From contig CADANY010000012.1 in the NCBI GenBank assembly GCA_902789395.1, forward strand, positions 1 to 64,000: a stretch of DNA of 64,000 nucleotides. Reading direction: 5' to 3'. A program made the translations under genes and the position numbers. The notes under the pieces are model-generated. The model made no database searches and was not told the origin of the DNA. It saw nothing but the letters and a program-made list of their open reading frames with translations. This stretch comes from an uncultured Bacteroidia bacterium. GTDB lineage: Bacteria > Bacteroidota > Bacteroidia > Bacteroidales > UBA932. Shown here piece by piece: positions 1-64,000 of the stretch; within the stretch, counting starts at the first letter, position 1, and each line of letters begins with the position of its first letter.

Positions 1-80
1 TCCCATTCCGAACAGAGAAGTTAAGCTCACCCACGCCGATGGTACTGCCCCACCAGGTGGGAGAGTAGGTAGCTGCCGTT
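1..80 (+). rRNA. rrf: 5S ribosomal RNA, 3' part
   Basis: The first ~80 bases read as the 3' two-thirds of a bacterial 5S rRNA: CCCATTCCGAACAGAGAAG followed by the loop E/helix IV region and GAGAGTAGGTAGCTGCC. The 5' end lies outside the window, so this is probably the tail of an rRNA operon entering from the left. The 3' end is set to within a few bases by the terminator that follows. Confidence 0.93.
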
Positions 81-86
81 CTTCGA

Positions 87-120
87 AGCCCTGATCAGAA
101 TCTTCTGGTCAGGGCTTTTT
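87..120 (+). terminator. Rho-independent terminator of the rRNA operon
   Basis: A 12-bp stem (AGCCCTGATCAG with CTGGTCAGGGCT, one G-T pair) closes a six-base loop and runs into TTTTT. It directly follows the 5S rRNA. Confidence 0.88.
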
Positions 121-185
121 GTATATTCCTTTTCGATCTTCTCAATTTTTTTGTTATCTTTCGAAGATAATAATTCGATCCAAGT

Positions 186-1295
186 ATGAAAAGAATCCTA
201 TCCGTCCTTTTTGTTTTTCTCTCGTTTTCTGCTCTTGCCCAGCATAGGGCAGACCGTCAGGAACTTTCGGCTCCCGGATCATCAACCATGATCGTCCTCG
301 GTGATCCGCAGGGATATATCAAGTATGACCTGAACCAGCCTCTTTTCGAGCTTTGTACAGCCTGGATAGCGGATAATGCGGACCACCTCAATATCAAAGC
401 CGTTCTCTGCACGGGAGATCTGGTAGAGCAGAATGATAACAATGCGCTGAACCGCAAGATGCTGAACCAAAGCAGCCGCCAGATGTGGGCTTCAGTCTCC
501 CGCGCCTTTGAGCGGATCGATGGGAAAGTCCCTTATATGGTCAGCCCCGGCAATCATGACTATGGGTTTAAGAGTTCTGAGGATTATCATACTTTCTTCC
601 CGGATTATTTTACTTTTGAACGTCAGGGAGATGCGTTAAAAGAGATTCTGGTATCCGAATACCCCAACCGGGAGGGCCGTGCTTCCCTTGAGAATGCTGC
701 CTGCCTGTTCGAATTGCCCGGATGGGACCGGAAAATCCTTGTTGTCACCGCTGAGTTCACGCCTTCTGACGGGGTGCTTGAATGGGCAAAGAAGCTTTGT
801 CTCTCAGATGCTTACAAGGATTGTTATGTTATTTTCATGACACATTCGTATATGAAATGTGCCCTGAAGTGCCATAATGAGCGCTATACCCAGCCGGAGG
901 GCTATGGGATCAGCAAGCGGGAAGGAAACAACTATGGGCAGCAGATCTGGGACAAACTCGTCAATGAGGTCCCGAACCTGCGGCTTGTCATCTGCGGTCA
1001 CCACGGCCATGCCGTCAACGGGGAACCGGATGTGTATGAATGGGCTACCGGATGGCGTGTCGACAAGAATAAGGCCGGGAAGAATGTCGGTCAGATGATG
1101 TTCAATGTCCAGACCCTTGGCGGCGGCTGGGAAGGGAACGGTGGCGACGGCTGGCTGAGGATCCTGGAGTTCATGCCCGATGGAAAAACGGTCAAAGTTC
1201 GGACGTATTCTCCGCTGTTCGGGATCTCCGCTCTGACCCGGCACCTTGCCCACCGCACCGGCCCGTATGACCAGTTTGACTTTGTAATCGATTGA
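186..1295 (+). CDS. Exported calcineurin-like metallophosphoesterase
   Basis: A 369-residue protein with an N-terminal signal peptide (hydrophobic core about residues 4-16, ending SALAQ). The metallophosphoesterase metal-binding motifs occur in order: GDPQGY near residue 40, CTGDLVEQND near 77, GNHDYG near 122, MTHSYM near 220 and CGHHGH near 272. Such enzymes use a two-metal centre to hydrolyse phosphomonoesters or phosphodiesters, here in the periplasm or at the cell surface. The substrate cannot be read from sequence. A TATCTTTC box at 155-162, one mismatch from the Bacteroidales -7 element, lies upstream. The stop is 5 bp before the next ATG, so the two genes are probably cotranscribed. 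Confidence 0.85.
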   Translation: MKRILSVLFVFLSFSALAQHRADRQELSAPGSSTMIVLGDPQGYIKYDLNQPLFELCTAWIADNADHLNIKAVLCTGDLVEQNDNNALNRKMLNQSSRQMWASVSRAFERIDGKVPYMVSPGNHDYGFKSSEDYHTFFPDYFTFERQGDALKEILVSEYPNREGRASLENAACLFELPGWDRKILVVTAEFTPSDGVLEWAKKLCLSDAYKDCYVIFMTHSYMKCALKCHNERYTQPEGYGISKREGNNYGQQIWDKLVNEVPNLRLVICGHHGHAVNGEPDVYEWATGWRVDKNKAGKNVGQMMFNVQTLGGGWEGNGGDGWLRILEFMPDGKTVKVRTYSPLFGISALTRHLAHRTGPYDQFDFVID

Positions 1296-1300
1296 CAGCC

Positions 1301-2227
1301 ATGAAAAAGATATTCTCATTTCTGATCGGACTCCTGCTTCTCGTCCCGGCGGTGGATGCTCAGGAAATCCACCGGGGCGGCGCGGTTACGACGCTCCGGG
1401 ACATTGAAAGGGCAGAGGCAATTCTCGGGGGGATGGACCATGTGATCGGCCCCCAGGCGTTATCCGAATGCACGACCTGCACCATCCTCGACGCCGGGAT
1501 TCCGACCTCCGAGCTGATGGTTTATGCCGCGCGATACCTGTTGGGTACCCCCTACGTCGCATCGACTCTCGAGGGAGGAACAAAAGAAGAACTCCGGGTC
1601 TATCTGACAAAGACAGACTGCATCCTTTTCGTTGAGACCTGCCTCAATCTCGCCCTGACCAAGATGCAGGGACATTCCGATTTTGATGCACTTGCCGAGA
1701 ATCTCCGCCAGAGCCGCTACCGGGGCGGGGTCGTTTCCTGCTATGCGGATCGCATCCATTATACGACAGAATGGATACGGCTCAAAGAAAAGAAAGGGAT
1801 TCTGAAGGATATCACGCTTGATCTCGGCGGAATCAAATCCGAGAAAAAGATTTTTTATATGAGCCGGAACTATAAGAGTTACAAGCACTTGAAGGATGCT
1901 GATACAGACCCGGCTGCCGCTCGGAACCGGGAGATCATCGCAGGTGTGGAAAAGGAGCTCAACCAATCGCCGCAAACCTATATCCCCGCAGCGCGTATCC
2001 GGGAGATAGAAGGGCAGATCCGCTCCGGAGATATTATCTGTTATATGTCCGGAGTTGAAGGGCTTGATATCGCCCATGTCGCCATTGCCTATGTCCATGA
2101 CGGGAAAGTCGGGTTCATCCATGCATCGCAGGCGGACGGGAAGGTCGAAATCGATCCCCTGACGATCGCGGATTATGTCAAGTCGAGAAAGAACTGTCCG
2201 GGAATCAAAGTGGTACGGGTATTGTAG
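1301..2227 (+). CDS. DUF1460 (N-acetylmuramoyl-L-alanine amidase-like) exported protein
   Basis: A 308-residue protein with a signal peptide ending about VPAVDAQ. The segment KTDCILFVETCLNLAL carries the Cys characteristic of DUF1460, an NlpC/P60-like papain-fold family associated with peptidoglycan. Further on, the segments GDIICYMSGVEGLDIAHVA and KVGFIHAS resemble the catalytic His region of that fold. A TTG at 1292 in the same frame could also start the ORF, but ATG 1301 gives a clean signal peptide and a 5-bp gap from the upstream phosphoesterase. A role in cell-wall turnover is inferred from the family; the substrate is unknown. Confidence 0.75.
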   Translation: MKKIFSFLIGLLLLVPAVDAQEIHRGGAVTTLRDIERAEAILGGMDHVIGPQALSECTTCTILDAGIPTSELMVYAARYLLGTPYVASTLEGGTKEELRVYLTKTDCILFVETCLNLALTKMQGHSDFDALAENLRQSRYRGGVVSCYADRIHYTTEWIRLKEKKGILKDITLDLGGIKSEKKIFYMSRNYKSYKHLKDADTDPAAARNREIIAGVEKELNQSPQTYIPAARIREIEGQIRSGDIICYMSGVEGLDIAHVAIAYVHDGKVGFIHASQADGKVEIDPLTIADYVKSRKNCPGIKVVRVL

Positions 2228-2228
2228 C

Positions 2229-2259
2229 TTGATATTCTTGCGATAAATTCGTACATTTG
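2229..2259 (+). promoter_or_regulatory. Bacteroidales-type promoter of eno
   Basis: TTG at 2229-2231 and TACATTTG at 2252-2259, separated by 20 bases, match the -33 TTTG / -7 TAnnTTTG consensus. Transcription would start shortly after, about 30 bases before the enolase ATG. Confidence 0.75.
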
Positions 2260-2271
2260 CGTCGCTTTTGA

Positions 2272-3606
<1,335 letters not shown>

Positions 3607-3630
3607 TTTCCGGCGGTCCTGAATCATGAC

Positions 3631-3663
3631 GGGGTCGGCTCACAAGAGCCGACCCCGATTTTT
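3631..3663 (+). terminator. Rho-independent terminator after eno
   Basis: An 11-bp perfect stem (GGGGTCGGCTC / GAGCCGACCCC) with loop ACAA, then GATTTTT. Confidence 0.9.
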
Positions 3664-3685
3664 ATCATCTCTCCGGATTGCTGCC

Positions 3686-3810
3686 GAGGAAAGGGATGTC
3701 CAGGACCCGGGAACCGTCCTTCGGACCCCTCCCGGTCTTTCGACCGGGTCCCTCCCTCTTACACGGCCGAGGGTGGCCATGGGTTTCCGGTCCTGGACAT
3801 CCCTTCCCTC
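3686..3810. repeat. Nested palindromic element, copy 1 (between eno and tsaE)
   Basis: Inverted arms of 22 bp (3686-3707 and 3789-3810, one mismatch; core AAGGGATGTCCAGGACC) enclose about 80 bp that itself folds. The inner part holds a CCGGTC/GACCGG hairpin with a four-base loop and a GTCC-TTC-GGAC hairpin. Read on the minus strand, the inner core is homologous to copy 2 at 51604-51722: both carry CCACCCTCGGC, then TAAGAGGGAGGG, then GGGAGGGG followed by CCG. The outer arms of the two copies differ completely. The right arm overlaps two bases of the tsaE stop codon. No coding capacity is apparent. Confidence 0.85.
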
Positions 3811-4234
3811 AGTCCTCCCAGGTCAGGAGGCGGGATTCGTCGGGAAGAACGGAAATATGGACCCGGAGAGTCTCTTCCGGAAGAATATCTTCAATATTTT
3901 CGGGCCATTCCATCAAGCACAGCGCTCCGCTGTCGATGTAGTCGTAAAAACCGATGTCGAGCGCCTCTGAAATTTTTTCGATCCGATAGAAGTCAAAATG
4001 GAAGACGGGTTCGCCGGAGGCCGTCCGATATTCATTGACAATGGCAAAAGTCGGAGAACTGACAGCGTCCTCCCTGACACCCAGCGCTTTGCAGACGGCG
4101 GTTGTGAAGGTCGTCTTGCCGGCTCCCATCGGAGCGTAGAAGGCGATCAAGGAATGGTCTCCGATTTCACGGAGAAATTCACCTGCCGCCCGGTCGAGGT
4201 CTTCAAGGCTTGGGATTGCGATTTGATGGACCAT
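3809..4234 (-). CDS. tsaE: tRNA threonylcarbamoyladenosine biosynthesis ATPase TsaE
   Basis: A 141-residue P-loop ATPase that works with TsaB, TsaD and TsaC to make the t6A modification at position 37 of ANN-decoding tRNAs. The Walker A motif GAGKTTFTTAV lies near residue 38, followed by SSPTFAIVNEY, HFDFYRIE and CLMEWPENI, all typical of the family. Length is normal. The stop codon (3809-3811) overlaps the right arm of the palindromic element, so that element may have set the present C-terminus. The gene diverges from the transporter gene; TATTTTTG on the minus strand (4263-4270) is a candidate -7 box. Confidence 0.95.
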   Translation of the reverse strand: MVHQIAIPSLEDLDRAAGEFLREIGDHSLIAFYAPMGAGKTTFTTAVCKALGVREDAVSSPTFAIVNEYRTASGEPVFHFDFYRIEKISEALDIGFYDYIDSGALCLMEWPENIEDILPEETLRVHISVLPDESRLLTWED

Positions 4235-4314
4235 TACAATGTATCTTTACAGTTAACGGGTGCAAAAATACAAAAAATAATTGCTATCTTAGTCCTTCGA
4301 TAAAGTATTCAGCT

Positions 4315-5742
4315 ATGGACAAAGCAACACAAGCCAAGTACAACTATTGGCAGTGGCGAACCCTTATCGCCCTGATTGTCGGTTACACATTCTATTATTT
4401 CCTTCGCAAAAACTTCAGTGCCGCCATTCCGGCGATGAACGAGACCCTCGGCATTACGAAGACCCAGCTCGGTCTTTTCCTGTCCCTGAACGGTATCGTC
4501 TACGGCCTCTCCCGTTTTATCAACGGTATTCTCGCTGACCGCTACAACAAGCGCCTGATGATGACGATGGGCCTGGTTTTGTCTGCTATCATCAATTTCG
4601 CCATTTGTTTCTCACCGAAGATGAACGGATTCATCAACGTTCTCGATACGGAGGGGAAGGCGACGATGACGCTCGTGTATATCATCGGGTCCCTCTGGGT
4701 CCTGAACGGGTATGTCCATGGCATGGGTTATCCCCCCTGCGCCTCTTTGATGGCTCACTGGTTCCGTCCTTCGGAACTTGCGACCAAGCAGTCGATTTGG
4801 AACGCGTCCCATTCCATCGGGGCCGGACTTGTCGTTGCCCTTTGCGGCTGGATGCTTTCCAAGTGGGGATATAGTGCCTGGCAGCTTTGCTTTGCCGTCC
4901 CGGCAGTTCTTTCGCTCATGGGCGCGATCTATCTCTATATGTCCCTTCGCGACACCCCGTCCTCCGTCGGTCTTCCTGAAATTGAGGAGCTGGAGCGCAT
5001 GGAGGGGAACAAGAAAGAGAATGAGAAGGAAGATGTTGAGCTTTCCGGATCCGAATTCAAGAAGTTCGTCAATCAGATGGTCTTCCGCAACAAGCACGTT
5101 TGGATCGTTTCCCTGGCTGATTTCTGCGTCTACGTTATCCGGTTTACGATTTTGGAATGGGGAACCATGTTCCTGACCCAGTACAAAGGCCTTCCCATTG
5201 CGCTCGCGGCGTCGATTGTCGCTGCTTCAGAACTGATTGGCGGCGTATTCGGAACGGTTGTCGCCGGCTGGGTGACCGACCGATTCTTCAAGAGCCGGAC
5301 GATCCGCACCTGCGTATTCTGCATGCTGGGCGCAACGGCCAGCTTCTTCGTCTTCTGGCTGCTTCCGAAGGATGCTCCGTGGATCTTTACCGCCTTCTTC
5401 ATCGTCCTTTCCGCCTTCTTCGTCTATGGCCCCCAGGCCCTTCTCGGAGTCAGCGCTTCCCAGTATGCAACCAAGAAAGCATCCGCTTCCAGCAACGGTT
5501 TCGTGGGCATCTGGTGCTATGCGGCCTCTCTGATTGCGGGTGTCGGTTTCGGTGCCCTGGCTGAGAGTGAAGCCTACGGATGGAACGCTGTTTTTATCGT
5601 TACCTTCCTCTTCGGTCTTCTCGGGGCCGGTATCCTGGCTCTGATGTGGAACGCCCCGGCGGATGACTACGCCAGGGCGGAAAAGGTCCTTGCTAAAATT
5701 GCCGAGGAGCGCGAGATGAATAACGAATCGCTTGACGATTAG
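4315..5742 (+). CDS. MFS organophosphate:phosphate antiporter (GlpT/UhpT/UhpC family)
   Basis: A 475-residue polytopic inner-membrane protein with about 12 hydrophobic segments. The N-terminus has YFLRKNFSAAIPAM and DRYNKR in the first cytoplasmic loop, and the HGMGYPPCA segment follows, as in the OPA family that exchanges glycerol-3-phosphate or hexose phosphates for phosphate. ATG 4315 is chosen because the reading frame upstream to 4210 runs through the tsaE start and promoter region and is not protein-like. The exact substrate is not readable. The stop overlaps the stop of the convergent S41 protease gene by four bases. Confidence 0.85.
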   Translation: MDKATQAKYNYWQWRTLIALIVGYTFYYFLRKNFSAAIPAMNETLGITKTQLGLFLSLNGIVYGLSRFINGILADRYNKRLMMTMGLVLSAIINFAICFSPKMNGFINVLDTEGKATMTLVYIIGSLWVLNGYVHGMGYPPCASLMAHWFRPSELATKQSIWNASHSIGAGLVVALCGWMLSKWGYSAWQLCFAVPAVLSLMGAIYLYMSLRDTPSSVGLPEIEELERMEGNKKENEKEDVELSGSEFKKFVNQMVFRNKHVWIVSLADFCVYVIRFTILEWGTMFLTQYKGLPIALAASIVAASELIGGVFGTVVAGWVTDRFFKSRTIRTCVFCMLGATASFFVFWLLPKDAPWIFTAFFIVLSAFFVYGPQALLGVSASQYATKKASASSNGFVGIWCYAASLIAGVGFGALAESEAYGWNAVFIVTFLFGLLGAGILALMWNAPADDYARAEKVLAKIAEEREMNNESLDD

Positions 5743-7175
5743 CGGGGTAGCGTCCGTACCCGGAATCCTTCCCGGGTCGGAGCACCCTGTACCGGTATGA
5801 CGGCGGGAGAGGTTGTTTCCTCTCTCGCCATTTCATATCCCGCAAGGGAGAGTGCCTTCGCAAGCATCGTTTCGGCGGGAGATCCCAGTTCATGCCCATC
5901 GAGCGGATTGTCCTTCAGGAGGATGTCCGGTTCAATCCCGTCCGGCATGCTCAGGGTCTTTCCGTCTTTGTCTGCATAGCGCCCGTACATAACATAGATG
6001 CCCCAGTTGTCCGTATAGCGGACTCCTTCCTCGAAGGTCGTCGCATCGATCTGGTCTTTGGCCGCTTCATACCACTGCTTCGCACTGACGATGAGTCCGG
6101 AGCAGTACTTTCCATAGGTCTTCGTCCCGATGACCGTCATGTCGATATACGGAGCCAGTCCGCCGATGAGGCTTTCCGAAGCGGAGGCGCTGCTTTCGGA
6201 GACGAGGAAATAGACTTTCGAGGGAGCGAGCAAGGCATTTGAGATGTCTATAAACCGGATCGATCCGCCGGAAGAGATGCCATGGGTCGTACTGAAACGG
6301 GTTTCTGCGTCCCCGGTATCTTCCTCGCTCATCTTTTTATTGTGGACTTCGGTCGTGAAAACACTCTTCCCGGTCACCTCCTTTTCCGGGGCGATCATGG
6401 ATGCGAGAAACGCTTCCGTAGCTGCATATCCGCCGGTATTGTACCGGAGGTCCAGGATGAGTTCCGTCACCCCGCTTTCCTTGAAGTGCCGGAAAACAGT
6501 CTGCAGATCCTTGCAGGAGTCAAGGGTAAAGTTCGTGTAATGAAGATAACCGATTCGCTTCGATCCTGTGTCGAAGATGGTATTTACTCCGATGGGATTT
6601 TCGTACATCTGGACGGCATCCAGGGAAATCTCCCGTCCGTCCGCCAGCGTCAGAAGAACGTGGTCTCCACCGGAGAGTTCTCCGACGATGATATCGTAAT
6701 AGTTGCTTTCCGTCAGCGTCTTTCCGTTGATTTTAAGGATTATATCACCTCTTTTGAGACCGGCGTCAGCAGCGGGGGAGCCGGCGTAGGTATACCGGAC
6801 GACGGCACAGATATTCTTCCGGGTTTCGTCGGAATAATATAAGCTATAATCCAATCCATAAGTTTTTGTATTGCCGGAGACGGAACCTGCCAGCGAGCTG
6901 AAATCGTCTGTAACCCGGGTCCATTTGTCGATATCCTCACCGGCACTGTCCTTATACCGGATATCATAGACTTTCTGGATCGGATCGTCGTAGTAGCCCC
7001 AGTGGCTGAAGGCTTCAGAGATCTCATCAATCCAGAGATAGTAGGTGCCCATCATATTGTAGGCGAAGTAGTTGGCGTAATATAAGCCCTTCTGTTCCGG
7101 CGTATCCGGTCCCTTGGGGTGGCAGCCCGTCAGGAAGAGAAGTGCCGCAGAAAGGAGTATAATCGTTTTCTTCAT
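5739..7175 (-). CDS. S41-family (C-terminal processing) peptidase, lipoprotein
   Basis: A 478-residue protein. ATG 7175 begins a lipoprotein signal (MKKTIILLSAALLFLTGC; lipidated Cys18). A PDZ domain follows (GSPAADAGLKRGDIILKING), then the S41 core LILDLRYNTGGY, and VSESSASASESLIGG with the nucleophile Ser, then GTKTYGKYC with the catalytic Lys. The open frame continues upstream to 8156, but that part is antisense to the next gene and lacks protein character. Such proteases cleave periplasmic proteins near their C-termini. The likely promoter is TATCTTTG at 7198-7205. Confidence 0.88.
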   Translation of the reverse strand: MKKTIILLSAALLFLTGCHPKGPDTPEQKGLYYANYFAYNMMGTYYLWIDEISEAFSHWGYYDDPIQKVYDIRYKDSAGEDIDKWTRVTDDFSSLAGSVSGNTKTYGLDYSLYYSDETRKNICAVVRYTYAGSPAADAGLKRGDIILKINGKTLTESNYYDIIVGELSGGDHVLLTLADGREISLDAVQMYENPIGVNTIFDTGSKRIGYLHYTNFTLDSCKDLQTVFRHFKESGVTELILDLRYNTGGYAATEAFLASMIAPEKEVTGKSVFTTEVHNKKMSEEDTGDAETRFSTTHGISSGGSIRFIDISNALLAPSKVYFLVSESSASASESLIGGLAPYIDMTVIGTKTYGKYCSGLIVSAKQWYEAAKDQIDATTFEEGVRYTDNWGIYVMYGRYADKDGKTLSMPDGIEPDILLKDNPLDGHELGSPAETMLAKALSLAGYEMAREETTSPAVIPVQGAPTREGFRVRTLPR

Positions 7176-7197
7176 ATCCAATTCTCTAATCATCATG

Positions 7198-7205
7198 CAA
7201 AGATA
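7198..7205 (-). promoter_or_regulatory. -7 box for the S41 peptidase gene
   Basis: A perfect TATCTTTG on the minus strand (CAAAGATA on plus), 22 bp upstream of ATG 7175. No clear -33 TTTG is seen. Confidence 0.55.
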
Positions 7206-7262
7206 CAATTTCCTTGTGTTATTTATAGGAAAAATACTATCTTGCAGCATTGACCGTCCGAT

Positions 7263-8897
7263 ATGAAAGCCATCATCTCTCTCCTCTTTTTCCTCGCTCT
7301 CGCCGGAAACCTGTCCGCCGAAGGGGATCCGTTCAGCAATGACCGTAACCGCTGGATGCGGAAGGCCGAAGAAGCGAAACCCGTCCTGAACAAACAGGAA
7401 TGTCTTCCCGTTGCCCTGGTTCGGGCGGTGGAAGACTCCTCGGAATTCCAGGGCTGGCGCTATGAGGAAACCGGTAAACCCTCGGATCTGTATGGACAAG
7501 GCTTCAAATCCATCGGAACGGTGACGCTGGATTTCGGGCGCCACTTGGTCGGCCATCTCTCTTTCCATACGAAGACGACAGCAGGTTGCCTGGATTCGCC
7601 GCTCCGGCTGAAATTCACCTTCGGGGAGCGGCCGATCGACTTGGTACTTCCTTATGAACCCTGGGAGAAAGACCGGCTCGGAAGGGGATGGATGCAGGAC
7701 GAGATCCTGGTTCTGGACCATCTGGACGATTGGGTGACGATTCCCCGCCGGATGGCCTTCCGGTACGTGAGGATCGAGATGGACGGCTGGCCGGGGGGAG
7801 GATATGATTTTGCCATCGACAGCCTGTTCTTTACGGCGCAGAGCTCCGCCGGGGCCCTGAAGAAAATCCTTCCGGAGTCCTGTCCGCCCCTGATGCGGTC
7901 CATCTTCGAAGTGGGCGTCGAAACCCTCCGGGAATGCATGCAGACGGTTTATGAGGATGGGCCGAAACGGGACCGGCGGCTTTGGATCGGGGACATGTAC
8001 CTCCAGGCCCTCGCCAACCGGTATTCTTTCCAGGATCCGGCCCTGACCCGCCGGGGACTGTATCTTTTTGCGGCTCTTTCCTGGAAAAACGGAACCCTTC
8101 CGGCGTCCATTATCGAGACCCCGGTCCCCCATCCCCAGCCTAACCATATCCCCCAATACGCCCAGATCTGGAATGTCATTCTCCTGGATTATCTCAAAGA
8201 AACCGGAGACCGGGAAACGGCGCTTGATTTATGGAAGGTGGCGAAAGAACAGATCCGGGCGGGCTTGACTTTTGTCGATGAAAACGGAGTGTACGATACT
8301 TCCCGGGGACAGGCCTGGCATTTCATCGACCATCGGGAAGGGCTGGACGTCCACGCTTCGTCCCAGGGAATCCTGCTTTTCGCTCTCCGAAAGACCTGGG
8401 AACTGGCCCGTCTGCTTGGAAAAGAAGAGGAAGTGGCCGATTATCCGGCCTTGATCCGCCGCTTGGAAAAAGGGGGCAGGAAGGCCTGGTACAACCGGAA
8501 AAGAGGCCTTGTCGAAAGCGGTCCGTCCCGTCAGGTAAGTCTGATTGCACAGGCCTGGATGGTCCTGTCCGGGATCCTGACCCCGGAAGAAGGTGCGAAA
8601 GCCATCCGAACGGCCTTCGGGACGGAGGATTGCGTGATGCCCGGATCCCCGTATGCTACCCATTACCTGATTGAGGCGATGCTCCTTTCCGGAATGAAAG
8701 AGGAAGCGAAAGCGTATCTGACTGACTATTGGGGAGGTATGGTCCGGAAAGGATTTGACACTTTCCCGGAAGCTTATGATCCGGCTGACGAGTTATTCTC
8801 GCCGTATCATTTCGTGCCTTTGAACAGCAACTGCCACGCGTGGAGTTGTACGCCGGTCTATTTCATCCAGGCCTATCCCGACGTTTTCCTCCGTTAG
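7263..8897 (+). CDS. Exported alpha-L-rhamnosidase-like (GH78-type six-hairpin) hydrolase
   Basis: A 544-residue protein with a signal peptide (about residues 1-19, ending LSA). Residues ~60-190 form a beta-rich domain (TVTLDFGRHLVGHLSFH). From about residue 210 an (alpha/alpha)6 region begins with the GH78-like signature EDGPKRDRRLWIGDMYLQAL, which carries the acidic residues expected in the catalytic pocket. It ends with LNSNCHAWSCTPVYFI, similar to the end of other rhamnosidase-type barrels. It is shorter than the GH78 enzyme at 48921-51596 and lacks several of its accessory beta domains. Specificity for rhamnose is inferred, not shown. Confidence 0.72.
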   Translation: MKAIISLLFFLALAGNLSAEGDPFSNDRNRWMRKAEEAKPVLNKQECLPVALVRAVEDSSEFQGWRYEETGKPSDLYGQGFKSIGTVTLDFGRHLVGHLSFHTKTTAGCLDSPLRLKFTFGERPIDLVLPYEPWEKDRLGRGWMQDEILVLDHLDDWVTIPRRMAFRYVRIEMDGWPGGGYDFAIDSLFFTAQSSAGALKKILPESCPPLMRSIFEVGVETLRECMQTVYEDGPKRDRRLWIGDMYLQALANRYSFQDPALTRRGLYLFAALSWKNGTLPASIIETPVPHPQPNHIPQYAQIWNVILLDYLKETGDRETALDLWKVAKEQIRAGLTFVDENGVYDTSRGQAWHFIDHREGLDVHASSQGILLFALRKTWELARLLGKEEEVADYPALIRRLEKGGRKAWYNRKRGLVESGPSRQVSLIAQAWMVLSGILTPEEGAKAIRTAFGTEDCVMPGSPYATHYLIEAMLLSGMKEEAKAYLTDYWGGMVRKGFDTFPEAYDPADELFSPYHFVPLNSNCHAWSCTPVYFIQAYPDVFLR

Positions 8898-9001
8898 GGT
8901 CCGGGATGTCCCGAGCCGGTGAACCCGCCGTCACAGAATCCTTTCAGGCCCAGGGCGGTCGCTCCGCCCATGTTCCCGGCGCCGAGGATGGTGATGTTCA
9001 T
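8894..9001 (-). pseudogene. proC: Remnant of pyrroline-5-carboxylate reductase (proC), N-terminus only
   Basis: On the minus strand ATG 9001 opens a 35-codon frame beginning MNITILGAGNMGGATALGLK. This is the Rossmann dinucleotide-binding start (GAGNMGGA) typical of ProC. The frame then reads FCDGGFTGSGHPGP and stops at TAA 8894-8896, whereas intact ProC is about 260 residues. The tail after residue ~25 does not look like ProC. The remnant lies between two unrelated genes and overlaps the stop codon of the rhamnosidase-like gene. Family assignment rests on about 20 residues. Confidence 0.6.
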
Positions 9002-9043
9002 ATACTTATTCCTTTGATTCTCTGCAAAGATAGTGATTCCCAG

Positions 9044-10615
9044 TCAGATATCAAGGATATTGCGCCGGTCGAGGAAACGGTAGGAAGCGGCTTCGGCCAG
9101 ATGCTCCGGGAGGATATCCCTCTCTTGTGAGAGATCGGAAATCGTCCGCGCAACCTTCAGAATCCGGGTGTAAGCCCGGGCGGAAAGGCCCATTTCCCCG
9201 ATCAGCCTTTCCAAAAGTTTCCGGCATGGTTCGGATAAGGGACAGTAGCGCTCCAACTGCCGGTTGGACATTTCTGCGTTGGTAAAGATTCCTTCGCCGT
9301 TGAAACGCTCTTTTTGGACATCCCGTGCCCGGGCGACCCGTCCTGCAATCTGCGCGCTCTTTTCCCGCCGTCCGGCTTCCTTCCTTCCCGAGACGAGTTC
9401 CGATGCCGGAACGCTATGGACAAAAACCTGGAGGTCCAGTCGATCGGTCAAGGGACCGGAAAGCTTTCCGAGATAGGAGGCGATCTGGCCCGGGGAGCAC
9501 CGGCAGCGGTCTCCTTCCCCATAATATCCGCATGGACAAGGATTTGCGGCAGCGATCAGGATGAATGATGCCGGATAACAGATCTTGGATTTAAGTCGGG
9601 ATATGACGACTTTCCTATCCTCTAACGGGCCTCTGAGCGCCTCTGTAACAGCCTTGGGCGCCTCGGTAAATTCATCCAGAAAGAGCACGCCTCCCGTTGC
9701 CAATGAGACCTCTCCGGGCATGATGTTCTCTCCGCTTCCGCCGCCGAGCAGGGCAGGCAGGGAAGCGCTGATATGCGGGGAACGGAACGGGCGTCTCCGA
9801 ATCAGCCCGGCTGTATGGATGCTCTTCCCGGCGACAGAATAGATCTTGCTGGTAACAGTCGATTCTTCCAGGGTCATCGGCGGAAGAATGCCGGCCATCG
9901 CTTTTGCCAGAGAACTCTTTCCTGATCCCGGCGGACCGATCATGATCAGGTTGTGCCCTCCGGCAGCAGCGATTTCAAGCCCCCGCTTTGCTCCGTCCTG
10001 GCCGATGATATCGGCCATGTCAGGACAGTCCGCAGCATTTCCTTCCGGTTCATCCTGACGCCGAAGGAATAGACCGGTATTCCTGACAAGCAGGTCCTCC
10101 GATTCTTCTTCTCCCCCTAGGATTCGGAGGACGTCTTCCAGATCCCTGACCGCATACGTCCGCACAGGACCGAAATCCGCAGCTTCAAGGGCCGCTTTTT
10201 CAGGGAAAATGCATCCGTCCATGCCAGCCCGTTCCGCCAGTTCGGCCATGGGCAGGGTCCCGGGGACGTAACGGACGCTTCCGTCCAAACCCAGTTCTCC
10301 CATGATGAGATATTTCTCCAGCAGGGGAAGGTCCCGCTGGGCTGAAGCGGCAATGATTCCGATGGCGATCGGAAGATCATATCCGCTGCCGTTTTTATGC
10401 ATATCGGCAGGGGCGAGGTTGATGACAATCTTGCGGCCCGGGATCCGGAACCCTCGGGACTGGAGGGCTGTGACGGTCCGCAGGAGACTTTCCTTGACCG
10501 CGGCATCCGCCAGGCCGACCAGGTGGATGCCGATACCGGCCGTGATATTTACCTCAATGGTGACGGGGACGGCATCGATACCGATACATTTAGCCCCATG
10601 GACATACACAAGCAT
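9044..10615 (-). CDS. comM: YifB/ComM family Mg-chelatase-like AAA+ ATPase
   Basis: A 523-residue cytoplasmic ATPase. An N-terminal ChlI-like domain (residues ~1-160, with LVGLADAAVKESLLR) is followed by an AAA+ core with Walker A GPPGSGKSS near residue 225 and Walker B GGVLFLDEFTEA near 305, and a C-terminal Mg_chelatase_C region (ARAYTRILKVARTISDL). ComM homologues act as helicases that promote branch migration during natural transformation. ATG 10615 (MLVYVHGAK) matches the usual family start; the frame extends five codons to a TTG, and GGAAAAAA just upstream can serve as ribosome-binding site. Confidence 0.92.
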   Translation of the reverse strand: MLVYVHGAKCIGIDAVPVTIEVNITAGIGIHLVGLADAAVKESLLRTVTALQSRGFRIPGRKIVINLAPADMHKNGSGYDLPIAIGIIAASAQRDLPLLEKYLIMGELGLDGSVRYVPGTLPMAELAERAGMDGCIFPEKAALEAADFGPVRTYAVRDLEDVLRILGGEEESEDLLVRNTGLFLRRQDEPEGNAADCPDMADIIGQDGAKRGLEIAAAGGHNLIMIGPPGSGKSSLAKAMAGILPPMTLEESTVTSKIYSVAGKSIHTAGLIRRRPFRSPHISASLPALLGGGSGENIMPGEVSLATGGVLFLDEFTEAPKAVTEALRGPLEDRKVVISRLKSKICYPASFILIAAANPCPCGYYGEGDRCRCSPGQIASYLGKLSGPLTDRLDLQVFVHSVPASELVSGRKEAGRREKSAQIAGRVARARDVQKERFNGEGIFTNAEMSNRQLERYCPLSEPCRKLLERLIGEMGLSARAYTRILKVARTISDLSQERDILPEHLAEAASYRFLDRRNILDI

Positions 10616-10731
10616 ACCGTTTTTTTCCAAACATAGGTATTCCCGGCGTCAGGAAAGGGAAAAAACGGAAAAAAGTGGCGGAAAGGATTGAATGGTTTTA
10701 CCTGAAACCGGCAATAATGGCCTGAAACCAC

Positions 10732-11940
10732 TTATTTGAGCCAGTTTTCGGGGTTCTGCGGGGTGCGGCCGGACCAGATCTGGAAGTGGAACTGGGTCTC
10801 TCCGCCAATCGAATCGACCGTCCCGAGGGTGGTGCCGGTCTTGACCTTTTCCCCGCTTTTTACGGAAACGTCTTTCATCTTGCAGTAGAAAGAAAAATAC
10901 TCTCCGTGCTGGACGAGGACGCACTGGTTGTAACCGGGGATAATGACGACCTGATAGACGGTTCCGTCAAAGACGGCCTTGACCGGCGTCCCGGGATCGA
11001 CCGCTACGGTAACACCGTTGTTGAAAGGCATCTTGACGTTTTTGTAGACCGGGTGATTGTGGGATCCGAACCGTTCGACGACCGTGCCGGAGACCGGCCA
11101 GGGCAGGCGGCCTTTGTTCGAAGCGAATTCGGCATTCAACTTCGTGTCGATGGCGGTGCTGGTGCTTTTCCCCGCAGCCTTTTTCGAGGAACCCTTGGCG
11201 GAGGATTTCGAGGAAGCCTTGCTGGTTGCTTTCCGAATCAGTTCCGCGATCTCCCGGTTCAGCGCTTCAATTTCCCGGTTCTTCTTCTCCAGTTCCCGCT
11301 GGTATTTCTTCCGGTCGCGGTTGAGCTGTGCGATCAGGGTCTGTGATTCGGATTCTTCAACACGTAGAAGTTCCATATCCTTCTGGCGCTCCTGCCGGAC
11401 GGTTTCCGCCCCGGATTTAAGGGCTGCAAGCGTATCCTTCTGCGCTTTCAGCAGCGACGTCGTTTCCTGGACGGCAGTAGCCTGACGGTTCATTTCTTTT
11501 GAGAATCCGCGCAGATAGGACATGCGCCTGACAGCCTGACCGAGCCGTTCGCTCGAGAGAAGATACATATACCAAATCCGTCCGTCCCGGCTTTTATAGG
11601 CGCTGCGGACGAGACGTTCATAATAGAGGGATAGCGTGTCGAGCCGGCGCTCCAGGACGTTAATCTCCGCTTCACGGAGGCGGATGGAATCGTTCAGGGC
11701 CTTGATTTCCAGATCGCTTTCCGCCAGCAGTTCCTTACGGTTGTCGATCTTCCTTCGGACAAGCTGCAGGCTGGAAAGGGCCTTGGCATTGCTGCGGGAG
11801 TTCTCTTTGAGCTGTCGGTTGATGACCTCGATCTCTTTTTGCAGGGCGGCTTTCCGCGTTTCCTGCTTTTGGGTATTCTGCGCGAAAACGAGGGCCGGGA
11901 TCAGCAGGAGAACCAGTATCAGACAGCGTTTCCTTACCAT
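10732..11940 (-). CDS. EnvC-like murein hydrolase activator (coiled coil plus degenerate LytM)
   Basis: A 402-residue exported protein with a signal peptide ending VFAQ. Residues ~20-260 are heptad-rich and highly charged, giving a long coiled coil. A Lys/Ser-rich linker follows, then a C-terminal M23/LytM fold (GTPVKAVFDGTVYQVV, GEYFSFYCKMKDV, FHFQIW). The Zn-binding HxxxD motif of active M23 peptidases is absent (NVKMPFNNGVTVAVD stands in its place), so this should be an activator of an amidase, as for EnvC, not an enzyme. It starts seven bases inside the 3' end of the upstream TPR gene, implying translational coupling. Confidence 0.85.
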   Translation of the reverse strand: MVRKRCLILVLLLIPALVFAQNTQKQETRKAALQKEIEVINRQLKENSRSNAKALSSLQLVRRKIDNRKELLAESDLEIKALNDSIRLREAEINVLERRLDTLSLYYERLVRSAYKSRDGRIWYMYLLSSERLGQAVRRMSYLRGFSKEMNRQATAVQETTSLLKAQKDTLAALKSGAETVRQERQKDMELLRVEESESQTLIAQLNRDRKKYQRELEKKNREIEALNREIAELIRKATSKASSKSSAKGSSKKAAGKSTSTAIDTKLNAEFASNKGRLPWPVSGTVVERFGSHNHPVYKNVKMPFNNGVTVAVDPGTPVKAVFDGTVYQVVIIPGYNQCVLVQHGEYFSFYCKMKDVSVKSGEKVKTGTTLGTVDSIGGETQFHFQIWSGRTPQNPENWLK

Positions 11941-13628
11941 TTTCCGACAGCCTCCAGTTTCTTTTGGACGTTTTCTTCGAGACGGAGGACTTCTCCGTTA
12001 TTCTGTTTGATCGCCTGCATCCAGTAGACTTTGGCAAGATCGTATTCTTTCAGTTTGTACAGCACTTCGGCATAATGGCAGAGCATGACAGTGCTTTCCT
12101 TGCCTCCATAGAGCATCGCATGTTTGAAATAGGCCTTGGCCTCCTGGTCTTTTCCGAGCAGGTGGAGGATCCATCCATAGGTGTCAAGGTAGGTCGGGTT
12201 GTCCGGCTCCGCATCGATCGTGCGTTTGCTCATCTGGAGGGCCTTCTTGAGCTGTTTCCCGGACTTGCAGAGGTACCAGGCGTAATTATTCAGCACCGGA
12301 GCATAATTCTTGTTGATTTTCAGTGCCTTGTCGTAGGCCTTATAGCTGGCTTTCTCATCTCCGAGTTCGTGGTACATGTCTCCGATGGAAGACCATGCCC
12401 GAAGCACTTTCGCCGTATCGCCCGGGAAGCGTTCCAGCACTTTTTCCTCGTTCCGGATGACCGCCTCGAAGTCTTTCAGGTTATAGGCCGCCATGCTGTT
12501 GTATTCCAGGAACGCACCTTCGAGCGGGTATTTTTCAGCGGCATTTCCCGAAATGGCGCGGAGGGTCTCCCAGTCTTCCATATAGGCAAGGGCCTCTACA
12601 TAGGTAGCGACGGCCGTGAAACTCTCCGGGTACAGTTCCATATACCGGGCAAGGCAAACTTTTGCACTGTCTTTCCGGTCCGTTGCGAAATAGTACATGC
12701 CTGCAGCAGAGAGGAATACACTGTCTTTCGGGTGTGCCTGCCGTCCAAGGGCAATCAGGCTGTCGTATTCGGCCAGGTTACGCCGCACGAACTTGGGATC
12801 CAGGGTGCGGGTCACATTTCCAAGGTAGACGGCTTTGGGCTGCGGCGAAATCTGGGCATCCCCGAAGAAACGCTTCAGGACGCCGAAGTACTGCGGATAG
12901 CGGCGGGTCGTCCGGTAGACTTCCGATTCTCCGAGAAGGGCGGGGACATAGTCACTCTGGATTTCCTGTGCCTCCCTGTAACTCGCCAGGGCAAGGGTAT
13001 CCTTGAATTCGGACAGATAGTAATCCCCGATCATGGAAAGGACGGGTGCGGAAGCATACCGGTCGTTGTAATCCTGGAGAACCTTCAGCGCTTCTTCCGT
13101 CCGGTCCAGGGTGCGGAGGATTTCATAGCGGGTCGATACGGTTTGTTCGTTGACTCCCATCTGGTTCTCGATGGCGTCCAGCGAAGAGAGAGCCTTTTCG
13201 TACTGTTTCTGGCGGAGATAGAGGTTGAGGAGTTCGAAATGGACGTCATTTTTATCGGGGAACTCCTTCAGGATCTCCTCGTACATGCCGACGACCAGAT
13301 CAGTTTCTCCTTTCTGCTCATAAAGCGAAGCCAGCCGCAGACGGTACCAATAGTTCTTCCCGTCCAGTTCGACGGCCTTTTTCAGATGCTCCTCAGCTTT
13401 CTCGAAATCTTTCAGTCCGATCTCACTCAGTCCGAGATAATAATATAGGGCGTCATTGTCCGGTTCCGCCTTGAGGAGGGTATTGAGAATCGTCTGTGTC
13501 TTGGCATAATCGCCGTTCTCCAGAAGGGTGACAGCATCGATCAGCCGGTTGTCTGTATTTTGGGCCGAAACGCCGAGGGATATGAAAACTCCCACGATCA
13601 GGCATAAGATGAATTTTCCCTGTGTCAT
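11934..13628 (-). CDS. Exported TPR-repeat protein
   Basis: A 564-residue protein with a signal peptide (MTQGKFILCLIVGVFISLGV, ending SAQ). It consists of tetratricopeptide repeats for most of its length, for example ALYYYLGLSEIGLKDFEKAE near residue 60 and APVLNNYAWYLCKSGKQLKK near 445. TPR arrays are protein-docking scaffolds. The overlap with the EnvC-like gene suggests a periplasmic partner in cell-wall processing; this pairing is inference from context. ATG 13628 is preferred over an in-frame start at 13658, which adds ten residues before the signal sequence and lies at the promoter. Confidence 0.85.
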   Translation of the reverse strand: MTQGKFILCLIVGVFISLGVSAQNTDNRLIDAVTLLENGDYAKTQTILNTLLKAEPDNDALYYYLGLSEIGLKDFEKAEEHLKKAVELDGKNYWYRLRLASLYEQKGETDLVVGMYEEILKEFPDKNDVHFELLNLYLRQKQYEKALSSLDAIENQMGVNEQTVSTRYEILRTLDRTEEALKVLQDYNDRYASAPVLSMIGDYYLSEFKDTLALASYREAQEIQSDYVPALLGESEVYRTTRRYPQYFGVLKRFFGDAQISPQPKAVYLGNVTRTLDPKFVRRNLAEYDSLIALGRQAHPKDSVFLSAAGMYYFATDRKDSAKVCLARYMELYPESFTAVATYVEALAYMEDWETLRAISGNAAEKYPLEGAFLEYNSMAAYNLKDFEAVIRNEEKVLERFPGDTAKVLRAWSSIGDMYHELGDEKASYKAYDKALKINKNYAPVLNNYAWYLCKSGKQLKKALQMSKRTIDAEPDNPTYLDTYGWILHLLGKDQEAKAYFKHAMLYGGKESTVMLCHYAEVLYKLKEYDLAKVYWMQAIKQNNGEVLRLEENVQKKLEAVGKW

Positions 13629-13655
13629 TCGATAAATCGTTTCCGATGCTATGTA

Positions 13656-13663
13656 CAAAAATA
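13656..13663 (-). promoter_or_regulatory. -7 box for the TPR-envC operon
   Basis: TATTTTTG on the minus strand, 28 bp upstream of ATG 13628. A plus-strand TACATTTC (13665-13672) beside it may serve the divergent sigma-factor gene. Confidence 0.5.
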
Positions 13664-13722
13664 GTACATTTCAGAGAAAAAATTGCGAAATTTGTGCGGA
13701 TAAGAAAAAAATTCGATTGTTG

Positions 13723-14319
13723 ATGAAACGTTTTCAATGGAATTTGCATCTTATTACTTGGAACACGGAAGATTCCGGCGAAGGAGGAACTCCTGAAGAT
13801 GAAAAACTGCTCGAAGCCTGCCGCCAAGGCGACCGCAGGGCACAGAAGCAGCTTTTCGACCTCCTGGCACCGAAGATGTACCCTGTCTGCCTGCGGTATA
13901 TGGCAAACCGGGAATCGGCCCAGGATGTGCTTCAGGAGGGTTTTATAACCCTTTTCTCCAGGCTGGATGCCTACTCGGGGACTGGATCCTTCGAGGGTTG
14001 GGCCCGGAAGATCTTTGTCAATTCTGCCCTGATGCAGCTGAGAAAAACGGACGCATTGAAGGTCAGTGACGATATCGAAGAGGTAAGATCCCTCGCGAGC
14101 GAAGCCGTCACGCCGGTCCAAAACCTCGGTTACAAGGAAATCATGGAGCTCATCGGAAGACTCCCGGCAAGCCTGAGGACCGTATTCAATTTATACGTGA
14201 TTGAAGGTTATACGCATAAAGATATCGCAGATATCATGGGTGTTGAGGTGGCGACCTCCCGGTCGAAATTGCAGAGGGCCCGTGTAAAGTTGCAGGAGAT
14301 GATAAAGGAGTTAAAGTAA
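13723..14319 (+). CDS. ECF-type RNA polymerase sigma factor
   Basis: About 198 residues with region 2 (LLEACRQGDRRAQKQLFDLL, then SAQDVLQEGFITLF) and region 4 (LPASLRTVFNLYVIEGYTHK, then DIADIMGVEVATSRSKLQRA), the usual sigma-70 family group 4 layout. ATG 13723 is preferred. The frame is open to 13651, but that start would lie within the promoter region. The next gene begins three bases after the stop and encodes a membrane-anchored protein that is a candidate anti-sigma factor. Target promoters are not evident. Confidence 0.85.
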   Translation: MKRFQWNLHLITWNTEDSGEGGTPEDEKLLEACRQGDRRAQKQLFDLLAPKMYPVCLRYMANRESAQDVLQEGFITLFSRLDAYSGTGSFEGWARKIFVNSALMQLRKTDALKVSDDIEEVRSLASEAVTPVQNLGYKEIMELIGRLPASLRTVFNLYVIEGYTHKDIADIMGVEVATSRSKLQRARVKLQEMIKELK

Positions 14320-14321
14320 GA

Positions 14322-15473
14322 ATGATGCAGGAATTTGAGAAACATATCCGGCTGATCATGCAGAATGCGGAGGAAGAAGTTCCCCCGCAGGTTTGGGATG
14401 CCGTGTCCAAGCATTTGGACCGCCAGTCTTCCCGGCCGCGTGTCGTCGCATTCCCCTGGAGGAGGTTCGCTGCCGCCGTTTCGGCTGCTGCGGCCATTGC
14501 TGCCGGGGTATTCCTGTTCCTTCCCAAACATTCCGCACCCGCCCCGTATTCCACAGCCGGCCTGACCCGGGAACCCGTCGAGGTCATCGTGCCCGGGCTG
14601 ACTCCCGCCAGGGAGATCGCCCTCCTTGCAGACAGATCGGAATGGACCCCGGCCAACCCGGAGATCCTTTCACAGGAGACCGTACCTACGCCTTCTGAGG
14701 AGGGCGCCTCTCCGGCCGCGTCTCAAGCCCGTCCTTCTTCCGTTCCCGCTTCGGGAGAGGATCCGGATGAGATCAACCGCAAATTCAATGAACTGGCTTT
14801 CGAGGAAGGGCGCAAGACCTCCGGGACCCTGACCTATACAGTTTCCGGTAATGTCCTGAGTAACGGCAGTCCCCATAACGGACGCGCATCCCTGACCCGG
14901 ATGATGACTTCATCCCGGGGACCCAGTGAGACGACTGTCTCCGATACGGATCCGTCCGGCGTCTACGGAGCACCTCTTTCTTTCGGCCTCGGCATCATGT
15001 ATCCTCTTTCGCCCCGTCTTGCTATCGGAACCGGGCTGGTCTATTCCCGGCTCCCGAGAACGTATCACGGTACGTTCACCCAGGTTGAAAACGGTAAGGA
15101 GGTCAAGAGTGTGACCGGGACGATCGATAATGTCCAGCATTATATCGGTATTCCGATCAATCTGTACTATAAGTTCTTCGAAGACCGTAATTTCCGGTTC
15201 TATTCCTATGCGGGGGGAGCCGTTGAAAAAGGAATCGTCGACCACTACCGGATTTCCGGGACTTCTGAGGTTGTCAACTGGTCTAAGGTCGCGCCCGGCC
15301 TGCAGCTTTCTGCCGGTCTTGGCCTTGGAGTCGAATTCCGTCTCGGAGAGCATCTGGGCTTGTATGTCGACCCGAGCATGCGTTATTATTTCGAGGGTAA
15401 CCAGCCGCGCAGCATCCGTACCCAGCAGCCGTTGATGATGAGTCTCGAAGTCGGTATGCGTTTCGGACTGTAA
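14322..15473 (+). CDS. Putative anti-sigma/outer-membrane beta-barrel domain protein
   Basis: A 383-residue protein (or 382 from the adjacent ATG 14325). Residues 1-45 are a hydrophilic segment with no signal peptide. A single hydrophobic helix lies at ~48-67 (FAAAVSAAAAIAAGVFLFLP), followed by a Pro/Ser-rich linker to ~200. The C-terminal ~180 residues alternate like a PorT/OMP_b-brl barrel and end in MRFGL. It sits three bases after the ECF sigma gene, so the N-terminus may hold the sigma factor. An inner-membrane anchor joined to a barrel-like domain is topologically odd. Function is inferred from context only. Confidence 0.6.
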   Translation: MMQEFEKHIRLIMQNAEEEVPPQVWDAVSKHLDRQSSRPRVVAFPWRRFAAAVSAAAAIAAGVFLFLPKHSAPAPYSTAGLTREPVEVIVPGLTPAREIALLADRSEWTPANPEILSQETVPTPSEEGASPAASQARPSSVPASGEDPDEINRKFNELAFEEGRKTSGTLTYTVSGNVLSNGSPHNGRASLTRMMTSSRGPSETTVSDTDPSGVYGAPLSFGLGIMYPLSPRLAIGTGLVYSRLPRTYHGTFTQVENGKEVKSVTGTIDNVQHYIGIPINLYYKFFEDRNFRFYSYAGGAVEKGIVDHYRISGTSEVVNWSKVAPGLQLSAGLGLGVEFRLGEHLGLYVDPSMRYYFEGNQPRSIRTQQPLMMSLEVGMRFGL

Positions 15474-15576
15474 AAAACAGCGAATTCCGTAAAGAAACGT
15501 AAAAAACCAGTTCCGTCTCCGGTTTCAGCACTTTCTGATTCCGGGGTTTTTTCTATCTTGCCGGAAAAACACAGCA

Positions 15577-16806
15577 ATGAAAAACTTTCTTTTCCTTTTG
15601 CCGGTCTTCCTGATTCTGGGTTGCCGGCCCGAATCCCTCCACTTGGCAAGAAACCGTTCTGAGACCGGTTCCGGAGACCGTTCCCGTCATACAGTCGATC
15701 CGGAGATTCCGCCCGCTTCTTATCCCGACACGCTTGTCTATGTCTCTGCCGTCGAATTCCCGGAAGACTACGACTGGCAGCGTGACAGTGCTTACGGAAA
15801 GGTCCCCTGCCAACTGTCCCTTTTCCTTGGAGGAGAACGGATTCTATCCATCCCCGCCGGTCCGGGTTCGGGGATCAGCCCGGATGCGGATCGTATGCGG
15901 ATTCGGGAAGGGCACCTTTATACTGATAATCTGGACGGGACCGAAACGGTTATCCGCAGGGATGGGGAAGAACTTTTCCGATATCCCGGAAGGGAGTCGC
16001 TCCGGGGCTTCCTGCTCGTGGGCGGCAAGGTCCATACCCTGGGCCAGAATCTGGACGGAGCCGGTTTTGCCTACCGGATAGACGGGAGGCCCATCCTGCA
16101 GAAAGATGAGGGAATCCTGGTCGGGACGGAGGACCATCCGGCTTTCGAAGGGGGCGCTTTGTATGTCAGCAGCGGAAAAGTATGTTTCAGTTATACCCGG
16201 GAGACGACGCTTTCCCGGGAAATCATCCTCGTTGAGGATGGGAGGGCGACCCGCAGCGAGCCTTGTCCCGAGGCCCTCTGGGTCCATGACCAGCGTCTTC
16301 TGGACGGAGTCCTGTACCGGGTTGAGAAGCGGTCTGCCGCAGAGAAGGATCCTACCCTGGTCATGGATGGGCAATCTCTGTACCCTGATTTCTGGTATCG
16401 GGGCGATTCTCGGAAATGCCTGATTTTTCCCTCGGAGGGTGGGGCTGTGGTGTTAGGCTTCTCCCGTCCCAAGGGCCTTGATGTCCCTTATATCTGGATC
16501 CGGGGATCAGGCGTCCCCGTGGCAAGGCGGACCGATGTTACGATGCTTCTGTATGAGAAAGGGACGGTTGCCTATATGGCCCCCGGGGTGGCGGTCGTCG
16601 GAGAAAAGCAGATTTCTTTTCCCGGGAAGATGCGTCTTTATTCCCGGAAGTGCGCGGCCCTTCTCGATGGGAAACTCTATCTGGCACTGACGGGGGATCC
16701 CAACCGTTTGATCTCGGACGGAAAGGAAAGCGATATCCCGATCCATGGCTTTCTGACCGGGGTCAGGGTAGAAGTTCCTGAAAAAAGCGTATCTTTGTCT
16801 CCATGA
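15577..16806 (+). CDS. Lipoprotein of unknown function
   Basis: A 409-residue protein with a lipobox (LPVFLILGC, lipidated Cys about 16). The rest is rich in short beta-like segments with repeated turn motifs such as YTDNLDGTETVIRRDGEELF and GLDVPYIWIRGSG, suggestive of a beta-propeller, but I do not recognise a family. It overlaps the ispE start by four bases (ATGA), so the two are translationally coupled, although no functional link is apparent. A TATCTTGC box just upstream is a weak promoter candidate. Confidence 0.7.
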   Translation: MKNFLFLLPVFLILGCRPESLHLARNRSETGSGDRSRHTVDPEIPPASYPDTLVYVSAVEFPEDYDWQRDSAYGKVPCQLSLFLGGERILSIPAGPGSGISPDADRMRIREGHLYTDNLDGTETVIRRDGEELFRYPGRESLRGFLLVGGKVHTLGQNLDGAGFAYRIDGRPILQKDEGILVGTEDHPAFEGGALYVSSGKVCFSYTRETTLSREIILVEDGRATRSEPCPEALWVHDQRLLDGVLYRVEKRSAAEKDPTLVMDGQSLYPDFWYRGDSRKCLIFPSEGGAVVLGFSRPKGLDVPYIWIRGSGVPVARRTDVTMLLYEKGTVAYMAPGVAVVGEKQISFPGKMRLYSRKCAALLDGKLYLALTGDPNRLISDGKESDIPIHGFLTGVRVEVPEKSVSLSP

Positions 16807-17654
16807 TCACTTATCCCAATGTCAAGCTGAATCTGGGTCTTCGGGTTCTTCGGAAGCGCCCGGACGGATATCATGACATCGATACGCTTTTTCTCCCCTG
16901 CAACCGGTACCACGACACCTTGGAAATCATCCGGGGCGATGACTGGAGCCGAACGTCTGCCGCGTTGTTCTCCCGTTACGTGCGTCCTGGCCAGCTCGTG
17001 CAGGGCATTTCTTCCGACGGGCGGCTGATGATCACCCTGGCGGGAAAGGATGGGATCGGATGGGACCCGCTGAAAGATCTGACCGCCAGGGCTCATGCCT
17101 TGCTTTCTGCGGATTTCGATCTGCCTCCGATGAAGATCTTCCTTGAAAAGGGATCCCCGGTCGGGGCGGGTCTGGGAGGCGGATCCGCCGATGCCGCCTT
17201 CGCCCTTCGGATGATGGCGGATCTGGCAGGACTCCCTCTCTCGTATGCCGATCTTTCGGCATATGCAGCCAGGCTCGGGAGCGATTGTGCGTTCTTTGTC
17301 TATAACCGTCCGATGTTCGGAAGCGGAAGGGGAGAGATTCTGTCCGATGCTCCCGAAGGCATTCTTCCTTCTGATCGCTACCGGGTCGAAGTAACGGTAC
17401 CGGAAGGGATTTCCGTTTCTACGGCAGAGGCTTATGCCGGAATCGTTCCCGGCGTTCCGGCCGAATCCGTACGGGAGATTGTCGCGAAGAGTCCGGAACA
17501 ATGGAAGGGACTGCTCGTCAATGACTTTGAGCAAACGGTCTTTGCGATTCACCCTTCTCTTGAAGCCATCAAAGAGAACTTCTATAATCAAGGTGCCATT
17601 TACGCCTCCATGTCGGGAAGCGGCTCCGCCGTCTTCGGGATTTTCCCTCTTTAG
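16803..17654 (+). CDS. ispE: 4-diphosphocytidyl-2-C-methyl-D-erythritol kinase
   Basis: The GHMP-family kinase of the non-mevalonate isoprenoid pathway; it phosphorylates CDP-methylerythritol using ATP. The 283 residues include the N-terminal KLNLGLRVLRKRPDGYHDI, the GHMP motif PVGAGLGGGSADAAF near residue 118, and the C-terminal MSGSGSAVFGIF. All the family motifs are present and length is normal. The start overlaps the stop of the lipoprotein gene (ATGA); the end overlaps the stop of the convergent acyltransferase gene by four bases. Confidence 0.95.
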   Translation: MITYPNVKLNLGLRVLRKRPDGYHDIDTLFLPCNRYHDTLEIIRGDDWSRTSAALFSRYVRPGQLVQGISSDGRLMITLAGKDGIGWDPLKDLTARAHALLSADFDLPPMKIFLEKGSPVGAGLGGGSADAAFALRMMADLAGLPLSYADLSAYAARLGSDCAFFVYNRPMFGSGRGEILSDAPEGILPSDRYRVEVTVPEGISVSTAEAYAGIVPGVPAESVREIVAKSPEQWKGLLVNDFEQTVFAIHPSLEAIKENFYNQGAIYASMSGSGSAVFGIFPL

Positions 17655-18853
17655 ATTTTCAGCCGGATCCGGAATCTTCCCAGAAGGGCGGCGATTCCGA
17701 GAACGAGTGCGACGTACGCGAGACAGTACAGGACGCCGACCCATCCACTGAATCTTCCCCATAGATTCAGCCCGGTCATCGAACAGAATCCTGTCAGAAG
17801 ATAGGGAATCATATACGTAGTCAGTGTCGCCGTTCCCGCAGGCTTGATCAGGCGGAACCAACCGGTCCAACCCTTGTCTTCCAGCATTCTGAGAAGGGTA
17901 TAAAGCACGACGCAGGGAGCCATCACCCAGAGAACCCAGGGCAGGGTGGCGAGGTTTTTCGAAGCGATGAAATAACGGTGGGCGAAGAAACCGGCCCCGA
18001 TCAGAGCGGCTGCGACCGCGAGAGAGACTCCGATGCACGTCTTCCGGCTCCATGAGGGAGCGTATTCCGCGCTCACGACAGACAGAATGATTCCGCCCAT
18101 CGCAAGAGCGTGGTGGGCTCCGTTGTCCAGCCGCAGTACATCGCGGAGACGGTCGAAGACGTTCGGCTCCGGAAAATCGACGATCGGATGGCCGCTGCGC
18201 ATCCCTGTACTGAGTATGCAGAGAAGGACGAACCCCAGCCAGATCCCCAGAAGGATCTTCAGGTTATCCCTTGCCAGCAGGTAGGCGGTGGCGCAGAAAA
18301 GGTATGCCCAGCCGATCAGTCCGAGAATTCCCCACCACTTCGGGGCGAAGATCCCTCCTTCCGGGGTCCGGTAGCGGAGCGCCATCCATCCGAGGAGCAC
18401 TACACCTGCGAGGCGCAGGATCCGGGTCCATTTCCGGCCTTTCGGATACTCATTCCAGACAAGGAAAAAGCCGGTCGTCATCAGGATCAGGAAGAGATTT
18501 CTCGACTGGGGGCCGAGTTGAAGTCCGCTGCCGGCATTCACGGAAAAAACGCCCATGACAACGAGGGCGAACCCCCGTTTCAGGATATGCCAGAGGGTGG
18601 ATTCGGCGCTGAGGCCCTTTCTGAATCGGTTTTCGATTGCATAGGGGATGGACATTCCCATGGCGAAGAGGAAGGCCGGGAAGACATAATCGGAAAGGCC
18701 CATGAAATCCTCCGTCGTCTGGCTGTGGAGGAGCCAATGGGGCATGCCCTTGATCGTCCAGAGATTATTGACGAAGATCATGAGCACCATGGTCAGTGCC
18801 CGGAACATGTCGATGGCGAGGTTTCTCCTCCCGAAGTTCCCGATCTTCTCCAT
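17651..18853 (-). CDS. Multispanning acyltransferase-like protein (HGSNAT / DUF5009 type)
   Basis: A 400-residue inner-membrane protein with about ten hydrophobic segments. It starts with NLAIDMFRALTMVLMIFVNN and has SDYVFPAFLFAMGMSIPYAI, typical of the DUF5009/heparan-alpha-glucosaminide N-acetyltransferase-like family. These proteins are thought to move acyl groups onto glycans across the membrane. It lies one base after nrdG, making it the third gene of the nrdD-nrdG transcription unit, an unexpected partner for anaerobic nucleotide reduction. Substrate unknown. Confidence 0.8.
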   Translation of the reverse strand: MEKIGNFGRRNLAIDMFRALTMVLMIFVNNLWTIKGMPHWLLHSQTTEDFMGLSDYVFPAFLFAMGMSIPYAIENRFRKGLSAESTLWHILKRGFALVVMGVFSVNAGSGLQLGPQSRNLFLILMTTGFFLVWNEYPKGRKWTRILRLAGVVLLGWMALRYRTPEGGIFAPKWWGILGLIGWAYLFCATAYLLARDNLKILLGIWLGFVLLCILSTGMRSGHPIVDFPEPNVFDRLRDVLRLDNGAHHALAMGGIILSVVSAEYAPSWSRKTCIGVSLAVAAALIGAGFFAHRYFIASKNLATLPWVLWVMAPCVVLYTLLRMLEDKGWTGWFRLIKPAGTATLTTYMIPYLLTGFCSMTGLNLWGRFSGWVGVLYCLAYVALVLGIAALLGRFRIRLKI

Positions 18854-18854
18854 G

Positions 18855-19370
18855 CTATTTCAGGGGAACAAGTGGGACCGTCCCGGGGATGCTGTCATCC
18901 GGCGGTGCCCCGTGGAGATAGATGATCCGCTGGTTCGGGCTGCCCCGGAAAAGGAGGGTTGTGTCGCGCTGCTCGAGAATGAACGGGCCATCCACCAGGA
19001 CGTCCAGATATGGAATCATCTGCGAGAGGGATGCGTCCGCCTGGATTTCTTCCAGGGTAAATCCCGTCCAGCACCAGATTGTCTTTCCGGTTTCAGCCTT
19101 GATCCGTCGGGCCAGTTCCGTAAAGGCTTCTACTTGATAGAAAGGATCTCCGCCGGAGAAACTGACGTTTGAAAGGGAATCGGCTTTGATGATGTCCATG
19201 ATTTCGTCAATACTCATCCAGCGGCCTCCGTCGAAATCCCAGGATTGGGGATTATGGCAGCCTTTGCAATGGTGCGCACATCCGGCGCAATAGATTGAAA
19301 TCCTGAAGCCCGGGCCGTCGGCCATCGTTTGCTCCAGGATTTTCAATACTTTGATTCTGTCTTTCTCCAT
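18855..19370 (-). CDS. nrdG: Anaerobic ribonucleoside-triphosphate reductase activating protein
   Basis: A 171-residue radical SAM enzyme that installs the glycyl radical on NrdD. The cluster-binding motif is CAHHCKGC (residues ~31-38, CxxxCxxC), followed by HNPQSW and the SAM-binding FSGGDPFYQ. The gene starts three bases after the nrdD stop, forming the standard nrdDG operon. Confidence 0.96.
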   Translation of the reverse strand: MEKDRIKVLKILEQTMADGPGFRISIYCAGCAHHCKGCHNPQSWDFDGGRWMSIDEIMDIIKADSLSNVSFSGGDPFYQVEAFTELARRIKAETGKTIWCWTGFTLEEIQADASLSQMIPYLDVLVDGPFILEQRDTTLLFRGSPNQRIIYLHGAPPDDSIPGTVPLVPLK

Positions 19371-19373
19371 CGG

Positions 19374-21581
19374 CTATTTGTGTACCACGCGGTCGTGGAG
19401 TTCTGCCAGTTTTCCGGAGTTCCAGCGGTTGGTCGTACCGACGAGGTAGCCGGTAATACGCTGCAGCGTGTCGATATGGTGACCGTGGCAGTGCGGGCAT
19501 TCGCGCAAGTCGTCATCGGCATTCTCAAAGCCACAGTCGAGGCAGCGGTTGCGGTTGTGGTTAACGGAGCCGTATCCGATGTCGTATTTGTCCATCAGGT
19601 CGACGATATTCATGATCGCCTCCGGGTTGTGGGTCGCGTCGCCGTCGATTTCGACATAGAAGATATGACCCGCATTCTCGTATTTGTGGTAAGGCCCCTC
19701 GATCTTCGCCTTATGCTCCGGCGTGCAGTGGTAGTAGACCGGAATGTGGCTGGAGTTGGTGTAGTAATCCTTATCGGTAATGCCCGGAAGGATGCCGAAA
19801 GTCTTCTTGTCACGCTTGGTGAACTTCCCGGCGAGTCCTTCTGCCGGGGTGGCGAGGAAGGTGAAATTGTGCTGGTAGGTCTCTGCGTAGCCGTTGATCT
19901 TCTCGGACATGTGGGAGATGATCCTGAGGCCCAGTTCCTGCGCTTCGTCGCTCTCTCCGTGGTGCTTGCCGATCAGGGCGATGAGGCACTCGGCCAGACC
20001 GATGAATCCGATCGACAGGGTACCCTGGTTCATGACTTTTTCGATCGTATCGTTTTCATCCAGTTTTTCACTTCCGAGCCATAGACCGTTCATCAGGAGC
20101 GGGAACTGCTTCTTGAGCGCGGTCTTTTGGAAATCGAAGCGCTCGTTGAGCTGCCTTGCAGCGATATCGAGGGCCCAGTCAAGGCGCTGGAAGAACTTTT
20201 TGATACGGGCATCCTTGTCCGTCTCGCCCATGCATTCGATGGCGAGCTTGACGATGTTGATTGTCGTAAAGGAAAGGTTGCCGCGTCCGATTGACGTCTT
20301 CGGCCCGAACCGGTTTCCATAGACACGGGTACGGCAGCCCATGGTTGCGACTTCGTGGATGTAGCGCTTCGGATCGTCTTCCTTCCAGGCGTCGTCCTGG
20401 TTGAAGGAAGCATCCAGGTTGAGGAAGTTCGGGAAGAAACGGCGGGCGGAAACCTTGCATGCGAACTTGTAAAGATCGTAGTTGCGGTCTTCCGGGAGGT
20501 AGCTGACACCTCTCTTCTTCTTCCAGATCTGGATCGGGAAGATAGCCGTCGATCCGTTGCCGACGCCTTCATAGGTTGTATTGAGGATCTCGCGGATGAT
20601 GCAGCGGCCCTCAGCGGACGTATCGGTTCCGTAGTTGATCGAGCTGAATACAACCTGGTTTCCGCCGCGGGAGTGGATTGTGTTCATGTTGTGGACGAAC
20701 GCCTCCATTGCCTGGTGGACGCGGCTGACGGTCTGGTTGATGGCATGCTGGAAAGCCCTCTCACGACCCTGCAGGCCGATCAGGTCCCGCTTGATATAAT
20801 CGTCGATCTTTGCGGTCTTCAGATCGCTGTAATCTGCGTTGGAGAGGGAACTGATCTGGTCGATTTCCTCTTCGAAGGTCTTCCGGACATACGGTGCCAG
20901 GTAGAAATCGAACGCGGGGATCGCCTGTCCCCCGTGCATCTCGTTCTGGACGGTCTCCATCGAGATGCAGGCCAGTACGCTGGCCGTCTCGATCCGTTTT
21001 GCAGGACGGGATTCGCCGTGGCCGGCCTTCAGTCCATGCTCGAGGATCAGGTCGAGCGGGTGCTGGATGCAGGTCAGCGACTTGGTCGGATAATAGTCCT
21101 TGTCGTGGATGTGGATATAATTGTTCATGACGGCAGCGCGGACGGGGTCCGAGAGGAGACACTCGTCGACATACGTCTTCGTCGCCTCGGAAGCGAATTT
21201 CATCATCATGCCCGCCGGGGTATCTGCGTTCATGTTGGCGTTCTCACGCGTGATGTCGTTGGCTTGTGCACCGATGATCGTTTCAAAGATCTCATTGGTC
21301 TTAGCCTTTCGGGCGAGGTTACGCTTGTTGCGGTACCGGATGTATTCTTTCGCTACTTCTTTCCGGGGACTGTTCATCAGTTCCATCTCGACGACGTCCT
21401 GGATTTCTTCGACCGTCATCTCTTCTTTTTCGAGTTTGGAGATGGCGCTCGCGATTTGTGCTGCGAGAACGATATCTTCTCCGTTCTCCGTGACATCCAT
21501 CGCCTTGAGGATGGCTGCTACAATCTTCTGATTGTTGAAATCGACTCTTCTTCCGTCGCGTTTAAGTACCCGCTTTACCAT
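19374..21581 (-). CDS. nrdD: Anaerobic (class III) ribonucleoside-triphosphate reductase
   Basis: A 735-residue glycyl radical enzyme that makes dNTPs without oxygen. The N-terminus is an ATP-cone allosteric domain (VLKRDGRRVDFNNQKI, residues ~4-95). The barrel core follows, then a C-terminal zinc site with CLDC and CPHC pairs, and the radical-bearing loop RITGYLVGTTNRW with the glycyl radical Gly at about 711. All required residues are present. Expression is probably from the TATATTTG box at 21693-21700 through a ~110-base leader with two hairpins. Confidence 0.97.
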   Translation of the reverse strand: MVKRVLKRDGRRVDFNNQKIVAAILKAMDVTENGEDIVLAAQIASAISKLEKEEMTVEEIQDVVEMELMNSPRKEVAKEYIRYRNKRNLARKAKTNEIFETIIGAQANDITRENANMNADTPAGMMMKFASEATKTYVDECLLSDPVRAAVMNNYIHIHDKDYYPTKSLTCIQHPLDLILEHGLKAGHGESRPAKRIETASVLACISMETVQNEMHGGQAIPAFDFYLAPYVRKTFEEEIDQISSLSNADYSDLKTAKIDDYIKRDLIGLQGRERAFQHAINQTVSRVHQAMEAFVHNMNTIHSRGGNQVVFSSINYGTDTSAEGRCIIREILNTTYEGVGNGSTAIFPIQIWKKKRGVSYLPEDRNYDLYKFACKVSARRFFPNFLNLDASFNQDDAWKEDDPKRYIHEVATMGCRTRVYGNRFGPKTSIGRGNLSFTTINIVKLAIECMGETDKDARIKKFFQRLDWALDIAARQLNERFDFQKTALKKQFPLLMNGLWLGSEKLDENDTIEKVMNQGTLSIGFIGLAECLIALIGKHHGESDEAQELGLRIISHMSEKINGYAETYQHNFTFLATPAEGLAGKFTKRDKKTFGILPGITDKDYYTNSSHIPVYYHCTPEHKAKIEGPYHKYENAGHIFYVEIDGDATHNPEAIMNIVDLMDKYDIGYGSVNHNRNRCLDCGFENADDDLRECPHCHGHHIDTLQRITGYLVGTTNRWNSGKLAELHDRVVHK

Positions 21582-21692
21582 GGTTATTGAGTGTTGGAGA
21601 CAGCGCCGGCCTTGCAGGCCGGTTGCCCAGGTTTATGTATCTGTAATTTGGTCTTGTCTTAAGTCGGGGAGCATGCGCCCCTCTTCCGTCAG
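21582..21692 (-). other. nrdD 5' leader with two hairpins
   Basis: The leader between the -7 box and ATG 21581 holds a perfect 7-bp hairpin (21606-21622, CCGGCCT/AGGCCGG around three bases) and a short palindrome GGGGAGCATGCGCCCC (21666-21681). No known riboswitch or NrdR-box pair is recognised. A regulatory role is only a possibility. Confidence 0.35.
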
Positions 21693-21700
21693 CAAATATA
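21693..21700 (-). promoter_or_regulatory. -7 box for nrdDG
   Basis: A perfect TATATTTG on the minus strand, 111 bases upstream of the nrdD ATG. No convincing -33 element. Confidence 0.5.
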
Positions 21701-21758
21701 GCAGATTTGTATCTTCGTTGTTCGCTTTTTAAGAGGAAAAGTTATCAACAATACGCGA

Positions 21759-21792
21759 AAAATCCTGTTAATTCGCTGATTAACAGGATTTT
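21759..21792 (-). terminator. Hairpin terminator after the phosphopantetheinyl transferase gene
   Basis: A 14-bp perfect stem (AAAATCCTGTTAAT / ATTAACAGGATTTT) with loop TCGCTG lies about 80 bases past the stop. A second small palindrome, TTTAGAATTATTCTAAA, lies between them. The U-tract is short, so termination strength is uncertain. Confidence 0.6.
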
Positions 21793-21870
21793 AAATTGTT
21801 ATTTATTTTAGAATTATTCTAAATTAGAACATTTCTGTTTCCTTTGGGAGGAAGTTTTCAACATGGACCG

Positions 21871-22506
21871 CTAACCGACGACCCAGACCAGGACGTGACG
21901 CTCGAAAGTGATATATTCGAGTTCGAATTCTTCTTCGTCTTCGTCTTTGTTGATGAAGGTTGCTTCCAGTTCTCCTTCCCCGCGCGGCCGGAACCGCTCG
22001 ATTTCAATCTGCTCGGCAAAATCGAGGTTGTAGACGGAGAGCCGTTTGAAGATGGCTTCCTTTGCGCACCAGTAAATCGCGAGCTGCTCGTTGCGCTTCT
22101 CATCGTCGAGGTCTTCGATTTCGTCTTCCGAGAGCGCTTTTTTCTCTACGACGGAGAAGTCGCGGTCAAGCGATTCAATGTCGATGCCGACGTCTTCCTC
22201 ATCATGCAGGATGACGGCGACAAAGCGGTCCGTATGGGTAATGCTGATATTGATCGGATTGTTCTCGATATACGGCTTTCCGTTGTCATGATGGCTCAGA
22301 TAGACCTTGTCGTCGAACATCGTATTGAGCAGGGCGCGGACAGCCAGCCGCTGCTTCCGCATCGACTCGCTCTTGATAAACGAGATTTCTTCCATCTCGT
22401 CCGTCGGAGTAGAACTCAGTTCTTTGAGTTCTTCTTCGGTTTCCGTGATCTCCCACACGCCGATCTCGGCTTCGTTTTCTAATTCCCTTTTAAGATATAG
22501 TCCCAT
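21871..22506 (-). CDS. 4'-phosphopantetheinyl transferase superfamily protein
   Basis: A 211-residue Sfp/AcpT-like enzyme that transfers phosphopantetheine from CoA to a carrier protein. The signature residues are visible: SITHTDRFVAVIL near residue 88, VGIDIESLDRDFSVVEKKAL near 103 (Mg-binding Asp/Glu), and IYWCAKEAIFKRL near 145 (WxxKEA). The C-terminus has a very acidic stretch (NKDEDEEEFELEY). ATG 22506 is chosen because the usual family start fits it and a small upstream ORF ends one base before it; an in-frame start at 22530 is also possible. Confidence 0.85.
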   Translation of the reverse strand: MGLYLKRELENEAEIGVWEITETEEELKELSSTPTDEMEEISFIKSESMRKQRLAVRALLNTMFDDKVYLSHHDNGKPYIENNPINISITHTDRFVAVILHDEEDVGIDIESLDRDFSVVEKKALSEDEIEDLDDEKRNEQLAIYWCAKEAIFKRLSVYNLDFAEQIEIERFRPRGEGELEATFINKDEDEEEFELEYITFERHVLVWVVG

Positions 22507-22507
22507 A

Positions 22508-22657
22508 TTAAAAACGTTCGAACGATGCATGAAACTCCACCCGGTATCCTTCTGGGATGCCGGGGCAACGGTTTAGGAATGTTCGCAAGTAAGGGTCGTC
22601 AGAACCGACGACCGTCATAAACTGTTGACCAGAGAGTGCCGAACTGGGAGGCTCCAT
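22508..22657 (-). CDS. Possible 49-residue small protein upstream of the phosphopantetheinyl transferase
   Basis: ATG 22657 opens 49 codons (starting MEPPSSALSGQQFMTVVGSD) that end in TAA one base before ATG 22506 of the transferase gene, in a different frame. A second in-frame ATG starts at MTVVGSDD. The composition is protein-like (LRTFLNRCPGIPEGYRVEFH) and the region has no other explanation except a GGTCGTC/GACGACC hairpin at 22594-22613. The frame begins about 25 bases downstream of the TATCTTTG box. I recognise no family. It could be a small protein, a leader peptide controlling the next gene, or chance. Confidence 0.4.
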   Translation of the reverse strand: MEPPSSALSGQQFMTVVGSDDPYLRTFLNRCPGIPEGYRVEFHASFERF

Positions 22658-22679
22658 ACAATTTCGTTACATTTAACGA

Positions 22680-22710
22680 TGCAAAGATAATGATTTTTGT
22701 TATCTTTGCA
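22680..22710. promoter_or_regulatory. Symmetrical divergent promoter between mdh and the transferase operon
   Basis: A perfect 11-bp inverted repeat (TGCAAAGATAA at 22680-22690, TTATCTTTGCA at 22700-22710) places a TATCTTTG -7 box on each strand, facing outward: plus for mdh (22701-22708), minus for the transferase side (22682-22689). The symmetry could also serve as a protein-binding site. Confidence 0.65.
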
Positions 22711-22752
22711 ACGCTTTTAGCTGACAGTTAATTAAAATTCATTTATAGTATT

Positions 22753-23739
22753 ATGAAATTCCTTACTGAAGAGAAACTCGTCATCGTCGGCGCAGCCGGC
22801 ATGATCGGATCCAACATGGTCCAGACTGCAGCGATGCTGGGTCTTACCCCGAACATCTGCCTGTATGATATTTTCGAGCCGGGGCTCAAAGGCGTTCTCG
22901 CCGAGATGGACCACTGCGCCTTCCCGGGCGTAAACATTACCGCGACGATCGATCCCGCCGTCGCTTTCAAGGATGCGAAGTATATCATCTCTTCCGGCGG
23001 TGCTCCGCGCAAAGAAGGTATGACCCGTGAAGATCTTCTGAAGGGAAACTGCCAGATCGCCGCCGAGTTCGGTGACAACATCAAGAAATACTGCCCTGAT
23101 GTCAAGCATGTCGTCGTTATCTTCAACCCCGCTGACGTAACTGCCCTTACCGCTCTGATCCATTCCGGTCTGAAGCCCGAGCAGCTCACCTCCCTTGCCG
23201 CCCTCGACAGCACCCGTCTGCAGGAGGCCCTGGCCCAGGAATTCGGTGTCCAGCAGTGCAAGGTGACCGGCAGCTATACCTACGGCGGCCACGGCGAAGC
23301 CATGGCGGTTTTCGCCTCCAAGGTCCAGATTGACGGAAAGCCCCTCGCCGAGATGGGTCTCAGCGAAGAGAGATTCGCTGAAATCAAGCACAATACGATC
23401 CAGGGTGGTTCCAATATCATCAAGCTCCGCGGCCGTTCTTCCTTCCAGAGCCCGGCCTACAATGCCGTCAAGATGATCGAGGCTTCCATGGGCGGAGAGA
23501 AATTCACCTGGCCTGCAGGAACGTACGTCTGCAACGAGAAATTCCAGCATGTCATGATGGCGATGCCGACGGTCATCGACGCGACCGGTGTTCATTATTG
23601 CAATCCGGAAGGTACGGCCGAAGAAATGGCTGCACTCGAGGCTTCCTACGAGCATCTCTGCAAGATGCGTGACGAGATTATCAGCCTCGGCATCATCCCG
23701 GCTGTCTCCGAGTGGAAGAAATCCAATCCGAATCTCTAA
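22753..23739 (+). CDS. mdh: Malate dehydrogenase
   Basis: A 328-residue NAD-dependent dehydrogenase of the lactate/malate family in the Bacteroidales form. The Rossmann motif is VIVGAAGMIGSNM near residue 10, the substrate-loop segment is GGAPRKEGMTREDLLKGN, and GGHGEAM carries the catalytic His. It interconverts malate and oxaloacetate, in these anaerobes mainly in the reductive branch leading to fumarate and succinate. It is monocistronic, with a promoter at 22701 and a terminator at 23759-23792. Confidence 0.93.
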   Translation: MKFLTEEKLVIVGAAGMIGSNMVQTAAMLGLTPNICLYDIFEPGLKGVLAEMDHCAFPGVNITATIDPAVAFKDAKYIISSGGAPRKEGMTREDLLKGNCQIAAEFGDNIKKYCPDVKHVVVIFNPADVTALTALIHSGLKPEQLTSLAALDSTRLQEALAQEFGVQQCKVTGSYTYGGHGEAMAVFASKVQIDGKPLAEMGLSEERFAEIKHNTIQGGSNIIKLRGRSSFQSPAYNAVKMIEASMGGEKFTWPAGTYVCNEKFQHVMMAMPTVIDATGVHYCNPEGTAEEMAALEASYEHLCKMRDEIISLGIIPAVSEWKKSNPNL

Positions 23740-23758
23740 GTTTCTTTTCGTGAAACAG

Positions 23759-23792
23759 AGAGCCGGTTCAGTGATGAGCCGGCTCTTTTTTT
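23759..23792 (+). terminator. Rho-independent terminator after mdh
   Basis: A 12-bp stem (AGAGCCGGTTCA / TGAGCCGGCTCT, one G-T pair) with loop GTGA and a run of eight or more T. Confidence 0.92.
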
Positions 23793-23804
23793 TCTTTTTT
23801 TATG

Positions 23805-23812
23805 TATATTTG
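23805..23812 (+). promoter_or_regulatory. -7 box for the exported-hydrolase operon
   Basis: A perfect TATATTTG, 27 bases before ATG 23840, embedded after the T-rich tail of the mdh terminator. Confidence 0.55.
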
Positions 23813-23839
23813 TGAAGAAACCCGATTATTAGCGCTCTT

Positions 23840-25975
23840 ATGACCCTTCGCAGTCTTCTCTCCTTCGCCGCGACTCTTTTTGCCAGCGTTACCATTTCCG
23901 CACAAGATTTCGGAAACATGACTTCTTCCTTTACTCCGTACCCGGATGTCAAGACGCCTGTTTCCCGGCCGCCGGCAGGATATAAACCGGTCTACCTGTC
24001 GACCTTCAGCCGCCATGGCAGCCGTTATCTGCTGTCTGCGGATACCTATGAGATTCCGCTCAAAGCGCTCGAAGAAGCAGGCAGGGGAGGCTTCCTGACC
24101 GAAACGGGGAAAGCGCTGCTTGCCGATGTCAGGGTCCTGGCTGAAGATGCCCGCGGCAAATACGGGACCCTCCTTCCGCGCGGTGGAAGGGAGCTCCGGC
24201 ATACGATGGAAAGAACCGTCTCCCGCTATCCCGGCATTTTTTCCGGTAAGGATTGCCGGATTGATGTCTATTCTTCCCAGCGCCACCGCTGTCTGATGAG
24301 CATGGCGTACAGCCTTGATGCCATTACGGCGGCCAACCCGAAGGTCGTCTATGACCGGCATAGCAGCGATTATATCCAGGATAAGGTATTTACGTCTTTC
24401 CAATCCGTCGCGCTCTCCCGGAGCGGCTACCTGCGGGATTATGAGCAGGAAAAATTGGACGCTTTTGCAAACGATGCCCTGCTCGACAGGATCTTTACCT
24501 ATGATGATAAGCAGAAGGACCGGTATCTGTCTTCCGAAGGCCGGAAGATGCTGCCCCTGTATCTGTGGAAGCTTGCCTGCGAATCCCAGCTCATCGACGG
24601 ACTCGGTATCGACCTTTTCAACTATTTCTCTTATGAGGACTTCCGCAATGTATGGCAGATGCAGAACCGGATGGAATACTATGCCATCGGTCCCTCCGGT
24701 GAATACAGCGAGTTCTTGCTGGACCAGGCTTCCAGTACGCTGACCCATATAATTGACTGTGCGGAGGATGCGCTCGCCGGCGGCCCTTACCGGGCGACGC
24801 TGCGCTATGGGCACGATTCCCAGTTCGGTCCGCTTGCGGCCCTGATGCTTTTCGATGGCTGCTGCCAGGCGGCTGACGACCCGACCCACCCCGAAACGGT
24901 CTGGGTATGGGACCGGATCTGTCCGATGGGCGCGAATATCCAGTTGGTCTTTTTCCGGAAAAACGGGACCGACGATATCCTTGTCAAAGCCCTTCTCAAT
25001 GAGCAGGAAATGCATCTTGTCGGGATCGAAACCGATCAATGGCCTTTCTATCACTGGAACGACGTAAAGGCTGCCTACCGGGAGCGGATGGACCGGAATC
25101 CTGATTTCAACCGGGGCGGCTGGGAGGTCGATACGGTCCAGGAAGGCTTGGTTTACAAGCGGTTCAGCGGAAAAGAATCCATTTCGGGGGCCCATCAGAT
25201 CATCAATGCCGTCGATGTCGACCTGAACAATCCGCGCTATGCGGTAAAGTTTTCGTACGAGGACCGGATTTCGACTTCAGACGCTTTCAAGAAAGCCGGC
25301 GCCGTCGCGACGGTCAATGCGACTTATGAAATAGCCTCGGTATTCATCCGGGTCGACGGAACGACTTATCACAATATTGAAAGTGACATTGTTCCTTTCG
25401 CCGGGGCCGTCCCTCAGTGGAAAACGGACAGTTCCATCAGTACGGATGGGCGCCGGGTAACGATTTCCTATACCGGAAAGGGCCTTTCCCTGGAGGAGCA
25501 GAGAGCCGCATTCGAGGCAATGGAGGATCCGAATGTCTTTACCAGTGCCCCGATGCTGATCGACAATTACGTTCCGGTCGGTAAGTATTTTGCGACGAGC
25601 AGCCTCTCAAAGGAGCAGATCGAACAACTCAGTTATGAAGATCCCCTCCGGCACCAGAGCGTCCGGCATCCGAGGACCGCGGCGGCCCTTACTGCGGACA
25701 ATCACCTGATTCTCATCGTGGTAGATGGACGGAGACCCGGTCTGGCGGAAGGAATGAACGCCTTTGAGCTTACCTCTTTCCTGGAAGAACATTTCCATCC
25801 GGTCCATGCCATCAACCTCGACGGAGGCGGCTCGACGGCCCTTTGCGTCAAGGGGGAAGGCCATCCCGAAACCCATGTCGTCAACTATCCTTCCGCTTCC
25901 CGTACCTTCAGACATGACAAGGAACGGAAAGTTCCGACTCATATCCATATTGTTGACCTTCAGGCAAATCACTGA
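23840..25975 (+). CDS. Two-domain exported phosphatase: histidine (phytase-like) phosphatase fused to phosphodiester glycosidase
   Basis: A 711-residue protein with a signal peptide ending TISAQ. Domain 1 (about residues 35-425) is a histidine acid phosphatase of the MINPP type: LSTFSRHGSRYLLSADTYE with the nucleophile His, YSSQRHRC, and LRYGHDSQFGPL with the HD proton donor. Domain 2 (about 440-710) is a phosphodiester glycosidase (NAGPA/DUF2233): VATVNATYE, SAPMLIDN, HPRTAAAL, VVDGRRPG and INLDGGGSTAL. Phosphodiester glycosidases uncover a phosphomonoester by removing a sugar-1-phosphate-linked sugar, which a phosphatase could then hydrolyse. This two-step idea is inference. First gene of a probable operon with the epimerase. 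Confidence 0.85.
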   Translation: MTLRSLLSFAATLFASVTISAQDFGNMTSSFTPYPDVKTPVSRPPAGYKPVYLSTFSRHGSRYLLSADTYEIPLKALEEAGRGGFLTETGKALLADVRVLAEDARGKYGTLLPRGGRELRHTMERTVSRYPGIFSGKDCRIDVYSSQRHRCLMSMAYSLDAITAANPKVVYDRHSSDYIQDKVFTSFQSVALSRSGYLRDYEQEKLDAFANDALLDRIFTYDDKQKDRYLSSEGRKMLPLYLWKLACESQLIDGLGIDLFNYFSYEDFRNVWQMQNRMEYYAIGPSGEYSEFLLDQASSTLTHIIDCAEDALAGGPYRATLRYGHDSQFGPLAALMLFDGCCQAADDPTHPETVWVWDRICPMGANIQLVFFRKNGTDDILVKALLNEQEMHLVGIETDQWPFYHWNDVKAAYRERMDRNPDFNRGGWEVDTVQEGLVYKRFSGKESISGAHQIINAVDVDLNNPRYAVKFSYEDRISTSDAFKKAGAVATVNATYEIASVFIRVDGTTYHNIESDIVPFAGAVPQWKTDSSISTDGRRVTISYTGKGLSLEEQRAAFEAMEDPNVFTSAPMLIDNYVPVGKYFATSSLSKEQIEQLSYEDPLRHQSVRHPRTAAALTADNHLILIVVDGRRPGLAEGMNAFELTSFLEEHFHPVHAINLDGGGSTALCVKGEGHPETHVVNYPSASRTFRHDKERKVPTHIHIVDLQANH

Positions 25976-25980
25976 ACCCT

Positions 25981-27129
25981 ATGTCCCCACTTTCCAGAAG
26001 ATCCTTCCTGAAATCGGCAGCCGCAGCCGCTGCCGTCGGAGCAGTGCCCGTCCTCGGAACCGGTTGCTCATCCCGTCCCGTCTGCCCTCCGCCTCCCGGC
26101 GGACGGCTCTCCATGCGATTCTATCCGCATGATAACGAACTGGCCCATACCTTTACGATTTCCGGGTTCTCGCGGGATGTGACCCATGCGGTCCTTGTCG
26201 AGATCTCCTATGAGGGGGTAACGGGCTACGGCGAAGCCGCCCTTCCGCCGTACATGACAGGTCAGACGGTTGAAACCGCTTCTGATTTCCTGAGGAAAGT
26301 CGACCTGTCCCGCTTCAATGATCCTTTCATGACAGACGATATCCTCGATTACGTCGACGGGATCGCCCCGGGCATGAGCTGCGCTAAATGCGGGGTCGAC
26401 ATTGCTCTCCATGATCTCATCGGCCGGCTCTGCGGGCTCCCGCTTTGGCGGATGTGGGGGTATAATCCTGATAAAACGCCGTGCACCTCGTATACAATCG
26501 GAATGGACACCCGGGAAAAGATCATCGAAAAGACTCTTGAAGCGGAGCCGTACCGGATCCTGAAAGTCAAGCTCGGATCGACGGAGGAAAACGACAAGAT
26601 GATCATCTCGACGATTCGGGAAGTCACCGACAAGCCCATCGTCATAGACGCCAACCAGGGCTGGAAAGACAAGTACTATGCCCTTGATATGATCGGCTGG
26701 CTTCAGGAACGGGGAATCCAGATGATCGAACAGCCGATGCCGAAGGATGTCTACGATGACATGGCCTGGATTACCGAGCGCAGTCCTTTGCCGACCTATG
26801 GAGACGAGTCGTGCCAGCGTCTGGAGGATGTTTCCCGGCTGAAGGGCGTCTTTTCGGGAATCAATATCAAACTGATCAAGTGTACCGGACTCCGCGAAGC
26901 CAATAAAATGATTACAACAGCCCGCAGTCTCGGAATGAACGTTATGATCGGCTGTACGACGGAGACCTCCTGCGCATGCAGTGCGGCGGCCCAGCTTTCT
27001 CCGAAGGTCGATTTTGCCGATATCGACGGAAACCTTCTTCTTTCAAACGACTGCTTTGACGGCATGAAGGTCGTGGACGGAAAAATTACCTTGAACGATA
27101 AACCAGGAATAGGAGTAACAAAGATATGA
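25981..27129 (+). CDS. Exported dipeptide epimerase (enolase superfamily)
   Basis: A 382-residue enolase-superfamily protein resembling L-Ala-D/L-Glu epimerase. The catalytic KxK is in RILKVKLGSTEEN; metal ligands lie in VIDANQGW, IEQPMP and TYGDES; the second Lys is in INIKLIKCTGL. The N-terminus is a twin-arginine-type signal (SRRSFLKSAAAAAAVGA) followed by a Cys (LGTGC), so it is exported and possibly lipidated. Related epimerases normally act in the cytoplasm on murein dipeptides. It starts six bases after the upstream stop and its stop overlaps the next ATG (ATGA). Confidence 0.85.
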   Translation: MSPLSRRSFLKSAAAAAAVGAVPVLGTGCSSRPVCPPPPGGRLSMRFYPHDNELAHTFTISGFSRDVTHAVLVEISYEGVTGYGEAALPPYMTGQTVETASDFLRKVDLSRFNDPFMTDDILDYVDGIAPGMSCAKCGVDIALHDLIGRLCGLPLWRMWGYNPDKTPCTSYTIGMDTREKIIEKTLEAEPYRILKVKLGSTEENDKMIISTIREVTDKPIVIDANQGWKDKYYALDMIGWLQERGIQMIEQPMPKDVYDDMAWITERSPLPTYGDESCQRLEDVSRLKGVFSGINIKLIKCTGLREANKMITTARSLGMNVMIGCTTETSCACSAAAQLSPKVDFADIDGNLLLSNDCFDGMKVVDGKITLNDKPGIGVTKI

Positions 27130-28211
27130 AAATCAATTCTTTACTTTATGCAGCGCTGACTCTTTCGCTGCTGCTTTCCGGTTGCGGGACCGGTGGCGGA
27201 AAGAATGAACCCCGTCCTGTCGGGGAAGAATGGCCCGAGGGGGATCCGAAAGAATACGGATTGGATGCTGGGGAATGCAAGACGCTTGAGAACTTTCTGA
27301 TTGACAGTACGCATGCGACGGGCGTGCTGATTCTCGGCAGCGGGAAGGAGATATTCTCCTTCGGCGCCCTTGACCGCTTGAGTTATATCGCGTCGTGCCG
27401 CAAAAGCGTGCTGGCGATGATGTACGGGAAATATGTCGAAAACGGGACCATCGACCTCTCAAAAACCTTGGAAGAACTGGGCGTTGATGATATCGGAGGC
27501 CTTCTTCCGATTGAGAAAAAGGCAACGGTCTTCGACCTGATCACCGCCCGTTCGGGCTGCTACCATCCTGCTTCCAATTCCGGGGACAACACCAACAAGC
27601 CGGAGCGGGGAACGAAGCAGCCAGGGACCTATTTCCTCTACAATAACTGGGATTTCAATCTCGCCGGAGCTCTTTTCGAGCAGTTTACGGGGAAGGATAT
27701 CTACGATGCTTTCTATGAGGATATAGGACAGTATATCGGGCTTCAGGACTGGAACCGTGAGGTCCATGTCAAGGGCGGCGATCTTTCTGTGTCCCGGTAT
27801 CCTTCTTACCACTTCCATTTTTCAACACGCGACATGGCACGCATCGGGTATCTGATGCTCCGCCACGGGAACTGGAACGGGCGCCAGATCGTTTCCGAGG
27901 ACTGGTGCAAACGCATTACGACCGAGTATTCTACCTGGGAAGAAGTCAATGAATCCTACAACGAAGAAGGGCGGTACGGCTATGGCATGATGTGGTGGCT
28001 CTTCGATGACAAGAGCAAGGACAATTCTCCGCTTCTCCACGGAGCCTATACGGCCCGCGGGGCGATGGGACAGTACATCACAGTCATTCCGGAGCTCGAT
28101 ATGGTCATTGCTTTCAAGACGGACCGTATATACGGCCGGACGACTTCCCATAAGACCTATCTCAAGTTCCTGGACCAACTGCTCTCTTTTGTTGGGACAG
28201 ACCGGCCTTAG
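27126..28211 (+). CDS. Serine hydrolase of the class C beta-lactamase/DD-peptidase fold, lipoprotein
   Basis: A 361-residue protein with a lipobox (SLLLSGC, Cys about 19). The three motifs of the serine beta-lactamase-like fold are present: SCRK (SxxK, nucleophile Ser) near residue 97, YNNW (YxN) near 172, and a late HGAYTARGAMGQ segment in place of KTG. Such proteins include esterases, D-aminopeptidases and DD-peptidases. Its position directly behind a dipeptide epimerase, with overlapping ATGA, suggests work on murein peptides, but the substrate is not known. Confidence 0.83.
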   Translation: MKINSLLYAALTLSLLLSGCGTGGGKNEPRPVGEEWPEGDPKEYGLDAGECKTLENFLIDSTHATGVLILGSGKEIFSFGALDRLSYIASCRKSVLAMMYGKYVENGTIDLSKTLEELGVDDIGGLLPIEKKATVFDLITARSGCYHPASNSGDNTNKPERGTKQPGTYFLYNNWDFNLAGALFEQFTGKDIYDAFYEDIGQYIGLQDWNREVHVKGGDLSVSRYPSYHFHFSTRDMARIGYLMLRHGNWNGRQIVSEDWCKRITTEYSTWEEVNESYNEEGRYGYGMMWWLFDDKSKDNSPLLHGAYTARGAMGQYITVIPELDMVIAFKTDRIYGRTTSHKTYLKFLDQLLSFVGTDRP

Positions 28212-28247
28212 AATCTGTTAATAAGCGTTTTACCAAACAGTTGCAGG

Positions 28248-29948
28248 ATGAACAGAAGATACTTCATTTCCCTTCTCGCGGGCATTATGGCAGCCTGCGG
28301 AGCGAAAAACAAGATAGAACCCGACCCGGAAGAAGACAAACCGGTGGACCCGAAACCGCAAGAAGGGGAGACCCTCAATGGAACCCCGATCAAAGAGGGA
28401 AACAACCTTGTCGGTGTGATCACGGATTCGGAAGGGAATCCGGTCCGGAACGTCGCCGTGACGGATGGCTTTCAGTTTGCCGTGACCGATATGAACGGAG
28501 TCTATCAGATGAAGGCGGATCCGCGGAGTACCACCGTCTCTTACAGCCTGCCTTCCGGGTATGCGATCCGGCAGGATGCTGCGACCCATCTGCCTTCTTT
28601 CTTCCAGAAAATCAACCCTTCTGTCGTCAACCGGAAGAACTTTTCACTTGAGAAACTGACCGAAGCGGGGAGCGCCTTTTCTTTTGCGGTCCTTGGGGAC
28701 ATACATATCCGGAGTGCTGCAACGGCGGCGCAGTTCAAGGACGGTGCGATGCGGAAAATCGGGGATTATTTCCGGGATAATCCCTCAAAGGGACCTGTGT
28801 TCGGTGTGAGTCTCGGGGATATCATCAACAACGCAAAGGATCTGGAGACCTTCGGCTTTGCGAAAAGCGCGCTGGGAAGTGCGGAATGCGGGTCCGGTAA
28901 GTTCCTTCCTTTTTTTGCCGTCATCGGAAACCATGATCATAACGCCCGCCTCGGAGATTCTTCCAAGTCCGGATCCGACGGATTCGATCACGGTACGGAG
29001 GCTAATTTTACCAGTACCTTCTGTCCGACCTGCTATTCCTTCAATGTGGGGAAGGTCCATTTTGTCGCTCTGGACAATTTCATCGCCAGGTCCGAGCCTT
29101 CCAGCAGCAACACGGCCCTGCCCGCAACCGGGCACAACGGCCTGAGCGACGATGTCTACAAATGGCTTATCCGGGACCTGGCTCTCGTCGACAACAAATC
29201 TTCGAAGATGGTCGTGATTCTCCAGCATTGCCACATCCGGGGATTTGCCGAGGTCCCGCACCGCGAGGATATGGTCTCGCAGCTTGCGGAATTCCACAGT
29301 GCCTATATCCTCTCCGGCCATGCTCATATCTGCGAGAGCTATAAGTATAAGGTGAAGGCAAAAGGCGGCCAGCCTGTCATGGAGCGCATCCACGGCGTTC
29401 CCATGGGCAATTTCTGGTACTCAAATTATGGCCCCGACGGCGCCCCTGCCGGGTATTATATCTACCATGTAGACGGGAACGACTTCTCCAGCTGGGAGTT
29501 CCGGAGCGTCCAGAATCCGGAAGACCAGATGCGCGTCTATGATTCCAACGATGTCTATGACAAGGAGTCGGACTGGTCCCACCAGTATGCATGGAGCCAG
29601 GAATCTCTCTTCGCCGGCGGGAACTTCCTCCTTGCGCATATCTACCATGGCGACGAGGATTGGGAGGTCAGCCTGGAGCATGACGGCATTTCTGAAAAGA
29701 TGACCTTCGCCAATAAGCGGATCTACGATTATTGTGCCCACAGTCACCTCGCCAATGACGGCATTTCCGGTATCCGGACCAACTGGACCTATCATTGGGA
29801 CCGATCCGAAAACTGGTGGTACCTGAAACTGGACCGGCCGGCCTCGGAACTCAAGGGTTGGAAAGTAGTCGCCAAAGCGAAATTCCCCGGCAGTCGCGAG
29901 ACCAGAACCTATACCTGCGATAAGATTACCCGGAAGCTCTCGGAATAG
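28248..29948 (+). CDS. Exported calcineurin-like phosphoesterase with N- and C-terminal beta domains
   Basis: A 566-residue protein. It begins MNRRYFISLLAGIMAACGAK (lipobox-like). Residues ~60-110 are a carboxypeptidase-regulatory-like beta domain (LVGVITDSEGNPVRNVAVTD). The phosphoesterase core follows with AVLGDIHIRS, GVSLGDIIN, AVIGNHDHN, LQHCHIRG and LSGHAHICE. About 180 C-terminal residues form the extra domain often found in Bacteroidota metallophosphoesterases. It lies 36 bp after the serine hydrolase and probably ends that operon. Substrate unknown. Confidence 0.85.
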   Translation: MNRRYFISLLAGIMAACGAKNKIEPDPEEDKPVDPKPQEGETLNGTPIKEGNNLVGVITDSEGNPVRNVAVTDGFQFAVTDMNGVYQMKADPRSTTVSYSLPSGYAIRQDAATHLPSFFQKINPSVVNRKNFSLEKLTEAGSAFSFAVLGDIHIRSAATAAQFKDGAMRKIGDYFRDNPSKGPVFGVSLGDIINNAKDLETFGFAKSALGSAECGSGKFLPFFAVIGNHDHNARLGDSSKSGSDGFDHGTEANFTSTFCPTCYSFNVGKVHFVALDNFIARSEPSSSNTALPATGHNGLSDDVYKWLIRDLALVDNKSSKMVVILQHCHIRGFAEVPHREDMVSQLAEFHSAYILSGHAHICESYKYKVKAKGGQPVMERIHGVPMGNFWYSNYGPDGAPAGYYIYHVDGNDFSSWEFRSVQNPEDQMRVYDSNDVYDKESDWSHQYAWSQESLFAGGNFLLAHIYHGDEDWEVSLEHDGISEKMTFANKRIYDYCAHSHLANDGISGIRTNWTYHWDRSENWWYLKLDRPASELKGWKVVAKAKFPGSRETRTYTCDKITRKLSE

Positions 29949-29963
29949 TCCGGGAGTGGGTCG

Positions 29964-31148
29964 TCAGAACTTGTGATGCGTGAATTCCAGGTCGTCTTTC
30001 GAAGGGAATTCCGGGAAGGGAGCGTGCGGCTCGGTCTGGTACCAGTAGGAGACGCTTGAGATATCCGACCGCTGTCCATAATAGCGTTTCCCTCCGTTTT
30101 TCCCCCTTCTCCATCCGAGATCCTGGACCGTCACCTTGAGATCCTTGTCGAAACGGATGGGGTCCATAATGTGCCACCGGTACATGCCGAACGAGATGAC
30201 GGCCTGATACAGACCGTCCGGACGGATGACCTGATGCAGGCCCGAATACGGGGTTGTAAACTCGACATATTTCCCGCCGACATCGAAATTGTAGGATCCG
30301 CAGATATAGTCTTCCAAGCCGGTGCCGCAGATTGTCGGGTATTCGGTATCTCCGTCCATATAGAACTTCATCTCTCCTTCTCCCCACCATCCGTCGTTGG
30401 TTACCCTCCAGGCGAAATAGGTGCCGACATACTGTCCTTTTCCCTTGATTCCGTCTACGAGCGTATGGATCGACCCTTCTGTCGGGTTGGAGCGCCGGAA
30501 CTGGGCGTGGAAGTACGCCTCGTCTTTGGGTACGTCGGTTAGGGTATAATTAATCTGATAATAGAGCCGGGTCGGTACGTTGTCGATATTCTCATACGTA
30601 ATTTTCGCCTTTTTGCGGAAAGGCATCTTCCAATAGCAGTTGAAAGCCCGTCCCGGATTGACGCAGACGGCCAGGGAAGAAAGCTGGGCATACCGGTTGT
30701 ATGCACTCGCGAAGAAATCTCCGACGGGGCACTCTACGGAAGGTTCCTTTTCGTCATCCCAGTACATCCGGATAATGGAAAAACGCCAGGTCCCGGTCGG
30801 GGTCATCCAGATCTGCTGGATCGCCCCGGGGCCTTCAATCTCGGCGAGGGTTACCGTCTCCCCGGGCTGGATGTCGATATACGGATTGACTTTCCATCCC
30901 TTTCCGAGGTCTTCGGCAGCAGCGTGGGCGTTGGCTTGGTTGACTTTGCCCTTGTCCTTGACCGGATCGGCCATGGCGCCCTTTCCGGGGGCTCCGGTGA
31001 AGTTTTCGGGACTGATCGAGCGCGTCTTGGCGTTGGACAGCCGGGAGAGAGTCCCCATATTCATGTCGAGCCCGTTGAATTCATACTTCTGGGCCTGGGC
31101 TCCTGCGGCGAGGAGGAGGGCTGCAAGGAGAAGAATCGTCTTTTTCAT
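29964..31148 (-). CDS. DUF2961 / GH172-type glycoside hydrolase, exported
   Basis: A 394-residue protein with a signal peptide ending AGAQAQ. Its family signature is clear: NFTGAPGKGAMADPV near residue 36, EIEGPGAIQQIWMTP near 90, FAWRVTNDGWWGEGEMKFYM and CGTGLEDYICGSYNF. DUF2961 is the CAZy GH172 family, whose characterised members cleave fructofuranose dianhydride or D-arabinofuranoside linkages. The Glu residues in EGEMKFY and GLEDY are candidate catalytic acids. ATG 31148 is chosen; the frame runs on to 31334 but without a signal peptide. It lies 13 bases after the phosphatase-superfamily gene. Confidence 0.85.
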   Translation of the reverse strand: MKKTILLLAALLLAAGAQAQKYEFNGLDMNMGTLSRLSNAKTRSISPENFTGAPGKGAMADPVKDKGKVNQANAHAAAEDLGKGWKVNPYIDIQPGETVTLAEIEGPGAIQQIWMTPTGTWRFSIIRMYWDDEKEPSVECPVGDFFASAYNRYAQLSSLAVCVNPGRAFNCYWKMPFRKKAKITYENIDNVPTRLYYQINYTLTDVPKDEAYFHAQFRRSNPTEGSIHTLVDGIKGKGQYVGTYFAWRVTNDGWWGEGEMKFYMDGDTEYPTICGTGLEDYICGSYNFDVGGKYVEFTTPYSGLHQVIRPDGLYQAVISFGMYRWHIMDPIRFDKDLKVTVQDLGWRRGKNGGKRYYGQRSDISSVSYWYQTEPHAPFPEFPSKDDLEFTHHKF

Positions 31149-31161
31149 AAGGTATGATGTA

Positions 31162-32382
31162 TTATAGTTTGTCAGCATACCACCGGTTGAGGGTGTTGTC
31201 GGGAGCAACGAGCGCAATTTTGCAGAACTTTCCGCCCGGGACCTGGACCTGAAAGCTCTCCTGGGAAGCTTTAACTTCTCCGACAAGGGTCCATTTCTCA
31301 TGGCCGGTATCCTTGAATTCATTGCTCTCGGCAAGATAGACCTTTACCGGGGCTTTTTTGTCAACAGCAGTCCATGTTACCGTTACCGTATCTCCGTACC
31401 GGGCAAGGTCCATGTCGGTAATGTCGATGTCCCCGATGAAGGGAATGCCGTCCCGTTCGATGGCGACCTCAAAAGGGACTTCAAAGTCCAGGAAGCGGCA
31501 GACGGAGGGATTGATATCGACCATTGATGCCTTACCCTTCCGGAAGTATTTGTTGACCTTCGCGTTGGTCGCGATCCATGTCTTGCGTTCCCGGGCGGAC
31601 TGCCCGCCATGCCTGTATCCCTTGACAGCCCTGCCGTGGTCCGTCGTAACGACGATCAGCCAGTCCTCGTCAAAATGCGCCTGACGGTACTGGACGGCAT
31701 CCCAGACCCGTTGGATCTGCTCTCCGGCCTTGCGGACGGCCTCGTCCATCTCCGGTCCGTCCCCGTACCGGTGAGCCGCATCGTCTGTGTACCAGAGGTA
31801 GACCCAGCTGAGGACCGGAGCGTCGTTCCGGATGCTTTCCGCTGCCTCGCGGGAAACCTTTTCGTCGTAATCGAAAACATGCAGATCATTCTCCTTTTTC
31901 GGATAGTTTACCTTGTCGAGATCATATCCGTCGCGTACATAATCGATTGAAAGGTAATCCGTTTCCGGCTTTCCGGCACCGATAAGTACGGTCCGGTTGT
32001 CCGTCCAGCTAGAATAAAGGCCCGTCGTGACGGGCTCTTTCTGGGCCTTGGCTATACGGAAGATACTCCAGTAGTGATAATTGGGAGACTGCTTGGAATT
32101 GCCCCAGACGTTGTGCTTGTTGACCCAGGTCCCTGTCAGCATGGTATTGTATCCGACGGCTGAAATCGTCGGCGTCTGGCTATAAGTCCCGACCTCTCCG
32201 CCGACATAACTCGGCCCCAGGGCGCCCCGCGATGCAATGTCATACAGGACCGGGACATGCAGCCTTTCAACGACATCCATCGGGATTCCGTCGACGATGA
32301 TGATAACGGCTTTTTTCTCTTTCGCCGTCAGGATCCCCGCTGAAGCGAGCGAAATCAGGATTAAACAGAGGATTTTTCTCAT
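31162..32382 (-). CDS. Alkaline-phosphatase-superfamily (type I phosphodiesterase) exported protein
   Basis: A 406-residue protein with a signal peptide ending ILTAK. AVIIIVDGIPMDVVERL supplies the first metal-binding Asp, YNTMLTGTWVNKHNV the nucleophile Thr region, and IVVTTDHGRAVKGYRHGG the later Asp/His ligands. These are the type I phosphodiesterase/nucleotide pyrophosphatase features. It is the middle gene of a three-gene unit: one base after the alpha/beta hydrolase and 13 bases before the GH172 gene. The family includes phosphodiesterases, phosphatases and sulfatase relatives. Confidence 0.85.
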   Translation of the reverse strand: MRKILCLILISLASAGILTAKEKKAVIIIVDGIPMDVVERLHVPVLYDIASRGALGPSYVGGEVGTYSQTPTISAVGYNTMLTGTWVNKHNVWGNSKQSPNYHYWSIFRIAKAQKEPVTTGLYSSWTDNRTVLIGAGKPETDYLSIDYVRDGYDLDKVNYPKKENDLHVFDYDEKVSREAAESIRNDAPVLSWVYLWYTDDAAHRYGDGPEMDEAVRKAGEQIQRVWDAVQYRQAHFDEDWLIVVTTDHGRAVKGYRHGGQSARERKTWIATNAKVNKYFRKGKASMVDINPSVCRFLDFEVPFEVAIERDGIPFIGDIDITDMDLARYGDTVTVTWTAVDKKAPVKVYLAESNEFKDTGHEKWTLVGEVKASQESFQVQVPGGKFCKIALVAPDNTLNRWYADKL

Positions 32383-32383
32383 T

Positions 32384-33391
32384 TTACAGGGTTTTTGCAA
32401 ACAGGCGCAGGGTCTTTGTATACATGTCCGCACCTGCGTAGGATTTTCCGATTGCGTGGGTGACATTCTTGTATGTCACGACCTTGACATTCTTTATCCC
32501 GGCTGCGGAAAGGGCCTCGCGGTAGCGGCGGGGATTGTCCGTTCCGATGGTAATGTCGGCTGTGCCGGTGAACAGAATCACCTTGTAAGACAAGCCTTTC
32601 TTGGTTTCAGCTATCTTTATGGGGGAGAATTTGTCGATATAATCAGGATCCCATCCACTGAAGAATACGTCGTAACGCTGATGCTTCTGCACGTTTGATT
32701 CGGGGGCGTAATTATTCATCGTATATTGCAGGTCATAGGCTCCATACCAGCCCGCATAAGCCTTGGTCTGAGGAAAATGCATTGCGCAGCAGGCCGAAAG
32801 ATGTCCGCCGGCGGAACTGCCGACGAACCCCACCCTGTCGGGGTCGATGCCGAACTCTTGAGCCCGCGAGAATACATATTCGACAGCGTCATAACAGTCG
32901 TCGACGGTATCTTCCATCCGCACTCCGGGAGCATTGGCGAAGGAATACTCGATACTGACGACCGTAATTCCGTACTTGCCCGCAAGGGTTTTGCAGAAAT
33001 CGGCTGCTCCTTTATAACTTCCTGCAACCCAACCGCCACCATGGATGAGAAATACGACAGGTGAGTTGCTCCGCCCCGACCGGTATATCATCATGGGTAG
33101 GTCCTCACCAGTCACGCTTTTCTTATACACAAGGGTTTCGGGAACAATCTTTTTCTTTGCGGAATTATTGTACGCCGGCACCTTGGCTTCATATGGGACG
33201 AGTGCCTTTGGAAGCAGATAGGGATCGCCTGTCAGAGCCTCATATTTCTGGGCGTCTTTTATCGAGTAACTGCCGTCACCCTCCTCGATCAGGACCATTC
33301 CGTACCGGTTGTAAATGGTAGCTGCCGTTATAGGCGTCAGGAAAAAGGCCGAAACGACCAGCGCCAAAAGGAGTACTCTTAAAGATCTCAT
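32384..33391 (-). CDS. Exported alpha/beta hydrolase (HSL-type esterase)
   Basis: A 335-residue protein with an N-terminal signal (MRSLRVLLLALVVSAFFLTP). The HGGGW oxyanion motif is near residue 120, the nucleophile elbow GSSAGGH near 193, and a late VTHAIGKSY segment gives the catalytic His. This is the hormone-sensitive-lipase-like esterase layout, often seen in carbohydrate loci as acetyl or feruloyl esterase. First gene of the operon driven by the promoter at 33415-33447. Confidence 0.87.
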   Translation of the reverse strand: MRSLRVLLLALVVSAFFLTPITAATIYNRYGMVLIEEGDGSYSIKDAQKYEALTGDPYLLPKALVPYEAKVPAYNNSAKKKIVPETLVYKKSVTGEDLPMMIYRSGRSNSPVVFLIHGGGWVAGSYKGAADFCKTLAGKYGITVVSIEYSFANAPGVRMEDTVDDCYDAVEYVFSRAQEFGIDPDRVGFVGSSAGGHLSACCAMHFPQTKAYAGWYGAYDLQYTMNNYAPESNVQKHQRYDVFFSGWDPDYIDKFSPIKIAETKKGLSYKVILFTGTADITIGTDNPRRYREALSAAGIKNVKVVTYKNVTHAIGKSYAGADMYTKTLRLFAKTL

Positions 33392-33414
33392 TTCATATAG
33401 GTTTTAAAGCATTT

Positions 33415-33447
33415 CAAATATACGTAATTAAGAGTACAAAAACAAAA
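33415..33447 (-). promoter_or_regulatory. Bacteroidales-type promoter of the esterase-phosphodiesterase-GH172 operon
   Basis: On the minus strand TTTG and a perfect TATATTTG (33415-33422) are about 20 bases apart, matching the -33/-7 consensus. It lies only 13 bases left of the partial tRNA-Pro copy. Confidence 0.75.
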
Positions 33448-33459
33448 GCCAATTTGCTG

Positions 33460-33496
33460 TCTGGATGACTGGACTTGAACCAGCGACCTCCTGGTC
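33460..33496. repeat. Partial tRNA-Pro copy (att-like direct repeat, left)
   Basis: 37 bases identical to the 3' half of the tRNA-Pro gene at 42594-42666, from the anticodon-stem region to the discriminator base. Homology ends at 33497, where unrelated sequence begins. Confidence 0.9.
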
Positions 33497-33653
33497 GAGA
33501 CACACTGGATGGAACGCTACCCATGAATGATTGCTCATCCATATGCTGTTCAAGGTCCTTTTTCCTAATATCTGATGACCGTCGATATGACCAGCGCTTC
33601 ATAGTGCAGATGGTCCTGGATCTGGATGCGAGAAATTGATCTTGCTGTTTGCT

Positions 33654-34244
33654 TCATTCTTCGAGTTTGCTATTTCTCATAGACTCTTTCAATCGTTGAA
33701 ATTGAGGCTCGCATAAAAATTGGGAAAGGATGAAGGCTTGCAAGGTGTCTTTCGGAAGAGGGCAATCGGGGCAAAGGACAAAATCCTTATTAAAATGATT
33801 AACGATTGTATCGATATCGCTCAAGGATACTTGAGTCTCATAATGATTGTTTAAGAAATAATAAACATAATTTGACAACAGAAACGTCTTTATTTGCAAC
33901 AATATCGAGGCTTTTTTGTCCAATTTGATTAAATAATCACTTAGACGTTGCTGAGATTCTGGATTATCAATAAGACAATCATACGTCCAATCTATAATCC
34001 CTTCCGATCCACATTCATCTCCTCCGTATTTAACTTCAAAAAATCTTATAAGATACAGATAGTCTTTCTCATTTTCCAGTAATTGGTCTTGATATATTGA
34101 TATAAGATACTCAAGGACTGAAGAATCAGGAATCTCTCTAAAATATCGCTCATATTTCTTCTGATTAAACGAAGATATATCAGACCGGCAGCCAATGGCT
34201 GCCAGTCCGACAAAAACACAAATAATTAAAAAGATCTTTTTCAT
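33654..34244 (-). CDS. AT-rich lipoprotein of unknown function
   Basis: A 196-residue protein with a lipobox (MKKIFLIICVFVGLAAIGC, Cys19). The remainder is mostly helical and acidic with several Cys residues (GGDECGSEG, LCPDCPLPKDTL). I recognise no family. ATG 34244 is chosen because it gives a proper lipoprotein signal, two bases after the stop of the upstream membrane-protein gene; the frame is open to 34346. Base composition is much more AT-rich than its neighbours, which fits acquisition from elsewhere. Confidence 0.7.
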   Translation of the reverse strand: MKKIFLIICVFVGLAAIGCRSDISSFNQKKYERYFREIPDSSVLEYLISIYQDQLLENEKDYLYLIRFFEVKYGGDECGSEGIIDWTYDCLIDNPESQQRLSDYLIKLDKKASILLQIKTFLLSNYVYYFLNNHYETQVSLSDIDTIVNHFNKDFVLCPDCPLPKDTLQAFILSQFLCEPQFQRLKESMRNSKLEE

Positions 34245-34246
34245 CG

Positions 34247-34783
34247 CTAAAGATTTCGTTTCGCGGTTCCTTTTGCTTTTAAAGAATACCTCTGTTTGAC
34301 GAAAAATAGAATAAAAAGAAAGATTGTTATTAGTAAAGCCGAACATGCATTTCTTGACAAAGAAAAAATAATCCGGTTAACAATTTCGCTGACAAAGTCA
34401 AGTTGGGAAGATTCACTATCATTTAGCATCTCTTGAACCAGCATTTTGCATGCAGTGATTCTTTTATACCAAAAACCCATCAAACCAATGGACGCTGCTA
34501 GTATAAACAATTTCCACTTTCCCGCAAAAGGAAGACTAACGAATAACACTATTAGACAGAATAGAAAAACCAGATTTGTTGTTATATTATGCAAGTTAGA
34601 TAATTGTGAGAGTAAATCTTTTGTTGGGGCACCTCCTGTCCCCAAATAATACAAATCTAACGTTTTTAAATCTTCAGCAGATAATCCATTATCTATTAAT
34701 AGTAGAATTCCGAATACTCCGCAAAAGACACAAGAGAAGAGAATCATTATTGAAAAAATTCTTTGCACTTTATTCTTCATCAT
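34247..34783 (-). CDS. AT-rich membrane protein of unknown function
   Basis: A 178-residue protein with about four hydrophobic segments: residues ~8-28 (IFSIMILFSCVFCGVFGILL), ~70-88 (LVFLFCLIVLFVSLPF), ~90-105 and ~145-165 (ALLITIFLFILFFV). It ends in a basic tail. No recognisable family. It is directly followed by the lipoprotein gene, so the two probably act together at the envelope. Composition is AT-rich like its partner. Two adjacent ATGs (34783 and 34780) are possible starts. Confidence 0.65.
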   Translation of the reverse strand: MMKNKVQRIFSIMILFSCVFCGVFGILLLIDNGLSAEDLKTLDLYYLGTGGAPTKDLLSQLSNLHNITTNLVFLFCLIVLFVSLPFAGKWKLFILAASIGLMGFWYKRITACKMLVQEMLNDSESSQLDFVSEIVNRIIFSLSRNACSALLITIFLFILFFVKQRYSLKAKGTAKRNL

Positions 34784-35122
34784 TAGTCTCTAGTTGATCA
34801 ATTAACCGCTATAATGGAACAGAGTATTCTTCTCATGATGTTTTTGCCATTTCTGCAAAAATACCAAATTATCGGAGAAAATCCGTTCTCCGGTATGGGA
34901 AAACTACAGTCCGGCGACGCCGGTTACGATCGTTCCGATGCTGAAAAAGAGGAAAAGGCAGCAGCAGAGGCGCGCTTTCGTATCCCTTGCCAGTCAGTTA
35001 TTGACTGACCACAAAAATAGCAACGAATTTTTGCAACCCGGTTGCAAAAAAGTTCAAATAGTTTTGGGAAAACCGTTGGGTTTAGGCATCATTATTAACG
35101 GACCATGTAATATAACAGGAAC
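34784..35122. other. 339-bp intergenic region between divergent island genes
   Basis: No convincing gene. It holds minus-strand -7-like boxes TATTTTTG at 34856-34863 and 35012-35019, a GTCAGT/ACTGAC hairpin near 34994-35010, and a 23-bp near-perfect palindrome at 35028-35050. A minus-strand stretch around 34905-34980 could encode a short hydrophobic peptide (LCCCLFLFFSIGTIVTGVAG) but has no start codon and looks like a degraded signal or membrane segment. Confidence 0.5.
35028..35050. promoter_or_regulatory. Palindrome upstream of the island sigma-factor gene
   Basis: TTTTTGCAAC and GTTGCAAAAA flank CCG, a perfect 10-bp inverted repeat 73 bp upstream of the TTG start. It could be an operator or a bidirectional terminator. 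Confidence 0.45.
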
Positions 35123-35677
35123 TTGAACGAGACCGGTAAACAGCTTTTAATTGAGATTGTCAAGGGGAATCTATCTGCATTCTCTGTCCTCTTTATGCGG
35201 TATTTCCCGAAGGTAAAGGGATATATCTTCGCATTGGTAAATGATGAGGAGATTGCAAAAGATTTCGCGCAGGACATATTCGTGTATGTCTGGGAACGCC
35301 GTGACCGCTTGCTTGAAATCGACAGAATAGAACCCTATTTATTCCGGATGGCCTCCAATATGGTCCTGCAATATATCCGTCATAAAAAGGTTGTGGCGGA
35401 TTATATGGCCAAAAAATCCTATAGCCAGACGCGGAAGGAAGTTTTCTCGTCCGCCGATATCGAATCCGATATCGATGCCAACGATATGGCCCTGCTGATC
35501 TGGCAGTATGTGGAGGCTATGCCCTCGCGCCGTAAGGAGATTTTCAAGATGAGCCGTTATGAGGGAATCAAAACGGACGAAATAGCGGAAACGCTCGGAA
35601 TCAGCAAAAAGACCGTCGAGAACATGCTGTCTCTTGCCCTTTCCGATATCAGAAAGTTTGTTGAAAAGAATTCATAG
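35123..35677 (+). CDS. ECF-type sigma factor of the SusCD signalling locus
   Basis: A 184-residue sigma-70 family protein with region 2 (NLSAFSVLFMRYFPKVKGY, then EEIAKDFAQDIFVYVWERR) and region 4 (MPSRRKEIFKMSRYEGIKTD, then EIAETLGISKKTVENMLSLA). No ATG exists upstream of region 2 in this frame. The start is therefore taken as TTG 35123, preceded by AGGA. It is followed three bases later by a FecR-type anti-sigma gene and then SusC/SusD: the standard trans-envelope signalling arrangement in which ligand binding at SusC releases the sigma factor. Confidence 0.88.
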   Translation: MNETGKQLLIEIVKGNLSAFSVLFMRYFPKVKGYIFALVNDEEIAKDFAQDIFVYVWERRDRLLEIDRIEPYLFRMASNMVLQYIRHKKVVADYMAKKSYSQTRKEVFSSADIESDIDANDMALLIWQYVEAMPSRRKEIFKMSRYEGIKTDEIAETLGISKKTVENMLSLALSDIRKFVEKNS

Positions 35678-35680
35678 CAT

Positions 35681-36634
35681 ATGAATGAAGATTATCAGGA
35701 CATGGCTCAGCGCCTGAAGTGGCTCACGGATGATCATACGGGGAAAGAAGAACTGGATTCCGCACTGAAAAGAATATGGGATTCGGTGCCGGAATGTCCC
35801 GAAGAGGATACTCTTGAATCCCTGCAAACTGTGTTAGAGATCATCAAACCCCACCAGGAGCCGGAATCAAAAAGAACACGGAAATCCGGATGGATGTATG
35901 GCTTTGCAGCCATGCTCCTTCTTCTGCCTGCGTTGTGTGGCCTTTCCGTCAAGTTAAATGAGATGAGGTTGAAGGCAGACAATGAATTGGTGCGCTGCGT
36001 CGTCCAGCCGGGAATGATGCAGAGGATTGTCCTGCCCGACGGAACCAATGTGACCCTGAACGCAGGCAGTTTCCTTTCTTATCCGCGGTCTTTCCGCAAC
36101 AATGACCGGTTGGTCAACCTCGTCGGCGAAGCCAGTTTTGACGTTGCCCATGATGCCGAGCACCCTTTCATTGTCCAAACTCCGAAGTTCTGCGTGAAGG
36201 CTCTGGGAACGAAATTCAGCATCCTGGCGGACCAGAGCATATTCCGGTCCACGACGACATTGGAAGAGGGGAAGGTGGAGATCAGCAGTCTCCTGGACCC
36301 GGAGAAAACATTCATTCTCCATCCTGATGAGCAGTTCAGTTACGACAGCCGGCTGAAAACCTATCATGTAAGCCGGGTGAATTCTGCCAGGGAAAACGAC
36401 TGGACAAGCGGAGCTCTCTACTTTAATGAAGATTCTTTGAACGAGATTCTGGAGAAGGTCGGAAGGATGTACGGCCGGACGATCGTGAATCTGGTCAGCG
36501 ATGATGATTCGAAATATACCATGAGTTTCCCGAAAGGGGAGAGGTTTGAAAAGATCATGGACGTCATCAGCATGACGGTCGGCAATATTGAGGTCATCCG
36601 ACAGGATGAATCCGTGATCGTAACGCTGAAATAA
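35681..36634 (+). CDS. FecR-family anti-sigma factor
   Basis: A 317-residue single-pass inner-membrane protein. Residues 1-65 are a cytoplasmic sigma-binding part; a membrane helix lies at ~68-88 (WMYGFAAMLLLLPALCGLSV). The periplasmic FecR domain follows (IVLPDGTNVTLNAGSFLSYP, then GEASFDVAHDAEHPFIVQT), and a C-terminal DUF4974/STN-interacting region (ALYFNEDSLNEILEKVGRMY). It should pass the signal from the STN domain of the downstream SusC to the sigma factor. Confidence 0.9.
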   Translation: MNEDYQDMAQRLKWLTDDHTGKEELDSALKRIWDSVPECPEEDTLESLQTVLEIIKPHQEPESKRTRKSGWMYGFAAMLLLLPALCGLSVKLNEMRLKADNELVRCVVQPGMMQRIVLPDGTNVTLNAGSFLSYPRSFRNNDRLVNLVGEASFDVAHDAEHPFIVQTPKFCVKALGTKFSILADQSIFRSTTTLEEGKVEISSLLDPEKTFILHPDEQFSYDSRLKTYHVSRVNSARENDWTSGALYFNEDSLNEILEKVGRMYGRTIVNLVSDDDSKYTMSFPKGERFEKIMDVISMTVGNIEVIRQDESVIVTLK

Positions 36635-36655
36635 CTTTAACTAAATCATATACAA

Positions 36656-39600
36656 ATGTTATCACTTAATTATGTTAAGCAAGCAGCGTTATCCTGTCGT
36701 GGGAAAATGCTGTTTCTGATGGTGGCATTATGGATGATCTCGATCCCATCCATTGCCCAGTCCATCCGGTTCGGGTCCGGAAGGATGACGATTCAGAAAG
36801 CGATCGAGACCATCGAGAGCCAGACCCGCTACCGGGTTTCCTACAACAATTCAAAACTCGATGTGACCAAAGAAGTCCCGACGGCAATCCCGACCGGGGC
36901 CATCGAAGACGTCATGCCGGTCATCCTTGCGCAGACGGGCTATTCCTATCGCATGGACGGGAATTACATCGTTATCATTCCGCAGACCGATGCTGCAAAA
37001 ACGGTAAAGAATACCGTCGTTTCCGGTGTTGTTACGGACGAGAGCGGGGTTCCTGTTATCGGGGCCGGTGTCGTTGAAGCCGGAACACATAACGGTACGA
37101 TTACCAACGGGGCGGGTCGATTCTCCCTTCCGGTAAAAACTTCCAATGCAACGTTGGAAATATCCTGCATCGGTTATAAGACCATCCTATACCCTGTCCA
37201 GGGCGGCAAACCCGTTTCCGTCGTGCTCCATGAAGATACGGAAGCACTTGACGAAGTCGTTGTAGTCGGTTTCGGCACCCAGAAGAAGATTAACCTGACC
37301 GGTGCCGTGGCAACCATCGATTCCAAACAGCTCCAGGACAGACCGGTCCAAAACCTTACGCAGGCTTTGCAGGGTCAAGTCCCGGGACTCAATATCAATG
37401 TGACCTCCGGTCTTCTCGATTCGAATCCTTCCATGAATATCCGTGGAACAGGGACCATCGGAACCGGCTCGACTGCCGCCCCGCTGGTTCTCATTGACGG
37501 TGTGGAAGGGGACCTCTCCATGATCAATCCCCAGAATGTTGAAAACATTTCGGTCCTTAAGGATGCCGCCGCTTCTTCAATTTACGGATCCCGGGCTCCG
37601 TTCGGTGTTATTCTCGTGACGACCAAAAAGGGCGAGGCGGGGAACTCCCGTGTCAATTATAACAACAACTTCCGCTGGAACGGACCGACCATGATGCCGG
37701 AGTCCATGGACTCTTATAACTTCATCATGATGATTGACCAGGGCCTTATCAACTACGGCTCTTCAAGGTACTCCAATGATGACCGCGTACAGCGTATCAA
37801 AGATTATCTTGCCGGTAAGATTACGACAGTCAATGTCATCGATCCCAAAGACAAAACGAGATGGGCTAACCCGAACGGTTACGGCAACGCCAGCAGCGAC
37901 GTCTACCGTGATTATTTCAATGACTGGTCTTTCTCGCAGGAGCACAATCTCAGCGTAAGCGGCGGCAGCGGAAAGGTTTCCTATTATATCGGGATGGGCT
38001 ATATGGACCAGAACGGTCTCCTCAAACTCGCAAAGGATTCCTTTAAGAAATACACCCCTTCAGCACGGATTGACGCGCAGATCAACGACTGGATCCGTGC
38101 AACTTACAGCACCCGCTTTACGAGGACCGACTATGGACGTCCTACCGTGATGAAATCCAGCTACTTCGAGAACTTGGGCCGCCAGAATTTCCCTTGGCGT
38201 TCCGTCTATGACGACAATGGTTTCATCCAGCAATCTTCTCCCGCCCTTTCCCTGATTGAAGGCGGTCGCAGCAATACCCAGCACGACAAATTCGACAATC
38301 ACGGCTCCCTCGAGTTTGAGCCTGTCAAGAATTGGGTGACGACGGTCAGCGCCGACTACAATGTCGAGACCCGTGAAGAGAGAGCCGTCAGCCTGAAGAC
38401 CTATAACCATGACGCCAACGGCAATCCTTATATCCAGACCAAGACCGACAAGGTTCAGGAAACTTTCTGGAAACGTAATTTCTTGACGTTCAATGCCTAT
38501 ACGACCTACTCTTTCAGCCTTGGCGAGAAGAATAACTTCAAGGTCATGGCCGGTATGCAGTATGAAGATCTCAAGTACAAGACAAACACCCTTTCGAGAG
38601 TCGGTCTTATCATCAATGATCTTCCGGTCATTGACCTGACCAACGGTCTCGATTACAACGGGACGGCTCAGGTCCCTGTCGTCGGCGGATCGGATTCAGA
38701 ATGGAAGACAGCCGGCTACTTCGGACGTCTCAACTACGATTACGACGGCAAGTATCTTTTCGAAGCCAATCTCCGTTATGACGGATCTTCCCGATTCCGC
38801 TCTGAATCCCGCTATGACTGGTTCCCTTCCTTCTCTGTGGGTTGGAATGTATCCCGGGAAGAGTTCTGGGAGGGAATCAAACCATATGTGAATCTCCTCA
38901 AAATCAGGGCTTCATACGGTTCTCTCGGTAACCAGAATACAACCAGCTGGTATCCCACCTATTCTACCCTTACGCTGGGTACATCCACCGGTAAATGGCT
39001 CCAGAACGGCGCCCTTACCAATACGGCGGCGATGGCCGAGCTGATCAGTTCGTCCCTGACATGGGAGACAATCAAAACGCTCGATGCCGGCATCGATTTC
39101 GGAGCGTTCAACAACCGTCTCACTGGATCCTTCGATGTCTATAACCGTCTTACTCTCAATATGGTTGGCCCAGCCCAGGAACTGCCGAACATTCTCGGAA
39201 CCGCCGTGCCGGTTACGAACAACACCGACCTTAAAACCTATGGTTTCGAGCTTACGCTCGGATGGAGGGACCAGCTCAGCAACGGTCTGGCATATGGCGC
39301 AACCTTTGTCCTTTCGGACAACCAGACGATCATCACCCGGTATCCGAATGTGACGAAATCCCTCAATACCTATTATGAGGGTCAGAGGCTTGGAGATATC
39401 TGGGGATATGAGACCATCGGCATCGCAAAGTCCCAGGAGGAGATGGACGCCCACCTTGCATCCCTCTCTCACGGCGGGCAGGCATTCGGTACCCGATGGG
39501 CAGCCGGCGATATCATGTACAAGGATCTCAACGGTGACGGACAGGTCAGTGCCGGTTCGTCTACGTATGATGATCCGGGCGACAGGAGAATCATCGGCAA

Positions 39601-40144
39601 CTCTACTCCCCGGTTCCGCTATGGACTCGATATGAACGCTTCCTGGAAGGGATTTGACCTCCGGGTGTTCTTCCAGGGCGTCGCAAAGCGTGACTGGTGG
39701 ACTTCTTCCTACGCGTTCTGGGGATCTCCGAACGAGAATATGTGGTACATGATCCCGCTTGTCCAGCAGGTTGATTATTACCGGGCAAGCGCGTACGACG
39801 ATCTTCCGGCCAATACGGATTCCTACTATCCCCGTCCAATCATTTCATCCAAGAACAATGCGGCCGGTTCATACAAGAACCAGCAGGTCCAGACCAGATA
39901 TCTTCACAATGCGGCGTATCTCCGTCTTAAGAATGTGACGTTCGGTTATACTCTCCCCGGCCGGATCTCCCAGAGTTTCAAGGTTTCCAGCCTCAGGTTC
40001 TTCATCTCGGGCGAGAACCTCTGGACTCTCACGAAACTGCCGGAGATGTTCGATCCGGAAGGCATCGACGGAGTCAATTCCGCATCGGGTCTCGGTTATC
40101 CTATCATGAAGACCGTTTCCGCCGGTATCAGTTTGACATTATAA
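36656..40144 (+). CDS. SusC-like TonB-dependent transducer with STN domain
   Basis: A 1162-residue outer-membrane transporter. After a signal sequence (hydrophobic residues ~18-32, ending SIAQ) comes an STN/secretin-like signalling domain (~37-100, MTIQKAIETIESQTRYRVSY), a carboxypeptidase-regulatory-like domain (~115-200) and the plug (LDEVVVVGFGTQKKINLTGA, SIYGSRAPFGVILVTTKKG). A 22-stranded barrel ends in GISLTL. The STN domain marks it as a transducer paired with the upstream FecR. No glycoside hydrolase lies in the same unit, so the ligand is not readable. Confidence 0.93.
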   Translation: MLSLNYVKQAALSCRGKMLFLMVALWMISIPSIAQSIRFGSGRMTIQKAIETIESQTRYRVSYNNSKLDVTKEVPTAIPTGAIEDVMPVILAQTGYSYRMDGNYIVIIPQTDAAKTVKNTVVSGVVTDESGVPVIGAGVVEAGTHNGTITNGAGRFSLPVKTSNATLEISCIGYKTILYPVQGGKPVSVVLHEDTEALDEVVVVGFGTQKKINLTGAVATIDSKQLQDRPVQNLTQALQGQVPGLNINVTSGLLDSNPSMNIRGTGTIGTGSTAAPLVLIDGVEGDLSMINPQNVENISVLKDAAASSIYGSRAPFGVILVTTKKGEAGNSRVNYNNNFRWNGPTMMPESMDSYNFIMMIDQGLINYGSSRYSNDDRVQRIKDYLAGKITTVNVIDPKDKTRWANPNGYGNASSDVYRDYFNDWSFSQEHNLSVSGGSGKVSYYIGMGYMDQNGLLKLAKDSFKKYTPSARIDAQINDWIRATYSTRFTRTDYGRPTVMKSSYFENLGRQNFPWRSVYDDNGFIQQSSPALSLIEGGRSNTQHDKFDNHGSLEFEPVKNWVTTVSADYNVETREERAVSLKTYNHDANGNPYIQTKTDKVQETFWKRNFLTFNAYTTYSFSLGEKNNFKVMAGMQYEDLKYKTNTLSRVGLIINDLPVIDLTNGLDYNGTAQVPVVGGSDSEWKTAGYFGRLNYDYDGKYLFEANLRYDGSSRFRSESRYDWFPSFSVGWNVSREEFWEGIKPYVNLLKIRASYGSLGNQNTTSWYPTYSTLTLGTSTGKWLQNGALTNTAAMAELISSSLTWETIKTLDAGIDFGAFNNRLTGSFDVYNRLTLNMVGPAQELPNILGTAVPVTNNTDLKTYGFELTLGWRDQLSNGLAYGATFVLSDNQTIITRYPNVTKSLNTYYEGQRLGDIWGYETIGIAKSQEEMDAHLASLSHGGQAFGTRWAAGDIMYKDLNGDGQVSAGSSTYDDPGDRRIIGNSTPRFRYGLDMNASWKGFDLRVFFQGVAKRDWWTSSYAFWGSPNENMWYMIPLVQQVDYYRASAYDDLPANTDSYYPRPIISSKNNAAGSYKNQQVQTRYLHNAAYLRLKNVTFGYTLPGRISQSFKVSSLRFFISGENLWTLTKLPEMFDPEGIDGVNSASGLGYPIMKTVSAGISLTL

Positions 40145-40162
40145 TTTTGGAGGAGAAAGAAT

Positions 40163-42160
40163 ATGAAATCATTATATAAGATCAGCGCTATTGTTCTCGG
40201 TTGCATCGGATTCGCTTCCTGCAACCTGGACCTCCAGCCTACATCCACGATTTCTCCCGAAGTCTATTTCAACGAGGAGTCGCAGCTTCAGGCTTATGCC
40301 AATAATCTCTATACGGATATACTTCCTTCACACAGCGGGTATGGTTACGGCTATTTCGGCCGGGATGCCCATACGGACAACCAGCTTGCCTATCAGGCCG
40401 CTCTTTCGTCCAAATATACCGACAACGAATGGAGGGTTCCCCAGAAGGATGGTTCCAACTGGAATTTCGAGAACATCCGGAAATGCAACTATTTTCTTGA
40501 CAAGGTCCTTCCTAACTTGGAAGATGGAAAAATAACCGGTTCGGCAGCGAATATCAAGCATTATATCGGAGAGATTTATTTCCTCCGCGCTTATGCTTAT
40601 TTCACGAAATACCAGCTTTTTGGAGATTTTCCGATCGTGACGACTGCCCTCAATGATGATCTGAAGGAGCTGACCCAGGCCAGCAAGCGTTCTCCGAGAA
40701 ACGAGGTGGCCCGTTTCATCCTTTCCGATCTTGACAAGGCCATCGAGCTGATGGCTGCGAATCCGGACTCGAAGAAGACCCGCATCAACAAGGAAAGCGC
40801 CCTACTTCTTAAGTCCAGGGTAGCCCTTTATGAAGGAACCTTCCTCAAGTATTTCAAGGGAACGGCTTTTGTCCCGAACGGATCGGGCTGGCCGGGTGCT
40901 GAAAAAGACTATAACAAGGGTTATCAGTTCCCTGCCGGCAGCATTGATGCGGAAATCAATTGGTTCCTCGAGCAGAGCATGGCGGCTGCCAAGACCCTGG
41001 CGGAGTCCGTTGCCCTGACGCCCAATACCGGTGTCCTCCAGCAGACGACCGCGGATGCGGCCAATCCCTATTTCGATATGTTCGGCGATGAGAACATGAC
41101 AAAGTACAGTGAGGTTCTTCTTTGGAGAGAATACAGCCAGACCCTCGGTATTTATCATGACGTGCAGGAAACAATCCATACCAGCAGTTACCAGAATAGC
41201 GTGACAAGGGGACTCGTGGACGGCTTCCTGATGGCGAACGGCCTTCCTATCTATGCGGCCGGAAGCGGCTATAAGGGAGACGATTATATCGCAGACGTCG
41301 TTGAGGGCAGGGATAACAGGCTCCAGCTTTTCCTTAAGGTCCCCGGGCAGAAGAACTATCTCCACGCTGATGCGACGGGAGACAAGGCGGTTCCGGTCGA
41401 GCCTTATCCTGAGATTACGAACAGCGCTGCATACAGGACAGGTTATTCCCTCCGGAAGGGCGGAAACTGGCACCAGAAGTATGTGAACAACGGAAAGAAT
41501 TGGACGGGATGCCTTGTATTCCGTTCGACAGAGGCGCTGCTGAATTATATTGAGGCATGCTATGAAAAGAACGGATCTCTTGATGCGACGGCTACCCAGT
41601 ATTGGCAGGCGATCCGCTCCAGGGCGAAGGTCTCTACCGATCTCCAGGCTACGATTTCCGCAACCGATATCTCAAAGGAGGCTGCGAATGACTGGGGCGC
41701 CTATTCCGCAGGAAAGCTTCTTTCGGATCCGACCCTGTACAATATCCGGCGTGAGCGCCGTTGTGAACTGATGGCGGAGTCGCTCCGGTGGATGGACCTT
41801 CAGCGTTGGCGTTCCCTCGATCAGATGAGAACCCAGGGATACCATATTGAAGGTTTCAAGATCTGGGGACCGATGCAGCACTGGTATGACAATGCCAGCG
41901 GAGAGTCGACCCTGATTTCCGGCCTTGACAACCCGAAGGCATATGTTTCTCCGAAGGAGAGAAGCCTTTATTTCAGGCCCTATGAAATTGTCGGGACGAG
42001 CCCTGCTCTCGATGGATACAAATGGCACATGGCCCATTATCTGACGCCGATCGCCATTCAGGATATGCTGATTGCCTCAGACAGCGGCGATATCTCTTCT
42101 TCCACGATCTATCAGAACCCGTACTGGCCGACTGAAGCGGATCAGGCCGCGATTCAATAG
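40163..42160 (+). CDS. SusD-like surface glycan-binding lipoprotein
   Basis: A 665-residue lipoprotein (lipobox LGCIGFASC, Cys about 20), longer than average for SusD. It has the N-terminal SusD-like part (LQPTSTISPEVYFNEESQLQ) and the C-terminal RagB/SusD region (RRERRCELMAESLRWMDLQR). SusD proteins cap the SusC barrel and bind the oligosaccharide to be imported. It directly follows susC (18-bp gap) and is followed by a strong terminator. Confidence 0.93.
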   Translation: MKSLYKISAIVLGCIGFASCNLDLQPTSTISPEVYFNEESQLQAYANNLYTDILPSHSGYGYGYFGRDAHTDNQLAYQAALSSKYTDNEWRVPQKDGSNWNFENIRKCNYFLDKVLPNLEDGKITGSAANIKHYIGEIYFLRAYAYFTKYQLFGDFPIVTTALNDDLKELTQASKRSPRNEVARFILSDLDKAIELMAANPDSKKTRINKESALLLKSRVALYEGTFLKYFKGTAFVPNGSGWPGAEKDYNKGYQFPAGSIDAEINWFLEQSMAAAKTLAESVALTPNTGVLQQTTADAANPYFDMFGDENMTKYSEVLLWREYSQTLGIYHDVQETIHTSSYQNSVTRGLVDGFLMANGLPIYAAGSGYKGDDYIADVVEGRDNRLQLFLKVPGQKNYLHADATGDKAVPVEPYPEITNSAAYRTGYSLRKGGNWHQKYVNNGKNWTGCLVFRSTEALLNYIEACYEKNGSLDATATQYWQAIRSRAKVSTDLQATISATDISKEAANDWGAYSAGKLLSDPTLYNIRRERRCELMAESLRWMDLQRWRSLDQMRTQGYHIEGFKIWGPMQHWYDNASGESTLISGLDNPKAYVSPKERSLYFRPYEIVGTSPALDGYKWHMAHYLTPIAIQDMLIASDSGDISSSTIYQNPYWPTEADQAAIQ

Positions 42161-42181
42161 TAGTTCTTACTAAACAATTGG

Positions 42182-42221
42182 ATGAGGCTGACTAAAAATC
42201 TTTTTAGTCAGCCTCATTGTT
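42182..42221 (+). terminator. Terminator after the island SusCD genes
   Basis: A 17-bp perfect stem (ATGAGGCTGACTAAAAA / TTTTTAGTCAGCCTCAT), two-base loop, then TGTTT. Confidence 0.88.
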
Positions 42222-42553
42222 TCCGCCCGGCTCCGTCCTGTCTGATGCCGTGTTTTCGAGTAGATTCCATTGCACTTTGACAAGAAATCGGTCTCCTTGG
42301 AGTTTCTCTCGTCAAAGTGAATTCTTTTATTATTCGGGAGAGCACTTTTTTATTAACTGTTTGCGCTGTACCCTTTGTCCTTTTTAGGACAAAGACTTCA
42401 TGTCAAGTTACTGAATACCAGGGCGTTATCCGGCACAGCCACACAAACAGTTACCGACTGACAACCTCCAGGTCATCGACCAATAAAGTCCAATATATCT
42501 GTTGAAGTGAAGCGCCTCCTGTCTTCATTGCGATGAAACGGTGAATGAACGAA
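42222..42553. other. Non-coding stretch between SusD terminator and tRNA-Pro
   Basis: No convincing gene. It holds a long interrupted inverted repeat at 42273-42319 (CACTTTGAC ... GTCAAAGTG, with inner AGAAA/TTTCT and a CTCC/GGAG core) and a perfect 9-bp hairpin at 42373-42394 (CTTTGTCCT-TTTT-AGGACAAAG). The minus strand near 42440-42545 has a protein-like fragment (MKTGGASLQQIYWTLLVDDL) that may be a gene relic. The stretch forms the right-hand inner end of the putative island. Confidence 0.5.
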
Positions 42554-42580
42554 AAAAGCACCTGCGTTCCTGCAAGTGCT
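42554..42580 (-). terminator. Terminator of tRNA-Pro(AGG)
   Basis: On the minus strand AAGCACTTGC and GCAGGTGCTT pair (two G-U) around a six-base loop, followed by TTTT. It lies 13 bases past the tRNA 3' end. Confidence 0.75.
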
Positions 42581-42593
42581 TGATTGTTAGTGG

Positions 42594-42630
42594 TCTGGAT
42601 GACTGGACTTGAACCAGCGACCTCCTGGTC
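42594..42630. repeat. Direct repeat within tRNA-Pro (att-like, right)
   Basis: The 37 bases of the tRNA-Pro 3' half that are repeated exactly at 33460-33496 in the same orientation. Confidence 0.9.
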
Positions 42631-42666
42631 CCTAACCAGGTGCGCTACCAACTGCGCCACATCCAG
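42594..42666 (-). tRNA. tRNA-Pro (anticodon AGG)
   Basis: A 73-base cloverleaf: acceptor CTGGATG/CATCCAG, D stem GCGC/GCGC, anticodon stem CCTGG/CCAGG with loop TTAGGGA, variable AGGTC, T stem GCTGG/CCAGT, discriminator A. G35-G36, C1:G72 and A73 are bacterial proline identity elements. The loop reads A at position 34, which is unusual for bacterial tRNA-Pro (GGG or UGG are usual). CCA is not encoded. Its 3' half is duplicated at 33460-33496. Confidence 0.92.
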
Positions 42667-42761
42667 AAACGCTTCCGTTCGGAAGAGGACTGCAAATGTA
42701 TACATTATTTTGCATAAAAACAATTTTAATTTTAAATTTGCAATCCGTTTTCGGGTTTTAT

Positions 42762-42834
42762 CGGGGTGTGGCGCAGTTGGTAGCGCACCTGGTTTGGGAC
42801 CAGGGGGTCCCGTGTTCGAGTCACGGTACCCCGA
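42762..42834 (+). tRNA. tRNA-Pro (anticodon TGG)
   Basis: A 73-base cloverleaf: acceptor CGGGGTG/TACCCCG, D stem GCGC/GCGC, anticodon stem CCTGG/CCAGG with loop TTTGGGA, T stem CCGTG/CACGG, discriminator A. It shares the D and anticodon arms with the neighbouring tRNA-Pro(AGG) but differs in acceptor and T arms. CCA is not encoded. Confidence 0.95.
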
Positions 42835-42847
42835 CTTTAATGAGTGA

Positions 42848-42876
42848 GCACTTACAAAAATGTAGGTGCCTTTTTT
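42848..42876 (+). terminator. Terminator of tRNA-Pro(TGG)
   Basis: GCACTTACA / TGTAGGTGC stem (one wobble) with loop AAAA, then TTTTTT. Confidence 0.85.
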
Positions 42877-42920
42877 GTGGCGGATAAGTAACTTTTTGTG
42901 CAACTAATTGTGCAACTACA

Positions 42921-42956
42921 AAAAGGAAACACCCCACAGAATAACCTGTGAGGTGT
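42921..42956 (-). terminator. Terminator of tRNA-Arg
   Basis: On the minus strand an 11-bp stem (ACACCTCACAG / CTGTGGGGTGT, one wobble) is followed by TTCCTTTTT. Confidence 0.8.
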
Positions 42957-42961
42957 CAGTG

Positions 42962-43035
42962 TGATTCCGTTGGGATTCGAACCCAAGACCCACAGCTTAG
43001 AAGGCTGTTGCTCTATCCAACTGAGCTACGGAACC
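42962..43035 (-). tRNA. tRNA-Arg (anticodon TCT)
   Basis: A 74-base cloverleaf: acceptor GGTTCCG/CGGAATC, anticodon stem ACAGC/GCTGT with loop CTTCTAA, T loop TTCGAAT, discriminator A. It decodes AGA/AGG. CCA is not encoded. Confidence 0.95.
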
Positions 43036-43103
43036 ATCCGTAAAGGACTGCAAATATAGCAACTATTCTCAAACAAGTCAAGTTTTACGGGCAAAACCGC
43101 CGG

Positions 43104-44015
43104 TTACGGAGCGCGGAAGATGACTTCAAGCCCATCGGAGGCCGGCTTGAGCGGGGCTGGCCAGTTGTGCCCGACCGGCTCCTTGTGCAGGCTTCTGGCC
43201 ATATGGGTAATATAAACAGGCTGGCCCTCCGGAGGGGTGTAGCGGCCGTATGCACTCAGCATGTGGACGGTCCTCAGGACGGTCGCGACGCTTGAATGGG
43301 CAAAGATCCGGAAATCTTCGTCAAGGTCTATCCCCATCGTTGATTCCATGATGAGTCCTGTAATCGGATTGCCCGGCTTGACATGGGGATCGATGCCGGC
43401 GAGGCGTGCGGCGATGGCGGGAATTCCGCCGGTATCGGTTGCGTACATGATGCGGACTCCGCCTTTTTCTATCAGGTACATGAGAGTCTGCTCATGGATG
43501 TCACCCGTAGCATGGTTGGCGGGAAGGGCGGTAAGGGTGATATCCCCGACGGGGATCCGGTCTCCGACCCTAAGCGGGAAAATCTGGGGAACAGGCAGTC
43601 CGAGAGCCGTGGCTGCGGCATGCAACTCGCCGATGGCCCGCTGGATCCAAGTCTCGCCTACGTAGATCTTGCCGGGTTTGAGTTTGATCGCGGCGGAGGG
43701 GTTGTAATGGTCTCCATGGGAGTGGGTATAGAAAATCGCTTCGGGAGAGAATCCTTCCGGAAGCATATCCTCGGAGGCCGGGGTAAAATCGATAATAACG
43801 CGCTTGTCCAGCAGGATGCTGGAATGGCGCCGGTCTTCCGGGTGATCCGAGCGGCGTTTCCCGGCGGCACCGGTGCCGAGAAACTTAACGGCGAGGGAAG
43901 TGTCGGAGGCGGTTCGCTGCTGGGGGGAAGGAGAGGCGGCGAGGGCGGAAACCCCACCGACGCCCGTCGCAAGGGCGGCGCTGCCGCCGATTCTCAGGAA
44001 ATCTCGTCTATTCAT
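43104..44015 (-). CDS. Exported MBL-fold metallohydrolase
   Basis: A 303-residue protein with a twin-arginine signal (NRRDFLRIGGSAALATGV). The metallo-beta-lactamase motif THSHGDH is near residue 107, with later metal ligands in ANHATGDI and ATDTGG, and a C-terminal ITHMARSLH. It resembles the MBL-fold phosphodiesterase/lactonase group; the substrate is unknown. ATG 44015 gives the canonical Tat start; the frame extends to 44039. It diverges from mscL. Confidence 0.85.
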   Translation of the reverse strand: MNRRDFLRIGGSAALATGVGGVSALAASPSPQQRTASDTSLAVKFLGTGAAGKRRSDHPEDRRHSSILLDKRVIIDFTPASEDMLPEGFSPEAIFYTHSHGDHYNPSAAIKLKPGKIYVGETWIQRAIGELHAAATALGLPVPQIFPLRVGDRIPVGDITLTALPANHATGDIHEQTLMYLIEKGGVRIMYATDTGGIPAIAARLAGIDPHVKPGNPITGLIMESTMGIDLDEDFRIFAHSSVATVLRTVHMLSAYGRYTPPEGQPVYITHMARSLHKEPVGHNWPAPLKPASDGLEVIFRAP

Positions 44016-44077
44016 ATCGAAAAAGGTTTTCTCCTTCAAAATTAAGGATTCGTTTTTCCATTTGCAAGGTTTTTTCT

Positions 44078-44085
44078 TATCTTTG
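44078..44085 (+). promoter_or_regulatory. -7 box for mscL
   Basis: A perfect TATCTTTG 35 bases before ATG 44121; no clear -33 element. Confidence 0.6.
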
Positions 44086-44120
44086 TGAGTAAGTGTGCAA
44101 ACCCTATAAACATTTTACGT

Positions 44121-44561
44121 ATGGCAAGTTTAATGAAAGAGTTCAAGGACTTTGCAATGAAAGGCAATGTCATTGACATGGCTGTCGGTGTAGTCATCGG
44201 CGGTGCGTTCGGCAAAATCATCACCTCCCTGGTGAATGATCTCATCATGCCGCTGATCGGTGCCCTGATCGGGAATGTCGATTTCACGACTCTCTCCGCC
44301 ACTCTCCGTGCTCCGAAGCTCGACGAGGCTGGTGAAGTTGTCAAGCAGGCAGTTACCCTCAATTATGGCAACTTTATCCAGGTAACCGTTGACTTCCTTC
44401 TTGTCGCCCTTTCGATCTTCCTGGTAATCAAGGCTATCAACAAGGCCAAGGAAGCCGCGAAGAAGCCGGAAGCCCCCGCTGAGCCCGAAGCTCCGGCTCC
44501 GAAGCCGGACGATGTCGTCCTCCTCGAGGAAATCCGCGATCTCCTGAAGAACCAGAAGTAA
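44121..44561 (+). CDS. mscL: Large-conductance mechanosensitive channel
   Basis: A 146-residue inner-membrane channel that opens on hypo-osmotic shock. The N-terminal helix and first membrane segment (KEFKDFAMKGNVIDMAVGVV, then IGGAFGKIITSLV) are diagnostic. The second membrane segment is VDFLLVALSIFLVIKAIN, and the C-terminus is a Pro/Ala/Glu linker plus amphipathic helix (LLEEIRDLLKNQ). ATG 44121 is taken; ATG 44133 (MKEFKDF) is the alternative. Monocistronic with its own terminator. Confidence 0.96.
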   Translation: MASLMKEFKDFAMKGNVIDMAVGVVIGGAFGKIITSLVNDLIMPLIGALIGNVDFTTLSATLRAPKLDEAGEVVKQAVTLNYGNFIQVTVDFLLVALSIFLVIKAINKAKEAAKKPEAPAEPEAPAPKPDDVVLLEEIRDLLKNQK

Positions 44562-44581
44562 TTGAAGATTCTGCTCTTTAC

Positions 44582-44613
44582 GACGCCCGGGATTGTTTTT
44601 CCGGGCGTCTTTT
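44582..44613 (+). terminator. Terminator after mscL
   Basis: A 9-bp perfect stem (GACGCCCGG / CCGGGCGTC) with a ten-base loop, then TTTT. Confidence 0.85.
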
Positions 44614-44639
44614 CGTATCTTCGCACAAAGTATCCTTAT

Positions 44640-47303
44640 ATGAAGGCTTTGCTTACCGTCCTGGCTCTCGCTGTCTTTTCCGTTTCCCTGTCCGCCCAGC
44701 AGGTCGATTCCCTGCGGCTCAAAGATGCCCATACCGTGACGGAAAAGCAGATGAACAAAGGATTCGTATCCAGCGGTCTCGGCGCGCTCAGCGGCCAGTC
44801 TGCGGGTGTAACGATTACCTCCGGGGCTAACCGGGCCGCAATGCTGAGTGCCGTCCGGGTGCGGGGAACGACGTCCCTGACCGGCGGTAACGACCCGCTG
44901 GTCATCATCGACGGGGTAACGTCTGATCTGAGTACGCTGGGAACGCTCTATCCGGGTGATATCGAAAGCTTTACGATTTTAAAAGACGCATCTGAAACGG
45001 CCCAGTACGGATCCCGGGGCGCCTCCGGCGTCATCCAGGTCGTAACGAAGAAAGGCCAGGGAGGCCAGTTCCGTATCAGTTACGACGGGACTGCGGGTTT
45101 TGAATCGGTATGCAAGAATCTCGACATGCTTTCCGCGGCCGGTTTCCGGGAATGGAACCGGTCCATGGGATACCGGTTCATGGACCTTGGGTACGACAGC
45201 GACATGCCCGCCTCGATCCTCCGGACGGGGTCGGTACAGAACCACCACATTGCTTTCAGCGGCGGCACGGACGATGCCCACTACCGCGCGTCCATCGGCC
45301 TGCAAGACCATAATACCGTCGTCCGGACGAACGCCTACCGGAATTACTCGGCCAAGCTCGATATCGGGCAGAAGGCCTTCGGCGGCAGGGTAGAGGTCGA
45401 TCTCGGTATCTTCGGATCCCTCCAGTCCGCGGCAGAGTTGCATGATATGCAGCATCTTTTCTATTCTTCGGCCGCCTTCAACCCGACCTTCCCTACTGGT
45501 GCCAATGCGGACGGCTCCTATTCGCAGATCCCTTCCGCGAGCCAGATCAACCACCCTGTCTCTCTCCTGGAGAAGAGCTACAATACCGAGAACGCGCACT
45601 TCAACACCCATGTCCGGACGCTTCTCCGTCTGACGGACCGGCTGGCCCTGACGGCATTCGGCTCCTATTCGGTCAACTTTGTCGATCTGTCGCACTTTTT
45701 TCCGACCATCGTATGGTCCCACGGCGAGGCCTACAGGGAGTCCGTCAAGACCAAGGACATCCTCGGAAACGTCAGCCTGGACTACAAATGGACCCGGGAC
45801 CGTCATGACCTGTCCCTGACCGCCCTGGCGGAAGCCCAGCGCACGACGACGGACGGGTTCCATGTCACGTCGACGGATTTTTCCACCAATGTCTTCGGTC
45901 AGGCAGCCCTGCAAAGCGGGGCAACCCTGCCCTGGGAGGGCGCCGGATCTTCATGGACCGACCCCCGGATGGTATCCTTCCTCGGCGGGGCGACCTACGG
46001 CTTCGCCGGAAAATACAGTCTCTCGGTCAATGCCCGTGCGGACGCTTCTTCGAAGTTCGGAAGCCGCCACCGCTGGGGCTTCTTCCCTTCGGCCTCCGTC
46101 TCCTGGAACGCGATCAAGGAACCCTTTTTCCGGGACATCGCCTGGCTGGATAATCTGAAATTCAACGCCGGGTACGGCTATTCCGGTAATCAGGATGCTC
46201 TCGGTCCGTACAATTCCATGCAGCTGGTTATGCCCGACGGAATCGCTTACTATGAGGGGGCTCCGCTGACGGTGTACAATATCGTCCGGAATGCCAATCC
46301 GGATCTTCGCTGGGAGGTTCGGACAACGGCGAACGTAGGCATGGAAGCCGCTTTTGCGCGGAACCGGATTGTTTTCACTGCGGAATTCTACTCCTCACGG
46401 ACCCGTGACATGCTTTATCTCTATGACGTCAGCGTGCCGCCCTTCGCCTTCGACAAACTGATGGCGAACCTCGGAAAGATGTCGAACCGGGGTCTTGAAT
46501 TCGGCCTCGGCCTGACCCCTGTCGAGACCCGGGATGCGCAGCTGAACCTCAATTTCAACCTCTCCTTCCAGCAGAGCCGCCTTGTCTCGTTAAGCGGCTG
46601 GTACAATGATACTTATATCGAAGCGCCCTCGATGTCGCCCATCTCGACCCTGAACGGCGCCGGATTCCATGGTGGCTACAACGATGTGGTCTACCAGATC
46701 GTCGGAGAGCCGCTTGGTGTTTTCTATCTGCCGCACTGCACAGGGCTCGTCCCGAAGGGGGACGGAACGTATGGTTACGGGATCGCCGACCTGGACGGAG
46801 ACGGGGAGATCAATGTCTCTGACGGCCACGACCGTTATATCGCCGGCCAGGCGACTCCGAAGGCCATGCTCGGTTCGAATATCAGTTTCCGCTACCGGCA
46901 CTTCGATATCTCCTGCCAGGTCAACGGCGCCTTCGGCCACAAAATCTACAACGGCACGTCCCTGACATATATGAATATGGCCTCGCTTCCATTCTACAAT
47001 GTCCTCTCCGAGGCACCCCAGCGGAAGATCTCCGATCAGGAAGTGACGGATTACTGGCTGGAAAAGGGAGATTACCTGAACATCGACTACGTGACCGTCG
47101 GGTGGAATCTTCCCCTTTTCGCCTCTCTGGTCAGGAACATCCGGCTTTCGCTTTCGGTCAACAATCTGGCGACCCTGACCGCCTATTCGGGCCTTACGCC
47201 CATGATCAACAGTTTCGTGGTCAACGGGACCCTGGGACTGGACGATAAGATCAGTTTCCCCGTCTACCGTACGTACACCATGGCCGTCAGCATTCAATTC
47301 TAG
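44640..47303 (+). CDS. SusC-like TonB-dependent transporter (short form)
   Basis: An 887-residue outer-membrane protein with a signal peptide ending SLSAQ. Unlike the island SusC it goes almost directly from the signal peptide to the plug (GFVSSGLGALSGQSAGVTIT, TILKDASETAQYGSRGASGV) and has neither an STN nor a carboxypeptidase-regulatory-like domain. The barrel ends TMAVSIQF, the aromatic C-terminus used for barrel assembly. ATG 44640 is used, since upstream codons lie in the mscL terminator; TATCTTCG at 44616-44623 is the likely -7 box. Heads a unit with SusD and an alpha-L-rhamnosidase. Confidence 0.9.
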   Translation: MKALLTVLALAVFSVSLSAQQVDSLRLKDAHTVTEKQMNKGFVSSGLGALSGQSAGVTITSGANRAAMLSAVRVRGTTSLTGGNDPLVIIDGVTSDLSTLGTLYPGDIESFTILKDASETAQYGSRGASGVIQVVTKKGQGGQFRISYDGTAGFESVCKNLDMLSAAGFREWNRSMGYRFMDLGYDSDMPASILRTGSVQNHHIAFSGGTDDAHYRASIGLQDHNTVVRTNAYRNYSAKLDIGQKAFGGRVEVDLGIFGSLQSAAELHDMQHLFYSSAAFNPTFPTGANADGSYSQIPSASQINHPVSLLEKSYNTENAHFNTHVRTLLRLTDRLALTAFGSYSVNFVDLSHFFPTIVWSHGEAYRESVKTKDILGNVSLDYKWTRDRHDLSLTALAEAQRTTTDGFHVTSTDFSTNVFGQAALQSGATLPWEGAGSSWTDPRMVSFLGGATYGFAGKYSLSVNARADASSKFGSRHRWGFFPSASVSWNAIKEPFFRDIAWLDNLKFNAGYGYSGNQDALGPYNSMQLVMPDGIAYYEGAPLTVYNIVRNANPDLRWEVRTTANVGMEAAFARNRIVFTAEFYSSRTRDMLYLYDVSVPPFAFDKLMANLGKMSNRGLEFGLGLTPVETRDAQLNLNFNLSFQQSRLVSLSGWYNDTYIEAPSMSPISTLNGAGFHGGYNDVVYQIVGEPLGVFYLPHCTGLVPKGDGTYGYGIADLDGDGEINVSDGHDRYIAGQATPKAMLGSNISFRYRHFDISCQVNGAFGHKIYNGTSLTYMNMASLPFYNVLSEAPQRKISDQEVTDYWLEKGDYLNIDYVTVGWNLPLFASLVRNIRLSLSVNNLATLTAYSGLTPMINSFVVNGTLGLDDKISFPVYRTYTMAVSIQF

Positions 47304-47311
47304 GAGGAAAG

Positions 47312-48940
47312 ATGATGAGAAAAGCGATTTGTATCCCTGCCGCCCTGCTTCTGCTGGTTTCCTGCAATTCCTTCCTGGAAGAGCATCCGCGTGACCAGAA
47401 GACGGAAGGAGAAGTCGTGACCGATGCGAAAAACCTCTATCTCGCAACGCTCGGGAACCTCTACAGCCTCTTCGGCGGCGCTGAGGACAGCCAGGGAATC
47501 CAGGGCACGTACCGCGGCCTGTACGATTTCAATACCTTTACAACGGATGAGGCGCTGATTCCGACTCGCGGCGGCGACTGGTACGACGGTGGATTCTGGC
47601 AGCGGCTCTACCTGCATACCTGGGAGGCGGGAGACAGTTACCTGAATGCTACCTGGAACTATCTCTACAAGGTCATCGTCATGGCAAACCGCTCCCTGCA
47701 GACCGTAGCGGAGGCCGGAAAGTCGGGCATGATCGGATCCGAAGAGGAGGCATCCCTGACCGCCGAGATCCGCGCAGTGCGGGCTTATTTCTATTATTAT
47801 CTGCTCGATATGTTCGGCCGGGTTCCCATTGTCGATCGGCTCGATGCGAATATGAATTCCCTGACCCAGTCTTCCCGGAGCGAAGTTTTCAACTTCGTCC
47901 GGAACGAGTTGCTGGAAAGCCTTCCTTCCCTGTCTCCCCAGAAAAGCAACGTCCGCGGCGAGTATTACGGGCGGATGACCCGACCCGTCGCTCTTTTCCT
48001 CCTGGCGAAGCTCTCGCTCAATGCTTCCGTCTGGCTGGATGATGACTGGACCGACGGCAAGGGCGCGATGGCTCCCTTCAGCCTGACGGTCTTCGGGGAA
48101 ACCTTTACGGATCCGATGGATGCCGTCATCACCCTTTGCAAGGAACTCTCTTCCTATCAATATGTCCTGGAAGAGAATTATCAGACCAATTTCGATGTCT
48201 ATAACGAAGGGTCCCGGGAGAATATCCTGACGATTCCGATGGATAAGCAGACCCTCCGGACGCAGAACCAGAATATCTTCCGCTCCCGCCATTATGACCA
48301 TGCCGCCGCCGTCGGAGGCTGCGGCGAGAACGGCTCTTCGGCGACCCTCGAGGCGATCCGCTCCTATCCGGAGGGCGATCTCCGGCTCAATATCAATTAC
48401 TGGACCGGTGCAGCGACGGACCTCTCCGGTGCCCAGGTCTATCTGTCTACCGGGGAACCACTTGTCTATCAGCCCCTTTCCGTTGCCTTGGACCTGACCG
48501 GATCCCCTGATGAAAAAATCGCCGGGGCGCGTATGAAAAAATATGTCCCGGATCCCAACGCCGCCAAGGACGGAAAACTCATGGACAACGATATCGTTAT
48601 TTTCCGCTACGCCGATGTCCTTTTGATGGCCGCCGAGGCAAAGGTCCGGAAAGGCATGGACGGGAGGGCGGAGATCAATGCGGTCCGGACCCGGGCCGGA
48701 ATAGCCCCCCTCGAAAACGTTACGCTGGACGACATCCTCGCCGAGCGCCTCCGCGAATTTGCCTGGGAGGGGCTCCGGCGGCAGGACCTGATCCGTTTCG
48801 GGGCGTTTACCCGTCCGTACAGTTTCCGCCCCGCCCTGCCGGACGAGGAGAACGGGTTCACGACCGTATTCCCGATCCCGTCCAATGCGTTGACGCTTAA
48901 TCCGAATCTTACACAGAACTATGGATATGAAGATGAATAG
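47312..48940 (+). CDS. SusD-like lipoprotein
   Basis: A 542-residue lipoprotein (lipobox LLLLVSC, Cys about 18) with the SusD N-terminal LEEHPRDQKTEGEVVTDAKN and the C-terminal ILAERLREFAWEGLRRQDLI. AGGAGG lies just upstream of two adjacent ATGs (47312, 47315). It binds the oligosaccharide for the preceding SusC. Its 3' end overlaps the start of the rhamnosidase gene by 20 bases. Confidence 0.92.
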   Translation: MMRKAICIPAALLLLVSCNSFLEEHPRDQKTEGEVVTDAKNLYLATLGNLYSLFGGAEDSQGIQGTYRGLYDFNTFTTDEALIPTRGGDWYDGGFWQRLYLHTWEAGDSYLNATWNYLYKVIVMANRSLQTVAEAGKSGMIGSEEEASLTAEIRAVRAYFYYYLLDMFGRVPIVDRLDANMNSLTQSSRSEVFNFVRNELLESLPSLSPQKSNVRGEYYGRMTRPVALFLLAKLSLNASVWLDDDWTDGKGAMAPFSLTVFGETFTDPMDAVITLCKELSSYQYVLEENYQTNFDVYNEGSRENILTIPMDKQTLRTQNQNIFRSRHYDHAAAVGGCGENGSSATLEAIRSYPEGDLRLNINYWTGAATDLSGAQVYLSTGEPLVYQPLSVALDLTGSPDEKIAGARMKKYVPDPNAAKDGKLMDNDIVIFRYADVLLMAAEAKVRKGMDGRAEINAVRTRAGIAPLENVTLDDILAERLREFAWEGLRRQDLIRFGAFTRPYSFRPALPDEENGFTTVFPIPSNALTLNPNLTQNYGYEDE

Positions 48941-51596
48941 AATCATTGTTTTGCTGGCCGCTTTGCTGGTCGCCTTTTCCGCCCACGCCGCTGAAAAGCT
49001 CGAAGTCGGAAAAACAACGGTAGAATATGCTCCGTGCCCCGTGACGGTAGGAACGGAGCAGCCGGTTTTCGGCTGGCAGATCATTTCTTCGAAGTCCGGT
49101 ACGGAGCAGAAAGAATACCGTATCGTCGTCGCCAGTTCGAAAGAGAAGCTGGCCTCCGGGAAATATGATCTTTGGGATTCGAAAAAGATATCTTCGGACC
49201 GTTCCGTTGCCGTCCCCTATGGCGGGCGGGCGCTGGAAAGCCGGCAGGAATGCTGGTGGAAGGTACTGGTCAAAACCAACCATGGCAAGGCGGAAAGCGA
49301 ACCGGCTTTTTTCCGGGTGGGCCTTCTCGATTCCCGTGAATGGTCGGGCTATTGGATCGGGACCGCTTCGGAAAAGGATCATCTGACGGATCATGTCAAG
49401 ATCCCTTCCCGTTATCTGAGAAAATCCTTCCGGGTCGATGCGAAAATCATCCGGGCGACCCTCTATATCTGCGGACTCGGCAATTACGAGGCTTATCTGA
49501 ACGGCGAGCGGATCGGAGAAGGGGAAGTGCTGGCTCCGACCGTATCCGAATACGACAAAACCGTCTATTACAATACCTACGATGTAACCGATCTGATCAC
49601 GACGGGACGGAACGCTCTCGGTGTTGTGCTTGGCGGCGGGCGCTATACGTCCATGCGGATGGGCGCCCAGGACAACATCCCCGGCATCAAGCACTATGAT
49701 CTTCCGAAACTGATCGCCCAGCTGGAAGTGACATACAACGGCGGAGAAACCGACGTCATCGCGACCGACGGAAGCTGGAAATGCACGACCGACGGACCGA
49801 TCCGCTACAGCAGTGAATTCGATGGAGAACTGTACGACGCCCGGGCGGGACTTTCCGATTTCTCCGCTCCTTTCTTCAATGACCGTAAGTGGCGCGATGC
49901 GTCCGTCGTCTCCGCCCCCGTCGGAACGCTGACCCCGCAGCCGAATCCGAATATCCGGATCCAGGACCGTCTGACTCCCGTTTCCGTTACCCGGATCGGC
50001 GACCGGTACATCCTCGACATGGGCCAGAATATGGTCGGGTGGCTGCAGGTCAAGGCCCATGGCGCACCCGGAGATACCCTGACGCTCCGATTCGCCGAGT
50101 CCCTCCAGGAAGACGGCAGCCTCTATACCGAAAACCTCCGCGCTGCGGAAGTGACGGACCGCTATATCGTCAGGGATCGCCGGGATTTTGTATGGCATCC
50201 GACTTTTACCTATCACGGATTCCGGTACGTCGAGGTCTCCGGTCTCTCTTACAAGCCCCTGGAAACCGACTTCGAGGGGCAGGTCTTCTATGACGCGATG
50301 GAGACGAGCGGGTCTTTCGAGACCTCGGACGAGATAATCAATACCGTTTATGCCAATGCCTTCCGGGGTATCCGCGGCAATTATCGGGGCATGCCGACAG
50401 ACTGTCCCCAGCGGGATGAGCGGATGGGCTGGCTCGGCGACCGTACGACAGGTTGTTATGGCGAGAGCTATCTTTTTGACAACCATCTTCTTTATGCGAA
50501 ATGGAACCGGGATATCCGGGAGGCTCAGCGCCCGAACGGACAGATTCCCGATGTCTGCCCCGCCTATTGGTCCATGTACAGCGACAACATGACCTGGCCC
50601 GGTGCTTTCCTGACGACGGCGGACATGATCTGGCAGCGCTGGGGCGATACCCGTCCGATCCGGGAAGGGTATGACGCTATGAAAAACTGGATGGCTTATA
50701 TGAAATCGAAGTACAGTGATAACGGAGTCATCACCAAGGATACCTATGGGGACTGGTGCATGCCGCCGGAATCTCTCGAACTGATCCATTCCAAGGACCC
50801 GTCCCGGATTACGGAAGGCGCGTTGCTCTCGACTGCTTTCTATTTCCGGTTCTGTAAGATGATGGCCCGTTTCGCGGAGGTGTCCGGCAACAAGGACGAT
50901 ATAGCATATTTCGAAGAAGAAGCAGCCCTTACCCGGAAAGCATTCAATGACAAGTTCTTCTTCAAACGTCTCGGCTACTATTCGAACAATACCGTCACCG
51001 CCAATATCCTCCCGCTGTATTATGGAATCGTGCCTGAGGGGTATGAGGACAGGGTCTTCAATCACATTGTAGACAAGACGGAAAAGGATTTCGGCGGCCA
51101 TGTCAGCGTCGGCGTCGTCGGCATCCAGCAACTGATGCGGACCCTGACCGAGAACGGCCGCATCGACCTGGCTGTCCGGATGGCGACGGACGATACCTAT
51201 CCGAGCTGGGGCTATATGGCCAGACAGGGAGCGACGACGATCTGGGAGCTTTGGAACGGCAATACAGCTGCTCCTGCGATGAATTCCGGGAACCATGTTA
51301 TGATCCTCGGGGATCTTCTCATCTGGTACTATGAATACCTTGCGGGAATCCGTCCGGCTGAGCCCGGTTACAAACGGATCCGTCTGGAGCCTTCGGTCCC
51401 GGACAGTTTGGACTATGTCAAATGCTCCTATGAGAGTATCTACGGGCCGATCCGTTCCTTCTGGAAAAAGCAGGATGGAAAGCTGATCTGGAAGTTTACC
51501 ATCCCGGCCAATACAACGGCCGAGGTCCGGATCCCCGGCGAAAAAAAGGTCCGCGAATATGGATCCGGGACCTACTCTGTTACCGTCAAACTCTAA
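48921..51596 (+). CDS. Alpha-L-rhamnosidase, GH78
   Basis: An 891-residue exported enzyme with a signal peptide ending SAHA. N-terminal Fn3-like and carbohydrate-binding beta domains (to ~430; IRATLYICGLGNYEAYLNGE) precede the (alpha/alpha)6 catalytic domain with the GH78 signature GMPTDCPQRDERMGWLGD near residue 492 and the later general-acid region GATTIWELWNG near 773, then a C-terminal beta domain. It should release terminal L-rhamnose from plant or bacterial glycans in the periplasm or at the surface. Three in-frame ATGs (48921, 48927, 48933) are possible starts, all overlapping susD. Confidence 0.92.
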   Translation: MDMKMNRIIVLLAALLVAFSAHAAEKLEVGKTTVEYAPCPVTVGTEQPVFGWQIISSKSGTEQKEYRIVVASSKEKLASGKYDLWDSKKISSDRSVAVPYGGRALESRQECWWKVLVKTNHGKAESEPAFFRVGLLDSREWSGYWIGTASEKDHLTDHVKIPSRYLRKSFRVDAKIIRATLYICGLGNYEAYLNGERIGEGEVLAPTVSEYDKTVYYNTYDVTDLITTGRNALGVVLGGGRYTSMRMGAQDNIPGIKHYDLPKLIAQLEVTYNGGETDVIATDGSWKCTTDGPIRYSSEFDGELYDARAGLSDFSAPFFNDRKWRDASVVSAPVGTLTPQPNPNIRIQDRLTPVSVTRIGDRYILDMGQNMVGWLQVKAHGAPGDTLTLRFAESLQEDGSLYTENLRAAEVTDRYIVRDRRDFVWHPTFTYHGFRYVEVSGLSYKPLETDFEGQVFYDAMETSGSFETSDEIINTVYANAFRGIRGNYRGMPTDCPQRDERMGWLGDRTTGCYGESYLFDNHLLYAKWNRDIREAQRPNGQIPDVCPAYWSMYSDNMTWPGAFLTTADMIWQRWGDTRPIREGYDAMKNWMAYMKSKYSDNGVITKDTYGDWCMPPESLELIHSKDPSRITEGALLSTAFYFRFCKMMARFAEVSGNKDDIAYFEEEAALTRKAFNDKFFFKRLGYYSNNTVTANILPLYYGIVPEGYEDRVFNHIVDKTEKDFGGHVSVGVVGIQQLMRTLTENGRIDLAVRMATDDTYPSWGYMARQGATTIWELWNGNTAAPAMNSGNHVMILGDLLIWYYEYLAGIRPAEPGYKRIRLEPSVPDSLDYVKCSYESIYGPIRSFWKKQDGKLIWKFTIPANTTAEVRIPGEKKVREYGSGTYSVTVKL

Positions 51597-51603
51597 TAAT
51601 ACA

Positions 51604-51722
51604 TTTCCGAAGCAGGATTCCCCTCCTGAAACCTATGCCACCCTCGGCACTATAAGAGGGAGGGGCCCCTTGGGGAGGGGCCGCACAGCGGCGGTTTCAG
51701 GAGGGGAATCCTGCTTCGGAAA
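51604..51722. repeat. Nested palindromic element, copy 2 (between convergent genes)
   Basis: Perfect 30-bp inverted arms (51604-51633 and 51693-51722) enclose a 59-bp core that contains a GGCCCC/GGGGCC hairpin. The core matches copy 1 (read in reverse) over about 38 bp with few differences, while the arms are unrelated in sequence. It starts 7 bp after the rhamnosidase stop and ends 8 bp before the kinase stop, so it probably also terminates both transcripts. Confidence 0.92.
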
Positions 51723-51730
51723 ATGCCCGT

Positions 51731-53401
51731 CTAATATTTGAAACTGGAGCCGCCGAGGAACTCGCGAAGGAGGGAAGTCGGCGGTATTTCCTTGTCCGGA
51801 ACCGGCGTGAAATAACTGATGAACCGCAGCAGGCGGTGCGCTTCGCTGTATTCGGGACAATTCTTGGGAACGCTGCGGAGAATCGGCTCGGCATGGTTCC
51901 GAAGGACGGCGAACTCAATCAGATAGGCCGAGTTGAACATAACGTCGGCATTCTCCTGATAGGGATAGATCCACTCTTCTTCGCTCTTCCTTACGTTCGG
52001 CCACTGGCTGATGCTCTCCCGTGCCGTAAAGGCTCCTTTGTTGTAATCCCTGACAATCCGTCTCAGAAGCCGGTTGTCGCTTGTCGGGATCCAGTTGTGG
52101 TTGTCCAGCAGGGTGCTTGTCAGCGTGTTAATGAAGATTTTGAACTTATTCGCATCTGGGATATGGGAGGTCAGGCCCGGGTTGAGGGCGTGGATTCCCT
52201 CGATCAGCAGGATACTGCCCTTTCCGAGGCGGACTTTTTTCCCGTTGTATTCCCGGAGTCCCGTAACGAAGTTGAATTCAGGGACATCAACTTCTTCACC
52301 GGAAATCATCTTCATGATATCCGCTTCCATCAGTGCATGGTCGACCGTGTCGAAATTATCGAAATCGTAGCTTCCGTCGGGGAATTTCGGCGTCTCGACC
52401 CGGTTGACGAAATAGTCGTCCGTCGAGATGGACAGCGGGCGCAGGCCGCAGGCCTTGAGCTGGATGCTGAGACGCTTGCAGAATGTCGTCTTTCCGGAAC
52501 TGGACGGGCCGGTGATGAGTACGACCTTGCAGGGATTCTCAGCCCGGTAGCGCCGTTCGATTTCCTCGGCGATCTGGACGATCTTTTTCTCCTGGAGGGC
52601 TTCCGCAACCTGGATCAGTTCGCTGGCCTGCCCGGCCTGGCAGGCGTAATTGACGTCTCCGACCGTGTTGAGGCCCATGATGATGTTCCAACGGAGGTTC
52701 TCTGCGAACATCCCGTAGGTTTTGGGCTGGTCCATAAATGTGGCGAGACGGGACGGGTCATGCCGGTCCGGGACCCGGAGGAGCATTCCGTCGTGGTAGA
52801 GGCAGATATCCCATACGGTCAGGTAACCGGCTGACGGAACGAGCTTTCCGTAGTAGTAATCAGCGGTGTCACCGAGAGTGTAGTAATCCGAATAAGTCTC
52901 TCCGCAGGTTTCCAGCAGACGAACCTTGTCATCATAACCGCTCTTCCGGAAGGCCTTGATGGCCTGCTCGGTGTGGACGTCATAACGGTGGAAGGGAATG
53001 TTCTTGTCCACGATAACATTCATCCGTTCTTTCAGAAGGCCGATATCTTCAGACGTTACCGGGGTCCCGTCAGCTTTCCGCAGATGACAGAAATATCCGT
53101 TCGAGATGGGGTGCTCCATGAATACCCGGCTCTCAGGGAAAACGTCCGCGGCAGCCTTGCAGAGCAGGAAACAGAGGGACCGGCAGTAGGCCCGCATACC
53201 GCTGGGCTGCCGAACGTCGACAAATTCGATGTCTTTGTTCTGGTAGGCCCGGAATTTCAGGCCCTGGGATACGTTGTTGACCTTAGCTGAGACAATCGGG
53301 TACGGCTGCTCGAATTGGAATTCGCCCAGCATCTGCAGGAGGCTGGTACCTTCCCGGAATTTCCCCGTCGTGCCCGTGTTCTTGCAGTAGATCTGAATCA
53401 T
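51731..53401 (-). CDS. Nucleoside kinase (TGS/tRNA-SAD-like plus uridine kinase domain)
   Basis: A 556-residue cytoplasmic protein. Residues ~1-60 are TGS-like and ~60-230 resemble the second additional domain of threonyl-tRNA synthetase. The phosphoribulokinase/uridine kinase domain begins about residue 290, with Walker A ITGPSSSGKTTFCKRL, the substrate segment STDDYFVNR and LIEGIHALNPG. This architecture is conserved in Bacteroidota and is annotated as uridine kinase or nucleoside kinase. It is the last gene of a five-gene operon, two bases after the phosphodiester glycosidase gene. Confidence 0.9.
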   Translation of the reverse strand: MIQIYCKNTGTTGKFREGTSLLQMLGEFQFEQPYPIVSAKVNNVSQGLKFRAYQNKDIEFVDVRQPSGMRAYCRSLCFLLCKAAADVFPESRVFMEHPISNGYFCHLRKADGTPVTSEDIGLLKERMNVIVDKNIPFHRYDVHTEQAIKAFRKSGYDDKVRLLETCGETYSDYYTLGDTADYYYGKLVPSAGYLTVWDICLYHDGMLLRVPDRHDPSRLATFMDQPKTYGMFAENLRWNIIMGLNTVGDVNYACQAGQASELIQVAEALQEKKIVQIAEEIERRYRAENPCKVVLITGPSSSGKTTFCKRLSIQLKACGLRPLSISTDDYFVNRVETPKFPDGSYDFDNFDTVDHALMEADIMKMISGEEVDVPEFNFVTGLREYNGKKVRLGKGSILLIEGIHALNPGLTSHIPDANKFKIFINTLTSTLLDNHNWIPTSDNRLLRRIVRDYNKGAFTARESISQWPNVRKSEEEWIYPYQENADVMFNSAYLIEFAVLRNHAEPILRSVPKNCPEYSEAHRLLRFISYFTPVPDKEIPPTSLLREFLGGSSFKY

Positions 53402-53403
53402 AG

Positions 53404-54321
53404 TTATTTCGCGATTAGGATATCCGGAACGCGGCGTTCGCCCTTATGGTCCCAGGTTTTGTTGTCATACGGATAGTTAATGACTCCGGTCTGGTCCGAC
53501 CAGAGGGTCGAGGAACCGCCCCCGTCGAGGTTGATGGCGTCCGTCAGTCCGAGGATGCGGCAGATATAGGAGCATTCGGCGATGCTCGCGCCGTCCGCCT
53601 GTCCGGGGAAACGTCCGTCAATGACAATCATATAGACCCTGTCAGCCCTTCCTTTCGCATCGGTCGTAAATCCGAAAAGGGAGCGGGGATGCCGATAGTC
53701 GTAGAAGGTCTCGGTGCTCTGTTTCTGCTTCTTCGTATAAAGAACCTCTTTGCCGTCCTCCATCAGCATCGGGCCGGCGGCCATGACCTCTTTCCATCCC
53801 CGTGTCGCGGTATCGTAGCTGAGCGTATCGCAGGTAAAGATATCCAGTTTGTGTCCGCATCCTTTGATAACGACGACGCCGTTGGTGCGGAAGGTCTCTT
53901 TCGGAGATGTCCGGGAGAATACCCGCCGGCCGATCCGGGTATAGCAAATCGGAACGAAGGTCCTGGTATTGAAGTAGTTCCCGTTGATGGCCGCTTTGGC
54001 TTTCGCTGCTTCGGCGAGCACGCTGACATGCATGGCATGGTTCGCGACTCCTCTCTTGACATAGGTTTCTCCCATGCTCATGCCTTCCCCTTCGACAATC
54101 GAGGTCTTGAAGGACCGGGCCGGATAGCTGATGATGCTGACGGACTGGACGCTGTCAAACATGCGGATAGAAGCATATCGCGCTTCTCCGCCTTTCCCGA
54201 GATCGGTGACCTGCCAGGAGGCATTGACGAATGCGAGGGAATCTTCGGGGCTGCCGGCCTGTGCATGGGCCGTCATTGTGAGTGCGCATAGGGCACCCAG
54301 CAGAAGGAGAATTCTTTTCAT
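53404..54321 (-). CDS. Exported phosphodiester glycosidase (NAGPA/DUF2233) family protein
   Basis: A 305-residue protein with a signal peptide ending TAHAQ. Family motifs are AAINGNYFNTR near residue 113, AAGPMLMEDG near 181, HPRSLFGF, VIDGRFPGQ and AINLDGGGSSTLW near 266. The fold is that of the mammalian uncovering enzyme, which removes GlcNAc from GlcNAc-1-phosphate diesters. Bacterial members are thought to act on sugar phosphodiesters in walls or glycans. It shares these motifs with the second domain of the protein at 23840-25975. Three bases separate it from the upstream phosphoesterase gene. Confidence 0.87.
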   Translation of the reverse strand: MKRILLLLGALCALTMTAHAQAGSPEDSLAFVNASWQVTDLGKGGEARYASIRMFDSVQSVSIISYPARSFKTSIVEGEGMSMGETYVKRGVANHAMHVSVLAEAAKAKAAINGNYFNTRTFVPICYTRIGRRVFSRTSPKETFRTNGVVVIKGCGHKLDIFTCDTLSYDTATRGWKEVMAAGPMLMEDGKEVLYTKKQKQSTETFYDYRHPRSLFGFTTDAKGRADRVYMIVIDGRFPGQADGASIAECSYICRILGLTDAINLDGGGSSTLWSDQTGVINYPYDNKTWDHKGERRVPDILIAK

Positions 54322-54324
54322 TGT

Positions 54325-55704
54325 TTATTTCTTTTTTCTAGGAGCATACTCAAATGTGTCTACGACCTTTCCGGTCAAGACATTGTGGACCTTGATGCAG
54401 AGCTTTTTCCGTCGGACGGTCCCTTCGATGACTGTCGGGAAGTGAGCGGGAGTCTCTTTTCGTTCCCCCTCTTTCGTGACGGTATATCCCATGGACGGAG
54501 CTCCGCCGACAATCTGGGCCCATGGACGGTCCCCATCGGGCGCGTCATAGCGGTAGCAGTGCTGATGGGCCGTGATGATAAGCTGGCATCCGGCTTCCGC
54601 CAGAAGCGGGGTCCATAGGCGGGCGCAGGTGCGCTGCCAGGCGGCATAGTCCGTCTTATACCGAGGATCGGTATCGTCCGGGGCGATATCCCCCGGGTTC
54701 GCGTCCGGGCGCGGATCGTAAAGCGGGATGTGGCAGAAGGCGACAAGATACGGAGCCTCCTTGATTTCCGGTTGCTGCAGGGCGTCCCGTAACCAGGCCA
54801 CCTGCGCTTCGCGGTATGGACCGCTGGTAAAAAGGCCGGCGAAACGGGGATTCGTGTCCATCTTGTCCTCCGCCGTATCGAGTCCGATCAGGGCGATGTC
54901 GCCCATCCGGACTGCGAAATTGCGCCCGAGATCCCAGTCGCGGGAATCCCGTTCTTCCGGCTGGCGGAACATCCAGACTTTCTCGAGGTGGCGGTTCGCC
55001 CACCCGCGGGAGTCGTGGTTGCCCGGGCAGAACAGATAGGGAATCTCGCTGGCGTAATCGGTCCGCTCGATTTCCGGGTTCAGGAAAATACGTTTCTGTG
55101 CTTCGATCGTTTCTTCCGTATTGGAGGCATCTCCGTTCCAGATGACGCAGGAAGGAGCCAGTGCAGCTACTTTTTCGATGACGAGAGAGAACGGCTCCCA
55201 CTTGACATGCGTATCGTTGATAACGCAAAAATGGTCCTTGGCTTTCCTGCCGGCTGTGGTGAAACGATATATTCTAGGGTCTTCTTCATTCCCGAGAATC
55301 TTCATTTTATAGCCGCCGAGATAGGAAATCCGGTCGGCTCCGATCCGGTAGTAATACTTCGTGGCCGGCTTGAGCCCGGTTACACGTACCTGGATGACCG
55401 TGTCACTGATTTCCGTTACACGATACCCGCCGCAGAGGAATTTTTTCGCATCCGAAAGGTCTTCTTTCTCTCCGATGAGGACATAGCCGTTGGCCATGGC
55501 ACTGACCCCGAAAGCAATACCGACTGAGGTCTCTGCGTAGTTCTGGAGCATTGGGGCGGAGGTGATGAGGGGCCCTTCAACGGCTTCAGAATCCTGGTTT
55601 TCCGCATGGTCAGGGCTGAGCAGGTCCGCCGCATGGGCCATCTCACTTGTCGATGCGGCGGCGACAAGGAGGGCTGAACTTTTCAAAAAGTCCCTTCTTT
55701 TCAT
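54325..55704 (-). CDS. Tat-exported metallophosphoesterase with FN3-like domain
   Basis: A 459-residue protein with a twin-arginine signal (KRRDFLKSSALLVAAAST). Residues ~50-150 form a purple-acid-phosphatase-like N-terminal beta domain (VTGLKPATKYYYRIGADRIS). Metal ligands follow: VINDTHVKW, VIWNGDASN, FCPGNHDSRG, FCHIPLY and ITAHQHCY. The Tat signal implies folding with metals before export. Its ATG overlaps the aminotransferase stop by one base (TAATG), and the phosphodiester glycosidase gene follows at once, so a phosphodiesterase/phosphatase pair is coexpressed. Confidence 0.87.
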   Translation of the reverse strand: MKRRDFLKSSALLVAAASTSEMAHAADLLSPDHAENQDSEAVEGPLITSAPMLQNYAETSVGIAFGVSAMANGYVLIGEKEDLSDAKKFLCGGYRVTEISDTVIQVRVTGLKPATKYYYRIGADRISYLGGYKMKILGNEEDPRIYRFTTAGRKAKDHFCVINDTHVKWEPFSLVIEKVAALAPSCVIWNGDASNTEETIEAQKRIFLNPEIERTDYASEIPYLFCPGNHDSRGWANRHLEKVWMFRQPEERDSRDWDLGRNFAVRMGDIALIGLDTAEDKMDTNPRFAGLFTSGPYREAQVAWLRDALQQPEIKEAPYLVAFCHIPLYDPRPDANPGDIAPDDTDPRYKTDYAAWQRTCARLWTPLLAEAGCQLIITAHQHCYRYDAPDGDRPWAQIVGGAPSMGYTVTKEGERKETPAHFPTVIEGTVRRKKLCIKVHNVLTGKVVDTFEYAPRKKK

Positions 55705-56897
55705 TACTTGACGGTTTTATATTGTTCCAATGCTTTTTCCAGTACGACCAGTGCCTTGCCCAAATCTTCTTTGTTGAGGACATAAGCCATCCGGACTTCG
55801 TCCCGGCCGGCTCCGCTTTCGGAATAGAACCCGGCCCCCGGGGCCATCATGACGGTCGCTCCGTCGTAAGAGAAATCCGTCAGGCACCATTTGCAGAAGT
55901 CTTCTGCGTCCTCGACCGGTAGGCGGACCATGGTATAGAAAGCCCCTTCCGGCTTCGGCGAGTAGACGCCCGGGATCCGGTTCAGACCCTCGATCAGAAA
56001 ATCACGGCGGGACTTGTATTCCTCCCACACTTCGGCCATATAAGAGGCCGGTGTGTCTATGGAGGCGGCTGCGACGACCTGACCGTAGATCGGCGGAGAA
56101 AGGCGGGCCTGTGCGAATTTCATTACTGCGGCACGTATCTCTTTGTTCCGGGTCACGAGCGCACCGACGCGGATCCCGCACTCGGAATAGCGTTTCGAGA
56201 CGGAGTCGACCATGATCAGGTGTTCTTCCAACCCTTCAAGATTCATCGCGGAAAGGTATGGCTTTCCGTTATAGATGAACTCACGGTAGACTTCGTCTGA
56301 AATCAGGAAAAGATCGTGTTTCAGGACGAGTTTACGAAGCTGCTCCATCTCTTCCGGCGTATAGAGATAGCCGGTCGGGTTGTTCGGGTTGCAAACAAGG
56401 ATGGCACGTGTCTTCAGGGTGATCAGTTCTTCGAATTTCTCGATGGGAGGGAGACGGAACCCTTCGTCAATCGATGTATGGACCGCTTTTACGACAGCGC
56501 CGCAGCTCGTCGCGAAAGAAAGGTAATTGGCGTATGAGGGATCGGTCAGGATCAGCTCGTCCCCAGGGTCGAGAACCGCCTGGAAGGCGAAAAGGAGGGC
56601 TTCTGATCCGCCGGTCGTGATAATGATCTCGTCGGGGTCCAGCCGGATTCCATACCGGTCATAATACTCAGACATCTTCTGCCGGAGCGGGGCGATACCC
56701 TGCGAGTGGCTGTAGGCGAGGACGTCCGCTTTGTAGGAGCGGGCGGCCTCGAGGCCGACGGCCGGTGTCTTGATGTCCGGCTGGCCGATATTGAGATGAT
56801 AGACCTTGATGCCCTTTTTCTTGGCTTCATCGGCAAAGGGCACGAGCTTTCGGATGGGGGAGGATGGAACCTTCTGGGCCCGGTTTGAGAGTTTCAT
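55704..56897 (-). CDS. Class I/II PLP-dependent aminotransferase
   Basis: A 397-residue fold-type I aminotransferase similar to aspartate aminotransferases of the AspC/AspB group. It shows YHLNIGQPDIKTP near residue 33, TGGSEALLFAF near 95, CNPNNPTGY near 171, ISDEVYREF near 203, the Schiff-base Lys in DSVSKRYSECGIRVG near 235, and a C-terminal Arg in EVRMAY. The exact amino acid pair is uncertain. It lies 12 bases after the small lipoprotein gene and overlaps the next gene by one base. Confidence 0.88.
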   Translation of the reverse strand: MKLSNRAQKVPSSPIRKLVPFADEAKKKGIKVYHLNIGQPDIKTPAVGLEAARSYKADVLAYSHSQGIAPLRQKMSEYYDRYGIRLDPDEIIITTGGSEALLFAFQAVLDPGDELILTDPSYANYLSFATSCGAVVKAVHTSIDEGFRLPPIEKFEELITLKTRAILVCNPNNPTGYLYTPEEMEQLRKLVLKHDLFLISDEVYREFIYNGKPYLSAMNLEGLEEHLIMVDSVSKRYSECGIRVGALVTRNKEIRAAVMKFAQARLSPPIYGQVVAAASIDTPASYMAEVWEEYKSRRDFLIEGLNRIPGVYSPKPEGAFYTMVRLPVEDAEDFCKWCLTDFSYDGATVMMAPGAGFYSESGAGRDEVRMAYVLNKEDLGKALVVLEKALEQYKTVK

Positions 56898-56909
56898 CTT
56901 GTCTTTTGG

Positions 56910-57110
56910 TTATTTGTGGTTTATTTCGTTGCAGGCTTCCCGCTGAGGGTGGGATAACCGGTCTTGGAGTCTTTGATCCATCCCTGGAAAACAAGTCCTT
57001 GCACAGGAGGCTCTGTCCTTGCAGCCCAGGTATTCCGGGCATCCGGTCAGCAGCAGAGGCAGCACGAAAAGAAGGAACCACCGGCAGGGAATGCGCGTCG
57101 GGTGAATCAT
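56910..57110 (-). CDS. Small Cys-containing lipoprotein of unknown function
   Basis: A 66-residue protein with a signal sequence and lipobox (FLLFVLPLLLTGC, lipidated Cys about 24). The mature part is about 43 residues with four further Cys residues before a basic tail (CPEYLGCKDRASCARTCF). ATG 57110 is preferred; an in-frame ATG at 57128 adds six residues. It lies directly downstream of a TATATTTG box and leads the aminotransferase operon. I recognise no family; the lipobox and operon position argue it is real. Confidence 0.6.
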   Translation of the reverse strand: MIHPTRIPCRWFLLFVLPLLLTGCPEYLGCKDRASCARTCFPGMDQRLQDRLSHPQREACNEINHK

Positions 57111-57149
57111 AATCTGTCCGGGTTTCAAGTTAGTGTTTCATATCCTTCA

Positions 57150-57157
57150 CAAATATA
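57150..57157 (-). promoter_or_regulatory. -7 box for the lipoprotein-aminotransferase operon
   Basis: A perfect TATATTTG on the minus strand, 39 bases before ATG 57110. Confidence 0.6.
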
Positions 57158-57168
57158 GAAAAATTCAG

Positions 57169-57199
57169 TTGCCAAAGAAAAAGAAAGTGATTAAATTTG
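57169..57199 (+). promoter_or_regulatory. Promoter of the ATP synthase operon
   Basis: TTG at 57169-57171 and a TAAATTTG -7 box at 57192-57199, 20 bases apart, fit the Bacteroidales consensus. The atpD ATG is 24 bases on. Confidence 0.7.
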
Positions 57200-57211
57200 T
57201 ACGATTTGTAA

Positions 57212-58747
<1,536 letters not shown>

Positions 58748-58750
58748 ACC

Positions 58751-58996
58751 ATGGATCCGATCCGACTTCATATCCTCTCTCCCGAGGGTGAGATCCTCGA
58801 TACGACAACGGACCTTGTCGTCCTGCCGGGTACGCAGGGCCTGTTCGAGGTCCTGCAGGACCATGCTCCGCTGATTACCTCGCTTGAGGCAGGGGAGATT
58901 ACCTACCGGGACGGGGCGGAGCGGAAAGCCGTAGCGATCCGGTCAGGCTTTGTCGAAGTGCGGGATAACCGGGTGGATGTCTGTGCCGAACTATGA
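58751..58996 (+). CDS. atpC: F-type ATP synthase epsilon subunit (short form)
   Basis: An 81-residue epsilon subunit (LHILSPEGEILDTTTDLVVL, then HAPLITSLEAGEITY). It contains only the N-terminal beta-sandwich; the two C-terminal helices that inhibit ATP hydrolysis in about 135-residue versions are missing, as in other Bacteroidota. It starts three bases after atpD and overlaps atpB by ATGA. Confidence 0.93.
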   Translation: MDPIRLHILSPEGEILDTTTDLVVLPGTQGLFEVLQDHAPLITSLEAGEITYRDGAERKAVAIRSGFVEVRDNRVDVCAEL

Positions 58997-60084
58997 TCAG
59001 AGTGCTCCTCATATCGGTTCTGATGCTCCTCCAGGCACTGTCCGTTCCGGAAGGGGATTCCCTCTCTTCCGCGTCGCTTCGCGACCCTGTACGGGCAAAT
59101 GCTCCAGAGAGGGAATCCCCTTCCGGAACGGAGGCTGAAGGGAATGACCTGAACGTTGCCGAAATCATCTTCGACCATATCGGCGATGACTATGAGTGGC
59201 ATATCGCCTCCTGGGGAGACCGGCACCTCATCCTGCACCTTCCCGTGATCGTCCACAGCTCAACTGGCTGGCACGTCTTTTCATCCCGTCATCTGGAGAA
59301 CGGCGCCTCATGGGAAGGCCTGAAGATTGATCCTGAAAAAGGAAAGATCATTGAAGCGGACAGCGGAAAGCGGCCTTTCGACATTTCGATAACCAAGAAC
59401 GTCCTGGCCTTGATGTTCAGCTGCCTGCTCCTTCTGGCCGTCGTTCTCTGTACGGCACGCTGGTACCGTAGGCACGACGTCCTGAAAGAGACTCCGACGG
59501 GAATTGCCGCCTTGATGGAACCGCTGATCATGATGGTCCACAATATGGCCCGCGAAAATATCGGCGAAGAGGATTACCGGAAGTTCTCGCCCTACCTGTG
59601 CATGGCCTTCCTTTTCATCCTTTTCAACAACTTCCTCGGCATTGTCCCGTTTTTCCCCGGCGGGGCCAACCTGACGGGAAATATCGCGGTCACTCTCGTC
59701 CTGGCGCTTTTTACGTTCTTTACAGTCAATATCTTCGGAACGAAGCATTATTATAAAGAGATATTCGCCCCGGACGTCCCGGGTTTCCTCAAACCGATCA
59801 TGCCGGTCATCGAAGTGTTCAGTGCGATGATGAAACCCGTCTCCCTGACGATCCGTCTTTTTGCGAACATGCTTGCCGGCCATATCATGATCCTCAGCAT
59901 CGTCTGCGTGATTTTCATCATGGCCAAGTACGGGGCCGTCATGCTGGGTTCCATGAGTGTGATTTCGGTGCTCTTCGGCGTTTTCCTGGATGCGCTGGAG
60001 TGCCTCGTCGCCTTTATCCAGGCGTATGTATTTACCATGCTGTCCTCGATTTATATCGGGCTGGCCAGACAAAAAGGAGATTAA
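58993..60084 (+). CDS. atpB: F-type ATP synthase subunit a, with an in-frame palindrome-encoded insert
   Basis: A 363-residue membrane subunit that forms the proton half-channels with the c ring. A signal-like segment (IRVLLISVLMLLQALS) is followed by residues ~17-47 encoded by the palindromic element at 59041-59132 (PEGDSLSSASLRDP and ERESPSGTE). Then comes the N-terminal part typical of Bacteroidota (EIIFDHIGDDYEWHIASWGD, STGWHVFSSRHLENG) and the membrane helices. The essential Arg lies in SLTIRLFANMLAGHIM. The core appears intact, so the insert seems tolerated in the periplasmic N-terminal extension. Confidence 0.93.
   Translation: MIRVLLISVLMLLQALSVPEGDSLSSASLRDPVRANAPERESPSGTEAEGNDLNVAEIIFDHIGDDYEWHIASWGDRHLILHLPVIVHSSTGWHVFSSRHLENGASWEGLKIDPEKGKIIEADSGKRPFDISITKNVLALMFSCLLLLAVVLCTARWYRRHDVLKETPTGIAALMEPLIMMVHNMARENIGEEDYRKFSPYLCMAFLFILFNNFLGIVPFFPGGANLTGNIAVTLVLALFTFFTVNIFGTKHYYKEIFAPDVPGFLKPIMPVIEVFSAMMKPVSLTIRLFANMLAGHIMILSIVCVIFIMAKYGAVMLGSMSVISVLFGVFLDALECLVAFIQAYVFTMLSSIYIGLARQKGD
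59041..59132. repeat. Palindromic element, copy 3, inside atpB
   Basis: Perfect 27-bp inverted arms (59041-59067 and 59106-59132) enclose 38 bp holding a GTCGC-TTC-GCGAC hairpin. The arms share GGATTCCC-TC with copy 2; the core resembles copies 1 and 2 only loosely (CGTACAGGGTCG next to a GAA-loop hairpin). It is read through in frame by atpB. Confidence 0.88.
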
Positions 60085-60105
60085 CAATATAAAACTTTTG
60101 GTATT

Positions 60106-60360
60106 ATGTTAGGAATGATGTTACTTCAGGCAGCCGCGGGTGCTGCTCTCGGAAAAGTCGGCGCTGCCGTCGGAGCTGCGATCGCCGCCCTTGCCGCCGC
60201 TATCGGTATCGGAAAAATCGGCCATGCGACCATGGAATCGATCGCCCGTCAGCCGGAATCCGCCGGCAACATGCGAACCTCGATGATTATCGCGGCCGGT
60301 ATGATCGAAGGCGCCGCCCTCTTCGCTATCATCGTCTGCCTGCTGACTATTTTCTTCTAG
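60106..60360 (+). CDS. atpE: F-type ATP synthase subunit c
   Basis: An 84-residue two-helix proteolipid that forms the rotor ring. The first helix is Ala/Gly-rich; the cytoplasmic loop is IARQPES; the ion-carrying Glu68 lies in GMIEGAALFAIIV. The residues after Glu lack the Ser/Thr of Na+-binding rings, so proton coupling is more likely. Confidence 0.97.
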   Translation: MLGMMLLQAAAGAALGKVGAAVGAAIAALAAAIGIGKIGHATMESIARQPESAGNMRTSMIIAAGMIEGAALFAIIVCLLTIFF

Positions 60361-60366
60361 GCGCGT

Positions 60367-60876
60367 ATGAATCTGATAACGCCAGACAGCGGCCTCCTTT
60401 TCTGGATGGTCCTGATCTTCGGCATCGTCTTTTTCCTCCTGGCTAAATTCGGCTTTCCGGTCATCACCTCGATGGTCGAGAAGCGCAATGAGACGATTGA
60501 AAAGTCGCTCAAGGATGCCAAAGAGATTGAATTGAAGATGACGGAGATGGTCCAGGATCATGCCCGGATGTTGGAGGAGGCGCGCAAGGAACAGGCCCAG
60601 ATTCTCCGGGAAGCGACCGATTCCCGGAAGCAGATTCTCGAGCAGGCGAAAACCGATGCCCGGGAGGAAGCGGACAAGATCGTCACGGAGGCCCGTGCCC
60701 GGATTGCCGATGAGAAGGAAAGCGCGATGCGGGATATCCGCCGCGAAGCCGCCCTCCTGTCGGTCGGAGTGGCAGAGAAGATCCTCCGGGAGGAACTTTC
60801 CTCGGAAAAGGCACAGCAAGCCTATCTGGAGCGTCTGGTCGATGAGGTCGCCCGGGAAAATGAACAAGTTTCATAA
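60367..60876 (+). CDS. atpF: F-type ATP synthase subunit b
   Basis: A 169-residue stator protein: one N-terminal membrane helix (FWMVLIFGIVFFLLAKFGFP) and a long charged helix (ARMLEEARKEQAQILREATD) that dimerises and ends near the delta-binding region. It is six bases after atpE. Confidence 0.95.
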   Translation: MNLITPDSGLLFWMVLIFGIVFFLLAKFGFPVITSMVEKRNETIEKSLKDAKEIELKMTEMVQDHARMLEEARKEQAQILREATDSRKQILEQAKTDAREEADKIVTEARARIADEKESAMRDIRREAALLSVGVAEKILREELSSEKAQQAYLERLVDEVARENEQVS

Positions 60877-60879
60877 AAG

Positions 60880-61437
60880 ATGGATGACGGAATCATAGCG
60901 TCCCGTTATGCGGATGCCCTGCTGAAATACGTCCTCGAAAACGGGGACGGAGAGGCGGTGTGCGCCCAGGCTGTGCTGTTGGAGAAATCGCTCTCCGAGC
61001 TCCCGGACCTGGCTATGATCCTCGAGACTCCGGAAGAAATCCCTGACGACGCTAAAATCGGTCTTATTGCCTCTGCCGTCGGCGGGAAGATGGAAGACGG
61101 GTTCGAAAGGTTTGTCCGGATGGTTTTCGAAAACCGGAGGGTCCCGCTCCTGAGGATGATGCTCCGGGATTTTATTATCCGCTACCAACGCAGCCAGGGG
61201 AAGGTCAAAGGGCATCTTCGGGTCGTCACGGCTCCGCCGGAGTCGCTGCTGGAAAAACTTCGTAGCCTCGTCAAGGCGAAAACGGGTCTTGACGCAGAAA
61301 TCGAGACGACGATCGATCCCTCCCTCATCGGTGGATTCGTATTCGACATCGACGACTATCTGATCGATGCCAGCATCGTCCGCCAGCTGGACCGCATCCG
61401 CGCCCAATTTGTCGATAACAACAGAAGAATCGTTTAG
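60880..61437 (+). CDS. atpH: F-type ATP synthase delta subunit
   Basis: A 185-residue OSCP-like protein joining subunit b to the top of F1. IIASRYADALLKYVLENGDG at the start and IDPSLIGGFVFDIDDYLIDA near the C-terminus are typical. It is three bases after atpF and three before atpA. Confidence 0.95.
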   Translation: MDDGIIASRYADALLKYVLENGDGEAVCAQAVLLEKSLSELPDLAMILETPEEIPDDAKIGLIASAVGGKMEDGFERFVRMVFENRRVPLLRMMLRDFIIRYQRSQGKVKGHLRVVTAPPESLLEKLRSLVKAKTGLDAEIETTIDPSLIGGFVFDIDDYLIDASIVRQLDRIRAQFVDNNRRIV

Positions 61438-61440
61438 TTT

Positions 61441-63021
61441 ATGGATCAGCATATCAAAGCAAGTGAATTGTCGGAAGTCCTTCTCGAGCAGCTGAAAGCG
61501 ATGCGGACCGAGCTCCGCTTCGAAGAGACCGGCAAGGTGCTTCAGGTCAGCGACGGAGTTGTCCGGATCTACGGCCTGACAAACGCCGAAGCCGGGGAAC
61601 TCCTCGAATTCGAGAACGGGATCATGGCCGTCGTGATGAACCTTGAGCCGGATAACGTCGGCGCCGTCCTGATGGGACCGACCGACCGGATCAAGGAAGG
61701 GATGGTCGTGCGCCGTACCGGACGGATTGCCTCGATCGGGGTGAATGAGTCCATGGTCGGACGCGTCGTAGACCCGCTCGGGAATCCGTTGGATGGACAA
61801 GGGCTCATTCCGGGAGAGAAGACGGATATGCCGTTGGAACGCAAGGCGCCCGGGGTTATTTTCCGCCAGCCGGTTACGGAACCGCTCCAGACCGGCCTGA
61901 AGGCCATCGATGCAATGATCCCGATCGGGCGCGGGCAGCGGGAACTGATCATCGGCGACCGCCAGACCGGAAAGACTGCAATCGCCCTGGATACGATTAT
62001 CAATCAACGCTCCTGCTTCCTGGAAGGGAAGCCGGTCTACTGTATTTATGTCGCTGTCGGACAGAAAGGCAGTACCGTTGCGAGCATCGTCGAAACGCTC
62101 CGCTCGAAAGGAGCGATGGACTATACCGTCGTCGTCGCGGCTACCGCGGCCGATCCGGCAGCCCTGCAGTATTATGCTCCCTTCGCCGGCGCCGCCATCG
62201 GCGAATATTTCCGGGATACGGGCCGGCATGCCCTCGTTGTCTACGACGATCTGTCGAAGCAGGCCGTCGCTTACCGGGAAGTTTCCCTGATCCTCCGCCG
62301 GCCTTCCGGCCGGGAGGCCTATCCGGGCGATATCTTCTATCTCCATTCCCGTCTTCTCGAGAGAGCCGCGAAGATTATCGGTCAGCAGGAAGTCGCAGAG
62401 CAGATGAACGATCTCCCGGCCAGTCTGAAAGGAAAGGTTCGCGGAGGCGGTTCCCTGACCGCTCTTCCGATCATCGAAACCCAGGCCGGAGACGTATCGG
62501 CTTATATCCCGACCAATGTCATTTCGATTACGGACGGGCAGATCTATCTGGAATCCGGTCTCTTCAACCAGGGCGTGCGTCCGGCGATCAACGTCGGTAT
62601 TTCTGTCTCCCGAGTCGGCGGCAGCGCCCAGGTCAAGTCCATGAAAAAAGTTGCCGGAACCCTGAAAATGGACCAGGCACAGTACAACGAGCTGGAAGCT
62701 TTCTCCAAGTTCTCCTCGGATATGGACAAGGTTACGGCGATGGCCCTGGACAAAGGGCGCAAGAACAACCAGCTTTTGATCCAGCCCCAGTACAGCCCGA
62801 TGCCCGTCGGCGAGCAGGTCGCGATCCTCTATTGCGGTACAAACGCGCTGATGCGGGATATCCCGATCGACCGCGTCCGTGAGTTCCAGGATCTGTTCCT
62901 CGAGCGGATGCGGGCCTCGCACAAGGATGATATCCTTGACCCGCTTTCCAACGGGGTCATTTCACAAGAAATCCGCGATAAAATCGAAGCGGAAGCCGCT
63001 TCGGTCATTGCAGCCATGTAG
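61441..63021 (+). CDS. atpA: F-type ATP synthase alpha subunit
   Basis: A 526-residue non-catalytic nucleotide-binding subunit of F1. Walker [13 protein letters not shown] lies near residue 171; [20 protein letters not shown] and [14 protein letters not shown]-like segments and the C-terminal [17 protein letters not shown] complete the family pattern. Full length. Confidence 0.98.
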
Positions 63022-63023
63022 TT

Positions 63024-63959
63024 ATGCCGTCCCTTAAGGAAATCAAAGGCCGAATCGGCTCTGTCAAAAGCACGCTGAAGATTACTTCCGCGATGAAACT
63101 CGTGGCTTCGTCGAAGCTTCGGAGGGCCCAGCAGGCCATTCAGTCCATGCTCCCGTACGAGCGGCAGCTCCATGCCATCCTCCAAGACCTGATGGCCGAT
63201 TATGCGGCCAAGGTCGACTTGGGAAAGATTCCGGAATCGGAAGGAATGGGCGGAGCTTTCGTAGCCGGCCGCGAAGATGTCCGCAAGGTCGCGCTGGTGG
63301 CCCTTGCGTCAAACTCCTCCCTCTGCGGCGGGTTCAATGCCAATGCCGTCAGGCTTGCCTTGGATACGATCCGGGAATACCGCTCCGCCGGGATCGACGT
63401 TACGGTCTTTGCCGTCGGCCGCAAGATGGCGGAAGCGATGCGTCGGGTCGGCGTTAATCCGGAGGAAGTCCCTTATGAAGAAGGGACCCTCGATTTGGTC
63501 AAGCTTTCCGAGAAACCTGATTATGTCCATTCTTCCGTTCTGGGGCAGCGGTTGATGGACGGATTCGTATCCGGCGACTTCGACAAGGTTGAACTGGTCT
63601 GGAACCACTTTGTATCAACCGCTTCCCAGAAGGCGACACGCGAGACTTTCCTGCCCCTCTCCCTTTCTGAGACGGGCGCCTCACTCGTATCTGAGGAAGC
63701 CCGGAAAGGACTTTTCATCGTTGAGCCTTCAACCGCCTATCAGGTCTCTGAACTCCTTCCGAAAGTTCTGAAACTCAAGGTGTTTACCATTTTACTTGAT
63801 AGCTCTGCGGCAGAGCATGCCGCCCGCACGGTAGCGATGCAGACGGCGACCGACAACGGAGAAGACCTGCTGCAGGAGCTGACACTCGACTACAACAAAG
63901 GACGCCAGCAAAAGATTACCTCCGAGATCCTCGATATTGTCGGAGGATCCCTGAAATAA
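63024..63959 (+). CDS. atpG: F-type ATP synthase gamma subunit
   Basis: A 311-residue central rotor stalk. N-terminal LKEIKGRIGSVKSTLKITSA and C-terminal helix (LTLDYNKGRQQKITSEILDI) form the coiled coil; the middle (NSSLCGGFNANAVRLALDTI) is the Rossmann-like part. Last gene of the atp operon, two bases after atpA. Confidence 0.97.
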   Translation: MPSLKEIKGRIGSVKSTLKITSAMKLVASSKLRRAQQAIQSMLPYERQLHAILQDLMADYAAKVDLGKIPESEGMGGAFVAGREDVRKVALVALASNSSLCGGFNANAVRLALDTIREYRSAGIDVTVFAVGRKMAEAMRRVGVNPEEVPYEEGTLDLVKLSEKPDYVHSSVLGQRLMDGFVSGDFDKVELVWNHFVSTASQKATRETFLPLSLSETGASLVSEEARKGLFIVEPSTAYQVSELLPKVLKLKVFTILLDSSAAEHAARTVAMQTATDNGEDLLQELTLDYNKGRQQKITSEILDIVGGSLK

Positions 63960-63968
63960 TTTTTCATT

Positions 63969-64000
63969 ATGAGAACGATTAGTGCCCTTTTGGTCTCCTT
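63969..64000 (+). CDS. Start of a further gene, truncated by the window end
   Basis: ATG 63969 opens MRTISALLVS, which resembles the start of a signal peptide. It lies nine bases after the atpG stop. Only ten codons are visible, so product and reality are uncertain. Confidence 0.4.
   Translation, partial: MRTISALLVS

Follow-up and report, generated by a model that had tools for sequence, protein, structure and literature searches.

The insert in atpB of this uncultured Bacteroidales bacterium probably belongs (roughly three chances in four) to a family of selfish elements, short and palindromic, that is housed chiefly in protein-coding sequence and tolerated by the proteins that carry it. 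What the sequences display is a set of dispersed copies, in-frame gain of length, a preferred codon phase, paired arms private to each copy, compensated arm changes and inversion of the core. No description of a palindrome family with this 38-nt core was found in the literature, subscription journals lying largely outside the scope of that search, and the family is apparently undescribed.

In the window, that is, the whole stretch of 64,000 nucleotides analysed here, atpB encodes subunit a of ATP synthase (363 aa; ORF at 58993-60084, plus strand; Pfam ATP-synt_A in the orthologue L138), and the gene has matches in 51 of 61 genomes of the genus. The ORF wholly contains an inverted repeat at 59041-59132 on the same strand, as the preliminary description had proposed, in which a left arm of 27 nt (59041-59067) and a right arm of 27 nt (59106-59132), its exact reverse complement with 100% complementarity, enclose the conserved 38-nt core TCCGCGTCGCTTCGCGACCCTGTACGGGCAAATGCTCC (59068-59105). 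The core is open in all six frames and encodes SASLRDPVRANAP in phase 0, in which a codon begins exactly where the core begins. Within it lies a small hairpin, GTCGC-TTC-GCGAC (59073-59085, plus strand), and 16 of 75 copies support it by a double change from C-G to T-A. The palindrome is predicted to fold very stably, both as RNA (MFE -68.2 kcal/mol, z -9.8) and as DNA (-38.9, z -9.4), with none of 200 shuffled sequences equalling it in either case.

The start codon of atpB, ATG at 58993, overlaps the stop codon of atpC (ATGA), and its assignment, judged from the sequence, is secure. The palindrome adds about 30 codons and keeps the frame, giving the inserted peptide VPEGDSLSSASLRDPVRANAPERESPSGTE (59044-59133, plus strand) between a signal-like helix (residues 2-16) and the conserved domain. 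A reading of the sequence found no in-frame ATG, GTG or TTG after the palindrome and ahead of the conserved FDHIGDDYEWH, and the element is therefore translated if AtpB is made from ATG 58993. In the AlphaFold model, residues 17-53, which follow the signal-like helix, have a pLDDT of about 32-37, and the inserted peptide is predicted to be disordered.

Homologue searches showed that the insert is not confined to atpB. In a tblastn search of 60 genus genomes with AtpB, long, unrelated ORFs proved to contain the inserted peptide; used as a query by itself, this peptide gave more than 150 matches, spread over 36 of 300 genus genomes. When the copies are aligned, the 38-nt core is common to all of them, and the arms, about 20 bp long, are specific to each copy and complementary within it; the consensus unit measures 78 bp, or 26 codons, with the conserved core between perfect inverted arms. 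Two frame-blind searches were added, as intact frames are favoured when the query is a peptide. The exact-core DNA pattern, with one genome per species, gave 98 stretches, and the records listed for its matches were all uncultured Bacteroidales or Bacteroidia MAGs, many of them from ruminants by name; the same pattern had no match in viral contigs. A covariance model was positive in 57 of 200 genus genomes, most of the genomes compared being MAGs, and beyond the genus a few diverged copies turned up in just three genomes, all of the same family. A diverged subfamily with the core CTGCGCTTCGCGCCCTGTACGGGTAAATG (L226, L227 and other copies of the G090 type) has at least 22 copies in G090. The AtpB linker does differ among members of the genus in both length and sequence, as would be expected if ordinary drift had made it palindromic by accident, but one and the same core is present at 51 different sites, most of them in genes that are unrelated, and the fold has a z near -10. 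The dispersed family refutes drift, whose probability we regard as practically nil.

These copies reside almost entirely in coding sequence. Among usable exact-core copies, 77 of 78 were inside ORFs longer than 150 aa, as were 59 of the 60 fetched covariance-model copies for ORFs of at least 150 aa. Since random stretches already fall inside such ORFs in 92% of cases, the coding enrichment of the element is real but modest, and codon phase is the stronger signal. Phase 0 was found in 96 of 108 copies, with the core in either orientation, in an assignment that favours phase 0 where ORF lengths are close. The exceptions include the L108/L169/L137 group, which reads in another phase, and another copy from the same genome as the window (C2:214075), which has imperfect arms and lies in the phase that encodes cysteine. 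The consensus element has stop codons in none of the six frames, and its phase 0 peptide, EGDTLSSASLRDPVRANAPERVSPS (EGDTLSGAFARTGSRSDAEERVSPS when the core is turned round), is hydrophilic and free of cysteine in both core orientations, unlike that of phase 1. The phase 0 hosts confirmed by Pfam are housekeeping proteins and comprise AtpB, AtpG, MetRS, CysRS, LigA, PolA, DnaG, DnaX, RsmH, FabD and FabF, as well as a Mur ligase, LpxK, TruA, TruB and others. These host genes are unrelated, and the position of the element within them varies.

Relative to near-empty sites, the net gain is 66 nt in A2M, 66 nt in MetRS and about 72 nt in MurE. These values bear on whether the segment might be skipped, by ribosomes that hop over it or by its removal from the mRNA, leaving the protein unchanged. 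Perfect hairpins in essential genes do recall the bypassing inserts of mitochondria, but the gains are multiples of three, the two halves of the gene share one frame, and neither the six-frame absence of stops in the core nor the preferred phase would be needed for bypassing or excision, which makes such skipping highly improbable.

In the AlphaFold model of AtpG, the insert is placed in a loop of low confidence that connects a strand to the C-terminal helix. The insertion positions in AtpB and AtpG are variable loops that hold other repeat-like peptides in other relatives, and, from sequence, both look like insertion hot spots. Such peptides, of the VILSESEES, RFAQDD and VIPGxTR types, lie in the AtpB linker of L041, L043, L044, L064, L067 and L147 and in the AtpG loop of L349 and L350, and in L147 one of them directly adjoins an element with the 38-nt core. 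Separately, in a FabD-like acyltransferase gene (L142:600-950), a degraded core-like sequence, TTCGCTTTGCGACCCTGTACGGCC, adjoins a copy of the element, which suggests a tandem or nested insertion.

Although every arm position varies between copies, the arms remain complementary. When 75 copies were aligned without gaps, the share of paired arm cells was 97.1%, against 75.3% when shuffled and at most 50.9% when slid, and double changes were present at all 20 arm pairs (483 cells vs 123 expected). Between orthologous copies, compensated, one-sided and both-sides-unpaired arm changes numbered 38, 9 and 0 at 85-90% flank identity, 69, 17 and 1 at 80-85%, and 146, 29 and 14 at 75-80%, and at 90% or more there were 17 compensated changes vs 13 one-sided ones; pair and group counts of this kind, those on core orientation included, are phylogenetically non-independent. 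The trend with divergence fits a one-sided change that is then corrected. Outward growth of the stem over flanking host DNA was clearly directional in only 2 of 18 comparisons.

Strong covariation of the arms, together with the very strong predicted RNA fold, is also what a functional mRNA structure (a regulatory hairpin, an attenuator or a stability element) would show if selected for RNA base pairing. An mRNA hairpin kept by selection, however, would be expected to show more G.U than A.C, and the mismatched arm cells on the mRNA strand comprise 31 G.U and 41 A.C, beside 1996 Watson-Crick cells. Because G.U is no commoner than A.C, pairing appears to be kept at the DNA level. The core is, moreover, transcribed in both orientations, the host genes are unrelated and the position within them differs, and Rfam 15 has no family at gathering score, the only hits being sub-threshold miRNA models of the kind that any perfect hairpin gives. 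We therefore regard a role as mRNA structure as very unlikely. The preliminary description had also suggested that the hairpin might affect translation between atpC and atpB; the base-pair counts speak against the mRNA hairpin being under selection.

The core itself changes orientation. Both orientations were found at 14 of 26 shared sites, where assembly could choose the orientation within a mixed population yet would not create differences in the arms, and seven pairs with opposite cores, at five sites, are identical at 26 or more of 28 arm positions. One of these seven is the AtpB of the window's genome (G000) and of its sister species (G281; support 1.0). At the AtpB position, seven loci carry the element, with arms that differ among them and are nevertheless palindromic, rather than one conserved peptide whose palindrome decays. 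They are interleaved with element-free relatives, which the preliminary description had thought worth seeking along with a target-site duplication; the relatives exist, and no such duplication was identifiable. This patchiness within one clade would mean repeated gain or loss. Invertible segments are common in Bacteroidales, and the differing orientation at shared sites could accordingly point to a site-specific invertase that reads the arms or the core, as in phase variation. The arms vary by site, though, and so offer no constant recombination site, and inversion alone does not explain compensated changes in them; a recombinase-driven segment is on the whole unlikely, rather less so if the core is what the enzyme reads.

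Because the copies are dispersed, the element is probably mobile. Comparison of the genus genomes revealed neither a mobilising enzyme nor a fresh insertion between near-identical strains, and no target-site duplication could be identified at the near-empty sites, which are too diverged to fix the insertion points. An ordinary MITE or REP moved by a RAYT/Y1 transposase would agree with the occurrence of Y1_Tnp domains in 53 of 57 element-positive vs 90 of 143 element-negative genus genomes. Against it, two genomes rich in the element, G139 with 13 copies and G165 with 16, have no Y1_Tnp match; of 19 Y1 genes examined, not one has the 38-nt core at its flanks, and several have short hairpins of their own; and the copies of the element are intragenic, with terminal arms that lack the conservation expected of TIRs. 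The association is statistical only and fails on the two copy-rich genomes and on the gene flanks, so a Y1/RAYT transposase was rejected as the mobiliser, and an ordinary MITE or REP of this kind is decidedly unlikely. As an observation apart, the Y1_Tnp (RAYT-like) proteins at L314-L333, of about 300 aa, are often flanked by their own matching short hairpins, which are specific to each gene, resembling REPtrons in Bacteroidales.

Returning to the selfish palindrome, we propose that replication template switching at the hairpin keeps the arms identical and flips the core. Template switching homogenises the arms of inverted repeats, inverts spacers and extends stems (PMC8604942; PMC8794818), and one process could therefore cover both arm identity and core flipping. 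The inserted peptide would be translated and retained as a disordered tail in AtpB or a surface loop in AtpG, and its stop-free, hydrophilic and cysteine-free character may make such a loop or tail tolerable to essential proteins. New copies would arise through a transposition process and may persist as nearly harmless passengers, as a deletion must be exact to preserve the frame. With somewhat less than even confidence, we would go further and regard the element as a DNA parasite that dwells in proteins: stop-free in six frames, harmless in one phase whichever way the core lies, and maintaining its own palindrome by template switching, it would rewrite the inserted peptide in essential enzymes, the core giving one of two peptides and the arms giving changing ones, with no part played by selection on the host protein.

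A second palindrome family is present in the window. Its copy at 51604-51722, which is intergenic, has perfect copy-specific arms around a core of about 76 nt, and a diverged copy of the same type (3686-3810, minus strand) adjoins the end of the minus-strand gene at 3809-4234. The window's genome holds about 25 relatives (including L006-L025), mostly intergenic and with stop codons in the core, and at least two copies, L024 and L025, are in frame inside ORFs, the host gene of L025 looking like ribF. The preliminary description had thought the 51604 and atpB elements probably of one family by the arm motif GGATTCCC-TC. The same architecture is indeed shared, but the core of the 51604 element is different and longer, and the motif sits in copy-specific arms. 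As arms vary in both families, kinship by this motif was rejected; within the window, GGATTCCC-TC with at most one mismatch matches 12 times vs 11.6 expected, as by chance. The two cores have only a GTCGCGAAGCGAC-type hairpin in common, and the 51604 element would be at most a distant cousin of that in atpB. One further inverted repeat of the window, at 42593-42835, has arms of 75 nt each, 81% complementary and 93 nt apart.

The family provides a separate bacterial case beside Rickettsia, in gut Bacteroidales and in core genes of replication, translation and energy, with copies and species enough to follow the evolution of an element. It offers a natural test of why perfect hairpins persist in coding DNA, through RNA selection or replication template switching, and also of how proteins gain new disordered loops. 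Annotators should be warned that repeated peptides in Bacteroidales genomes that look spurious may be real parts of enzymes.

Rickettsia is the best-known case of in-frame palindromic insertion into proteins, and the likeness to Rickettsia palindromic elements (RPEs) that the preliminary description had drawn for the atpB copy holds for the family: both are short palindromic DNA inserted in frame into many unrelated protein-coding genes, with an added peptide of tens of residues. RPEs are reported to be about 150 bp long, with nearly half in ORFs (PMC10969869), whereas the Bacteroidales consensus unit is 78 bp and nearly all copies are in ORFs. Repeat identity in RPEs is reported to be lost over time, the palindromes decaying after insertion (PMC6649704), while the Bacteroidales arms stay perfect by paired changes and the core flips. 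Compared by descriptions rather than by sequence, the Bacteroidales element appears to work like RPEs, yet we do not file it among them. In the mitochondria of Nematomorpha, perfect inverted repeats likewise lie inside coding genes, and template switching has been proposed for the identity of their arms (PMC6649704); there the arms encode conserved protein, whereas the Bacteroidales element is a dispersed conserved core that acts as an added peptide.

REPs, whether GTAG- or CGTC-tagged, are also dispersed palindromes, but with a short conserved stem-loop and a largely extragenic habitat, in contrast to the 77 of 78 and 59 of 60 copies in ORFs found here. CGTC REPs, for which no transposase is known and of which two types correspond to RPE-4 and RPE-6 (PMC3733652), have stems of 8-9 bp, loops of 4-5 nt and a terminal unpaired tag, whereas the Bacteroidales stems are variable, measure about 20 bp and enclose a conserved 38-nt centre. 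GTAG REPs go with RAYT genes that have cognate hairpins, whereas the 38-nt core flanks 0 of 19 Y1_Tnp genes. MITEs are similar in being small, non-coding, mobile-looking repeats with inverted ends, but the Bacteroidales element lacks a terminal inverted repeat that is conserved, and its near-empty sites, diverged as they are, showed no target-site duplication. It is thus neither a REP nor a MITE as these are defined. Template-switch mutations at inverted repeats homogenise arms, extend stems and invert spacers (PMC8604942, PMC8794818). Paired arm changes free of an RNA-type G.U bias and spacer inversion at a fixed site were both found here, and outward stem extension was clear in two comparisons; those mutations are single events, whereas in Bacteroidales the signature is seen over and over among the copies of a dispersed family.
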